A stretch of 41,825 nt of DNA from Deltaproteobacteria bacterium (GTDB taxonomy: Bacteria > Desulfobacterota > GWC2-55-46): positions 1 through 41,825 of the forward strand of contig JADLDY010000017.1 in NCBI GenBank assembly GCA_020846435.1. Direction: 5' to 3'. The translations under genes and the position numbers were made by a program. Numbering within the stretch: the stretch's first letter is position 1; the number at the start of each line of letters is the position of its first letter. This document shows, in pieces, positions 1 through 41,825 of this stretch. The notes beneath the pieces were generated by a model that saw nothing but the letters and a program-made list of their open reading frames with translations, searched no databases and was not told where the DNA came from.

Positions 1-1876
1 AGACGTCAGTCGTCCTTGTCTTTTCCTTTATGAGGCGGCTCAGCTCCATGAGCACGACGTCGCCCTGCTGGTGTCCGTAGGTGTCGTTTATGGCCTTGAA
101 GTCGTCGGCGTCAAGCATGACTATGCCCATGTTGTACTTGTACCTCATGGCCCCCTTGAACTCGTCCCCTGCGGCCTCCATGAAGCGCCTCCTGTTGAAG
201 ACGCCTGTCAGCGGGTCCGTGACCGAGAGGGTCTCGATCTCCTTGTGTATGAGCGCGTTGTCGAGCGCTATCGTGAGCTGCGCCACGAGGTGCTCTACGT
301 GGGATATCTCGTCCTTGTCGTACGGCTTGATAGAGCCCAGGAGCAGCACCCCCTTGGGGCAGCCCTTGTAGCTCATCGGGAACCAGACCATGCCCGCTGG
401 CCTTACCTTCAGGAGCCCTGCCTCGAGGTTCATGTCGTTATCTGTAAGGTCCTGCAGGAGCAGGGTCTTCTGCTCATGCACGCACCTTCCGGCGAGCCCC
501 TCGCCCTTTGAGAGCTTCCTTATCTCGCCCTCTCCGGTGCCGCTGAAAGCCGCGGGCTTCAAGGAGCCTGCCGCCTCTTCATATATATAAATGACGCCAA
601 GCTGCGAGCCTGTAAGCTCTATTATCTTGAAGAGCGCCCGATCGAGGAGAGTGTCCGGGTCGTTGTACTGAATCAGTATCTCGGAGAGCTGGTTGAACCT
701 GTCGAGACGGGCCTCCCTCACCCTTATCGACTCGACCATCTGATTGAAGCCCCTGCCTATGCCCTCGAACTCATCCTTTGTCCTGATGTCGAGCTCCACG
801 TCGAGGTTCCCTGAGGCGGTCTCGTCCATGGCGGCCCTTATCATCTTGACTGGCCTTGAAGTGTCCCTGTAAATGACGCCCGCGAGGAGAAGGCTGAACA
901 GGACTCCGATGCCGGCCACGACAAGTATCTTTGAGCTTATCTCGGCTACGTGCTCTTCGGCCACGCTCACGTACTCAGCGACTGCAAGGGCGCCTATGGC
1001 CTCGCCCTTGAGGTTCAGTATCGGGTCTATCGCGAGGAAGACGCCTTCAGAGTTGAACTCGGTCTTGCCGAGATATCCGCTTCCGGCCGAAATAGCCGAG
1101 AGAGGGCCCTTTGGAAGGGTGGTCAGCGGGTAGAATATGCCGTTTGGAAGCCCGGTCGAAGCGACGACAGCGGGCTTGTCCGGCTGCTCGAACATGAAGA
1201 CCGCGCCCTTCGCGTTGAAGTACTCGTGTATGCTGCCGGAAAGCCAGCTGTTGCCGTTGACGAGCATGCCTGTCACAAACGCGCCGATGGTCCTGCCGTT
1301 GTCGAGGACCGGGACGACCGAGAACTGCATCATCCCTTTTGTGTCGACTCTTGAAGCGAGCTCCATGCTCTCGCGGCTTAAAAACTCCCGGCTCACGGTC
1401 TCGGTGGAAAGGACAGGCTCGCCGGTTGAAAGGGCCTTGCCTACCATGCCGTTAATGTCGAGCAGGTCCCCGAGCCTGTTGTTGCGCCGGGAGATGACAG
1501 TGCCTTTTTCGTCCACGACGGCCCAGTAGTTGACATAGGGCCTGACGACCGAGTACCTCTCAAGGGTCCCTCCGAGAGAGGCCGCGTCCTTCCTTATTAT
1601 GGAGAGCCTGTTCTGCTCGTCGCTCGCGGCCTGGAGCATGCCGTACTTCATCTGGTCGAGCCTTGAGTAATAGAGCCGCCAAGCCCCCTGCGTCTTTGCC
1701 TTCAGGTCGGCCATAGCCTCCTGCTCGACGTGGGAAGAGAAGGTCACTGAGGTGTAGTAATAAAAGCCTCCGGCAAGGACGGCGATTATCACGAGAAAGG
1801 CCAGAAGGGTCTTTGAGCCTATGGAGAGATAGAAACGCCAGTCGCTCCAGACGACCTTGAAAAGCTTTTTGGGCAT
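1..1876 (-). CDS. Membrane Cache-HAMP-GAF-GGDEF protein, probable diguanylate cyclase (3' end outside window)
   Basis: The minus strand is open from an ATG at 1876 to the left edge, about 625 codons. In order it shows a transmembrane helix (about residues 20-42), a periplasmic Cache-like sensor of about 270 residues, a second helix (about 316-336), a HAMP linker (RDTSRPVKMI onward), a GAF domain (about 400-545) and the start of a GGDEF domain: SVTDPLTGVFNRR near residue 550, then LDADDFKAINDTYGHQQGD. The GG(D/E)EF loop itself lies beyond the edge, so catalytic competence cannot be judged. The expected role is to make cyclic-di-GMP in response to an extracytoplasmic ligand. The ribosome binding site is weak. 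The gene follows hemEHY on the same strand but is 200 bp away with its own candidate promoter, so it is probably a separate unit. Confidence 0.88.
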   Translation of the reverse strand, partial: MPKKLFKVVWSDWRFYLSIGSKTLLAFLVIIAVLAGGFYYYTSVTFSSHVEQEAMADLKAKTQGAWRLYYSRLDQMKYGMLQAASDEQNRLSIIRKDAASLGGTLERYSVVRPYVNYWAVVDEKGTVISRRNNRLGDLLDINGMVGKALSTGEPVLSTETVSREFLSRESMELASRVDTKGMMQFSVVPVLDNGRTIGAFVTGMLVNGNSWLSGSIHEYFNAKGAVFMFEQPDKPAVVASTGLPNGIFYPLTTLPKGPLSAISAGSGYLGKTEFNSEGVFLAIDPILNLKGEAIGALAVAEYVSVAEEHVAEISSKILVVAGIGVLFSLLLAGVIYRDTSRPVKMIRAAMDETASGNLDVELDIRTKDEFEGIGRGFNQMVESIRVREARLDRFNQLSEILIQYNDPDTLLDRALFKIIELTGSQLGVIYIYEEAAGSLKPAAFSGTGEGEIRKLSKGEGLAGRCVHEQKTLLLQDLTDNDMNLEAGLLKVRPAGMVWFPMSYKGCPKGVLLLGSIKPYDKDEISHVEHLVAQLTIALDNALIHKEIETLSVTDPLTGVFNRRRFMEAAGDEFKGAMRYKYNMGIVMLDADDFKAINDTYGHQQGDVVLMELSRLIKEKTRTTDV

Positions 1877-2014
1877 GAAATAGGGCCTCGCGGGGAATTC
1901 CCTTGCATGGCAAGGTTACCCCTTATATCGGCCGGATACTTAAAAGACTTGAACTGATAGATAGTTACAGTGATTGGCGAGAATGGTTACACGGCGTGTT
2001 CAAAAAAAAGAGCG

Positions 2015-2043
2015 GAAATAAACATTTAAATACAGACTGTCAA
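2015..2043 (-). promoter_or_regulatory. Candidate promoter for the GGDEF gene
   Basis: On the minus strand there is a perfect TTGACA (2043-2038), a 17-nt spacer and a weaker TATTTC (2020-2015). It lies in the 200-bp gap after hemY and would give a leader of about 130 nt before the ATG at 1876. The -10 is poor, so this is a candidate only. Confidence 0.35.
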
Positions 2044-2076
2044 ACCTTGAGTTTGCGCGCACGCGGCAGGCCGGGG

Positions 2077-3516
2077 CTAACCCTTCTCGAACTGGTGTAT
2101 TATCTTCTTTGCCACGACTTCGCCGTACCTTATGCTGTCGCTTATGCCGATGCCGTGATAGGCGCTCCCAGCGAGGTAGAGCCCTGGTATCGAAGCGACC
2201 CGCTCGTCGATCCATTTTACCCGCTCGTCATGGCCAATCGTGTACTGCGGCATGGATTTGCGCCAACGGAAGACCCTTGTGAGGACAGGCTCAGCCTCTA
2301 TGCCCATTATGTCCCTGAGCTCCTCTTTCACCATCTTCACCATCGCGGCGTCGTCGAGATCGACAAGCTCGGCGTTCTTCGACCCGCCGACAAAACAGCG
2401 GATGAGGACGGAGTCGTCAGGGGCGCGGTGGCTGAACTTCACGGAAGTCCAGGTAGCCGCCATTATCCGCCTCTTTTCGACCTTCGGCACGACAAAACCA
2501 AAGCCGTTCAAGGGGTGCTTTATGTCCTTTTTCCTGAAGGCTATCGAGACGGTCGCGGTGGAGACATAGGGGATCGTCCTGAGCTTGTCTGAAAGACCCT
2601 GGTCGACTCCGGCAAGGAGGTTGGAGGCCGCCCATGCAGGGGCCGCGACCACAAGAGCGTCCGCGTCCATCTTCTCGCCGCCTTCGAGCGTGACAAGATA
2701 GCGGCCGTCCTTTTTCTCTATCGTGCTCACGGCCGCGCCGGTACGAAGAGAGGTCCTGTCCATCTTGGAGAGCCTCGAAGTGAGGGTGTCTATAAGCTCG
2801 GAGAGGCCGTCCCTCATGGTCATGAACATGGTTATCCTGGGCTTTTGTCCGCCGGTGGCGCCTGCGGCAGGCTTTCTGGCCTTGTGCATGGACGCCATCT
2901 TCCTGACCATGCCCTTGATGAGGCTGCCGCTGTCCTCCTCGAGCTGGACGAACTTCGGGAAGCTCGCGCGCACAGACATGGTCTCAGGGTCTCCTGCGTG
3001 CACGCCGGCGACAAGCGGCTCGGCAATTTTATCGAGCGCCTCTTTCCCGAGGCGGCGCCTTACGAACTCGCCGAGGCTCTCGTCCGACGAATCTTTCTTT
3101 TTAGGGATGAACAGCTCCATGGCCATGCGTATCTTGCCGGGCCATGAGATGAGCGATGATGTCGCAAGCGGGAGTATCCTGGTGGGTATCATGAGGATGA
3201 CCCCCTCGGGCAGGACATGGAGCTTGCCGCCAGAGAGCACGAAGGTCTTCCTGTTCTTGTCGTTCGTCGGCAGGAGCTTGTCGGCAAGCCCGAGCCTCTT
3301 GATGAGTTCCATAGCCCAGGGCTTCTCGGAGAGGAAGCAGTCCGGGCCGCCCTCTATGAGGAAGCCCTCTGAGCGCTCGGTCCTTATGTTCCCTCCGAAC
3401 CGCTCACCCCGCTCAAGGAGGACTACCTCGAACTCCTCGTTCGAGCGGTGCTCGCGCAGGCTCCAGACGGCAGAAAGGCCGGCTATGCCTCCCCCGATTA
3501 CGACTACCCTTTTCAT
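2077..3516 (-). CDS. hemY: Oxygen-dependent-type protoporphyrinogen oxidase HemY
   Basis: This 479-residue FAD flavoprotein oxidises protoporphyrinogen IX to protoporphyrin IX, the penultimate step of the protoporphyrin branch of haem synthesis. The N-terminus has the dinucleotide-binding motif VVVIGGGIAGLSA followed by an acidic strand end (VVLLERGERFGGNIRTE). The C-terminus has the family's closing FAD-contact region (IPGLYLAGSAYHGIGISD). Length is normal. Its start overlaps the hemH stop by 4 nt (ATGA), so it is translationally coupled and last in hemE-hemH-hemY. The family classically uses O2 as acceptor. In an anaerobe it may use another acceptor, or the cell may meet oxygen; the sequence does not say. 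Confidence 0.93.
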   Translation of the reverse strand: MKRVVVIGGGIAGLSAVWSLREHRSNEEFEVVLLERGERFGGNIRTERSEGFLIEGGPDCFLSEKPWAMELIKRLGLADKLLPTNDKNRKTFVLSGGKLHVLPEGVILMIPTRILPLATSSLISWPGKIRMAMELFIPKKKDSSDESLGEFVRRRLGKEALDKIAEPLVAGVHAGDPETMSVRASFPKFVQLEEDSGSLIKGMVRKMASMHKARKPAAGATGGQKPRITMFMTMRDGLSELIDTLTSRLSKMDRTSLRTGAAVSTIEKKDGRYLVTLEGGEKMDADALVVAAPAWAASNLLAGVDQGLSDKLRTIPYVSTATVSIAFRKKDIKHPLNGFGFVVPKVEKRRIMAATWTSVKFSHRAPDDSVLIRCFVGGSKNAELVDLDDAAMVKMVKEELRDIMGIEAEPVLTRVFRWRKSMPQYTIGHDERVKWIDERVASIPGLYLAGSAYHGIGISDSIRYGEVVAKKIIHQFEKG

Positions 3517-4442
3517 TGCTTCTTTTCCGCCACCTTCTTGAGCATGGACGAGAGAAGGCTTACGAACCTGGGGTCCGTGTTAAGAGAGGGCGTGCGCCTG
3601 AACTCGACGCCCGTTTCAGCGGCAATTGACTTGAACAGTATATCGATGTCATAGAGCGTCTCGACATGGTCGGCGGCAAAGCCTATCGGGACGATTATGA
3701 CCCTTTTTTTGCCTCTTCTCGCCGCCTCTTTTATGATGTCCTCGGTATCCGGGCCTATCCACTGCCTGGGGCCCGCGCCCTTTGACTGGAAAGAGACCTT
3801 GAAGTCGGCCTTGCCTATTTTTTCCATCACGAACTCGGAGGCCTGCTTGACTACCATCTCATACGGGTCGCCCTCTACGGCCACGGCAGGGAGGGAGTGC
3901 GAGCTGAATATGATGAGAGAATCCTTCCTGTCGATGCCGGAAAGCTCTTTTTCGATGTTCTCGGCGATAAGGTCCCTGAACGGCCTTTCCATGTGCCAGC
4001 TGCCGAGCATCTCGACAGACGGCCCGCCATGGACTCCGACGGCCGCCTCGAGGTCTTCTATGTACGCTCCTGTGGCAACGAGCGAAAGGAAGGGCGACAT
4101 GATGACCGCTATGGCCTCGTCAACGCCGTCGGCCTTCATCTTACCTACGGTCTCGGCTATATAGGGGTGCCAGTAGCGCATGCCCACGTACGCCCTGTAC
4201 TCGTACCTGGCCTCGGGGTCGGCGTTGAGAATATCGGTGACAGCCTTGCCCTGAGCGAGGGTTATCTCCAGCAGGGGCGATTTGCCGCCTATGAGCCTGT
4301 ATCTTTCCCTGGCCTTGTCAATCAGCTCTTGCGTGGGTATCCTGCCCTTCAAGACATTCTTTACGAATGGCTCGACGCTCTCTATGGAATCCGCTCCTCC
4401 GAAAGCCAGCAGAAGTATGCCCTTTACAGGTTTGCCGCTCAT
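3513..4442 (-). CDS. hemH: Ferrochelatase HemH
   Basis: This 309-residue enzyme inserts Fe2+ into protoporphyrin IX. It begins with the usual GILLLAFGGADS strand, carries the ferrochelatase SSHSLP motif with its conserved histidine, and has the KGAGPRQWIGPDTED segment matching the family's GPWL.P.T signature. Length is typical of bacterial HemH. A good Shine-Dalgarno (AAGGAGA) lies 6 nt before the ATG at 4442. It is the middle gene of hemE-hemH-hemY, 42 bp after hemE, and overlaps hemY by 4 nt. No transmembrane helix is visible. Confidence 0.94.
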   Translation of the reverse strand: MSGKPVKGILLLAFGGADSIESVEPFVKNVLKGRIPTQELIDKARERYRLIGGKSPLLEITLAQGKAVTDILNADPEARYEYRAYVGMRYWHPYIAETVGKMKADGVDEAIAVIMSPFLSLVATGAYIEDLEAAVGVHGGPSVEMLGSWHMERPFRDLIAENIEKELSGIDRKDSLIIFSSHSLPAVAVEGDPYEMVVKQASEFVMEKIGKADFKVSFQSKGAGPRQWIGPDTEDIIKEAARRGKKRVIIVPIGFAADHVETLYDIDILFKSIAAETGVEFRRTPSLNTDPRFVSLLSSMLKKVAEKKQ

Positions 4443-4484
4443 CTTGTCTCCTTGAGATTTTTTACGAACGCCGGAATCAAGGCG

Positions 4485-5516
4485 TCACTTGGCGCTGAAC
4501 TCGTGTACCGCGTCGATGACCGCCCTTACATTGTCGACCGGGGTGCCGAGGATTATGCCGTGGCCCAGGTTGAAGATGTGGCCGGGCCTGCCCTCTGCCA
4601 TGTCGATTATCTCCTTGACCCTCTTCCTTATCTCGGAAGTGGGGCCGAAGAGCACGACCGGGTCGAGGTTGCCCTGTATGGCCTTGTTATGGCCGATGAT
4701 CTTCCAGGCGTCGTCGAGCCTTACCTTCCAGTCGACGCCTATGACATCTCCGCCGCCCTGGGTAACGAGGTCAAGATAGGTGCCGGTGTTGGTGCCGAAG
4801 TTTATTACAGGCACGCCTTTTTTGCTGACGGTCTCTATGATCCTCTTCGTGTACGGGAGAGCGAACTTCTTGAAGTCGTCAGGCCCCAGGCACCCTACCC
4901 AGCTGTCAAAGAGCTGGACTACCTGCGCGCCTGCGGCTATCTGGGCCTCGAGATAGACGATCACGACTTCGGATATCTTGTCCATGAGGATCTTCCAGCC
5001 CTCATGGTCCGAGTACATGAGCTTTTTGGTGTTGATGTAGTTCTTGGAGCCCTCGCCCTCTATGATGTAGCTCGCCAGCGTAAACGGCGCGCCGGAGAAG
5101 CCTATGAGTGGGACCTTTCCGTTGAGCTCCCTTTTCACCATCTTTATGGCTTCCAGAAGGTACGGGACATCCTGCTCTGGCTTTATGACCTTGACCGCGT
5201 CTATGTCCTTCCTTGTCCTCACGGGGTTGCTTATCGAGGGCCCCTCGCCCTTGGTGAACTCAAGGTTTATGCCCATACCGTCAAGCGGCAGGAGTATGTC
5301 GGCGAATATTATGGCCGCGTCCAGGTCGAACGCCTTTATCGGCTGGAGAGTGACTTCGCAGGCTATCTCCGGCTTTCTGCACATCTCGAGGAAGGAGTGC
5401 TTCTCCCTTATGGCCATGTACTCTTTCATGTAACGGCCTGCCTGGCGCATGAGCCACACAGGGGTGAACCCGGCCTTTTCCCTGCGGCATGCCTTCAAGA
5501 ACGCGTCGTTTGACAT
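4485..5516 (-). CDS. hemE: Uroporphyrinogen decarboxylase HemE
   Basis: This 343-residue cytosolic enzyme removes the four acetate carboxylates of uroporphyrinogen III to give coproporphyrinogen III. The signature PVWLMRQAGRYM near the N-terminus contains the substrate-binding arginines. GFSGAPFTLASY and the C-terminal FNLGHGI are also diagnostic. A strong Shine-Dalgarno (GAAGGAGAG) precedes the ATG. It is the first gene of hemE-hemH-hemY and is divergent from the cytochrome locus across a 346-bp gap. Together the two units link haem supply with heavy haem demand, although shared regulation is not shown. Confidence 0.95.
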   Translation of the reverse strand: MSNDAFLKACRREKAGFTPVWLMRQAGRYMKEYMAIREKHSFLEMCRKPEIACEVTLQPIKAFDLDAAIIFADILLPLDGMGINLEFTKGEGPSISNPVRTRKDIDAVKVIKPEQDVPYLLEAIKMVKRELNGKVPLIGFSGAPFTLASYIIEGEGSKNYINTKKLMYSDHEGWKILMDKISEVVIVYLEAQIAAGAQVVQLFDSWVGCLGPDDFKKFALPYTKRIIETVSKKGVPVINFGTNTGTYLDLVTQGGGDVIGVDWKVRLDDAWKIIGHNKAIQGNLDPVVLFGPTSEIRKRVKEIIDMAEGRPGHIFNLGHGIILGTPVDNVRAVIDAVHEFSAK

Positions 5517-5692
5517 AGGTACTCTCCTTCTCGATATTCAGTATTTAGAAACGGCGGCTTATGACAACGCACCGCTTTATAACGGGAAAACCACGAAACT
5601 CTTTACAAATACTCCAGCGTCGAAAAGGCTTTTCAACCTCTCGGCTGAAAACCAAGCATGCCATTATAGACATAACGGCCCATTTTTTCAAT

Positions 5693-5728
5693 AAATTTGA
5701 ACCGGCCTCAGGCCCGCTTCACAAATTT
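5693..5728. promoter_or_regulatory. Inverted repeat over the -35 region, possible operator
   Basis: AAATTTG (5693-5699) is complementary to CAAATTT (5722-5728), with a smaller inverted repeat GGCCT/AGGCC (5704-5714) between them. The right arm overlaps the -35 hexamer at 5718-5723. This is a plausible repressor site for the cytochrome operon, but the two palindromes are not exactly concentric, and no regulator family is recognised. Confidence 0.3.
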
Positions 5729-5746
5729 TTCAGGCTGCGCTATAAT
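5718..5746 (+). promoter_or_regulatory. Sigma-70-type promoter of the cytochrome locus
   Basis: TTCACA (5718-5723), a 17-nt spacer and a perfect TATAAT (5741-5746). It gives a leader of about 110 nt before the first gene at 5863. Confidence 0.65.
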
Positions 5747-5862
5747 GTGCATGGCTTTTCTCCTCAGGAACCCCTCACCCGCACATACCCGGCAGACACA
5801 GCGCGAAGAGACCATTTCATCCTGCCTGAGCAAAATCCATTACGGGATTTTCCGGCCTGGCC

Positions 5863-6462
5863 ATGAAAACCAAATCTTCGCGCCTCCTCGAGAGGGCCTT
5901 TAAAATCAGGTTCGGCCTCAAGCTCTGCCTCTTTACCCTGCTCGGCGGGGCAGGCCTCGTGGCGCTCCTGTACCTTTCCCTGGCAAGGACCCTCGGGGAG
6001 AGCTACGGAGAGGCCATCTACACGATCTACGAGCTCAAGATAAAGGTCCTCCCCCTCATATTCGCCTCTTTCTACTCGGTCCTGATACTCGGCCTCGTTA
6101 CCGTCGCGATCGCCGCCATCTCAATGCTTTTCTCGCACAGGATAGCCGGCCCCCTGTACCGGATGGAGAAAAACCTCGAGACAATAGCCTCAGGCGACCT
6201 TACGGTCGCTACGCGCTTCAGGGGACAGGACCAGCTGACTCTCCTCGCTGACGAGCTGAACGCCATGGTGAGGTCTTTGAACCACGCCACCCGCTCGACC
6301 GCTGAATCCCTCGAGGGGCTCCGTAAAGCCGAAGAAGCCCTGAAGGCCCTCCTTAACATGGACGACCCGCCCGAGAAAGAGCTGAAAGAGGCCATCGCGG
6401 ATGTCCGGGCGGCCGTCGAAGGCGTTAAAAGATCCGCTTCCTTCATAAGGGGCAGGCAGTGA
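5863..6462 (+). CDS. Small HAMP-only membrane protein (first of two)
   Basis: The 199-residue protein has two transmembrane helices (about 18-43 and 62-88) separated by a short periplasmic loop. A HAMP domain follows (about 89-140, starting SHRIAGPLYRMEKNL), then a charged helical tail of about 55 residues. There is no methyl-accepting, kinase, GGDEF or other output domain, and the loop is too short for a normal ligand-binding domain. The 7-haem cytochrome gene starts inside its stop codon, so the two are translationally coupled and possibly interact. It resembles a truncated chemoreceptor or kinase, or a membrane adaptor. Function is unknown. A similar protein is encoded at 7414. Confidence 0.85.
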   Translation: MKTKSSRLLERAFKIRFGLKLCLFTLLGGAGLVALLYLSLARTLGESYGEAIYTIYELKIKVLPLIFASFYSVLILGLVTVAIAAISMLFSHRIAGPLYRMEKNLETIASGDLTVATRFRGQDQLTLLADELNAMVRSLNHATRSTAESLEGLRKAEEALKALLNMDDPPEKELKEAIADVRAAVEGVKRSASFIRGRQ

Positions 6463-7265
6463 CCGGCCGCGCCGTGGCCGTGATACTTGCCCTTGTCCTG
6501 GCAATGGCCGCCGCGGCCATCTCCTTTTCCCAGTGGACGAGCTACCATGACTTTGAGAACAGGTGCCTGGACTGCCACATATCCAGGCCCTCTTCAGACA
6601 GCGACCCTGTGACCTTCTCAAAGGACATAAACCTGATGTGCGCCTCCTGCCACAAAAGCGAACAGGAGCTCTCGCACCCGGTCGGCATGAAGCCGTCTAT
6701 GAAAGTGCCGCAGGCCATGCCCCTTGACTGGAAGGGAGAGGTGACCTGCCTTACCTGCCATACGGCCCACAAGCGGGGGTTTGGCGGGTTTCACCTGAGG
6801 ACTGCGGCCTCAGGCGAGGGTTTTTGCGTGATGTGCCACGGCGACATGGACGAGGAGCTCCACAAGGTGTCGGTCGGCTCGGCGCACATCGGGGAGACCT
6901 CCACGCAGAGCTCTATCGGGTGGGAGCCGTACGAGGGGCTCGACGACCTGTCCATAAGGTGCCTGGCCTGCCATGACGCCGTCACGGCGAACGACTCGCT
7001 CGTTGAAAACCTCTCGATAAGGCGCGAGCTCTTCCACAACAGCAACAGTATAGGAGTGAGCCACCCCATCGGCGTCTCATACTTCGAGACGCGCCGCAGA
7101 TACAGGGGCGCGTACAGGCCTGTGGAAAAGCTCCCGAAGGAGATAAAGCTCTTCAACGGCATAGTCGGGTGCGCCACATGCCACAACCCGTACTCCAAGC
7201 GCCACGACGAGCTGGTGATGAGCAACGAGGGCTCTGCCCTGTGCCTGGGCTGCCATATAAAATGA
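6459..7265 (+). CDS. Seven-haem c-type cytochrome, membrane-anchored or secreted
   Basis: This 268-residue protein starts with GTG at 6459, overlapping the previous stop; AGGGG lies 7 nt upstream. An N-terminal hydrophobic helix (about 4-22) lacks a clear cleavage site and may be an anchor. Seven CXXCH motifs follow: CLDCH, CASCH, CLTCH, CVMCH, CLACH, CATCH and CLGCH. The CASCH...HPVGM...CLTCHTAH...CVMCH pattern is of the doubled-CXXCH (Paired_CXXCH_1) type. Additional histidines (HPVGM, HPIGV) could be distal ligands. It should transfer electrons in the periplasm, possibly from the inner membrane towards the outer surface. The coupled HAMP protein before it is an unusual partner. Confidence 0.88.
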   Translation: MTGRAVAVILALVLAMAAAAISFSQWTSYHDFENRCLDCHISRPSSDSDPVTFSKDINLMCASCHKSEQELSHPVGMKPSMKVPQAMPLDWKGEVTCLTCHTAHKRGFGGFHLRTAASGEGFCVMCHGDMDEELHKVSVGSAHIGETSTQSSIGWEPYEGLDDLSIRCLACHDAVTANDSLVENLSIRRELFHNSNSIGVSHPIGVSYFETRRRYRGAYRPVEKLPKEIKLFNGIVGCATCHNPYSKRHDELVMSNEGSALCLGCHIK

Positions 7266-7351
7266 AACAGTGCCCTTAAACGAAAAAGCAACCGGGTATT
7301 TTCACGGGGCACGGCCGCGAAACACGTAAATACAATTTAACTCGGCTTTAA

Positions 7352-7379
7352 TTGCCATTTAATAACAGCGTATTATGAT
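7352..7379 (+). promoter_or_regulatory. Candidate internal promoter before the second HAMP gene
   Basis: TTGCCA (7352-7357), a 16-nt spacer and TATGAT (7374-7379), in a 148-bp gap. It would let the genes from 7414 onward be expressed apart from the first two. Confidence 0.4.
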
Positions 7380-7384
7380 AGGCA

Positions 7385-7410
7385 CCTCCTGAAGGGGCCT
7401 GTCCAGGAGG
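7385..7410 (+). promoter_or_regulatory. Hairpin that pairs with the Shine-Dalgarno sequence of the next gene
   Basis: CCTCCTG (7385-7391) is perfectly complementary to CAGGAGG (7404-7410), with a 12-nt loop. The right arm is the very strong AGGAGG ribosome binding site of the gene at 7414. If transcription starts near 7386, as the promoter at 7352-7379 predicts, the left arm would lie at the extreme 5' end of the mRNA. Confidence 0.45.
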
Positions 7411-7413
7411 AGC

Positions 7414-8004
7414 ATGAAAAGCGAGTGGCTGCCCAGGTACAGCAGGAGACGGAAGTTTTTCATCAAGAAAAGCCTCCAGGGAAGGTTCATCGCAGGGTTC
7501 ACCCTGGCGGTCTTTCTCGGGCTTCTCGCCAACCTCCTTGTCTCTTATTTTTTAATTGACAGGGGACTTGATGAGGAGTTATATAAAATTCATCTAAAGA
7601 TAAGGACCACTTCCGGGATCGCGGTCCCTATCCTCGTAAAGCTGGGCGCGGTCACGGTCCCGTCGATACTCATTGTCTCAGGGGCAATAGGCTTTTTCCT
7701 CACGCGCAGCATAGAGCTGCCGCTCATTCAGTTCAGGGACGCCATACAGAGCAGGGCCAGAGGTGATTTTTCAACAGACCTTCCAAAAAACATGCCGCCG
7801 GAACTGGCGACAGCCTTTGACAACATGTCCCGCTCCCTGGGGGCTGTCTTTGTATCATTCAAGAAATACGCTATACTGTTCGATAAGGAGTCTCAACGGC
7901 TGACAAAGCCGCAGGCGGCCGGGGACGAGCTTAAAAGAGCACTTGAGGCCATAACAATGGCGAGGGAGAGCATCTCGCTGGAAATCTCAAAGTTCAAGGT
8001 CTGA
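7414..8004 (+). CDS. Small HAMP-only membrane protein (second of two)
   Basis: The 196-residue protein has the same layout as the one at 5863. A basic N-terminus is followed by a transmembrane helix (about 27-47), a short loop, a second helix (about 75-97), HAMP (about 98-150, TRSIELPLIQFRDAI) and a helical tail without an output domain. Sequence identity between the two is low, so they are structural rather than close paralogues. The PQQ-like propeller gene follows 8 bp later. It may be a membrane scaffold or signal adaptor for the cytochrome system; this is inferred from position only. Translation may be controlled by the hairpin covering its Shine-Dalgarno. Confidence 0.83.
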   Translation: MKSEWLPRYSRRRKFFIKKSLQGRFIAGFTLAVFLGLLANLLVSYFLIDRGLDEELYKIHLKIRTTSGIAVPILVKLGAVTVPSILIVSGAIGFFLTRSIELPLIQFRDAIQSRARGDFSTDLPKNMPPELATAFDNMSRSLGAVFVSFKKYAILFDKESQRLTKPQAAGDELKRALEAITMARESISLEISKFKV

Positions 8005-8012
8005 GAGGAACT

Positions 8013-9146
8013 ATGCAGCAGGCGAAAGCAACCATCACGAAAGCCCTCGCGGCCGCGGCCTTTTCCCTGGCCATCATCCCGGCAACGAGCGCTCTGGCCG
8101 ACTGGCCGATGTTCCTGAAAAACGAAAAACACCTGACTTACGCTGAAAAAGCCCCTCTTCCGCCCCTTTCCCTCAAATGGCGGGCAAGGACCGGAGGCCC
8201 TGTCTACTCTTCCCCGGTCGTGCAGAACAACACTGTCTACGCGGGCTCCTACGACACAAACCTCTATTCAATAAACGCCCGGACCGGAGAGGTCGCCTGG
8301 AAGTTCCAGACTGGCGGCGAGATATTCTCGACCCCGGCGGTCTCTGGTGGAACGGTCTACTTCGGCTCAAGGGACGGCTTTGTATACGCCGTCGACGCCA
8401 AAACAGGCTCTCTCATCTGGAAGTACGAAACAGAGGGGCCTGTCGTGACCTCCCCGGTCGTCGCCGAAGGCCGCGTCCTCATCGGCTCGAAAGACCTGTA
8501 TCTGTACGCGCTCAACGCCAAAACAGGCGCGAGAGAATGGCGCAACAGGCTGCCTGACTACGAAAAATACAGCGGCGTCTACTCCTCGCCAGCATACTCT
8601 GACGGGGCGGTCTACTACGCCGGTAAGAACGGCATCCTCTACTCGTCCGCGGCCTCAACAGGCGGAAGGAACTGGTCGCAGAGGTTCGAGTCGGCCGTCT
8701 ACTCCTCGCCGGTCATAAAGGACGGCGTCCTCTACATCTCCTCGTACAACAGGACGCTTTACGCCATCGACACCAGGACCGGCAAGACGAAATGGAGAAA
8801 GAACCTCGAGAACAACCTCTCCTACGCGACCCCGGCAGTCTACGGCGACAAGCTCTTCCTCGGCTTCAAGAGCGGGCACCTTAAAGCCTACAACACCAAG
8901 GACGGGTCTGAAGCGGCCAGCTACAAGTTCCCCGACGAGATAAACTCCACTCCCGCGGTCACCGCCAACGGCTACCTTTACGTCGGGTGCGATGACGGAG
9001 GCCTGTACGCGGTAGACGCCAGGAACGGGGCCATAGTATGGAAATACATGACCGAAAAGGCGATACAATCGTCTCCGGCCGTTGTTGACAACGCCGTATA
9101 TGTAGGCTCTGAAGACGGCTCCATCTACGCCTTCGAGGCCAGATAA
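8013..9146 (+). CDS. Secreted PQQ-like beta-propeller protein
   Basis: The 377-residue protein has a clear signal peptide ending near SALA-DWP (about residue 29) and then repeats of about 40 residues. Each carries SSP.V...VY.GS.D..LYA.D..TG...W, the PQQ/BamB-like blade. I count eight blades, the last closed by the N-terminal strand LSLKWRART. No catalytic features of quinoprotein dehydrogenases and no CXXCH are evident, so it is probably a binding or assembly scaffold like BamB and not an enzyme. It sits between the second HAMP gene and a tetrahaem cytochrome. A role in assembling or docking the cytochromes is an inference. Confidence 0.85.
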   Translation: MQQAKATITKALAAAAFSLAIIPATSALADWPMFLKNEKHLTYAEKAPLPPLSLKWRARTGGPVYSSPVVQNNTVYAGSYDTNLYSINARTGEVAWKFQTGGEIFSTPAVSGGTVYFGSRDGFVYAVDAKTGSLIWKYETEGPVVTSPVVAEGRVLIGSKDLYLYALNAKTGAREWRNRLPDYEKYSGVYSSPAYSDGAVYYAGKNGILYSSAASTGGRNWSQRFESAVYSSPVIKDGVLYISSYNRTLYAIDTRTGKTKWRKNLENNLSYATPAVYGDKLFLGFKSGHLKAYNTKDGSEAASYKFPDEINSTPAVTANGYLYVGCDDGGLYAVDARNGAIVWKYMTEKAIQSSPAVVDNAVYVGSEDGSIYAFEAR

Positions 9147-9199
9147 GCACCACAATCAACGGACGCCCCTGCGGGCTCCTCAGCAAAGAAGGTAGTCCA

Positions 9200-9802
9200 A
9201 TGCCAAGGAAAACAGCTTTCATAACGGCGCTTATGACAGGAGTCATGGCTCTGGCCACTGCAGGCGCGCTTCATGCCGCGGAAGCGCCAAAAGCAGCGGT
9301 TCAGCCGCCCCCTCCTCCCCCTTACGAAAGGAGCGAGGCGATCCTTTCAGCGATAAACCCCCACAACCAGATAGGGGATACCGGAGAAGTCCTCTGGGGC
9401 ACATGCGTCGTCTGCCACAAGGGTGTGCCTGACATAAAGGCCAAATCGATAAAGGACGTGACCCTTTATTACGAGAACAACCCTGACCAGCTCTGCCGCA
9501 ACTGCCACACCGTCAAGAAGCACCCTGGAAGCGAGGGCATAAGCGTCACGATGAGCGGCTACACCGCCCCGGACCACCTCGTGGTCCCCTCAAAGACCGT
9601 GACCAACAACATGAGGCTTTCCCTCAAGGAAATACCCATGATACTGCCCCTTGACCCCAAGACCGGCAAGCTTTTGTGCGTCACATGCCATAACCCGCAC
9701 GAGCGCGGGCTCCTGCCCGGCAGGCCTGACTGGGGTGGCGATTACAGCATGAGACTCAGGTCAGCGGGCCTCGACATATGCCAGTACTGCCACAGGAAAT
9801 AG
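9200..9802 (+). CDS. Tetrahaem c-type cytochrome
   Basis: This 200-residue protein has a signal peptide (cleavage near ALHAAEA, about residue 27), a short proline-rich spacer and four CXXCH motifs: CVVCH, CRNCH, CVTCH and CQYCH. LCVTCHNPHERG...LDICQYCH at the C-terminus is the doubled-CXXCH pattern. It is predicted to be a periplasmic or surface electron carrier. The NHL lipoprotein gene starts 10 bp after its stop. It is similar in build to the tetrahaem protein at 13131. Confidence 0.88.
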   Translation: MPRKTAFITALMTGVMALATAGALHAAEAPKAAVQPPPPPPYERSEAILSAINPHNQIGDTGEVLWGTCVVCHKGVPDIKAKSIKDVTLYYENNPDQLCRNCHTVKKHPGSEGISVTMSGYTAPDHLVVPSKTVTNNMRLSLKEIPMILPLDPKTGKLLCVTCHNPHERGLLPGRPDWGGDYSMRLRSAGLDICQYCHRK

Positions 9803-9812
9803 GCAAACGCCC

Positions 9813-10895
9813 ATGAAAACCTCTGAGCAAGCGAGCGCTGGCACAGAAAAAAACAGAGTCTTGGCGCGTCTTGCCACTGCGGCCGCGGCCGCCTCTGTCG
9901 CCCTTATGCTCTTCGGCTGCTCTTCGGCGCCTGTCAAGGCGGCCCCTGAGCTCCTGAGCCCGCAGACACCTCTAATCTGGCCATCTCCGCCGGAGCCGGC
10001 GAAGATATCCTACGTAGCCGCCATCAAAAAACCAGAGGACATCGGCGCGAACAAGGGATTTTTCAAGAGGATCGCCGAGTTCGTCCTCGGGGCCTCTTCC
10101 GATGACATAATAAAGCCTTACGGCGTCACTGTCGACGCAGCGGGCCGCCTCATAGTCACCGACACCTCATTCAAGAGGGTGCACCTGTACGACCTCAAGA
10201 AAAAAGAGTACTCTTTCATAGACAAGCCGGGCAAGGAGGAGTTCTCGACCCCGATAGCCTCGGCAACAGACTCTGAGAACAGGATCTTTGTCACCGACTC
10301 GACCGCGGGCAGGGTCTTCATATTCAGCCCCAGGGGCAAGTTCATAAAGAGCTTCGAGGCGGGAGCGAGGCCCACCGGCATAGCCATAAACAAGGCTGCC
10401 GGGGTGGTCTACGTCTCTGACACCGGAGCCCATGTCATCAACATGTTCAACCTCGACGGCAAGCCTGCCGGCTCCTTCGGCAAGCACGGCGTCCTCGAAG
10501 GCGAGTTCAACTACCCGGTAGACATATCGATCGACCGCGAAGGCATGGTCTATGTCGTCGACGCCATGAACTTCAGGGTCCAGATATTCAGCAGGGACGG
10601 CCGCTTCAACCACGCCTTCGGCAGCCACGGAGACGGCACAGGCGACTTCGGCAGACCAAAGGGCATAGCAATCGACAGGGACGGCCACATCTATGTCGCC
10701 GACGCCTACTTTGACACGGTGCAGATATTCGACAGGCAGGGCAACTTCCTCCTGAACTTCGGCTCGCTCGGCAGGACGGCCGGCAAGTTCTGGCTCCCGA
10801 GCGGCCTTTTCGTGGACGAAGGCAACAAAATCTACGTAGGCGACTCATACAACAGCAGAGTACAGGTCTTCGAGTACCTCGGGGAAGGCTCTTAG
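9813..10895 (+). CDS. NHL-repeat beta-propeller lipoprotein
   Basis: The 360-residue protein has a long basic-hydrophobic leader ending in a lipobox LMLFGC, so Cys36 is the predicted lipidated residue. SSA follows rather than Asp, which favours the outer membrane. From about residue 95 there are six repeats of 40-47 residues (for example YPVDISIDREGMVYVVDA, then V.IF...G), the NHL pattern, enough for a complete six-bladed propeller. It contains no haem motif. It is immediately followed by the 11-haem cytochrome. NHL propellers usually bind partners, so a docking or secretion role for the surface cytochrome is a reasonable inference. Confidence 0.88.
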   Translation: MKTSEQASAGTEKNRVLARLATAAAAASVALMLFGCSSAPVKAAPELLSPQTPLIWPSPPEPAKISYVAAIKKPEDIGANKGFFKRIAEFVLGASSDDIIKPYGVTVDAAGRLIVTDTSFKRVHLYDLKKKEYSFIDKPGKEEFSTPIASATDSENRIFVTDSTAGRVFIFSPRGKFIKSFEAGARPTGIAINKAAGVVYVSDTGAHVINMFNLDGKPAGSFGKHGVLEGEFNYPVDISIDREGMVYVVDAMNFRVQIFSRDGRFNHAFGSHGDGTGDFGRPKGIAIDRDGHIYVADAYFDTVQIFDRQGNFLLNFGSLGRTAGKFWLPSGLFVDEGNKIYVGDSYNSRVQVFEYLGEGS

Positions 10896-10924
10896 CTCGG
10901 AAAGATGCTTCAAGGACGGTGAAT

Positions 10925-13102
10925 ATGGGCAAAAGACAAGGGAAAAAAAGCCGCCGCAAGGGGCGCGGGCCGTCAATAGCGGCCATCGGCGTACTCGGGC
11001 TGGGCATCTGCCTGACGGCCGCGGGGTACGCCCTGGCGACTGTAGCGGCGACAAAACATAACTTCAGCTCCCTTTCGACCGCCGACGTAAAGAGCTCTGA
11101 GACATCCGAGATATGCGTCTTTTGCCACACGCCGCACAACTCGAACCCGGCGGGCCCGGTCTGGAACAAGCAGGACACCGGCTCGACCTACAACGTCTAT
11201 GAGAGCCAGACGCTGGCGGCCACCATGAGCCCGAACGCGCCGACCCTCGGCCAGCCGTCAGGGCCTTCAAAGCTCTGCCTCGCCTGCCATGACGGCACGA
11301 TAGCCATAGGCTCGGCCCTCAACAAGCCGGGCAAGGGCGGCCAGAACTCCGCCACCCCGCTGGATGTGACAGGCACCGGCGTATCGGGCGGCAAGATAAG
11401 CTCGACCTCGACGGCCTACATAGGCACCGACCTCAAGGACGACCACCCGATATCGTTCGACTATTCGCAGTCCTATCCGTCGAACATCGAAATAAAGGAC
11501 AACCTCACTCTCCCGGAGGCTGTAAAGCTCGACTCCGGAAAGATACAGTGCACAAGCTGCCACGATCCCCACGGCACTCTGTTCCCCAAGTTCCTTGTGG
11601 CTACAATCGAGAACGGCGGCCTGTGCCAGGCCTGCCACGACAAGAGGTACTGGACCACGAACCCGGCCGTGCACTCGACTTCGACCGCAGTATGGAACGA
11701 AGCAGGGGTGAACCCCTGGCACGAGGACATGGGGGCCGCCGGATGGACAGACGACACGCCGGCCCTCCAGAGCTGCCTGGCCTGCCACAGCTCGCACAAG
11801 GGCTCGGCCGGAACCATGCTCCTTAAAGGGACCAACCCCGGCACGATGCTCGTCGAGGCGGAAGAATGGACCTGCCTCAACTGCCACAACGGGAACGCCG
11901 CCTCAAAGAACGTAGAGGCGCAGTTCAACTACATGTACAAGCACGACGTCAAGGGGACCTGGGGCCTGCATACGGCATCGAGGGGCGCGGTCGGAGAACC
12001 GGCGAGGGAGTCAGCGGCCAACCTCGGCACCAACAGGCACGCCGAATGCGCTGACTGCCATAACGGCCACGGAGCGAAAGAAGGCAGCCACGCCATTGGC
12101 GGCGCCAACGGCAACATCATAGGCGCCAACGTGCTCGGGAGCTGGGGCGTCAAGCCGTCGTGGGGCCTGGCCGGGTCAGCTTCGACCTCCTACACCGCCG
12201 TCGACTTCACGAGCCTCATCCCCGGGACCGACAACCTCGAAGGATACCTGTGCGCCAAGTGCCACTCGTACTACGCTTACGGAGTCATGCCGCCGAACGT
12301 GCCCTCGGGCAACGCCAACGGCTCGCTCGTGGTGCAGTCCGACATCACGGCCGACATGAACATAAACAACATGGGCTTCCACCCGGTATTCGCCCAGGGC
12401 AAGAACACGCCTCCTTCTACCGCGAACCCCAACTGGCCGGCCAACGGGCTCGGTCTGACCAACACCTTCAGGTACCTCGACTTCGCCGGCGGCACGAGGG
12501 AAGGCTTCTTCAACATGACCCACGACAGCACCACCACCTGCTCTGACTGCCACGGCTCGTCTGTCCTTAACGACCCCAAGGGCGCGCACGGCTCGGACGA
12601 AAGGTGGATTTTGAGAAGGAACGAGACCGGCGTCGGCACGCTCCAGAACTTCTGCTACAACTGCCACAGGAGGGACGTGTACGGCGATGAAGGGTTCATC
12701 GGCCCGAACGCGAACTACTCCAGGGTCTACCACCCGGTCGACGGCCTGGGAGTTGCCTCGCCCTTCTACCAGACAGGAACCAATACCGGCAACAACGGCA
12801 ACAAGTTCGGCAACCTGTGCCTCACATGCCACGGCGGAGCGTATGATTCGGTGAACAACCAGATGAAGGGCATACACGGCTCCAACGCCGCCGCCGGTCC
12901 CTCAGGCGACCCGCTCGGGTACAGGCTCATGAACGGAGCCTGCGTGGAATCGCACACAAGGGCCACGACGCTTGTCGGCGCCACGATGACCTTCAGGACC
13001 GTGACCCCGGCGACCGACCCGGTCTGCAACAACAACTTCTCCGGCTTCACCGGGAACGCGGCGTACTACGCCTGCGACAACATAAGCGACTGCTCCTTCT
13101 GA
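10925..13102 (+). CDS. Large 11-haem c-type cytochrome, probably extracellular
   Basis: A 725-residue protein. The ATG at 10925 is preferred over the GTG at 10919 because AAGGA (10912-10916) is 8 nt from the ATG but only 2 nt from the GTG. A basic N-terminus and hydrophobic helix form a signal peptide ending near GYALA. There are eleven CXXCH motifs (CVFCH, CLACH, CTSCH, CQACH, CLACH, CLNCH, CADCH, CAKCH, CSDCH, CYNCH, CLTCH), spaced by long Gly/Asn/Ser/Thr-rich linkers. A late CVESH resembles a haem site that lost its second cysteine. The C-terminal 40 residues have three more cysteines and may be disulfide-bonded. The low-lysine, Asn/Gly-rich makeup resembles outer-surface cytochromes of metal reducers. 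Surface display or filament formation is possible but not shown. Confidence 0.88.
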   Translation: MGKRQGKKSRRKGRGPSIAAIGVLGLGICLTAAGYALATVAATKHNFSSLSTADVKSSETSEICVFCHTPHNSNPAGPVWNKQDTGSTYNVYESQTLAATMSPNAPTLGQPSGPSKLCLACHDGTIAIGSALNKPGKGGQNSATPLDVTGTGVSGGKISSTSTAYIGTDLKDDHPISFDYSQSYPSNIEIKDNLTLPEAVKLDSGKIQCTSCHDPHGTLFPKFLVATIENGGLCQACHDKRYWTTNPAVHSTSTAVWNEAGVNPWHEDMGAAGWTDDTPALQSCLACHSSHKGSAGTMLLKGTNPGTMLVEAEEWTCLNCHNGNAASKNVEAQFNYMYKHDVKGTWGLHTASRGAVGEPARESAANLGTNRHAECADCHNGHGAKEGSHAIGGANGNIIGANVLGSWGVKPSWGLAGSASTSYTAVDFTSLIPGTDNLEGYLCAKCHSYYAYGVMPPNVPSGNANGSLVVQSDITADMNINNMGFHPVFAQGKNTPPSTANPNWPANGLGLTNTFRYLDFAGGTREGFFNMTHDSTTTCSDCHGSSVLNDPKGAHGSDERWILRRNETGVGTLQNFCYNCHRRDVYGDEGFIGPNANYSRVYHPVDGLGVASPFYQTGTNTGNNGNKFGNLCLTCHGGAYDSVNNQMKGIHGSNAAAGPSGDPLGYRLMNGACVESHTRATTLVGATMTFRTVTPATDPVCNNNFSGFTGNAAYYACDNISDCSF

Positions 13103-13130
13103 TGGCAGCCCGTGAGCAAGGACGCGTAAG

Positions 13131-13562
13131 ATGAGCAAACCTTTTGCCATGTCAGCGCTTTTCATATCGGCGACTGCGCTTGCCATTATCCTGGCAGGGC
13201 CCGTTGTCAGTGACAGGTGCGCCGCCGATGAGATCGGGGTCCAGAAACAGAACATAAACCCCCACGACTTCTCAAAACAGGCGCTGTGCTCAGTGTGCCA
13301 CACGAATGAGCCGCCTGCCCTGCTCCTCGACCCGGTCACGACGTGCGTGAAGTGCCACAACGGCAACATAGGCAACCACCCGGTCACCAACCACCCGATG
13401 GGACAGATGACCAAGATAAAGATACCTTCTTACCTGCCGCTGACCGAAGACGGCCAGATGGTCTGCTACACGTGCCACGACCCTCACAAGAAGACGAAGC
13501 ACCTGAAGATGCTGAGGGTCGACTACTTCAGGCTCTGCCTGGCGTGCCACGTCGGGTACTGA
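13131..13562 (+). CDS. Small tetrahaem c-type cytochrome
   Basis: The 143-residue protein has a signal peptide (about residues 1-30, ending near RCAADE) and four CXXCH motifs: CSVCH, CVKCH, CYTCH and CLACH. The histidine-rich stretch HPVTNHPMG probably supplies distal haem ligands. VCYTCHDPH...LCLACH is the doubled-CXXCH arrangement. It is predicted to be a periplasmic electron shuttle. It lies 28 bp after the 11-haem gene and 51 bp before the hexahaem gene, in the same transcription unit. Confidence 0.87.
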   Translation: MSKPFAMSALFISATALAIILAGPVVSDRCAADEIGVQKQNINPHDFSKQALCSVCHTNEPPALLLDPVTTCVKCHNGNIGNHPVTNHPMGQMTKIKIPSYLPLTEDGQMVCYTCHDPHKKTKHLKMLRVDYFRLCLACHVGY

Positions 13563-13613
13563 GGCGCGAGGAAAGAACAGAGATTTTTCACAGCCATACA
13601 AAGGAGGTTCACA

Positions 13614-14453
13614 GTGCTTAGCAACAGGCGTTTCAGCGTAAAGATAACTCTGGCGGCGGCGTTTGCCGCAGGCCTTTTATTGAGCACCGGGGCGATCGCT
13701 GGCTCCGGCGTCACATGGGAGACGGACCTTCGCAGGGCCAAGAACCCGGACACCTACGGCAACGTCGTCATGGACAGGGCGACCAGGGACTCGAAGGAAG
13801 TAAAGCCGGTCGTCTTCGCCCACTGGACGCACAGGTCAAAGTACTCCTGCAAGGCGTGCCACACGGACCTGGGCTTCAGCTTCAAGGGGCGCACGACCGA
13901 GATAAAGCAGTCTGACATTACCGCCGGCAAGTTCTGCGGCAGCTGTCACGACGGCAAGACATCCTTCGGGGTCAACGAATGCGACAAGTGCCATTCGTAC
14001 GGGACACCCAGGGCCAACGGCATCGCTGAGAAGCTCAAGGACCTGCCGAAGGACGCCTTCGGCAACAAGGTCGACTGGGCAAAGGCCGTGAAAGACGGCA
14101 AGATAAAGCCTGCCGCGAACCACGACGGCACGGGAGAGCTCAAGGCAGTTGAACAGGACATAATCATACCGGTCACCAAGTTCACGCCGCACCCGCCGGA
14201 CGTGATGTTCCCGCACACTGCGCACACCGTGCAGCTCGACTGCACTTCGTGCCACGAGTCGATATTCAAGCAGAAAAAGGGCGGCAACCCCGAGATGAAC
14301 ATGATGAAGATAATCTCGGGACAGTACTGCGGCACATGCCACGCCAAGGTCTCCTTCCCCATAGACGACTGCTTCAGGTGCCACTCGCAGCCCGCGGCCG
14401 TGATAAAAGAGGACGAGAAGAAAGACGAAAAAAAGGACGAGAAACAGAAGTAG
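13614..14453 (+). CDS. Hexahaem cytochrome made of two c7-type triheme modules
   Basis: The 279-residue protein starts at GTG 13614, with AAGGAGG 6 nt upstream. After a signal peptide (ending near AIAGSG) come two modules of three CXXCH each: CKACH/CGSCH/CDKCH and CTSCH/CGTCH/CFRCH. Each module begins with an F.HWTH- or FPHTAH-like distal histidine, as in the cytochrome c7 triheme family. A linker of about 70 residues separates the modules. The C-terminus is a short Lys/Glu/Asp tail (KKDEKKDEK). It is predicted to carry electrons in the periplasm and is the last gene before a strong terminator. Confidence 0.88.
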   Translation: MLSNRRFSVKITLAAAFAAGLLLSTGAIAGSGVTWETDLRRAKNPDTYGNVVMDRATRDSKEVKPVVFAHWTHRSKYSCKACHTDLGFSFKGRTTEIKQSDITAGKFCGSCHDGKTSFGVNECDKCHSYGTPRANGIAEKLKDLPKDAFGNKVDWAKAVKDGKIKPAANHDGTGELKAVEQDIIIPVTKFTPHPPDVMFPHTAHTVQLDCTSCHESIFKQKKGGNPEMNMMKIISGQYCGTCHAKVSFPIDDCFRCHSQPAAVIKEDEKKDEKKDEKQK

Positions 14454-14477
14454 AGTCCTGAAAATAGAAATAAAGGA

Positions 14478-14509
14478 AAGGCAGGTAGAGATACCTGCCT
14501 TTTTCTTTT
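14478..14509 (+). terminator. Intrinsic terminator of the cytochrome locus
   Basis: AAGGCAGGTA (14478-14487) pairs perfectly with TACCTGCCTT (14492-14501) around a GAGA loop, followed by a T-rich run (TTTCTTTT). It lies 24 bp after the hexahaem stop. Confidence 0.9.
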
Positions 14510-14542
14510 ACCCGGGCCGCCCGCTTTCCATGCCCCTCTTCA

Positions 14543-14571
14543 TTCACCTTTCCCCTGAATTGTGCTAATAT
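14543..14571 (+). promoter_or_regulatory. Promoter giving a probable leaderless mRNA for the DHH-CBS-nucleotidyltransferase gene
   Basis: TTCACC (14543-14548), a 17-nt spacer and TAATAT (14566-14571). The ATG at 14579 lies 7 nt after the -10, where transcription should start. No Shine-Dalgarno is present. Confidence 0.5.
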
Positions 14572-14578
14572 CGCCGAT

Positions 14579-17206
14579 ATGGAAGTCATCACCTCGCACA
14601 TAAACGCGGACTTCGATACCTTCGCCTCGATGGTCGCCGCGAAAAAGCTCTACCCTGAGGCAAGGCTCGTCTTTTGCGGCTCGTTAGAAAAGGGGCTCAG
14701 GGACGGCCTCGAGACACTGCAGACGCCCTTTCCCATTGACAAAATAAAGGACATTGACCTCGACAAGGTCACCAGAGTCATCCTCGTCGATGTAAGCCAC
14801 CCGGGCCGCATCGGCCCCTTCGCTGATGTAGTCAAGATGCAGGGCGTGGACGTGCATGTATACGACCACCACCCGGCAACTCCGGAAGATGTCATCGGGA
14901 GCGTCGTCGTAAGAAAGCCCTACGGCTCCAACACCTCGGTCATAACCCTGATATTGAAGGAGCGGGGCATCACTCTCACGCCTCAGGAAGCGACTATACT
15001 CATGACTGGCATCTACGAGGACACCGGCTTTTTAAGCTACCCCTCGACCGCGCCTCAGGACTTTGAAGCGGCCTCTTACCTTTTGTCCTTTGGGGCCGAC
15101 CTCACAGTGGTCTCAGACCTCTTGAGAAAGGAGCTCACGCCTGAAGAAGTCGCCCTGCTCAACGAATTCCTCCAGTCGGAGACAAAGTACACGATAGGCG
15201 GGGTAGAGACGGTCATCGCCGAAGCCTACATTGAAAAATACCAGGGCGACCTCTCGATACTCGCCCACAAGATACGGGACATAGAGAACATGGAGTGCCT
15301 CTTCCTCCTCGTGGACTCAGAGGACAGGGTCCATGTCATCGCGAGGTCGAGAAACCCGAAGGCCGACGTCGGAAAAATATTGAAGGCGATAGGCGGAGGA
15401 GGACACCCTAACGCGGCCTCTGCGACGATCAAGGGCATAACCCTCATACAGGCGAAAGACCTTCTGCTTGGCGCGATAAGGGACAACATCCCGCCGCTTC
15501 GGACCGCGAAAGAGATAATGTCCTTCCCGCCCATCACGCTGACACTCAAGACGACGCTCAAGGAAGCGGTCGAGGTCATGAGACGCTACGGGATAAACGC
15601 CGCGCCTGTCGTGAGGGCCGGCCGGGTACAGGGGGTCATAACAAGGCAGGTCCTCGACAAGGCCGTCTACCACGGGCTTGGACCAGCTCCTGTCGCAGAT
15701 TACATGACGACCGAAGTGGAGACCGTAAGCTCTGACACCTCCATCGAAAAGATACGCGAGGCCGTAGTGGGCCACGGCCAGCGGCTCCTGCCGGTCATTG
15801 AAAAGCACAAGGTCATAGGGGTCATCACGAGGACAGACCTGTTAAAGCTCCTCCAGGAAGAGCTGAAGGCCGCCGCCGGAGAAGGCGCGCGAAAGATACG
15901 GTTCCTCTCCGGCCTCATGAAGGAAAAGCTCCCTGAATGGGCGTTCTCACTCCTGAAAGAAGCCGGAGAAGCCGCCTTCGCCCACGGCTTCAAAGCCTAC
16001 GCGGTCGGCGGGTTTGTGCGCGACCTGGTCTTAAGACGCGAGAACCTCGACATAGACATAGTCATAGAAGGCGGCAACGGCATCGTCTTTGCCGAAGACT
16101 TCGCGAAGCGAAAGGGCGCGAAGGTCAAGGTCCACCACAGGTTCAAGACGGCGGTCATAGTCTTTCCCGACGGCTTCAAGCTCGATGTCGCAACAGCCCG
16201 GCTCGAATACTACGAGAGGCCCGGCGCCCTGCCGACAGTCGAACAGTCGTCTTTAAAGCTCGACCTTTACAGGCGCGATTTCATAATGAACACCCTCGCC
16301 CTCTCCCTTGACCCTGAGAGGTTCGGGGAGCTCATCGACTTTTTCGGCGCGCAAAAAGACCTGAAAGAAAAGACAATCAGGGTTTTGCACAACCTGAGCT
16401 TCATCGAAGACCCTACGAGGATGCTGCGCGCGGTGCGCTTCTCCGAGAAGTTCGACTTCAAGATAAGCAAGCACACACTGAATCTCCTGAAAAACTCGGT
16501 CAAGCTCGACATGTTCAGGACCATCTCAGGGGCGCGCATAGCCGACGAGCTCAAAAGCATGCTCGAAGAGGAGACCTCTGGCAAGTCTTTGAAGAAGCTC
16601 TCGGAGCTCGGGCTACTGAAGCTCATCCACCCGTCTATCGTCTGGGACAAGGACGAAGAGCGACTCTTCGAGCGCGCCGGGGACGCCCTTGCATGGTACG
16701 AGCTCCTCTACACGAAAGACCACGCCGAGAGGTGGCTCGTTCTCCTGCTGGCCCTCACTGACAGGCTCGACGAAAAAGAGCTCTCGGCCCTCGTCAGCAA
16801 GCTCGGCATATCCGGAAGAAAGCGCCTCGACGTCCTGAGTGCCAGGAATGACGCCCTTAGGGTACTCGGCAGGATGACGGCCGGACAGCTCAGGAAAGCC
16901 AGCGCGCTTTACGAAGCCCTCAACCCTCTCGAAGTCGAGCTCATACTCTACCTGATGGCTAAAGCTGAAAGGGAGAGCCTCAGGAAGGCCTTCTCAAGGT
17001 ACATGACAAAGCTCCGCCACACTGAGACTATTCTCAAGGGGGCCGACCTGAAAAACCTCGGGGTAGAGCAGGGGCCTGTCATGGGAGAGATATTGAGGGA
17101 ACTCCTGAAAAAGCGGCTCGACGGGGAGGCCGTGACAAGGGAGGACGAGGAGGAGTGCGTCAGGGCCTTTGTCAGGAAAAAACCGCACAGGAAGAGGCTG
17201 AAATAA
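14579..17206 (+). CDS. DHH phosphoesterase - CBS pair - tRNA nucleotidyltransferase fusion
   Basis: The 875-residue protein has an N-terminal DHH domain (INADFDTFASM near residue 8, VYDHHP near residue 98) and a DHHA1-like region with the GGGGH.NAA motif (near 272-280). Two CBS domains follow (about 310-425), then a class II nucleotidyltransferase head (AVGGFVRDLVL near 477, with DIDIVIEG supplying the metal-binding aspartates) and the poly(A)-polymerase-type RNA-binding region. Such fusions are known in bacteria where the tRNA CCA end is built by separate CC-adding and A-adding enzymes. Which reaction this one performs cannot be told from the sequence. The DHH part may act as a nuclease or phosphatase. 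The following gene has its own candidate promoter. Confidence 0.9.
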   Translation: MEVITSHINADFDTFASMVAAKKLYPEARLVFCGSLEKGLRDGLETLQTPFPIDKIKDIDLDKVTRVILVDVSHPGRIGPFADVVKMQGVDVHVYDHHPATPEDVIGSVVVRKPYGSNTSVITLILKERGITLTPQEATILMTGIYEDTGFLSYPSTAPQDFEAASYLLSFGADLTVVSDLLRKELTPEEVALLNEFLQSETKYTIGGVETVIAEAYIEKYQGDLSILAHKIRDIENMECLFLLVDSEDRVHVIARSRNPKADVGKILKAIGGGGHPNAASATIKGITLIQAKDLLLGAIRDNIPPLRTAKEIMSFPPITLTLKTTLKEAVEVMRRYGINAAPVVRAGRVQGVITRQVLDKAVYHGLGPAPVADYMTTEVETVSSDTSIEKIREAVVGHGQRLLPVIEKHKVIGVITRTDLLKLLQEELKAAAGEGARKIRFLSGLMKEKLPEWAFSLLKEAGEAAFAHGFKAYAVGGFVRDLVLRRENLDIDIVIEGGNGIVFAEDFAKRKGAKVKVHHRFKTAVIVFPDGFKLDVATARLEYYERPGALPTVEQSSLKLDLYRRDFIMNTLALSLDPERFGELIDFFGAQKDLKEKTIRVLHNLSFIEDPTRMLRAVRFSEKFDFKISKHTLNLLKNSVKLDMFRTISGARIADELKSMLEEETSGKSLKKLSELGLLKLIHPSIVWDKDEERLFERAGDALAWYELLYTKDHAERWLVLLLALTDRLDEKELSALVSKLGISGRKRLDVLSARNDALRVLGRMTAGQLRKASALYEALNPLEVELILYLMAKAERESLRKAFSRYMTKLRHTETILKGADLKNLGVEQGPVMGEILRELLKKRLDGEAVTREDEEECVRAFVRKKPHRKRLK

Positions 17207-17276
17207 AACCCGCGCCTTATCGATTCCCTTTGTATTTCCAAAGACGAGCGGAGCCCCTTCTCAGCCAACAATTGCA

Positions 17277-17306
17277 TTGACCCGCCTTTGCCTCTTCTGT
17301 TACACT
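17277..17306 (+). promoter_or_regulatory. Candidate promoter of the M50-trpS-scpA unit
   Basis: TTGACC (17277-17282), an 18-nt spacer and TACACT (17301-17306), in the 132-bp gap after the tRNA nucleotidyltransferase gene. It gives a leader of about 25 nt before the ATG at 17339. Confidence 0.45.
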
Positions 17307-17338
17307 TCAATATTACTCTAATTTTCAGGGTTTTTTAC

Positions 17339-17980
17339 ATGGTCCAGGAATTCCTACAAAGAACGCTATTGACAGTGCCGCCCATCCTCATGGCCCTCAC
17401 GGTGCACGAGTGCGCGCACGCCTGGGTCGCCAACAGGCTCGGCGACCCCACGGCCAAGATGCTCGGCAGGGTCTCTCTTAACCCCATAAGGCACCTCGAC
17501 CCCATCGGCACGCTGATGCTGTTTTTCTCCGGGCTTTTCGGCTGGGCCAAGCCTGTGCCGATAAACCCCAGGAATTTCAGGAACATGTCGCGCTCCATCA
17601 TGCTCGTCTCGATAGCCGGGCCGCTCTCGAACCTCTTTCTGGCGGCCCTTTCAGCCGTGGCCTACAAGTTATTCGAGGCGGCTGGCCCTGAGTTTTTATC
17701 CTCCATGCCCAAGCTGTGGGGGCCGGTTTTCGCCATGATAGAGATGAGCATAATAATAAATATCGCACTCGCGGTATTCAACATGGTGCCTGTCCCCCCG
17801 CTCGACGGCTCAAAGGTGCTCGGCAACCTTCTGCCAGCGAGACAGGCCTTCGCGTGGGCCAAGTTCGAGCAGTACGGCTTTTTCGTCCTCCTCATACTCA
17901 TCGTCACTGGCGCGTTGAACAAGTTCATCTCGCCCGTAATTTTCCTTATGGCTGGTCTTCTTACAGGAGGTATTTACTGA
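17339..17980 (+). CDS. Site-2-type membrane metalloprotease, M50 family
   Basis: The 213-residue protein is mostly hydrophobic, with several transmembrane helices. The zinc motif HECAH lies at about residues 23-27 inside the first helix. The second conserved motif NMVPVPPLDGSKV is the family's NPDG-like third metal ligand. There is no PDZ or CBS domain, so it is the compact SpoIVFB/YwhC-like type and not RseP. The ATG at 17339 is chosen because the family normally begins just before this helix; the longer reading from 17288 runs through the promoter. Substrate unknown. The M50-trpS-scpA-scpB-rluB order is a recurrent housekeeping arrangement. Confidence 0.88.
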   Translation: MVQEFLQRTLLTVPPILMALTVHECAHAWVANRLGDPTAKMLGRVSLNPIRHLDPIGTLMLFFSGLFGWAKPVPINPRNFRNMSRSIMLVSIAGPLSNLFLAALSAVAYKLFEAAGPEFLSSMPKLWGPVFAMIEMSIIINIALAVFNMVPVPPLDGSKVLGNLLPARQAFAWAKFEQYGFFVLLILIVTGALNKFISPVIFLMAGLLTGGIY

Positions 17981-17981
17981 G

Positions 17982-18968
17982 ATGGCCAAGCGCGTCTTGA
18001 GCGGCATGAGGCCGACCGGAAAACTGCACTTCGGCCACTACCACGGGGTGCTCGCCAACTGGCTCAAGCTCCAGAACGAGTACGAGTGCTTCTTTTTCGT
18101 GGCCGACTGGCACGCCCTCACGACCGACTACGCAAACCCGTCGAATATAAAAGACAATATCCGCGAGATGGTCATCGACTGGCTCTCGGTAGGCATAGAC
18201 CCGTCAAAGGCAACCATCTTCAGGCAGTCGGCGATAAAGGAGCACGCTGAGCTCCATGTGCTCCTCTCGATGATAACCCCTCTGCCCTGGCTTGAGAGGA
18301 ACCCGACCTACAAGGAGCAGATCGAGGCGATAAAGGAAAAAGACCTCCTTACCTTCGGCTTTCTGGGCTACCCAGTACTCCAGACATCCGACATAATAAT
18401 CTACAAGGCGAACAAGGTGCCCGTGGGCATCGACCAGGCCCCGCACCTGGAGTTGTCCAGAGAGATAACCCGCAGGTTCAACCACTTTTACGGCGAGGTC
18501 TTCCCTGAGCCTGAAACGCTCCTCACCTCCATACCGAAGGTGCTCGGCACAGACGGCAGGAAGATGAGCAAGTCGTACAACAACTCGATATTTCTTTCCG
18601 ACCCTCCGGCCGAGGCCGAAAAGAAGATGCTCACGATGATGACCGACACGGCCAGAAAAAAGCGCACCGACACCGGCTCGCCGGACCTCTGCCCGTTCTA
18701 CCAGACTTTTCACAGCCTCTACTCTGACGAGAAGACCCTTGAGTGGGTAAAAGAAGGCTGCACAACGGCGTCTATCGGCTGCATAGAGTGCAAAAAATCC
18801 GTCATACCGAAGGTGCTTGCCGCGCTCGAGCCTATCCAATTGAAGCGCCGTGAACTCGAAGCTGACCCGGCAAGGATCGCGGAGATACTGAACGAAGGAA
18901 CGAAAAAAGCCTCAGCCGTCGCGAGAGAGACGATGACTCATGTGCGCCACGCTATGGGGCTCGAATAA
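17982..18968 (+). CDS. trpS: Tryptophanyl-tRNA synthetase
   Basis: This 328-residue class I synthetase charges tRNA-Trp. SGMRPTGKLHFGHYHG contains the HIGH-type motif and GRKMSKSYNN is the KMSKS loop. LGYPVLQTSDI and KVPVGIDQAPHLELSREI are typical of TrpRS. AGGAGG lies about 11 nt before the ATG, inside the end of the M50 gene. Length is normal for a bacterial TrpRS. scpA starts 4 nt after its stop. Confidence 0.95.
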   Translation: MAKRVLSGMRPTGKLHFGHYHGVLANWLKLQNEYECFFFVADWHALTTDYANPSNIKDNIREMVIDWLSVGIDPSKATIFRQSAIKEHAELHVLLSMITPLPWLERNPTYKEQIEAIKEKDLLTFGFLGYPVLQTSDIIIYKANKVPVGIDQAPHLELSREITRRFNHFYGEVFPEPETLLTSIPKVLGTDGRKMSKSYNNSIFLSDPPAEAEKKMLTMMTDTARKKRTDTGSPDLCPFYQTFHSLYSDEKTLEWVKEGCTTASIGCIECKKSVIPKVLAALEPIQLKRRELEADPARIAEILNEGTKKASAVARETMTHVRHAMGLE

Positions 18969-18972
18969 CAAA

Positions 18973-19761
18973 ATGGCCTTCTACAACATAAAGCTCGACA
19001 TATTCGAGGGGCCCTTGGACCTCCTCCTCCACCTCATAAAGAGGAACGAGGTCGACATCTACGACATACCCGTGGCGGTCATAACCGAGCAGTACCTCGA
19101 ATATATAGACATAATGAAGGAGATGAACCTCGAGTTCGCCGGAGAGTTCCTCGTCATGGCGGCAACCCTCGTCCACATCAAGAGCAAGATGCTCCTGCCT
19201 GTTGACGAAGAGGCGGTGCCCGAAGAGGAAGACGGCATAGACCCGAGGGAAGAGCTCATAAGAAGGCTCCTCGAGTACCAGAGGTACAGGGAGGCCGCGA
19301 AAGAACTCGTCGACAGGAACATGCTCGGCAGGGACGTCTTCGCCAGAGGCTCTGATATCCCATTGGAAGAGCTCGAGGAAGGGGCAGGGTTCGTCAATGT
19401 CTCGGTCTTCGACCTCATGGAGGCATTGAAGTCGATCATCGCGAGGGCCCCCAAAGAGCGCACCATCGAGCTCACCTCCGAGAGATTCAAGATCGCCGAC
19501 AAGATAAACTTCATCATGGAGCTTCTTGGGCAGGAGAAGTCAACGGCCTTCACGGGCCTTTTCGCCGATGGCGCGACAAGGGGCGAGATAGTCGTCACCT
19601 TCCTCGCCATACTCGAGCTCGCCAAGCTCCTCATGATAAAGATCCACCAGACCGACGACGGCGTCATCAGGGTCTACGTCTCGGACGAAAAGAGAGACGA
19701 AACGCAGCCGATTGAGATTACAGGGGCGAGTGAAACCCTGGAAAAAGACAAGGACGCCTGA
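18973..19761 (+). CDS. scpA: Segregation and condensation protein A (ScpA)
   Basis: The 262-residue kleisin of the bacterial SMC-ScpAB complex bridges the SMC heads during chromosome condensation. The start MAFYNIKLDIFEGPLDLLLHLI is the family's usual N-terminus, so ATG 18973 is preferred over an extension into trpS. NEVDIYDIPVAVITEQYLEYI and the C-terminal winged-helix segment (FLAILELAKLLMIKIHQ) are also typical. The gene follows trpS by 4 nt. The first copy of a 128-bp hairpin repeat begins within 2 nt of its stop codon and separates it from scpB. Confidence 0.93.
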   Translation: MAFYNIKLDIFEGPLDLLLHLIKRNEVDIYDIPVAVITEQYLEYIDIMKEMNLEFAGEFLVMAATLVHIKSKMLLPVDEEAVPEEEDGIDPREELIRRLLEYQRYREAAKELVDRNMLGRDVFARGSDIPLEELEEGAGFVNVSVFDLMEALKSIIARAPKERTIELTSERFKIADKINFIMELLGQEKSTAFTGLFADGATRGEIVVTFLAILELAKLLMIKIHQTDDGVIRVYVSDEKRDETQPIEITGASETLEKDKDA

Positions 19762-19884
19762 AAATCAGAAATTTTTCCTGAGGTAGAGGAAGGTCGGAAA
19801 TGAAAAGCGCGGCATATATGACAATATGTGAGCATTTTCATTTACGCACTGACAAAGAGATAGGGAAAAATAGCAATTTTTAAA
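19757..19884 (+). repeat. 128-bp hairpin repeat, copy 1
   Basis: The copy begins with CCTGAAAATCAG over the scpA stop codon and ends with GCAATTTTTAAA. The ends are imperfect inverted repeats (AGAAATTTTTCC versus GGAAAAATAGC). The middle forms a hairpin: AAATGAAAA (19798-19806) with TTTTCATTT (19835-19843), and CATAT (19813-19817) with ATATG (19824-19828). It is followed head-to-tail by copy 2, and a third copy lies at 32873-33000. No open reading frame or U-tract terminator is present. Confidence 0.93.
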
Positions 19885-20013
19885 CCTGAAAATTAGAAAT
19901 TTTTCCCGAGGTCGAGGAAGGGCGGAAATGAAAAGCGCGGCATATATGACAATATGTGAGCATTTTCATTTACGCACTGACAAAGAGATCGTGGAAAAAT
20001 AGCAATTTTTAAA
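19885..20013 (+). repeat. 128-bp hairpin repeat, copy 2 (tandem)
   Basis: The core is identical to copy 1; a handful of substitutions and one single-base indel lie in the flanks. The central stem is AAATGAAAA (19926-19934) with TTTTCATTT (19963-19971). The copy ends 17 nt before the scpB start. The 128-nt offset between stems shows exact tandem duplication with no spacer. Confidence 0.93.
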
Positions 20014-20030
20014 AAGGAAGAACAGGACCC

Positions 20031-21164
20031 ATGCTGGATAAGGACAGCTTAAAGCCCGTACTCGAATCCCTCATATTCGCCGCTGATTCCGCCATAAGCT
20101 TCGATAAGCTCGCAGGGATACTCGAAGGCGAAGAGAAGCCCGCGATAAAGGAAGCCCTCCATGAGCTTATCAGTGACTACAGGGCAAAGGCCGGAGGATT
20201 TCTCCTTGAGGAGGTCGCAGGCGGCTTTCAGTTCAGGACAAACCCCGAGTTCGCGCCGTGGCTCAGGAAGTTTTTCAAAATAGGCATGCAGAAAATAAGC
20301 AAGGCCGCGATGGAGTCCCTTGCCGTCATAGCGTACAAACAGCCCGTCACAAGGGGCGAGATAGAAGCCGTAAGGGGAGTTGATTCGGGCGGAGTGCTCG
20401 CAACCCTCATGGAAAAGAGATTCATAAAGATAGTAGGCCGCAAGGAAGTACCCGGAAGGCCCGTAGTCTACGGCACGACCAAGGAGTTCCTGGAGACCTT
20501 TGACCTTAAGGACCTCTCCTGCCTGCCAACCCTTAAGGATATCCAGAAAGTGGAGGAAGAGTATGCCCAGACAGAAGGGCAAGGAACAGCCGAGACAGCA
20601 GTCGAAGACAGGGTTCAAGGGGCCGAGAAAGCCAGCGGCGGAATCGAAACCGAAGTTCAAGAGCCAGTACAGGACGGAAAAGACACAAGCCCCGAAGGGG
20701 AGGACATCCAGGACCCAACCGAAGCCGGGGACGGAGACGGGGAAAGCTGGGAAGAAACCGATTCTGAAGAAATGGGCTCCGGAGGGCGAAAAGAGGAGCT
20801 CAAGGCCGGCAACGAGACCGGGCCAGGAGAAGAGGGGCCCGAGGACGGAGCGTCCTACGGAAGAGCGTCAGGACAGACGCCCGAGAACGGGTCGTCCGAC
20901 GCAGAACCCGGAGAAGAGGGGCCCGAGGACGGAGCGACCGACAGGGGAGCGGCCGGAGAGACGGACGAGGACGGAGCGTCCTACGGAAGAGCGCCAAGAC
21001 AGACGCCCGAGAACGGGTCGTCCGACGCAGAGCCCGGAGAAGAGGGGCCCGAGGACAGAACGCCCGGCGGAGGAGAGACCGGAGAGACGGCCAAGAACGG
21101 AGACTCTGAAAGCCCGGACCTTGAGGAAAGAGACAGAGAAGGCGACCCGGATTCCGAGACCTAG
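20031..21164 (+). CDS. scpB: Segregation and condensation protein B (ScpB) with a long acidic repeat tail
   Basis: Residues 1 to about 175 are a normal ScpB: two winged-helix domains with the conserved MESLAVIAYKQPVTRGEIEAVRGVDSGGV region, shown here in part as YKQPVTRGEIEAVRGV, and GRPVVYGTTKEFL. ScpB partners ScpA in the SMC condensin complex. The family normally ends near here, but no stop occurs until 21164. This adds about 200 residues rich in Glu, Asp, Gly, Pro and Ser, with a 14-residue repeat (GEEGPEDGASYGRA-like). From 20563 the same DNA also encodes the N-terminus of RluB in the +1 frame. The tail will be translated unless shifting or processing intervenes; whether it is functional is unknown. 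Confidence 0.88.
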   Translation: MLDKDSLKPVLESLIFAADSAISFDKLAGILEGEEKPAIKEALHELISDYRAKAGGFLLEEVAGGFQFRTNPEFAPWLRKFFKIGMQKISKAAMESLAVIAYKQPVTRGEIEAVRGVDSGGVLATLMEKRFIKIVGRKEVPGRPVVYGTTKEFLETFDLKDLSCLPTLKDIQKVEEEYAQTEGQGTAETAVEDRVQGAEKASGGIETEVQEPVQDGKDTSPEGEDIQDPTEAGDGDGESWEETDSEEMGSGGRKEELKAGNETGPGEEGPEDGASYGRASGQTPENGSSDAEPGEEGPEDGATDRGAAGETDEDGASYGRAPRQTPENGSSDAEPGEEGPEDRTPGGGETGETAKNGDSESPDLEERDREGDPDSET

Positions 21165-21930
21165 GGCCAGGTCAAAGCAAAAACCTGCCGCGCCTCAGGG
21201 AGACGGGCTCGAGAGAATACAGAAGATAATCGCCGCCGGCGGCATAACCTCAAGGCGCAAAGCCGAAGAGCTCATTACCCAGGGCCGCGTCGTCGTGAAC
21301 GGCCAGGTCGTGACCGAGTTAGGGGCCAAGGCAAACCCTTTAAGCGACAGGATAGAAGTAGACGGAAAGAAAATAACCTCCGGCGGACAGCCCAAGGCGT
21401 ACATACTCCTCAACAAGCCAAAGGGCGTCATAAGCTCAGTCTCTGATGAGCACAACAGGCCGGTAGTCACGGACATAGTAAGGGTCAAGGTCAGGGTATA
21501 CCCGGTCGGCAGGCTCGACTACGACGCCGAGGGAGTGATCCTTCTCACAAACGACGGAGACCTCTCGAACAGGCTGATTCACCCGACATTCATGGTCGCC
21601 AAAATATACCAGGTAAAGGTCAAGGGCGCGCCAACGAGGGAAAAGCTCCAGAAGCTTGAAAAAGGCGTCTACCTCGAAGACGGAAGGACTCTTCCGGCAA
21701 AGGCTAAGTTCCTGCGCGCAACGGACGAGAACTCGTGGATAGAGCTCACGGTCTTCGAAGGCAGAAACCACCTGGTCAAGAGGATGTGCATGGCGATAGG
21801 CCACCCGGTGCAAAAGCTCAAGAGGGTCGAGTTCGCTGGCATAAGACTCGGAGAGCTAAAACCCGGCGAGTGGCGGCCGCTGACGGACAAGGAGCTGGAA
21901 ACTCTCCAGTTCCTTTCAAAGGGAAAATAA
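20563..21930 (+). CDS. rluB: 23S rRNA pseudouridine synthase, RluB family, with a basic repeat N-terminus
   Basis: The 455-residue protein starts at ATG 20563, with a strong GGAGG (20552-20556) 6 nt upstream, inside scpB. The first 215 residues are an Arg/Pro/Lys/Thr/Glu-rich, surely disordered segment containing 14-residue repeats. An S4 RNA-binding domain follows (ERIQKIIAAGGITSRRKAEELI), then the RluB/RsuA catalytic domain with the signature GRLDYDAEGVILLTNDGDL holding the catalytic aspartate. Other family members, such as E. coli RluB, carry basic tails, but usually at the other end. A 602-nt overlap with scpB is exceptional. A shorter product starting just before the S4 domain is possible, but no obvious internal start with a ribosome binding site was found. 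Confidence 0.9.
   Translation: MPRQKGKEQPRQQSKTGFKGPRKPAAESKPKFKSQYRTEKTQAPKGRTSRTQPKPGTETGKAGKKPILKKWAPEGEKRSSRPATRPGQEKRGPRTERPTEERQDRRPRTGRPTQNPEKRGPRTERPTGERPERRTRTERPTEERQDRRPRTGRPTQSPEKRGPRTERPAEERPERRPRTETLKARTLRKETEKATRIPRPRARSKQKPAAPQGDGLERIQKIIAAGGITSRRKAEELITQGRVVVNGQVVTELGAKANPLSDRIEVDGKKITSGGQPKAYILLNKPKGVISSVSDEHNRPVVTDIVRVKVRVYPVGRLDYDAEGVILLTNDGDLSNRLIHPTFMVAKIYQVKVKGAPTREKLQKLEKGVYLEDGRTLPAKAKFLRATDENSWIELTVFEGRNHLVKRMCMAIGHPVQKLKRVEFAGIRLGELKPGEWRPLTDKELETLQFLSKGK
20827..21102 (+). repeat. 42-bp tandem repeat translated in two frames
   Basis: Six full 42-nt units and part of a seventh. In the rluB frame each gives 14 residues (EKRGPRTERPTEER, QDRRPRTGRPTQNP and variants). 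In the scpB frame the same units give GEEGPEDGASYGRA, SGQTPENGSSDAEP and variants. A near-identical block recurs at 20826, 20910 and 21036 (offsets 84 and 126, both multiples of 42). Because 42 is divisible by 3, expansion keeps both frames open. Confidence 0.9.
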
Positions 21931-21940
21931 GATTGGATGA

Positions 21941-21969
21941 AAGCGGGCCCGAAAAGGCCCGCTTTTTTT
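21941..21969 (+). terminator. Intrinsic terminator after rluB
   Basis: AAGCGGGCC (21941-21949) pairs with GGCCCGCTT (21956-21964), followed by a run of T. It lies 10 bp after the rluB stop. Confidence 0.92.
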
Positions 21970-21980
21970 AAAGGGGCAAA

Positions 21981-22241
21981 ATGCCAGAGATAAGCCGTTT
22001 TTTTGGTATTATAATCGCCATGTTTTATGGAGACCATAACCCGCCCCATTTTCACGCGCGTTATGGCAACGATAGCGCTATAATAAGAATTGATAATTTT
22101 GCCGTCCTCGAGGGCACGCTCCCGCCCCGGGCGCTTGGACTTGTGATAGAATGGGCAGAGTTGCATAAGGACGATTTACTGAAGGACTGGCTGCTTGCGG
22201 TAGAAAGCAAACCATTAGTCCCCATCGAACCCTTAAAATAG
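21981..22241 (+). CDS. DUF4160 family protein
   Basis: The 86-residue protein has the DUF4160 hallmarks: an N-terminal PEISRFFGIIIAMFYGDHNPPHFHARYG segment, visible here as YGDHNPPHFHARYG, and a later LPPRALGLVIEWAELHKDDL. AAGGGG lies 5 nt before the ATG. The gene starts just after the rluB terminator, and a DUF2442 gene follows 9 bp later. These two families are often adjacent in bacterial genomes and have been suggested to act like toxin-antitoxin modules. No activity can be assigned from sequence, and I see no nuclease motif. Confidence 0.85.
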   Translation: MPEISRFFGIIIAMFYGDHNPPHFHARYGNDSAIIRIDNFAVLEGTLPPRALGLVIEWAELHKDDLLKDWLLAVESKPLVPIEPLK

Positions 22242-22250
22242 GTAAAAGCC

Positions 22251-22538
22251 ATGCGCTACGACATCAAGGAAGCCCGGCACATTAACGGTTATAAAATCGA
22301 GGTCAGTTTCGAGGATGGAAAAAAGGGGACGGTCGACCTTGCGGGCTATATCAAAAAGGGCGGCCTGTTCAGCCGTTTTTCTGATTTCGAGTACTTCAAA
22401 AATTTTCATGTAAATAAAGAATTGGGGACCCTCTGTTGGACGGATGGTTTGGATATCGCTCCAGAGGTGCTCTACCACGAGGCAACTAAGCAGCCCTTGC
22501 CTTCGTGGATGAGTTCGGAAAAGAAGAAAGCCATATAG
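22251..22538 (+). CDS. DUF2442 family protein
   Basis: The 95-residue protein matches the DUF2442 layout: an N-terminal strand pair (YKIEVSFEDGKKGTVDLAGYI), GLFSRFSDFEYFKNFHVNKE, then the characteristic TLCWTDGLDIAPEVLYHEA. It is the second gene of the DUF4160-DUF2442 pair and probably shares one transcript with it. Function unknown; it may be a partner or antidote of the DUF4160 protein, or a DNA-binding protein. Confidence 0.85.
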   Translation: MRYDIKEARHINGYKIEVSFEDGKKGTVDLAGYIKKGGLFSRFSDFEYFKNFHVNKELGTLCWTDGLDIAPEVLYHEATKQPLPSWMSSEKKKAI

Positions 22539-22548
22539 AAATCCATGA

Positions 22549-22573
22549 CGGGCCCGGCCAATAGCCGGGCCCG
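22549..22573 (+). terminator. GC-rich hairpin after the DUF pair, possible terminator
   Basis: CGGGCCCGGC (22549-22558) pairs perfectly with GCCGGGCCCG (22564-22573) around a CAATA loop. It lacks the T-run of a classical intrinsic terminator. Confidence 0.4.
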
Positions 22574-22616
22574 AAGCGTTTGAGGTACACCGCACCAATC
22601 CAACAGGCGAGGCCAA

Positions 22617-23072
22617 ATGGAAAATTTGAAAGCTGCACAAGAGGTACACCATAAATTTGAATTTTATTTTGTTGCTTTAGCCTTCACTATTGCCGCATTT
22701 GCAATTCAGTCAGGAAAATTCTCTGGAAATACAATCGGAGATTGCTTCGAAATTTTATCTTGGGTTTGTATCACCTTGTCGGGTGCTATTGGCTTACACA
22801 AAATACAATATTTTCCGGTACTCTACAGAATTCATGACGAGATAATTAAAAAAGAAAAATGCATTGCGGAATACCAATACCAAGAAGAATATAAAAATGA
22901 CATTGAAGAATTGAAAAAGGATGTACAGAAAACTTCACAAACGAAAAAAGAAATCGAAAAAGTGAATCGTAGAAAGTACCTTCTCCAAAAAGTGTTTTTC
23001 ATTTTTGGCATGACTCTTTTGATTCTTTCAAGATTTATTTATCAAATGCAAGAATCTTATTGGTGTAAGTAG
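22617..23072 (+). CDS. Hypothetical membrane protein with three helices and a coiled coil
   Basis: The 151-residue protein is clearly lower in GC and richer in Lys, Asn, Ile and Glu than its neighbours, suggesting recent acquisition. Hydrophobic helices lie at about 16-33, 44-60 and 128-145. Between the last two is a long charged coiled coil (about 75-120, rich in Lys and Glu). The layout loosely recalls small membrane proteins found with defence or signalling modules (SLATT-like), but I see no diagnostic motif and do not recognise the family. It is followed by a repeat-filled gap. Confidence 0.7.
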   Translation: MENLKAAQEVHHKFEFYFVALAFTIAAFAIQSGKFSGNTIGDCFEILSWVCITLSGAIGLHKIQYFPVLYRIHDEIIKKEKCIAEYQYQEEYKNDIEELKKDVQKTSQTKKEIEKVNRRKYLLQKVFFIFGMTLLILSRFIYQMQESYWCK

Positions 23073-23145
23073 ATACCGTTTTGCCAGTCAAGCCTAAAAT
23101 GATGCAAATTGTGGATTGAAGGGCTTGCCGGTTTTTAGCAGGTTG

Positions 23146-23171
23146 GTTGGGTTAGCGAAGCGTAACCCAAC
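23146..23171. repeat. Palindromic repeat of the GTTGGGTTA-GCGAAGC-GTAACCCAAC type
   Basis: GTTGGGTTA pairs with TAACCCAAC across a short GCGAAGCG centre. A degenerate copy in the opposite orientation is present at 33483-33503, with one mismatch over 21 nt. Confidence 0.75.
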
Positions 23172-23179
23172 AAAAAAAT

Positions 23180-23273
23180 CTGTCATTCTGAGCGAAGCGA
23201 AGAATCTCGGAGCTGGTTAATCCCCAAAGGCCGAGATTGCTTCGTCGCAAAAAACCGCTCCTCGCAATGACAG
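23180..23273. repeat. Interspersed palindromic repeat, CTGTCATTCTGAGCGAAG type
   Basis: CTGTCATT (23180-23187) and AATGACAG (23266-23273) form the ends. Inside, GAATCTCGG and CCGAGATT are complementary, so the whole 94 bp can fold as one long hairpin. Very similar sequences are, from general knowledge, scattered through many environmental bacterial genomes. Confidence 0.75.
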
Positions 23274-23277
23274 TCTC

Positions 23278-23341
23278 GTAGGGTGGGCTCCGCCCACCAT
23301 CTCTAATCCATGCCTCTTTTGGTTGGCGCAGCCCACCCTAC
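23278..23341. repeat. Inverted repeat with 12-bp perfect ends
   Basis: GTAGGGTGGGCT (23278-23289) is the exact reverse complement of AGCCCACCCTAC (23330-23341). The left arm also carries its own small hairpin (GTGGGC-TCC-GCCCAC). Confidence 0.75.
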
Positions 23342-23417
23342 CGAAAAACAATAATCCCCCTCAATCCCCCCTTAGAAAATGGGAAGTTTAAACGCTCATT
23401 TTTCCTCTTCTCCCCTG

Positions 23418-23440
23418 CCCTCTCCCACAAGGGGAGAGGG
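23418..23440. repeat. CCCTCTCCC/GGGAGAGGG hairpin
   Basis: A perfect 9-bp stem (23418-23426 with 23432-23440) around ACAAG, lying in a C-rich stretch of low-complexity repeat sequence. Confidence 0.6.
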
Positions 23441-23466
23441 AGTTTGATCTTCCCCCAAAAGTCTTC

Positions 23467-23495
23467 TGGAAATAATCCGCCCGTTGGGTTTTAAT
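23467..23495 (+). promoter_or_regulatory. Candidate promoter giving a leaderless mutL mRNA
   Basis: TGGAAA (23467-23472), a 17-nt spacer and TTTAAT (23490-23495). The mutL ATG (23503) is 7 nt downstream and there is no Shine-Dalgarno. Confidence 0.42.
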
Positions 23496-23502
23496 TGTCT
23501 GC

Positions 23503-25245
23503 ATGTCACGCATCCACATCCTTGATAAGTCTCTCGCCTCGAAGATCGCCGCCGGTGAGGTCGTCGAGCGGCCGGAGTCCGTTTTAAAAGAGCTCCTCGA
23601 GAACTCGATCGACGCTGGCGCCACGATGATAACCGTCCACATAATCGAAGGCGGCAAGAGGCTCATCAAGGTCGTTGACAACGGCGCAGGCATAGCCAAA
23701 GAGGACGCGCCATTGGCCTTCCTCCGCCACGCAACGAGCAAGATATCGACCGAGGACGACCTCGAGCGCATAATGACGATGGGATTCAGGGGAGAGGCAT
23801 TAGCAAGCATCTCGGCGGTCTCCCGCGTGACCCTTCGCACCAGAAGGCCGGGCGAAATTGAAGGCACTTCAGTCATAATCGAAGGCGGCTCAGAGCCTGT
23901 CATATCTGACGACGGCTGCCCTGAGGGCACTTCCATCGAGATAAAAGACCTCTTCTACAACACGCCAGCGCGCCTCAAGTTCCTGAGAGGAGCCGAAGCC
24001 GAGTACGGCAGAATACTCGAGATATTCAAGAAGATAGCTCTCGTAAACCCTGACAAACGCTTCCGCATTATTCACGGCTCAGGCAGACCGCTTGATGCCA
24101 TGCCAGGGACTTTGCGCCAGAGGATAGCCGACCTCTTCGGAGTGGAAGCAAGCCAGCTCATCGAAATAGATACGCCCGACCTCAAAGGCTTCATAGGAAA
24201 TCACGAGCTCACCTACCCGACGCCCAAATATGTGAACACCTATGTCAACGGAAGGTGGGTGCGCGACAGGTCAATTAACCGCGCCATACTCGAGGGCTTT
24301 GGCCAGCTCTTAGACCCGGGCAGGCACCCGTTCGTCGTCCTCGACCTCATCACGCCGCCGGAAGATGTAGATGTAAACATCCACCCCACAAAGAGCGAGG
24401 TCAGGTTCAAAAACACGAGGTATGTCTACGACATCGTCAAATACGCCGTTCGCGGCGCTCTTACTAATTCCTCGACGCGCCCCGTTTCCTACGAGAAGTC
24501 CCAGACGTTCAGGACCAGCGCACCCCAGATGCAACGCCCATTCCTCGCCGAGGAAGGGGCGCCTTACGGAAATACCGCCAGTGTCACGCCGCCCCCTGCC
24601 TTCGAGTTCATCGGGAGCGACGAGGCGACAAAGAACCCGGAGTTTTTGCGCCTCAACATAATCGGCCAGCTCTGGGGAGAGTTCATCGTCGCGGAAACGC
24701 CTGAGCGGGACGGCATCATTTACATCATCGACCAGCACGGCGCGGCTGAACGCTGTGCTTATGAAAAACTCAAGGAACGCTTCTCTTCAGGCACCGTAAG
24801 AAGCCAGGCGCTTCTACTGCCAGAACAATTCGAAACTACGCCGGACGAGAAAGAAGAAGTCCAGAAGGCCCTGCCCCGCCTCACTGAGATGGGCTTTGAG
24901 GTCGTCCCCTTCGGGCCGTCGCTAAAGTCAGGCGGCGAGACCTTCCTCATAAAGTCCGTCCCTGACATACTCTCGTCAAGGGCGTCGGCCGGGCTCGTCA
25001 TGGACCTCAGCCAGGAACTTTCCGTCTACGGTGGGAGCTCACGGATAGACGAGAAAATTGAATCTGCTCTCATGCGCGTTGCCTGCCACAGCGTAGTGCG
25101 CGGCCCCAGGCCCATGTCCAGGCAAGAGGGCCAGGCGCTGTTGAAAGACCTCTCAAAGGTCGACTTTTCGGGCCACTGCCCCCACGGCAGGCCGGTCGTG
25201 AAAAAAATATCGAGGAGCGAGCTCGAAGCCGTCTTCAAAAGATAA
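23503..25245 (+). CDS. mutL: DNA mismatch repair protein MutL
   Basis: The 580-residue protein has an N-terminal GHKL ATPase with the family motifs IAAGEVVERP, ELLENSIDAGA, DNGAGI, RHATSKI and GFRGEAL. After a variable linker (about 325-365), the C-terminal dimerisation domain carries DQHGAAERCAYE, which matches the endonuclease motif DQHA(X)2E(X)4E except for Gly in place of Ala. ACHSVVRGPRPMS and CPHGRP are the further metal-site motifs. It is therefore predicted to be a nicking MutL, as in bacteria lacking MutH. mutS is not in the window. miaA follows 98 bp later. Confidence 0.95.
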   Translation: MSRIHILDKSLASKIAAGEVVERPESVLKELLENSIDAGATMITVHIIEGGKRLIKVVDNGAGIAKEDAPLAFLRHATSKISTEDDLERIMTMGFRGEALASISAVSRVTLRTRRPGEIEGTSVIIEGGSEPVISDDGCPEGTSIEIKDLFYNTPARLKFLRGAEAEYGRILEIFKKIALVNPDKRFRIIHGSGRPLDAMPGTLRQRIADLFGVEASQLIEIDTPDLKGFIGNHELTYPTPKYVNTYVNGRWVRDRSINRAILEGFGQLLDPGRHPFVVLDLITPPEDVDVNIHPTKSEVRFKNTRYVYDIVKYAVRGALTNSSTRPVSYEKSQTFRTSAPQMQRPFLAEEGAPYGNTASVTPPPAFEFIGSDEATKNPEFLRLNIIGQLWGEFIVAETPERDGIIYIIDQHGAAERCAYEKLKERFSSGTVRSQALLLPEQFETTPDEKEEVQKALPRLTEMGFEVVPFGPSLKSGGETFLIKSVPDILSSRASAGLVMDLSQELSVYGGSSRIDEKIESALMRVACHSVVRGPRPMSRQEGQALLKDLSKVDFSGHCPHGRPVVKKISRSELEAVFKR

Positions 25246-25307
25246 CGATATTCCCGCGTGACGCCCCGGACGCCTCATAAGGCTGGCTACATAACCCCTC
25301 AAAATGG

Positions 25308-25313
25308 TATAAT
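25308..25313 (+). promoter_or_regulatory. Candidate -10 element before miaA
   Basis: A perfect TATAAT, 30 nt before the miaA ATG. The expected -35 position (GGCTAC) is poor, so this is only a weak promoter candidate. Confidence 0.3.
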
Positions 25314-25343
25314 TTTTTCCGTTCCGGCCTTTTGCCGTATCTC

Positions 25344-26261
25344 ATGGAAAAAACAAAGCTCGTCATAATTTGCGGCCCGACGGCCAGCGGAAAGACCTCT
25401 GTGGCAGTAGAGCTTGCCCTTGCCCTGGGCGGCGAGGTCATAAGCGCGGACTCCATGCAGGTCTACAAATTCATGGACATCGGCACTGCCAAGCCGGCCG
25501 TTGAAGAGCAAAGGGGCGTCCCCCACCACCTCATCAGCGTCGTCCGCCCTGACGAAGAGTACACAGCGGCCCATTTCAAGACAGACGCCGCCAGAAAGAT
25601 CTTGGAGATAGCCGGACAGGGCAAAAACCCTGTCATAGCAGGTGGCACCGGTCTTTACATAAAAGCGCTGACGCAGGGGCTCTTTGACGGCCCCCAGGCC
25701 GACTGGGAGCTAAGGCGTGAGCTCCTTGAGGTAGCGGCTTCAAAAGGCAGGGAAGCTCTCCACGAGATGCTCAAAAAAATTGACCCGATAGGGGCTTCAA
25801 GCATACACCCGAACAATGTCCACAGGGTCATACGGGCGATAGAGGTCTTCGAGCTCTCTGGAAAGCCGATATCGAGCCTTCAAAACGAGCATTCCTTCAA
25901 CGAATCGCCCTATTCCTGCCTTAAAATAGGGCTCGACCCCGGAAAAGAGGCGCTCGTTGAGGCTATCGACCGCAGGGTCGATAAAATGGTCTCTGCCGGG
26001 CTTCTCGAGGAAACAAAGGCCCTTATAGACATGGGTTATGGTTATGACTTGAAGCCGATGCGCGGTTTGGGTTATAAAGAAATGTCAGGCTTTCTCAAGG
26101 GCGAATACGGCTTCGATGAGGCAGTCCACCTTATAAAACGCGACACCCGCCATTACGCCAAGAGGCAGCTTACATGGTTCAGGAAGGATACGGAGATAAA
26201 ATGGTTCGCTCCAACGGAAAAAGAAAAGATACTCTCTCAAGCGGCAGAGTTTCTCGGCTGA
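25344..26261 (+). CDS. miaA: tRNA dimethylallyltransferase MiaA
   Basis: This 305-residue enzyme transfers a dimethylallyl group to N6 of A37 in tRNAs reading UNN codons. It shows the P-loop GPTASGKTS, ISADSMQVYKFMDIGTAKP, and GGTGLYIKALTQGL, all typical of MiaA. The ATG at 25344 fits the family; an in-frame TTG at 25332 adds only four residues. It follows mutL, a common pairing. The next gene starts 61 nt before its stop, in another frame. Confidence 0.95.
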   Translation: MEKTKLVIICGPTASGKTSVAVELALALGGEVISADSMQVYKFMDIGTAKPAVEEQRGVPHHLISVVRPDEEYTAAHFKTDAARKILEIAGQGKNPVIAGGTGLYIKALTQGLFDGPQADWELRRELLEVAASKGREALHEMLKKIDPIGASSIHPNNVHRVIRAIEVFELSGKPISSLQNEHSFNESPYSCLKIGLDPGKEALVEAIDRRVDKMVSAGLLEETKALIDMGYGYDLKPMRGLGYKEMSGFLKGEYGFDEAVHLIKRDTRHYAKRQLTWFRKDTEIKWFAPTEKEKILSQAAEFLG

Positions 26262-26962
26262 AGACAGCCCTGCTCGCCTCTTTTGCCGCGCTTGTATTCA
26301 TGCTGCCCTCCTCGGCCTTCTCAAGGGAAGCGACAGTTATTCAGTCAGAAGGAGTCACGGCCAGGTCAGAGGACATAACCGAGGTAAAGCGCAAGGCTTT
26401 AGACAAGGCTCTTCGCTCGGCCGTGATGGAATCAGCCAAGGCGATACTCGCCAAGGAAGGGCTTAAGGCTCCGGCGGCCGGACTCGAACAGCTCGCCTCT
26501 TCGCCACGGGCCTTTGTGCTCAACTACAAGATACGCTCTGAAGGCTGGGTTACGCACCTTGACGCCGCCCCTCAGACGCCCTCCCCTGAGCCGTCGGCGA
26601 CCTCAGGCGCGGAGTTCTACCATATCTGGATTGACGCTTCCATCGACACGGACGCCCTGAAGAGCGCTGTTTCAAAGCTCGCTTCAGCCGGCGGTGTCGT
26701 TGAGCAGGTCGTCATAAACCTCATGGACATAAAAGACTACCAGACTTTCAGACTCCTCGTGGACTCGCTCCAGAGAATAGCCTTCATAAAAGAAGTCTCC
26801 TACTCTTCTTTCACCAATGGAAGGATAACCCTCAACGCGGCCATAGCCGGAGACGCCTCATCGCTTGCCGGAAGGATAGCGAAAGAGGTCCCTGAAAAAT
26901 TCGCGGTAATGGAAGGCGCGGGGCAAATAATAATAAGGCCCTCAGGTACCTCTCGCAGATGA
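26201..26962 (+). CDS. Secreted FlgT-like protein
   Basis: The 253-residue protein starts at ATG 26201, inside miaA, with GGAG 5 nt upstream. A signal peptide (about residues 17-41, ending SSAFS-REA) is followed by DITEVKRKALDKALRSAVMES, which resembles the N-terminal segment of flagellar assembly protein T and related periplasmic proteins. A proline-rich linker and two alpha/beta modules follow. No flagellar genes are nearby, so the flagellar link is doubtful. Its stop overlaps the start of the lipoprotein gene by 4 nt (ATGA), pointing to a joint envelope function. Confidence 0.7.
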   Translation: MVRSNGKRKDTLSSGRVSRLKTALLASFAALVFMLPSSAFSREATVIQSEGVTARSEDITEVKRKALDKALRSAVMESAKAILAKEGLKAPAAGLEQLASSPRAFVLNYKIRSEGWVTHLDAAPQTPSPEPSATSGAEFYHIWIDASIDTDALKSAVSKLASAGGVVEQVVINLMDIKDYQTFRLLVDSLQRIAFIKEVSYSSFTNGRITLNAAIAGDASSLAGRIAKEVPEKFAVMEGAGQIIIRPSGTSRR

Positions 26963-27570
26963 AAAAAACCCTTGTATCCATAGCTCTGCTGCTCATCCTC
27001 GCTGGCTGCGGCCCGGCGATAAAGCACACCCTCTCGCCCGAGTACGGCCAGATAAGCCCGAAGAAGGTCGTTGTCCTGCCGGTCGTATGGGAAAAAAAAT
27101 CGGTTCAGGAAACAGACGCGATAAGCCTTCTGTTCAGGAAGATGTCCTCTGAGAAGCTCTTTGGCCTCAACTATTATCCAATCCCGCTCGAAGAGGTAGA
27201 CAGGGCTGGCGCTGGAAAGCCGGACTGGTTCGTGGGCAAGCCTGTCCACGAGATAGCCGCTCTTCTCAACGCGGACTCGGTCCTCTTTATCCGCGTTACA
27301 GACTGGGACAAGGACGACTTCACCCCCTACAAGTCTCTTGAGATAGCGGCCTCCTTCGAGCTTGCCTCCGCCCTCGGCAAATCTCTCTGGAAGGCCGAGT
27401 ACTCGACAAATGAAGCCGACCTCGGCCTCGACAGCCGTTCCATGGAGCTCGCCGTACAGAAGACATTCGAGCCCCGTATTCAGCGGTTCGTCGACGCCGT
27501 ATTCACGACCCTGCCGCCGGGAGAAGCGAAGAGCGGGCAGAGGAAGACTTACTTCCAGTGGCTTCCGTAA
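26959..27570 (+). CDS. GNA1162/DUF799-like lipoprotein
   Basis: This 203-residue protein has a short signal and a lipobox LILAGC, with Cys17 predicted to be lipidated. PKKVVVLPVVWEKKS followed later by LNADSVLFIRVTDWDKD fits the DUF799 (GNA1162) family of outer-membrane-associated lipoproteins. In other bacteria that family often sits with CsgG-like and DUF4810 lipoproteins; here its partner is the FlgT-like gene, which it overlaps by 4 nt. An envelope complex is likely, cargo unknown. pgsA follows after 45 bp. Confidence 0.75.
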   Translation: MKKTLVSIALLLILAGCGPAIKHTLSPEYGQISPKKVVVLPVVWEKKSVQETDAISLLFRKMSSEKLFGLNYYPIPLEEVDRAGAGKPDWFVGKPVHEIAALLNADSVLFIRVTDWDKDDFTPYKSLEIAASFELASALGKSLWKAEYSTNEADLGLDSRSMELAVQKTFEPRIQRFVDAVFTTLPPGEAKSGQRKTYFQWLP

Positions 27571-27615
27571 AATAACAGGACGATAGAAGCTTAACAGCAA
27601 CCCGGGAGACAGGGC

Positions 27616-28143
27616 ATGAAGCACATACCCAACATCCTGACCGCGATCAGAATACTCCTCGTCCCCGTATTCCTCTATTTCATCCTCACAGATGAATACA
27701 CAACTGCCGCCGCCATCTTCATAGCGGCCGGAATTACCGACGGCATCGACGGCTTTATCGCGCGCAGGTACAACGTGCGCACCGAGCTTGGCGCGCTCCT
27801 CGACCCGGCCGCTGACAAGTTCCTGCTCGTCAGCGCGTACATAGCGCTTGCCGCGAAAGGCTTCTTCCCTCTCTGGCTCATGGTCCCTGTAATTATAAAA
27901 GACGCGGTCCTATTCGCCGGGGTCGCTTTTTTGCGCGGGGCAGGCAGGGAGATAAAGATACGGCCGAGCATATTCGGCAAGACTACGACCGTCCTTCAGA
28001 TAGCGACGGTCGCCTACGCCATGCTCATAGACTCGAGCGGAACTCTCTTTTTCGCGCTGGCGATACTTACCGCCGCCATAACGATATACACCGGGATTGA
28101 TTACGTAAGAAAAGAGTACAGGATACAGACGGGGAAGATGTAG
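27616..28143 (+). CDS. pgsA: CDP-diacylglycerol-glycerol-3-phosphate 3-phosphatidyltransferase
   Basis: This 175-residue membrane enzyme makes phosphatidylglycerol phosphate from CDP-diacylglycerol and glycerol-3-phosphate. It begins with the usual IPNILTAIRILLVPVFLY helix. The CDP-alcohol phosphotransferase motif appears as DGIDGFIARRYNVRTELGAL followed by LDPAADK, with all the metal-binding aspartates present. Several further transmembrane helices follow. Length is normal. Confidence 0.92.
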   Translation: MKHIPNILTAIRILLVPVFLYFILTDEYTTAAAIFIAAGITDGIDGFIARRYNVRTELGALLDPAADKFLLVSAYIALAAKGFFPLWLMVPVIIKDAVLFAGVAFLRGAGREIKIRPSIFGKTTTVLQIATVAYAMLIDSSGTLFFALAILTAAITIYTGIDYVRKEYRIQTGKM

Positions 28144-28161
28144 GAGAAAAGGACTTAATGT

Positions 28162-29049
28162 ATGCCTAAGAGAACCAACGATTTTCAAAAATTGGTATTT
28201 CTCGTAAAAAAACTTGTCGCAGAAAATTCCATAGTTACAGAATCTAAATTCCTTATAGACCTTCAGACTGGTGCTCAAAGAGAAGTTGATATCTGTATAG
28301 AGAGCTCAATTGGAGGTCACAATATTACGATAAGCATTGAGTGTATTAAACATAAGCGCAAAGCCAGCGTTACATGGGTTGAAACAATGAAGGCCAAACA
28401 TGAACGCCTGCCTACAAATGCACTAGTTCTTGTGTCCGAAGCGGGTTTTTCCAAGGAAGCCCAAAAAGTAGCTCAAAAATATGGAATAGAAACATTACGC
28501 TTCGATGAAGTTGATGAAAATTCTGTAGACAGATTATTTGGTAAAACCGAGGCTCTTTTTTTTAGAACATTCCGTTTCACCCCATTAAAAGTAATAGCCA
28601 GAGTTGAAGAGATTGGCGAATTACCAGCTGAAGATGTTGACACACTACCTGATAATATCATCTTCAAATCAGATGGGTCGCAGTTAAGCGCGATTAAAAA
28701 TTATATAGAATCCATATTGCATTCAGGAAAGTTTATTGAATCAATAGGTCAACAAGGTGATGAATCTCATAAGAATTTTGAATTATTAATAGAAAAAACT
28801 ATTGATGAAGTCGGGAATCCATTATGCCTACGCAAGGAGAATCCTTTAATTATAAGAAAGATAGCATACATTAAAGTTAGTGGCACATGTGAAATATCGC
28901 CCCCTTCAAAATTTCCCATTAAATATGGAAAACTCGGCAGTGTGCAAGTCGCCTGGGGTACTGGTCAATTCCTTGAAAAGGATGCGCTGCTTGTAGCTAC
29001 GCAAGACGACACTGGGGGGAGAAAATTAACTATCTCAACAAAAGCCTGA
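28162..29049 (+). CDS. PD-(D/E)XK nuclease-like protein, Mrr/type IV restriction-like
   Basis: The 295-residue protein has base and codon use much richer in A and T than its neighbours, implying recent transfer. The N-terminal half shows REVDICIESSIGGHNITIS then IECIKHKRKASVTWVETM, consistent with the D...E-X-(K) core of the PD-(D/E)XK restriction-endonuclease fold as in Mrr-like proteins. LVSEAGFSKEAQKVAQKYGI closes the fold. The C-terminal half (about 130-295) is unassigned and may bind DNA or sense a substrate. No methyltransferase is adjacent, so a modification-dependent or stand-alone nuclease is more likely than a classical restriction system. It is convergent with the redox pair. Confidence 0.72.
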   Translation: MPKRTNDFQKLVFLVKKLVAENSIVTESKFLIDLQTGAQREVDICIESSIGGHNITISIECIKHKRKASVTWVETMKAKHERLPTNALVLVSEAGFSKEAQKVAQKYGIETLRFDEVDENSVDRLFGKTEALFFRTFRFTPLKVIARVEEIGELPAEDVDTLPDNIIFKSDGSQLSAIKNYIESILHSGKFIESIGQQGDESHKNFELLIEKTIDEVGNPLCLRKENPLIIRKIAYIKVSGTCEISPPSKFPIKYGKLGSVQVAWGTGQFLEKDALLVATQDDTGGRKLTISTKA

Positions 29050-29103
29050 ACGCAAAGAAATATAAAACAAGCAATAAACAGCCTCAACCAGAGAGCTTTC
29101 AGT

Positions 29104-29916
29104 TCAGATCGCCTCGACCATGCCTTTGAGCTCCGACATCCTGAATACAGGGCCGCACTGGCAGATATAGAGGCTGTTTATCTGGCAGTGGCCGCATTTG
29201 CCAAGGCCGCACTTCATGCGCCTCTCAAGGGATACGAATATGTCTTCCGGACCGAGCCCTTTGGCGTTGAGGCTCAGGATGACGAACCTGTACATGACCG
29301 GCGGGCCGATTATGACGCCGACAGTATTCTTCTGGGCCACCTCGACCTTTGGTATCAGCGTGGTCACGACCCCGACATTGCCCTTCCAGAGCGGCTCTGC
29401 CCTGTCGACTGTAAGCTTGACGTCCATGCCGGCCGCCCTCCAGCCGTCCATTTCTTCACTGAAGAGCAGCTCGTCCGGGCTCCTTGACCCGTATATTAGC
29501 GTGAGCCTGCCGAACTTCTCTCTCCTGCCGAGGACAGCCTTGAGGAGTGAGCGCATCGGCACGATTCCTATGCCTCCAGCGACAAAGACGAGGTCTTTTC
29601 CCTCAAGCTCTTCGAGGTCAAAACCCCTGCCAAAAGGCCCCCTCAACCAGATTTTGTCGCCCTTGCGCAGGCTATGCAGTGCGTTAGTGAGGTTCCCGAC
29701 GGCGCGCACGCACAGCTCTATGAGCGCTTCCCCCGGCCCAGAGGTTATTGATATGGGGGCTTCGCCATAGCCGGGAAGCCCTACCATGTAGAACTGGCCC
29801 GGCCTGTACTTGAGAAGCGTTGGGTCTGAGGGGATTACAGAAAAGAGCCTCTCTTTTTCCGAGACCCTGATCGACCTCTCGACAGTCCCTGCTATCGGCT
29901 GATATGGGGTTTCCAT
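29104..29916 (-). CDS. FAD/NAD(P) reductase subunit, hydrogenase gamma / AsrB-like
   Basis: The 270-residue protein has an N-terminal ferredoxin-reductase-type FAD domain (YRPGQFYMVGLPGYGEAPISI), an NAD(P) domain (VFVAGGIGIVPMRSLL) and a C-terminal [2Fe-2S] site (CGLGKCGHCQ...CQCGP). This is the architecture of the gamma subunit of cytosolic NiFe hydrogenases and of anaerobic sulfite reductase subunit B. It should pass electrons between NAD(P)H and the iron-sulfur partner encoded just before it. The ATG at 29916 is chosen; a GTG two codons upstream is possible. No catalytic subunit is visible beside it. Confidence 0.85.
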   Translation of the reverse strand: METPYQPIAGTVERSIRVSEKERLFSVIPSDPTLLKYRPGQFYMVGLPGYGEAPISITSGPGEALIELCVRAVGNLTNALHSLRKGDKIWLRGPFGRGFDLEELEGKDLVFVAGGIGIVPMRSLLKAVLGRREKFGRLTLIYGSRSPDELLFSEEMDGWRAAGMDVKLTVDRAEPLWKGNVGVVTTLIPKVEVAQKNTVGVIIGPPVMYRFVILSLNAKGLGPEDIFVSLERRMKCGLGKCGHCQINSLYICQCGPVFRMSELKGMVEAI

Positions 29917-29940
29917 GCTCACGCGGCCGCCGTCACTTTC

Positions 29941-30981
29941 TTACTTGTTATGGCATTCACTGACAAGCTCATTCGTCACTTCGACTATGTTTATCTTGAC
30001 GAGACAGGCCCTCGAGCACCTGCCGCAGCCCACGCAAAAGAGCGAATCAAATGTGGATGAAAGATAGCGGAACTTCCTGTTGAACCTGTGACGGAGCCTC
30101 TCGGCGCGCGTCTTCCTGAAGTTGTGCCCTCCGGCGACCTTGGCGAAGTCCTCAAGTGTGCAGCCGTCCCAGTTCCTCACCCTCTCGCCTTCCGCGAGGC
30201 TTGCCTTGACCTCGTCTTTTACGTCGAAGCAATAGCAGGTAGGACAGACGTTGTTGCACGAGCCGCACCCAGTGCAGATGGCCCCGATCTTCTGCCAGAC
30301 TTTCGACTCGTCGCTCTTGGCGTATATGGAAGGCAGCTCGGCAGGCGGCGCGTCGACCTTTGCCTTGAAGGATGAGTCCCTCTTCAAACAAAGCCCCTGG
30401 AATTCGCGGAATTCCTTTGTTGACGGAGCCCTCAGTTTGGCGTACTTCAAGAGGGCCGCCCTGCCCTTGTCACTCCCCGTCCTTACAAGGAAGCCCTTTC
30501 CAAGCGCGTGAAGGAATATGTCAAAGCCGCTTTCCGCCTCTGAATTGCCGAGGCTCTTGCAAAAGCAGTAGTCGTCAGGCATACAGTCAGAGCCGATAAT
30601 AAGGGTCTTTGAGCGGCGAGAGAGGTAATTGGGGTCAGGCGTGCCAGCGGCAAAGACCCTGTCCATGAGAGAAAGGGCCCTTATGTCGCAGGGGTGCATG
30701 CCGATTATGGCCTGATCAACTGACTCGATGACCGGCGAGAAGGCGGCTGTCTTGATGTTGAACTTGAGGAGCACCTCCCTTTGCGGGAAGAAGAACTCCT
30801 TGGCTGAAAGGTGTGTCGGAGTGCTGGAGAGGACGAGCTCTTCCGGGGCCGATATCTCCCCGAAGGCCGGAAAACCGTCCTTTACAATAGTGCCGTAGAC
30901 CTTGAGCTCCTTCAAAAGGCCCTTTACAAGGCCCTGGAAGCCCCTTTCGGACAGGAATTTGAAATCATTAACATTTCCCAT
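29941..30981 (-). CDS. Iron-sulfur subunit, hydrogenase beta / AsrA-like
   Basis: The 346-residue protein has a long N-terminal domain with four scattered cysteines (SDCMPDDYCFC). Two [4Fe-4S] motifs follow near the C-terminus: CTGCGSCNNVCPTC and CVGCGRCSRAC. This is the layout of sulfhydrogenase beta (HydB) and anaerobic sulfite reductase A. With the gamma-like protein 24 bp downstream it forms an electron-input module. The usual alpha and delta hydrogenase genes, or asrC, are absent from the window, so its terminal acceptor is unknown. It starts at an ATG without a Shine-Dalgarno, just downstream of a strong -10. Confidence 0.85.
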   Translation of the reverse strand: MGNVNDFKFLSERGFQGLVKGLLKELKVYGTIVKDGFPAFGEISAPEELVLSSTPTHLSAKEFFFPQREVLLKFNIKTAAFSPVIESVDQAIIGMHPCDIRALSLMDRVFAAGTPDPNYLSRRSKTLIIGSDCMPDDYCFCKSLGNSEAESGFDIFLHALGKGFLVRTGSDKGRAALLKYAKLRAPSTKEFREFQGLCLKRDSSFKAKVDAPPAELPSIYAKSDESKVWQKIGAICTGCGSCNNVCPTCYCFDVKDEVKASLAEGERVRNWDGCTLEDFAKVAGGHNFRKTRAERLRHRFNRKFRYLSSTFDSLFCVGCGRCSRACLVKINIVEVTNELVSECHNK

Positions 30982-30988
30982 AGGTTAG

Positions 30989-31017
30989 ATTATAGCAAGA
31001 CTCGAAATCCGTGTCCA
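30989..31017 (-). promoter_or_regulatory. Strong promoter giving a probable leaderless mRNA for the redox pair
   Basis: On the minus strand TGGACA (31017-31012), a 17-nt spacer and a perfect TATAAT (30994-30989). The ATG (30981) is 7 nt after the -10. No Shine-Dalgarno is present. Confidence 0.58.
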
Positions 31018-31077
31018 CAGCTGATTGAGCTAGAGAGGTTTTCTCCATTGTCACTTACGCGCTTTCAGAGCAAAACA

Positions 31078-31102
31078 ATACTTGACAATTTTGATAAGGT
31101 AT
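31078..31102 (+). promoter_or_regulatory. IscR-type (type 1) operator
   Basis: A 25-nt imperfect palindrome beginning ATACTTGAC and ending ATAAGGTAT. It agrees with 21 of 25 positions of the published E. coli type 1 IscR consensus as I recall it. It contains the -35 hexamer of the promoter and lies upstream of the Rrf2/IscR gene, so negative autoregulation by the Fe-S-loaded regulator is expected. Confidence 0.62.
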
Positions 31103-31110
31103 AATAGATT
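31082..31110 (+). promoter_or_regulatory. Promoter of the iscR operon
   Basis: A perfect TTGACA (31082-31087), a 17-nt spacer and TAGATT (31105-31110). A TATAAT is also present (31100-31105), but only 12 nt from the -35, too close to use with it. The promoter is embedded in the IscR-type operator. Confidence 0.55.
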
Positions 31111-31185
31111 GTAAGATAGACGCCGCGAGCTGACAAAGTTGCCGGAATGTCCGCTACATTATACCATCTTTTAAAAGAGGCGTTC

Positions 31186-31653
31186 TTGAGGCTTTCCACA
31201 AAAGGACAATACGCTGTCAGGGCCATTGTTTCCCTTGCATGCCACTCAGGGGAAAATCCGGTCACCCTCAAGGATATATCCACTGAGGAAGGGATCTCAC
31301 TGTCCTACCTCGAGCAATTGTTCGTAAAGCTCAGGAAGGGCAAGATAGTAAAAAGCGTAAGAGGCCCGGGCGGCGGATATGTGCTGGCCAAGCCGGCCTC
31401 CTCAATAAGCGTCGGCGAGATAATCTCCGTCGTGGAAGAGCCCATGAACCCGGTCGCCTGCCTTGACGACGACTCAGCGGGTTGCGACAGGGCCACCCGC
31501 TGTACCACCCAGAGGGTCTGGAAGTGCCTGGCCGACAAAATCGCCGAGTTTTTGAACTCCGTAAGCATTGAAGACCTGAGCAGAGAGGCCCTGGCCATGA
31601 AAGCGGGCCAGCCCCCTGTCGACTCCACTCTCTGTTCCGTTATTGACCATTAG
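31186..31653 (+). CDS. iscR: Rrf2-family regulator, IscR-like
   Basis: The protein (155 residues from TTG 31186) has the typical start RLSTKGQYAVRAIVSLA, winged-helix DNA-binding residues (TLKDISTEEGISLSYLEQLF, then KIVKSVRGPGGGYVLAKP) and a cysteine loop. In E. coli IscR the cluster ligands are three Cys plus His. Here the loop reads ACLDDDSAGCDRATRCTTQ: three Cys are present but the His position holds Gln. The TTG has AGAGG 5 nt upstream. An ATG at 31147 would add 13 residues. It is the first gene of the iscR-nifS-iscU operon and sits behind an IscR-type site. Confidence 0.87.
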   Translation: MRLSTKGQYAVRAIVSLACHSGENPVTLKDISTEEGISLSYLEQLFVKLRKGKIVKSVRGPGGGYVLAKPASSISVGEIISVVEEPMNPVACLDDDSAGCDRATRCTTQRVWKCLADKIAEFLNSVSIEDLSREALAMKAGQPPVDSTLCSVIDH

Positions 31654-31664
31654 GAGGATTTGAA

Positions 31665-32831
31665 TTGAACAGGATATACTTCGACCACAACGCTACAACG
31701 CCCGTCCTCGACGAGGTCTTCGACGCCATGGTCCCCTTTTTAAAAGACCAGTGGGGCAACCCGTCTTCCATACACTGGGCCGGAAGGGGCACGAGGAAGG
31801 CGGTTGAGGACGCCAGAGAAAGCGTCTCAGCCCTTTTGAACTGCACGCCCATAGAGCTCATTTTCACAAGCTCAGGCACGGAGGGCGACAACCACGCCAT
31901 AAAGGGGCTTGCCTACGCCCAGAAGAACAAGGGCAACCACATTATCACTACCAAGGTCGAGCACCCGGCGGTCCTCTCCACCTGCAAGCACCTCCAGAAG
32001 GAGGGCTTCGAGGTCACCTATCTCGACGTCGACAAGGACGGGCTTATAAGCCTCGACGAGCTTAAAGCCGCGATAACCCCGAAGACCATTCTCATATCGG
32101 TCATGTACGCCAACAATGAAACAGGCGTCCTGTTCCCCATTAAAGAGATAGGCCAGATAGCCAAAGAAAAGGGCGTCGCCTTCCACACGGACGCAGTCCA
32201 GGCCGCGGGCAAGATAAAGATAGATGTTGCCGATCTCAATGTCGACCTCATGACCATATCCGGCCACAAGCTCTACGCCCCCAAGGGCGTCGGCGCTCTC
32301 TTCATAAAAAGGGGCACCAGGCTCGTCCCTCTCGTGCACGGCGGCCATCAGGAGAGGAACAGAAGGGGCGGCACCGAGAATGTCGCCGGGATAGTCGCAA
32401 TGGGCAAGGCCTCCGGGATAGCGATACGCGACATGGAAAAGGAAACCGAGCACCTCAAGACACTGAAAGAGCGTCTCGAAAAGGGCATGACCGAAAGGGT
32501 CCCGCACATAAAGATCAACGGGCACCCGGACAAGAGGCTTCCCAACACCGCCAACATAAGCTTCGAGTTCGTCGAGGGCGAATCCCTGCTTTTGAACCTC
32601 GACATGAAGGGCATCGCGGCCTCGAGCGGCTCGGCCTGCACCTCCGGGAGCCTCGAGCCCTCGCATGTGCTCGTCTCGATGGGCCTTACGCACGAGCTCT
32701 CGCACGGCTCGGTGAGGTTCAGCCTCGGAAAGTCGAACACGGTACAGGAGATAGACTATCTCCTGGAGATAATGCCGCCCATAGTCGAGAGAATGAGGTC
32801 GATGTCCCCCCTCTACGCCGGAGCCAAGTGA
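31665..32831 (+). CDS. nifS: Cysteine desulfurase, NifS/IscS type
   Basis: This 388-residue PLP enzyme converts cysteine to alanine plus a persulfide used for Fe-S clusters and tRNA thiolation. It starts at TTG 31665 with AGGAGG 7 nt upstream. Motifs: IYFDHNATTP, FTSSGTEGDNHAI, HTDAVQAAGKI, the PLP lysine in SGHKLYAPKG, and the active cysteine in SSGSACTSGSLEPSHVL. It lies between iscR and iscU. Its likely sulfur acceptors, IscU and MnmA, are encoded next. Confidence 0.94.
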   Translation: MNRIYFDHNATTPVLDEVFDAMVPFLKDQWGNPSSIHWAGRGTRKAVEDARESVSALLNCTPIELIFTSSGTEGDNHAIKGLAYAQKNKGNHIITTKVEHPAVLSTCKHLQKEGFEVTYLDVDKDGLISLDELKAAITPKTILISVMYANNETGVLFPIKEIGQIAKEKGVAFHTDAVQAAGKIKIDVADLNVDLMTISGHKLYAPKGVGALFIKRGTRLVPLVHGGHQERNRRGGTENVAGIVAMGKASGIAIRDMEKETEHLKTLKERLEKGMTERVPHIKINGHPDKRLPNTANISFEFVEGESLLLNLDMKGIAASSGSACTSGSLEPSHVLVSMGLTHELSHGSVRFSLGKSNTVQEIDYLLEIMPPIVERMRSMSPLYAGAK

Positions 32832-32872
32832 TTTGACAAGGCGCGTAGAGTTCCTATAAAATAGTGGTTGCA

Positions 32873-33000
32873 TCAAAAAAATTAGATATTTTTTCTGAGG
32901 TCAAGGAAGGGCGGAAATAAAAAGCGCAGCATATATGACAATATGTGAGCATTTTTATTTACGCCCTGACGCAGAGATCAGGAAAAAGAGCAATTTTTAA
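32873..33000 (+). repeat. 128-bp hairpin repeat, copy 3
   Basis: A diverged copy of the element at 19757-20013, in the same orientation, between nifS and iscU. Its central stem is AAATAAAAA (32915-32923) with TTTTTATTT (32952-32960). Compared with the other copies, one G-C pair has become A-T by changes in both arms, so pairing is kept. The loop region CATATATGACAATATGTGAGC is unchanged apart from the base just before it. It ends 22 nt before the iscU start. Confidence 0.92.
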
Positions 33001-33022
33001 CTGGCAAATACAGGAGCGCACA

Positions 33023-33409
33023 ATGTACAGCGAAAAAGTAATGGATCACTTTTCAAACCCGAGGAACGTGGGCGAACTGGAAAAACCGAGCGGCACCGGG
33101 ATGGTAGGAAACCCGGCCTGCGGCGACATAATGAAGCTTACGATACAGGTCGAGGGCGGCGTCGTAAAAGACGTGAAGTTCAAGACTTTTGGCTGCGGCG
33201 CGGCGATAGCCACGAGCTCGATGGTCACGGAGCTGGTAAAGGGCAAGAACCTCGACGAAGCCGAGAAGATATCTAACAGCACGGTTGCCGAGGCGCTCGA
33301 CGGACTTCCGCCCGTGAAGATGCACTGCTCGAACCTCGCGGCCGACGCCCTGCACGCCGCGATAGAGGATTACAGGAAAAAACAGGCCGAAGAAGCGGCG
33401 GCGAAGTAA
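33023..33409 (+). CDS. iscU: Fe-S cluster scaffold protein IscU
   Basis: The 128-residue protein starts MYSEKVMDHFSNPRNVGE, the standard IscU/NifU N-terminus. ATG 33023 has AGGAG 6 nt upstream, which rules out an in-frame extension into the hairpin repeat. The three cluster cysteines are present (GNPACGD, FGCGAAIATSS, KMHCSNLAADAL). It assembles [2Fe-2S] clusters from NifS-derived sulfur. The C-terminus ends in a short Ala/Glu/Lys stretch and lacks the extra NifU domains. A terminator follows, closing the iscR-nifS-iscU operon. Confidence 0.94.
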   Translation: MYSEKVMDHFSNPRNVGELEKPSGTGMVGNPACGDIMKLTIQVEGGVVKDVKFKTFGCGAAIATSSMVTELVKGKNLDEAEKISNSTVAEALDGLPPVKMHCSNLAADALHAAIEDYRKKQAEEAAAK

Positions 33410-33431
33410 CCCTTACGCTTCCAGACAATTT

Positions 33432-33465
33432 AAAAGCCCCGGAGGAAACTTCGGGGCTTTTTTGT
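33432..33465 (+). terminator. Intrinsic terminator after iscU
   Basis: AAAAGCCCCG (33432-33441) pairs with CGGGGCTTTT (33452-33461), followed by more T. It lies 22 bp after the iscU stop. Confidence 0.92.
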
Positions 33466-33482
33466 TTGAGCAAACAATGTTC

Positions 33483-33503
33483 GGTTACGCTTCGTTAACC
33501 CAA
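33483..33503. repeat. Copy of the GGTTACGC palindromic repeat
   Basis: Matches the reverse complement of the repeat at 23146-23171 with one mismatch over 21 nt. It lies between the iscU terminator and mnmA. Confidence 0.6.
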
Positions 33504-33617
33504 TCTGCGCACTTTCACAGCCACTGTCACGGCCCACGCCCTCCCCTTTCACTTTTCTATGGATTAACCCCCTGTTCTTTATTAAAATTAAAGAGATAAA
33601 CTCTTTTGCCGGTTTTC

Positions 33618-34736
33618 ATGGCAAAAAAAGGAATGACGGTCTTGGCGAGAAAGAAGGTGGTAGTCGCCATGAGCGGTGGTGTCGATTCATCCACAGCCCT
33701 GGCTCTCCTCGTGGAGCAGGGCTATGAATGCATCGGCGTCTCGATGCAGCTCTGGGACTACTCAAAAAAGAACGACTCGAGCGGCGCGACCGGTGGGTCG
33801 TGCTGCACGCTTGACGACATCCACGACGCGCGTCGCGTGGCCGAAAGTCTTGGCGTGCCCTTCTATGTCGTCAATGTCGAGGAGGCCTTCTCAAAAGAGG
33901 TCGTCGACTACTTCGTCTCATCGTACCTTTCCGGCGCGACCCCGAACCCCTGCATAAAGTGCAACCAGATACTCAAGTTCGAAGTGCTCCTCAAGAAAGC
34001 CCTCGGCCTTGAGGCGGACTTTCTCGCTACCGGCCATTACGCCCGCATCGAGGACGCTCCCTGGGGCAAGAAGCTCGTCCAGGGCGTTGACCATTCAAAA
34101 GACCAGAGCTACTTCCTTTTCACGATGACCCAGCCCCAGCTTGAAAGAGTTCTCTTTCCTGTCGGAGCCCTCACCAAAAAAGAGGTGCGAGAGAGGGCGC
34201 GCGCTCTGGGCTTGAGGACTTCGGAGAAGGCAGAGAGCCAGGAGATCTGCTTTGTCGAGGAGCCGAGCTACGCTGATTTTCTCTCCACGAGGATAAACCT
34301 CCCATCAGGCGACATCGTAGACCAGAGAGGCCGCGTCCTTGGGGCTCACAAGGGCCTCTTCAACTACACCATCGGCCAGAGAAAAGGCTTGAACCTCTCC
34401 GGCGGCCCATTCTATGTGCTCGACATAGACACGATTAATAACCGCCTCGTCGTCGGCCCTCAGGAGCTTTTGTACTCAAACGGCCTTATCGCCGGAGAGG
34501 TCAACTGGATAAACCCCGAGGCAAGGGAAACGGCAAAGGAGAGCCTTACAGGCGTCACGGCCAAGATACGCTACCGCCATCACGGCGCGCCGTGCAAAGT
34601 CGCCATATTGCCTGACGGACGCATCAAGGCTGAGTTCATCGAGCCTGAAAAGGCTGTGGCTCCGGGGCAGGCCGTCGTCATCTACCGTGACGACGAAGTC
34701 CTCGGCGGTGGCTGGATAGAGTGCGCCCTCAAATGA
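33618..34736 (+). CDS. mnmA: tRNA 2-thiouridylase MnmA
   Basis: This enzyme of about 372 residues makes 2-thiouridine at U34 of tRNA for Lys, Glu and Gln. It has the PP-loop VVVAMSGGVDSSTAL, the catalytic cysteines in NPCIKCN and EICFV, ATGHYARI, and the C-terminal beta-barrel (YTIGQRKGL, VYRDDEVLGGG-like end). The start is uncertain: ATG 33618, ATG 33633 or TTG 33606 are in frame and none has a well-placed ribosome binding site. It follows the cysteine desulfurase operon, the source of its sulfur. Its stop overlaps the mtaB start by 4 nt. Confidence 0.94.
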   Translation: MAKKGMTVLARKKVVVAMSGGVDSSTALALLVEQGYECIGVSMQLWDYSKKNDSSGATGGSCCTLDDIHDARRVAESLGVPFYVVNVEEAFSKEVVDYFVSSYLSGATPNPCIKCNQILKFEVLLKKALGLEADFLATGHYARIEDAPWGKKLVQGVDHSKDQSYFLFTMTQPQLERVLFPVGALTKKEVRERARALGLRTSEKAESQEICFVEEPSYADFLSTRINLPSGDIVDQRGRVLGAHKGLFNYTIGQRKGLNLSGGPFYVLDIDTINNRLVVGPQELLYSNGLIAGEVNWINPEARETAKESLTGVTAKIRYRHHGAPCKVAILPDGRIKAEFIEPEKAVAPGQAVVIYRDDEVLGGGWIECALK

Positions 34737-36064
34737 ACCGGATAAAAGTTTCGATATCTACCCTCGGTTGCAAGTCGAACCAGTACGACTCGTCGGCATT
34801 AGAAGACGCGTTGAAGGGCGCTTGTCTTTCTATTGTGCCATTTCCCGGCCCTGCCGACGCTTACATCATAAACACCTGCACAGTCACCGGCAGGACAGAC
34901 ACCCAGTCAAGACAGCTCATAAGAAAGGTGCGCCGCGACAACCCCAATGCCCTCGTCATCGTCACTGGCTGCTACGCGCAGGTCTCAGCCGATGAGGTAG
35001 CGGCCATAGAAGGGGTCGACTTCGTCGTCGGCAACCCTGAAAAGGCAAGGATAGCCGAATTCATAAAAATGGGCAGACAGGCCTCTCCTGTAAAAGAGTT
35101 AGGCGTCTGGCAGGATGGCACCCCGTGGACGCTGCGCACTCTCTCGAGCTCAGGGCGCACAAGGGCCACACTCAAGATACAGGAAGGCTGCGACAGGGCC
35201 TGCTCTTACTGCATCATCCCGAAGGCAAGGGGGGCGTCCAGAAGCCTGCCGCTTGATACCGTCGAAAGAGAGATCGACAGCCTCGTCGAAGCTGGCTACC
35301 GGGAGATCGTCCTCACCGGCATCCACCTCGGCGCGTACGGCACTGACTTCACGGGGCGGGTCAGCCTGACAACTGTCCTTGAGCTGATCGAAAAAAGGAA
35401 TTTTCCGTGCCGCTTCAGAATAAGCTCGCTCGACCCGGACGAAGTGACCGATGAGCTGATAGACCTCCTCAAGAGCGCTAAAAGGGTCTGCAACCATTTG
35501 CACCTGCCGCTCCAGAGCGGAGACGATTCGATAATACGCAAGATGCACAGGCCGTACACTGGAAGCCTCTTTGCCGAGAAGGTTGAAAAACTCTCATCAT
35601 GTGTGCCGGGCATCTCAATAGGCGCGGACATAATCGCGGGTTTCCCTGGCGAAGGAGAAAAGGAATTCAACAGCACCTTCTCGCTCTTGTCAGGCCTGCC
35701 GCTTTCGTATCTTCACATATTCCCGTTCTCTGAGCGCAGAGGAACGCCCGCCGCCGCTTTTCCGGGCAGAGTTGACCAGCGCGCCGTCAAAGAACGCTGC
35801 GAAAAGCTCAGAGAGCTCGACCTCATAAAAAGAGAAGCCTTCCACAGGTCGTTCGAAGGAAAAAGCGAGTGCGTGCTCGTCGAAAAAGTACGCGACAAAA
35901 AAACAGGGCTTCTGAAAGGGCACGCGAGGAACTACATATTAGCCTTCATCAACGGGGATGACTCACTCAAAGGCACTCTTGCAAGCGTCACCCTGCTCTC
36001 CTCTTTTTCCGAAGGCATGAAAGCGGCATTTCTAGGGCCGCAAAGTCCGCAGGAGGCGTTTTGA
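34733..36064 (+). CDS. mtaB: tRNA t6A37 methylthiotransferase MtaB
   Basis: This 443-residue radical-SAM enzyme converts t6A37 to ms2t6A37. It has the N-terminal methylthiotransferase domain with three cluster cysteines (STLGCKSN, NTCTVTG, TGCYAQ), the radical-SAM motif CDRACSYC, and a C-terminal TRAM-like domain (VLVEKVRDKKTGLLKGHARN). The short spacing and lack of RimO or MiaB hallmarks point to MtaB. It overlaps mnmA and rnc by 4 nt each, so three genes are translationally coupled. It needs two Fe-S clusters, fitting the neighbouring assembly genes. Confidence 0.92.
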   Translation: MNRIKVSISTLGCKSNQYDSSALEDALKGACLSIVPFPGPADAYIINTCTVTGRTDTQSRQLIRKVRRDNPNALVIVTGCYAQVSADEVAAIEGVDFVVGNPEKARIAEFIKMGRQASPVKELGVWQDGTPWTLRTLSSSGRTRATLKIQEGCDRACSYCIIPKARGASRSLPLDTVEREIDSLVEAGYREIVLTGIHLGAYGTDFTGRVSLTTVLELIEKRNFPCRFRISSLDPDEVTDELIDLLKSAKRVCNHLHLPLQSGDDSIIRKMHRPYTGSLFAEKVEKLSSCVPGISIGADIIAGFPGEGEKEFNSTFSLLSGLPLSYLHIFPFSERRGTPAAAFPGRVDQRAVKERCEKLRELDLIKREAFHRSFEGKSECVLVEKVRDKKTGLLKGHARNYILAFINGDDSLKGTLASVTLLSSFSEGMKAAFLGPQSPQEAF

Positions 36065-36816
36065 AGATAACGCAATCGCTCGACAACTTCACTCTCACCT
36101 TGCCTTTCAGCTTCACCGACAGGCCGCTCCTGAAAAAAGTATTCGTGCACAGGTCCTACCTCAACGAGAAGGAAGGCTCGGGGCTGGAGTCGAACGAGAG
36201 GCTCGAGTTCCTGGGAGATGCCGTACTCTCGGCCGTGATAAGCCACATGCTATACATCCGCTACCCCGAAATAAACGAGGGCATACTGACGAAGATGCGC
36301 GCGAGGCTCGTCAACAGGCAGGCGCTCGCCTCTCTCGCGCTCAAGCTCCGCCTCGACAACCACCTGCTTCTCGGCAAGGGCGAGAAGCGCACCGGAGGGG
36401 ACGCGAACCCGACGATACTTGCCGGAGTCTTCGAGGCCTTCATAGCCGCGGTCTACTTTCACCACGGCTTCCAGAAGACCTTTGAGTACCTTGAGGCGAT
36501 GTTCTCTCCTCTGCTGGAAGCGACGCTGGACGAGCCGGTGCATTTCGATTACAAGCCCAGGCTCCAGGAGCTTGCGCAAAAGCTCTTCAAGGAGGCGCCT
36601 GTCTACGCGCTCACGCGCGAGGAAGGACTGCCGCACAAGAAAACCTTTGACGTTGAGGTCTCAGTCAACGGCAAGGCTCTTGGCAAAGGCACTGCCTCGA
36701 AGAAAAAGGACGCGGAGCAGCTTGCCGCAGGAGAGGCGTTGAAGAACCTGACGGAACGCTATAAGGAATTCTTCCCTGACCCTGCGGTTGGCGACGCCGC
36801 CACCAATGGGACATAG
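36061..36816 (+). CDS. rnc: Ribonuclease III
   Basis: The 251-residue protein starts at TTG 36061, overlapping the mtaB stop, with AGGAGG 4 nt upstream. The catalytic signature NERLEFLGDAVL and the second acidic site (GVFEAFIAAVY) are present. A C-terminal double-stranded-RNA-binding domain follows (RLQELAQKLFKEAPVYALTR ... AEQLAAGEALKNL). It processes rRNA precursors and structured mRNAs. The tail after the dsRBD is about 20 residues longer than usual. Confidence 0.94.
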   Translation: MKITQSLDNFTLTLPFSFTDRPLLKKVFVHRSYLNEKEGSGLESNERLEFLGDAVLSAVISHMLYIRYPEINEGILTKMRARLVNRQALASLALKLRLDNHLLLGKGEKRTGGDANPTILAGVFEAFIAAVYFHHGFQKTFEYLEAMFSPLLEATLDEPVHFDYKPRLQELAQKLFKEAPVYALTREEGLPHKKTFDVEVSVNGKALGKGTASKKKDAEQLAAGEALKNLTERYKEFFPDPAVGDAATNGT

Positions 36817-37642
36817 ACGCCTCATAATACCGATATTCATCCCATTCGGGGGATGCGCCCACCAGTGCGTCTTCTGCGACCAGAAAGGGATAACAGGAAA
36901 AGCCGCGCTTCCAGGCCTTGACGAAGTGCGCCAGACAATCGAGAAGTATCTTTCGACATGGAAGGGCAAAGGGGAAAAAGAAGCGGCATTCTACGGCGGG
37001 AGTTTCACCGGGCTGCCACTTGATATACAGAATGGTTATCTGGAATGCGCCGGGGCGTTCGTGGAATCAGGGAAGCTCGACTCTCTGAGGCTTTCAACAA
37101 GGCCTGACTACATCAGCGTTGAGATAGCAGCCTTTCTGAGAGAGCGCCACGTGGAGACAGTCGAGCTTGGCGCTCAGTCGATGGTCGACGAAGTGTTAAA
37201 AGCTTCCGGCAGGGGACACACGGCTGAGCAGACTGCTCAAGCCGTGCGGGTCCTCAAAGACTCCGGCATGAAGACCGGCCTCCAGCTCATGCCGGGCCTT
37301 CCCGGAGACACCTTCGACTCTGTAATGCTGACGATGGAAGAGGCAGTAAAGCTCGCCCCGGATTTCGTGCGCCTGTACCCTTCACTCGTCCTCAAGGATA
37401 CGCCCCTTCACAGGATGTACCTCGAGGGCTCATACAAGCCCTGGGCTCTCGATGATATGGTGGAAGCGTGCGCGGCCGCCAAAAAACTTTTTGACAAAGC
37501 CGGCATACCGATAATACGCATGGGCTTGCAGACAACGGATGAGCTGGTCGAATCGATAGTCGCGGGGCCGTTTCATCCGTCTTTCAGACAGCTGGTCGAA
37601 GCGGCCGTGGAACGCCTGGAACAACAAGGTAAAGGCATTTGA
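36806..37642 (+). CDS. Radical-SAM protein, Elp3/YhcC-like, short form
   Basis: About 278 residues from ATG 36806, overlapping rnc by 11 nt; a TTG at 36788 is an alternative. The motif GGCAHQCVFCDQKG supplies the Cx3Cx2C cluster site. YGGSFTGLP, LSTRPDYIS, VELGAQSMVDEVL and LQLMPGLPGDT are typical of the Elp3/coproporphyrinogen-type radical-SAM barrel. No acetyltransferase domain follows. From memory, homologues beside rnc are longer at the C-terminus, so this one may be shortened. Substrate unknown; the surrounding genes hint at RNA modification. Confidence 0.82.
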   Translation: MGHRRLIIPIFIPFGGCAHQCVFCDQKGITGKAALPGLDEVRQTIEKYLSTWKGKGEKEAAFYGGSFTGLPLDIQNGYLECAGAFVESGKLDSLRLSTRPDYISVEIAAFLRERHVETVELGAQSMVDEVLKASGRGHTAEQTAQAVRVLKDSGMKTGLQLMPGLPGDTFDSVMLTMEEAVKLAPDFVRLYPSLVLKDTPLHRMYLEGSYKPWALDDMVEACAAAKKLFDKAGIPIIRMGLQTTDELVESIVAGPFHPSFRQLVEAAVERLEQQGKGI

Positions 37643-37705
37643 GGTAATCGGATTGAAAAACGGGGAATGGCGACAAGGCAGATGGGCCTTTTTTGAGCGG
37701 CCTGC

Positions 37706-38149
37706 TTAATTCTGAAAAATATTCACTATCCTCACTCCCTCTTTCTGACGGGCCGCTTCAAGCGTGACATATCCTATCGCGCCTTTTTCCCTCGAGACCC
37801 TTCTCACTATCAGAGCCTCGCTCTTTATCGCTATCGGCGGGTTCTTCGCCTGGTTCGTTATCTTGAGGTGCGCCCACTCCTCGGCGGCCTTAATCGGAGA
37901 CTTGCTCAACACCGCCTCGGAAAAGACGCTCCTCACCGGGTCGCTTATGGCAAGGTCGTAGAGCGTCACCGGCGTGCCGTCAGGCCACTCCAGCGTCGCG
38001 TTGGTGTAAAGGCCCCTTATCTCGCCGGCGCTCATCGACTTGTGCGCGTTGGAGCTGTTGACTATAACGGCGACAGTGCCTGCGAAAGCCGTTGCCGCGT
38101 GGAAGGCGAAAAACGCGAACGAGACTGTCGCGAAAACAACCCTGTACAT
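37706..38149 (-). CDS. Small periplasmic PBP-like (phosphate-binding-type) protein
   Basis: The 147-residue protein has a signal peptide (ending TAFAG) and one half-size periplasmic-binding-protein domain of the type seen in PstS-like small proteins (VIVNSSNAHKSMSAGEIRGLYTN...WPDGTPVTLYDLA...KGAIGYVTLEAA). ATG 38149 overlaps the porin stop (TGATG); AGGAG lies 7 nt upstream. No ABC transporter permease or ATPase is nearby. It may bind an anion or act as a sensor partner for the porin or kinase. Phosphate is a family-based guess. Confidence 0.8.
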   Translation of the reverse strand: MYRVVFATVSFAFFAFHAATAFAGTVAVIVNSSNAHKSMSAGEIRGLYTNATLEWPDGTPVTLYDLAISDPVRSVFSEAVLSKSPIKAAEEWAHLKITNQAKNPPIAIKSEALIVRRVSREKGAIGYVTLEAARQKEGVRIVNIFQN

Positions 38150-39279
38150 CACAGGTCTCCTATGGCGACGACTATCGAGAAGATGGCCTCGTTGTAGTCT
38201 TCTCCGCTCTCAAGCTCGTTCCTGTTGTACTCAGCCTTGGCAACGACGTTCTCTGCGAAGTGATAGTTGAGAGCGCCGGTGTACCTGAACATGTCCGCGT
38301 CCTTAGAGCCGCTGTCCGGGTCGTACCAGTCATAACGTGCGGCGAACGTCCAGGCGCCTATGTCGTACATCACCTGGGCGTAAAAGCCCCTGTCGATGAA
38401 ACCCGCGCCTGTCTCAGGGTCGTTGTCACGGTACTGGTACTCGGCCTGGAACTTGAAGGGCGAAAGGTTTGCCATGAAGTGCGCTCCAGCGGCCCTCCTC
38501 TCTACTCCGCTGTTGTCCCTCTCTGCGTACAAGGATATGCCCGAGGAGAGAGCGCCGTGCCCGGCGTTGAGCCTCGCTCCCATCGCCTTGTTCTCGTTCC
38601 TGTCGAGGCGGCCGGGGTTGCCCGCGCCGTTGGCCGCGTACAGATGAGTATCAAAGGTATACCCGCCTGTATTGAACGAATACCTTGCCTGAACGCCGTC
38701 AGAGACCTGAGGGAATATCTTCCTCACCATGAGCGGCCTCTCCTGGGTCGGCACATACGGCGGGTAGTGGTATATGTTCCATATTCCCGCGGGCGTAAGG
38801 AACCTGCCGAAGCGGATATCCCAGGCAAGATCAGGATGGTACTCTACGTACATCTGCTCGACGAAGAGCTTGCCCTGAACATTCGCGGCATCGTCCGTCG
38901 TGTGCGCCGACTCTATCAGAGGGGCGTCCTCGTACTCTATCTCGGAGAAGAGCTTCCACTCCTTCTGGATGTCCTTGATGAAGAACAGGCTCAGGTGGCG
39001 CACCCTGAAGCGGCTGGACTCGCCGTCCTTGTCTGTGAGGTAGAACTCGGCGTCAGCGTAGCCGCTAACCTCGACAAACCTTGAGAGCATACCGAAGCTG
39101 TGCCTTGCCTCCTCGTTGTCGAGCTCGAGAGTGTCAAGGCGCTTTCTTATCTCCTCGTTCTCCGTCCTCAATTTTTCGAGTTCGCTTCCGCCGCCTGTCT
39201 CTTCCTGGGCAAGGACCGGCGGCGCCAGGAAAAACGAAAGCAGCATGATGAACAGCATTGCCTTAAAACTGGTTTTCAC
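38149..39279 (-). CDS. Outer-membrane porin, OprP/OprO-like
   Basis: A 376-residue protein. GTG 39279 is chosen because AAGGAG lies 7 nt upstream and a signal peptide begins there (SFKAMLFIMLLSFFLAPPVL, cut before AQEE). A short coiled coil follows (ELEKLRTENEEIRKRLDTLE), as in trimeric porins. About 300 residues of alternating beta strands end in an aromatic/hydrophobic C-terminus (IVVAIGDL). Motifs such as RHLSLFFIKDIQKEWKLFSE and VEYHPDLAWDIRFGRFL resemble phosphate-selective porins O/P. It is coupled to the PBP-like gene and lies 160 bp downstream of a sensor kinase gene. Confidence 0.82.
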   Translation of the reverse strand: MKTSFKAMLFIMLLSFFLAPPVLAQEETGGGSELEKLRTENEEIRKRLDTLELDNEEARHSFGMLSRFVEVSGYADAEFYLTDKDGESSRFRVRHLSLFFIKDIQKEWKLFSEIEYEDAPLIESAHTTDDAANVQGKLFVEQMYVEYHPDLAWDIRFGRFLTPAGIWNIYHYPPYVPTQERPLMVRKIFPQVSDGVQARYSFNTGGYTFDTHLYAANGAGNPGRLDRNENKAMGARLNAGHGALSSGISLYAERDNSGVERRAAGAHFMANLSPFKFQAEYQYRDNDPETGAGFIDRGFYAQVMYDIGAWTFAARYDWYDPDSGSKDADMFRYTGALNYHFAENVVAKAEYNRNELESGEDYNEAIFSIVVAIGDL

Positions 39280-39301
39280 TGAAATGCTCCTTGAATGGGT
39301 A

Positions 39302-39347
39302 TGCCAGCCGCAATCCCGTCGCTTTGAGCTTCGGGTCAAGGCTGGCA
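39302..39347 (-). promoter_or_regulatory. Long hairpin in the porin leader
   Basis: TGCCAGCC (39302-39309) pairs exactly with GGCTGGCA (39340-39347), and inside CCCG (39315-39318) pairs with CGGG (39332-39335). On the porin mRNA it ends about 22 nt before the GTG start. No T-run follows in the minus direction, so it looks more like a regulatory leader than a terminator for the kinase gene. Confidence 0.4.
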
Positions 39348-39439
39348 AATAAAAATGATTTTTCCGTGCCATCAAAATTCACCGTCATTTATGCCGGAGA
39401 ATTTTAATGATGATGAGTATGGATAACGCGGCCGCGGGA

Positions 39440-41194
39440 TCACCCTATCAGTTCGTCATCGGTACAGGGAAACTTGAGCACAAAAGCCGTGCCCTGGCCC
39501 AGGACGCTCTCAACCTCGACGCTGCCACCGTACTTGGTGATTATCTTGTATACGACGTAAAGGCCGAGCCCTGTGCCCATGCCTACCGGCTTTGTCGTGA
39601 AGAACGGGTCAAAGACCTGGCTGAGGTTCTTCTCGGGTATGCCTACCCCGGTGTCTTTGACCATCGCCTTCACGAAGCCGTCCTCCCTCCAGCACCTCAG
39701 AGTCAGAGTGCCTTTTTCTCCCATGGCGTGCACCGCGTTGACGATGAGGTTCACGAATACCTGCTGCGCCTCGACGGCGTTAGCGCTTATGAACAGACCC
39801 CTTGTGAGGTCTGCCTCGAGCTGTATCTCGTGGAACGCGGCCGAATGTTTCGCCATCTTCAGAGAGTTCTCCATCACCTCGGCGATGTCGACCTTCTCTT
39901 CTCCTATGCTGTTGGCAGACCGCGAATAATGCGACAGCTCCCGCACAATCTTTCTGGCGGTCTCCGAGTACTTGATTATGTCGTTCGTGTAGGACTTGAC
40001 GAGGACGATGTCGCCCTCGTCCCGTATGGCCTCGGCCATGCCGAGGATGCCGGCCAGAGGGTTGTTTATCTCATGGGCAATGCCTGTTGCCAGGGTGCCT
40101 ATGCCCGCGAGCTTTTCAGACTGCATGAGCTTGAACTGGAGCATCTTCTGCTCGGTGATGTCCTTGCCCACTCCGACCGTGCCGATTATTCTGCCTATTT
40201 CGTTGACCATCGTAGAAAGTGTAAGCATCACGTGGAGGACCCTGCCGCTCTTCGAGCGGAACCTTACCTCGCGGTTCCTCACCTCCCAGACGTCGCCGTC
40301 GGAGGCTCCCGCGCTGCTCATCATCTCGGTGCGCTGCCTCGGGTTGTCGTAGAGCATGAGGACGTCTTTGCCGACGACCTCGTCCTTGGAGTACTCGAGG
40401 AGCGCCTCTGCCTCCCTGTTGAACTCTACTATCCTGCCGTTCGTGTCGGTGGTGACGATTATGACCCTGGAATTGTCGAGTATCATCTGTATGTAGTACT
40501 TCGTGTTCTTGAGCTCGTCGTAGGTCTTCTCCATCTCCTCCTTGCTCGCCTTGAGCTGCGAGAAGATCCTGTTTTTCTCCTTTATGACGGCCCCGGCCAC
40601 GAGCAGGCCGGCGACCGGCATGAGCACTATTACGCCCATGACCCAGATGAGCGTCTGCATGTAGCCAAGGAGCTCGAAGTCGCTGGCCGTGGAGAGCCTG
40701 AGCCTGAGGACGCCCAACACCTCGCCCTCTGTCATGTGGCACTTGAGGCACCCCCCCTCGGCCTTGAGCGGTATATACCGCGTGTACGTGTCCTTAACGT
40801 CGTCGAAGAAGCCTGCCGGGTTCATGGACTCTACCGACTTGAGGAACGAGGCCATCTCGCCAGGCTGCACGCTCCTGCCGGAAGTCAGCGGGGCCTGGGG
40901 CTCGAGCGTCATAGCCTCGCGGCCGTCGAGCCTGAATATGCCGAGCTCCTCGACGCCTATCACCTCGCCGAACTCGAGGAGGTCGAAGTACCTGCCCCTG
41001 CTGTGGCCGTCCTTCATGACGTCGGTCGCGGAACGTGCGAGGAGGTCGGAAGCAAACTCGGTCTGCTGGACGGTCCTGAGAGTTATCTTGCCTTTGAAGT
41101 TGAGGCTGAAATAGACGAAGAGCGCGGCTATGGCGGTCATGAAGAGCATGCTGCCGACCACGAGATAGTTAAGGGCTGACCTGGACTGGATCAT
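39440..41194 (-). CDS. Sensor histidine kinase with a periplasmic c-type haem motif
   Basis: The 584-residue protein has helix 1 (about 11-30), a periplasmic domain of about 145 residues, helix 2 (about 178-203), a coiled coil, PAS (about 232-350), HisKA with the phospho-acceptor His374 in GIAHEINNPL, and HATPase_c (NLIVNAVHAM, DTGVGIPE, GTGLGLYVV). The periplasmic domain carries CLKCH (Cys149-His153) just before helix 2, so a covalent haem is likely. The build resembles Tll0287/DUF3365-type haem sensors. It could report redox state, O2, NO or cytochrome status. No cognate receiver is visible; the HD-GYP gene upstream, cut by the window, is a candidate partner. Confidence 0.9.
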   Translation of the reverse strand: MIQSRSALNYLVVGSMLFMTAIAALFVYFSLNFKGKITLRTVQQTEFASDLLARSATDVMKDGHSRGRYFDLLEFGEVIGVEELGIFRLDGREAMTLEPQAPLTSGRSVQPGEMASFLKSVESMNPAGFFDDVKDTYTRYIPLKAEGGCLKCHMTEGEVLGVLRLRLSTASDFELLGYMQTLIWVMGVIVLMPVAGLLVAGAVIKEKNRIFSQLKASKEEMEKTYDELKNTKYYIQMILDNSRVIIVTTDTNGRIVEFNREAEALLEYSKDEVVGKDVLMLYDNPRQRTEMMSSAGASDGDVWEVRNREVRFRSKSGRVLHVMLTLSTMVNEIGRIIGTVGVGKDITEQKMLQFKLMQSEKLAGIGTLATGIAHEINNPLAGILGMAEAIRDEGDIVLVKSYTNDIIKYSETARKIVRELSHYSRSANSIGEEKVDIAEVMENSLKMAKHSAAFHEIQLEADLTRGLFISANAVEAQQVFVNLIVNAVHAMGEKGTLTLRCWREDGFVKAMVKDTGVGIPEKNLSQVFDPFFTTKPVGMGTGLGLYVVYKIITKYGGSVEVESVLGQGTAFVLKFPCTDDELIG

Positions 41195-41331
41195 CTTAGG
41201 ACGGCTTTCCCGGCATATCCGGATTGAGGTACTCCGTTGTTAACGGCGGAGGACCCTGATGGCATGGTTAGGTAAAAAACATATCTACCGGAAGCGGCGG
41301 CACCGTGAAAGACCTTTCGCGGCGTTAAAGC

Positions 41332-41825
41332 CTAAAGCCTGGCAACGAGCGCTTGCGCTTCTTCCTCGTGCTCGTAGACTGCGTTCTCTATGAACAGTGC
41401 GACGAGCTCCGGGTCGAGCTGGGTCCCGGCGACCCTCCTCATCTCGCCAAGGATGACGTCGATGGGAAGCCCCTTCCTGTACGGGCGGTCGCTCTTCATG
41501 GCGTCGAAGATATCCGCTACCGCTATTATCCTGGCCTCGACCGGTATGTCAGAGCCTTTCTTGCGGCGCGGGTAGCCTGAGCCGTCGAAGTTCTCGTGGT
41601 GGGCGCCGATTATGGTCGCGACGAACTCCATCATCGGTATGCCCTGGAGTATCTTCTCGCCGATGTCCGCGTGCTCCTTTATCCTGGCGCACTCCTCAGC
41701 CGTAAGAGGGCCCTCCTTGTTCAGGATGGCCTCGTTGACGCCTATCTTGCCGAGGTCGTGGAGCAATGACGCGTACTCCAGCACCTCGAGCTCGTCTGGA
41801 GTGAGCCCGGAGAGCCTGCCGAGCT
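41332..41825 (-). CDS. HD-GYP domain protein (5' end outside window)
   Basis: The minus strand is open from the right edge to a stop at 41332. It encodes LLHDLGKIGV (the HD pair), KEHADIGEKIL, and HHENFDGSGYP (the HHE and GYP signature). IIAVADIFDAMKSDRPYRKG and QLDPELVALF follow. This is the catalytic half of a cyclic-di-GMP phosphodiesterase. Because the N-terminus is missing, a receiver or other sensor domain cannot be excluded. It lies 137 bp upstream of the haem-motif kinase on the same strand, which suggests a two-component pair if the missing part is a receiver. Confidence 0.88.
   Translation of the reverse strand, partial: LGRLSGLTPDELEVLEYASLLHDLGKIGVNEAILNKEGPLTAEECARIKEHADIGEKILQGIPMMEFVATIIGAHHENFDGSGYPRRKKGSDIPVEARIIAVADIFDAMKSDRPYRKGLPIDVILGEMRRVAGTQLDPELVALFIENAVYEHEEEAQALVARL

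Follow-up and report, generated by a model that had tools for sequence, protein, structure and literature searches.

The window analysed here is a stretch of 41,825 nucleotides from a deltaproteobacterial genome of 2.4 Mb, and nine genes (g1 to g9) lie in it on the forward strand between positions 5863 and 14453 (Table 1). All nine reading frames proposed by a first-pass annotation were recovered, and so were its haem counts, with 7, 4, 11, 4 and 6 CXXCH motifs in g2, g5, g7, g8 and g9, respectively, for a total of 32; Pfam assigns these cytochromes to the c7, c3 and paired-CXXCH families. The eight-bladed PQQ-like protein, the six-bladed NHL lipoprotein and the two HAMP stubs that it had described were likewise borne out by Pfam and by reading of the repeats, weakly so for the HAMP domain of g3. 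From g1 to g9 the intergenic gaps measure -4, 148, 8, 53, 10, 23, 28 and 51 bp, and the next gene follows g9 after 125 bp. Consensus matches to a promoter and a terminator were found at the two ends of the cluster, as had been proposed, with the promoter scan only mildly above chance (6 sites found against 3.4 ± 1.9 expected). Another promoter-like site is located in the 148-bp gap between g2 and g3, and two transcripts are therefore allowed. Upstream, hemE is followed by hemH and hemG (TIGR00109 and TIGR00562, over cut-off), while the other flank is formed by a CBS/DHH/polyA-polymerase gene (Pfam).

Table 1. Features of the nine-gene locus and its borders, in window coordinates.
Feature	Position	Strand	Basis
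hemE, divergent neighbour (context, outside the system)	4485..5516	-	TIGR01464 over cut-off
Promoter-like site TTCACA-17-TATAAT, ~116 nt before g1	5718..5746	+	Consensus scan, 11/12
g1, two-TM protein, HAMP and short coiled tail, without output domain	5863..6462	+	PF00672, 28.2 bits, over cut-off
g2, heptahaem cytochrome, single N-terminal TM anchor	6459..7265	+	7 CXXCH; TM-like segment 1-27
g3, second HAMP-type two-TM protein, without output domain	7414..8004	+	HAMP E 0.004, below cut-off
g4, periplasmic 8-repeat PQQ-type beta-propeller, without lipobox	8013..9146	+	PF13360/PF13570
g5, periplasmic tetrahaem cytochrome	9200..9802	+	4 CXXCH; exactly 4 invariant free His
g6, NHL 6-blade lipoprotein	9813..10895	+	PF01436, 2.6e-33; lipobox LFGC, read from sequence
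g7, undecahaem cytochrome, OmcE-homologous residues 24-242, then 7-haem part	10919..13102	+	11 CXXCH
g8, periplasmic tetrahaem cytochrome	13131..13562	+	4 CXXCH; 4 invariant free His
g9, hexahaem cytochrome, two c7-type triheme domains	13614..14453	+	TIGR04257 twice, 119 bits, cut-off 40
Terminator-like hairpin 3' of g9	14477..14502		11-pair stem and T-rich tail

The cluster is more than a chance arrangement, because 15 relatives whose loci are complete show the same nine-gene order and the same haem counts. A search of 59 related genomes showed that most of the family encodes the 11-haem protein, and in 15 of 20 loci the full set of nine genes is present, with neither order nor haem counts altered; the 15 include one (L048) in which a single g2 haem falls in a stretch of Ns and g4 is partial. 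The remaining loci are cut at contig ends or, in one case (L065), have no g1-g3 nearby. Complete loci usually lie between hemE and the CBS/polyA-polymerase gene, and most share hemE and/or CCA-type flanks. Conservation of the order in relatives, on which the first-pass annotation had made its proposal depend, is thus established for these 15, and the cluster is real, conserved and probably important to its hosts. Metagenome-assembled genomes of the group include Deltaproteobacteria bacterium GWA2_54_12 and GWB2_55_19.

The first three genes form a recurrent unit around the heptahaem protein g2, which has 8 well conserved free histidines for its 7 haems and orthologues in several other families. 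Orthologues of g1 adjoin those of g2 even in distant families, and g3 is a conserved partner of g2. A b-type cytochrome identity was rejected for both g1 and g3, neither of which has a conserved histidine pair within its membrane helices; comparison of orthologues places the conserved histidines at 92 and 141 only in g1 and at 60 only in g3. A search with the NapC/CymA profile (PF03264) gave no match in the genome and detected the E. coli control. The earlier observation that porins, CymA-like proteins and b-type cytochromes are all missing from the cluster therefore stands. The HAMP proteins may clamp g2 or sense its state. Stand-alone HAMP-7haem-HAMP sets accompanied by no OmcE occur at two further loci (L171 and L172), so the module is not exclusive to nanowires. 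No description of it was found in a literature search that took in few subscription journals.

Eight repeats (SP-type) were read from the sequence of g4, and its Pfam matches are PQQ/BamB-like. Neither of two specific identities was upheld: the protein scores 193 bits against a cut-off of 285 with the BamB model (TIGR03300) and has no lipobox, and it scores 104 bits against a cut-off of 480 with the PQQ dehydrogenase model (TIGR03075). The wider system described below has two NHL proteins, of which the other propeller, g6, is one. Among the smaller cytochromes, g9 matches PDB entry 3ov0 (E 1.4e-32), presumably a GSU1996-type c7 polymer, and like those polymers consists of triheme c7 domains, but has two against their four. 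Each GSU1996 domain contains one His/Met haem, which would explain why g9 has only 4 invariant free histidines for 6 haems. The free-histidine counts of g2, g5, g7 and g8 fit real bis-His cytochromes.

The undecahaem protein g7 carries an OmcE-like domain at its start. Residues 24-242, with haems 1-4, align nearly full length with PDB entry 7tfs, which we take to be OmcE of Geobacter sulfurreducens, from its residue 10 to its last residue (E 9.4e-23), and also with the 16-chain entry 9yuq (E 1e-20). The likeness extends to the four distal histidines (H47, H73, H176 and H218; motifs TKH, CHTPH, DHP and CHDPH), which every one of the 19 orthologues retains. Unlike OmcE, g7 continues with seven further haems, and its C-terminal 467 residues had no match in the PDB. 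All 11 CXXCH motifs are invariant among orthologues, and the invariant free histidines number 4 in the first domain, for four haems, and 9 in the rest, for seven. Each of the 11 haems also has its own aligned counterpart in the 11-haem proteins found in other families. Related 8-9-haem proteins occur in sister families, with a PQQ propeller adjoining in some loci (L102, L103 and L106); no relatives were found among viral contigs. An AlphaFold model of g7 has a mean pLDDT of 31.

The genome encodes further OmcE-like proteins outside the window. One, which matches 7tfs at E 6e-16, is located on contig C36 (5445-6437), and the gene for another is broken between contigs C1 and C30. Before the break, C1 encodes a c7 lipoprotein with three haems (43% to g9) and the second NHL protein (40% to g6); after it, C30 encodes a PPIC/SurA-type isomerase, a monohaem cytochrome and a dihaem FGE-like protein and, further on, a protein resembling spermidine synthase, another FGE-like protein, a beta-barrel of 646 aa and a TPR protein. 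Synteny suggests that C1 and C30 adjoin, because this second operon is unbroken in a complete genome (G008, L134) and at another locus (L136). Contigs C1 and C7 share the same terminal 127 bp. A first barrel profile (A3) gave no clear homologue in the family itself, but the barrel beside an OmcE-like gene in genome G001, used as the family's own query, did detect barrel homologues. Among 45 genomes, 25 have both g7 and the barrel, 1 has g7 only, 4 have the barrel only and 15 have neither (Fisher p 1.6e-7, phylogeny ignored). The MtrB-type barrel model TIGR03509 had no match in the genome, but none in the control search either.

In other genomes the two halves are found together. Genome G054, of the same class, carries the OmcE-like operon (L099) with the barrel, followed by g1, g2, g3, g4 and g5, on one contig and strand; three short unrelated ORFs separate g2 and g3, the contig ends after g5, and g6-g9 begin another contig. 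Other families of the phylum encode g2-type heptahaem proteins and 11-haem proteins (~550-590 aa) within a single cluster. At locus L173 the order is OmcE, NHL, 5-haem lipoprotein, barrel, HAMP, 7-haem, HAMP, NHL, 11-haem. The part from the barrel to the 11-haem gene recurs at L175. The same order is seen at L174, with the first HAMP gene not detected, and at L177 and L178, with ORFs merged or missed in the six-frame list; at L092, L094 and L181 the gene content is unchanged but the HAMP set comes after the 11-haem gene. The genes g4, g5, g8 and g9 are absent from these one-cluster versions, and their link to nanowires therefore rests on the conserved operon and, for g4 and g5, on G054. By gene content, the window cluster corresponds to the one-cluster module with g4, g5, g8 and g9 added and with its OmcE/barrel half encoded elsewhere.

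This inventory has a close parallel in a complex named undecaheme electron transfer (Uet), which occurs in Tenderiales and in some Gallionella (PMC10734462, citing Eddie 2022). A match of the products to a characterised conduit, which the first-pass annotation had named as a refuting outcome, is thus largely present at the level of components. As described, the complex comprises the undecaheme UetJ, the surface tetraheme UetA, the PPIase UetB, the beta-barrel UetC, the NHL proteins UetHI and the triheme cytochromes UetDEG, all encoded together in one cluster (PMC10734462). By inventory, g7 would be the UetJ counterpart, the OmcE-like genes on C36 and C1/C30 are candidates for UetA-type tetraheme cytochromes, the PPIC/SurA-like protein and the 646-aa barrel of C30 compare with UetB and UetC, and g6 with the NHL protein of the C1 operon compares with UetHI. 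For the three triheme cytochromes UetDEG, the count here is of three triheme c7 domains spread over only two proteins (the 3-haem protein on C1 and two domains in g9). By the same account Uet is one cluster, whereas the window genome has two loci and G054 nearly one, and the window genome has the HAMP-7haem-HAMP set, the PQQ propeller and two tetrahaem proteins as extras. The system is thus Uet-like by component inventory, the Tenderiales proteins being compared by description, not by sequence.

Two other systems bear comparison. The osc proteins of Geobacter reportedly include a PPIase, a propeller and proteins resembling channels. For the osc cluster, the companion of omcS, roles in folding (OscH), secretion (OscEFG) and morphology (OscD) are proposed (PMC13194489, quoting Shen 2025). 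It resembles the present system in joining a nanowire cytochrome to putative folding, secretion and morphology proteins and to further multihaem cytochromes, but is of the OmcS type, not the OmcE type, and the osc descriptions considered include no undecahaem protein and no HAMP-7haem-HAMP set. In Geoalkalibacter ferrihydriticus, Ga0056053_02426-02431 form one locus that encodes an OmcE homologue, a pair of NHL proteins and a cytochrome putatively linked to quinol, but with MtoA-like cytochromes and no 11-haem or HAMP genes described (PMC12016550). The split two-locus arrangement had no description in the papers searched, few of them from subscription journals.

Taken together, the comparisons make it probable that the nine genes supply one half of a cytochrome-nanowire system that is Uet-like and of OmcE type and is encoded at two loci. 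We accordingly read the locus as an extended variant of the Uet/OmcE nanowire system, divided between two sites, and not as a conduit of a new kind. The genes likely provide an electron relay in the inner membrane and periplasm, together with an undecahaem protein that would be the adaptor for an OmcE-type nanowire. Quinone-pool electrons would enter the membrane-anchored g2, which the two HAMP proteins would keep in place, via inner-membrane quinol oxidoreductases encoded elsewhere, for which contig C6 offers an NrfD/FeS set beside genes reading as Rieske protein, cytochrome b and cytochrome c1; g5, g8 and the double-triheme g9 would carry them across the periplasm to g7. The latter would be located at the outer membrane, adjacent to the barrel that the second operon encodes, and its OmcE-like domain would there join an OmcE-like filament via the interlocking geometry used between filament subunits.

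The first-pass annotation had read the nine genes as a self-contained conduit in which propellers stand in for the outer-membrane barrel. That the cluster contains two propellers and neither a barrel nor a quinol oxidase speaks for such a reading, and part of it holds, namely an electron-transfer locus, with no porin inside, whose probable end point is a system of surface cytochromes. A barrel operon co-occurs with it, however, and is contiguous with it in G054, and the one-cluster versions contain a barrel; the propellers therefore do not replace the barrel, which is encoded at another locus. Geobacter nanowires, too, have a propeller (OscD) alongside the proposed secretion proteins (PMC13194489). 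With the second operon and the one-cluster relatives found, we rejected the self-contained, barrel-free conduit, which is now most improbable; both propellers would instead serve as scaffold or assembly factors. It is also very unlikely that the locus mainly assembles or charges a periplasmic electron store (capacitor), with the OmcE resemblance of g7 reflecting ancestry and no filament contact. The periplasmic character of g5, g8 and g9 and the lack of a lipobox in g7 would suit a store, but it is opposed by the conserved association, in several families, of genes for 11-haem and NHL proteins with those for the barrel and OmcE-type cytochromes.

Within the nanowire reading, the place of g7 may be at the base or the tip of the filament, as an adaptor whose OmcE-like domain caps the filament by inter-subunit His ligation while the seven further haems connect to the barrel, with the HAMP-7haem-HAMP set acting as an undescribed inner-membrane electron entry module; we put forward this combined proposal tentatively. 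In OmcE and OmcS filaments, a histidine of one subunit ligates a haem of the next (PMC9473688). Alternatively, g7 itself could polymerise as an 11-haem filament subunit, with the OmcE-like domain as head-to-tail contact, yielding a second, different nanowire, and this is consistent with the retention of all four distal histidines and with the 9 invariant free histidines of the 7-haem part, which exceed the need of its own haems. We regard such a polymer as unlikely: each genome searched has a single full-length g7, whereas OmcE-like genes are duplicated and tandem, a separate OmcE-like gene co-occurs, and the OmcE-like contacts would need to leave room for the large 7-haem extension. The attraction of the adaptor proposal lies in the undecahaem protein as the link to the filament. 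A recent review names the anchoring of nanowires to the cell and their electron feeding as unresolved (PMC12307469), and another study did not consider possible tip proteins (PMC9473688). Being single-copy, with a complete OmcE-type domain at its start and conserved neighbours across several families, g7 is a candidate for the missing anchor or feed piece, and the HAMP-7haem-HAMP set is a candidate for the inner-membrane end of nanowire systems.

The direction of electron flow could be outward, to a metal or a partner, or inward, in uptake. A search for dsrA gave no match over cut-off in the genome, and no control genome exceeded the cut-off either; Dsr-based sulfate reduction is thus not indicated, and both directions are possible.

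The set of two HAMP membrane proteins flanking a heptahaem cytochrome, as encoded by the first three genes of the 32-haem locus, is also present at five loci outside the window (L171, L172, L179, L180 and L182), either by itself or accompanied by 5- and 11/13-haem cytochromes. OmcE or NHL genes are absent beside the set at these five loci; it is a module with wider use.

The same 127 bp terminates two contigs of the window's own genome, C7 (end of locus L068) and C1 (start of L069), within two OmcE-like genes, indicating that the assembly was probably broken by locally identical copies, which may have arisen by recent duplication or by gene conversion. The five tandem OmcE-like genes at L071 encode proteins of 327-334 aa with 5 CXXCH motifs each.

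In every second operon examined (OmcE-like cytochrome, PPIase, NHL, triheme cytochrome and beta-barrel), the gene for the barrel is followed by one for a PilW/Tgl-like TPR protein, possibly a barrel assembly factor. One of the formylglycine-generating-enzyme-like proteins carries two haem motifs.

Features accompanying the cytochrome loci (L, extracted loci with their own coordinates)
Feature	Locus	Position	Strand	Context
Formylglycine-generating-enzyme-like	L133	2324-3343		within putative nanowire operon
Formylglycine-generating-enzyme-like	L133	5025-5816		within putative nanowire operon
Formylglycine-generating-enzyme-like	L094	3635-4438		within putative nanowire operon
TPR protein, PilW/Tgl-like	L109	4327-5142		3' of barrel gene
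TPR protein, PilW/Tgl-like	L133	7822-8643		3' of barrel gene
OmcE-like genes	L071 (G019:C53:18000-37000)	7295-12432		tandem
hemG, hemH, hemE (haem synthesis)	window	2077-5516	-	divergent to 32-haem locus

Sister families harbor 8-9-haem cytochromes akin to the C-terminal part of the undecahaem protein g7 (L102, L103 and L106; 8-9-haem proteins also in L100, L101 and L104). At some of these loci the cytochrome gene is adjoined by a PQQ propeller and by membrane proteins that look like ResB-like cytochrome c biogenesis proteins, a further cytochrome-propeller locus. In the flank of the 32-haem locus, hemE is retained in many relatives.
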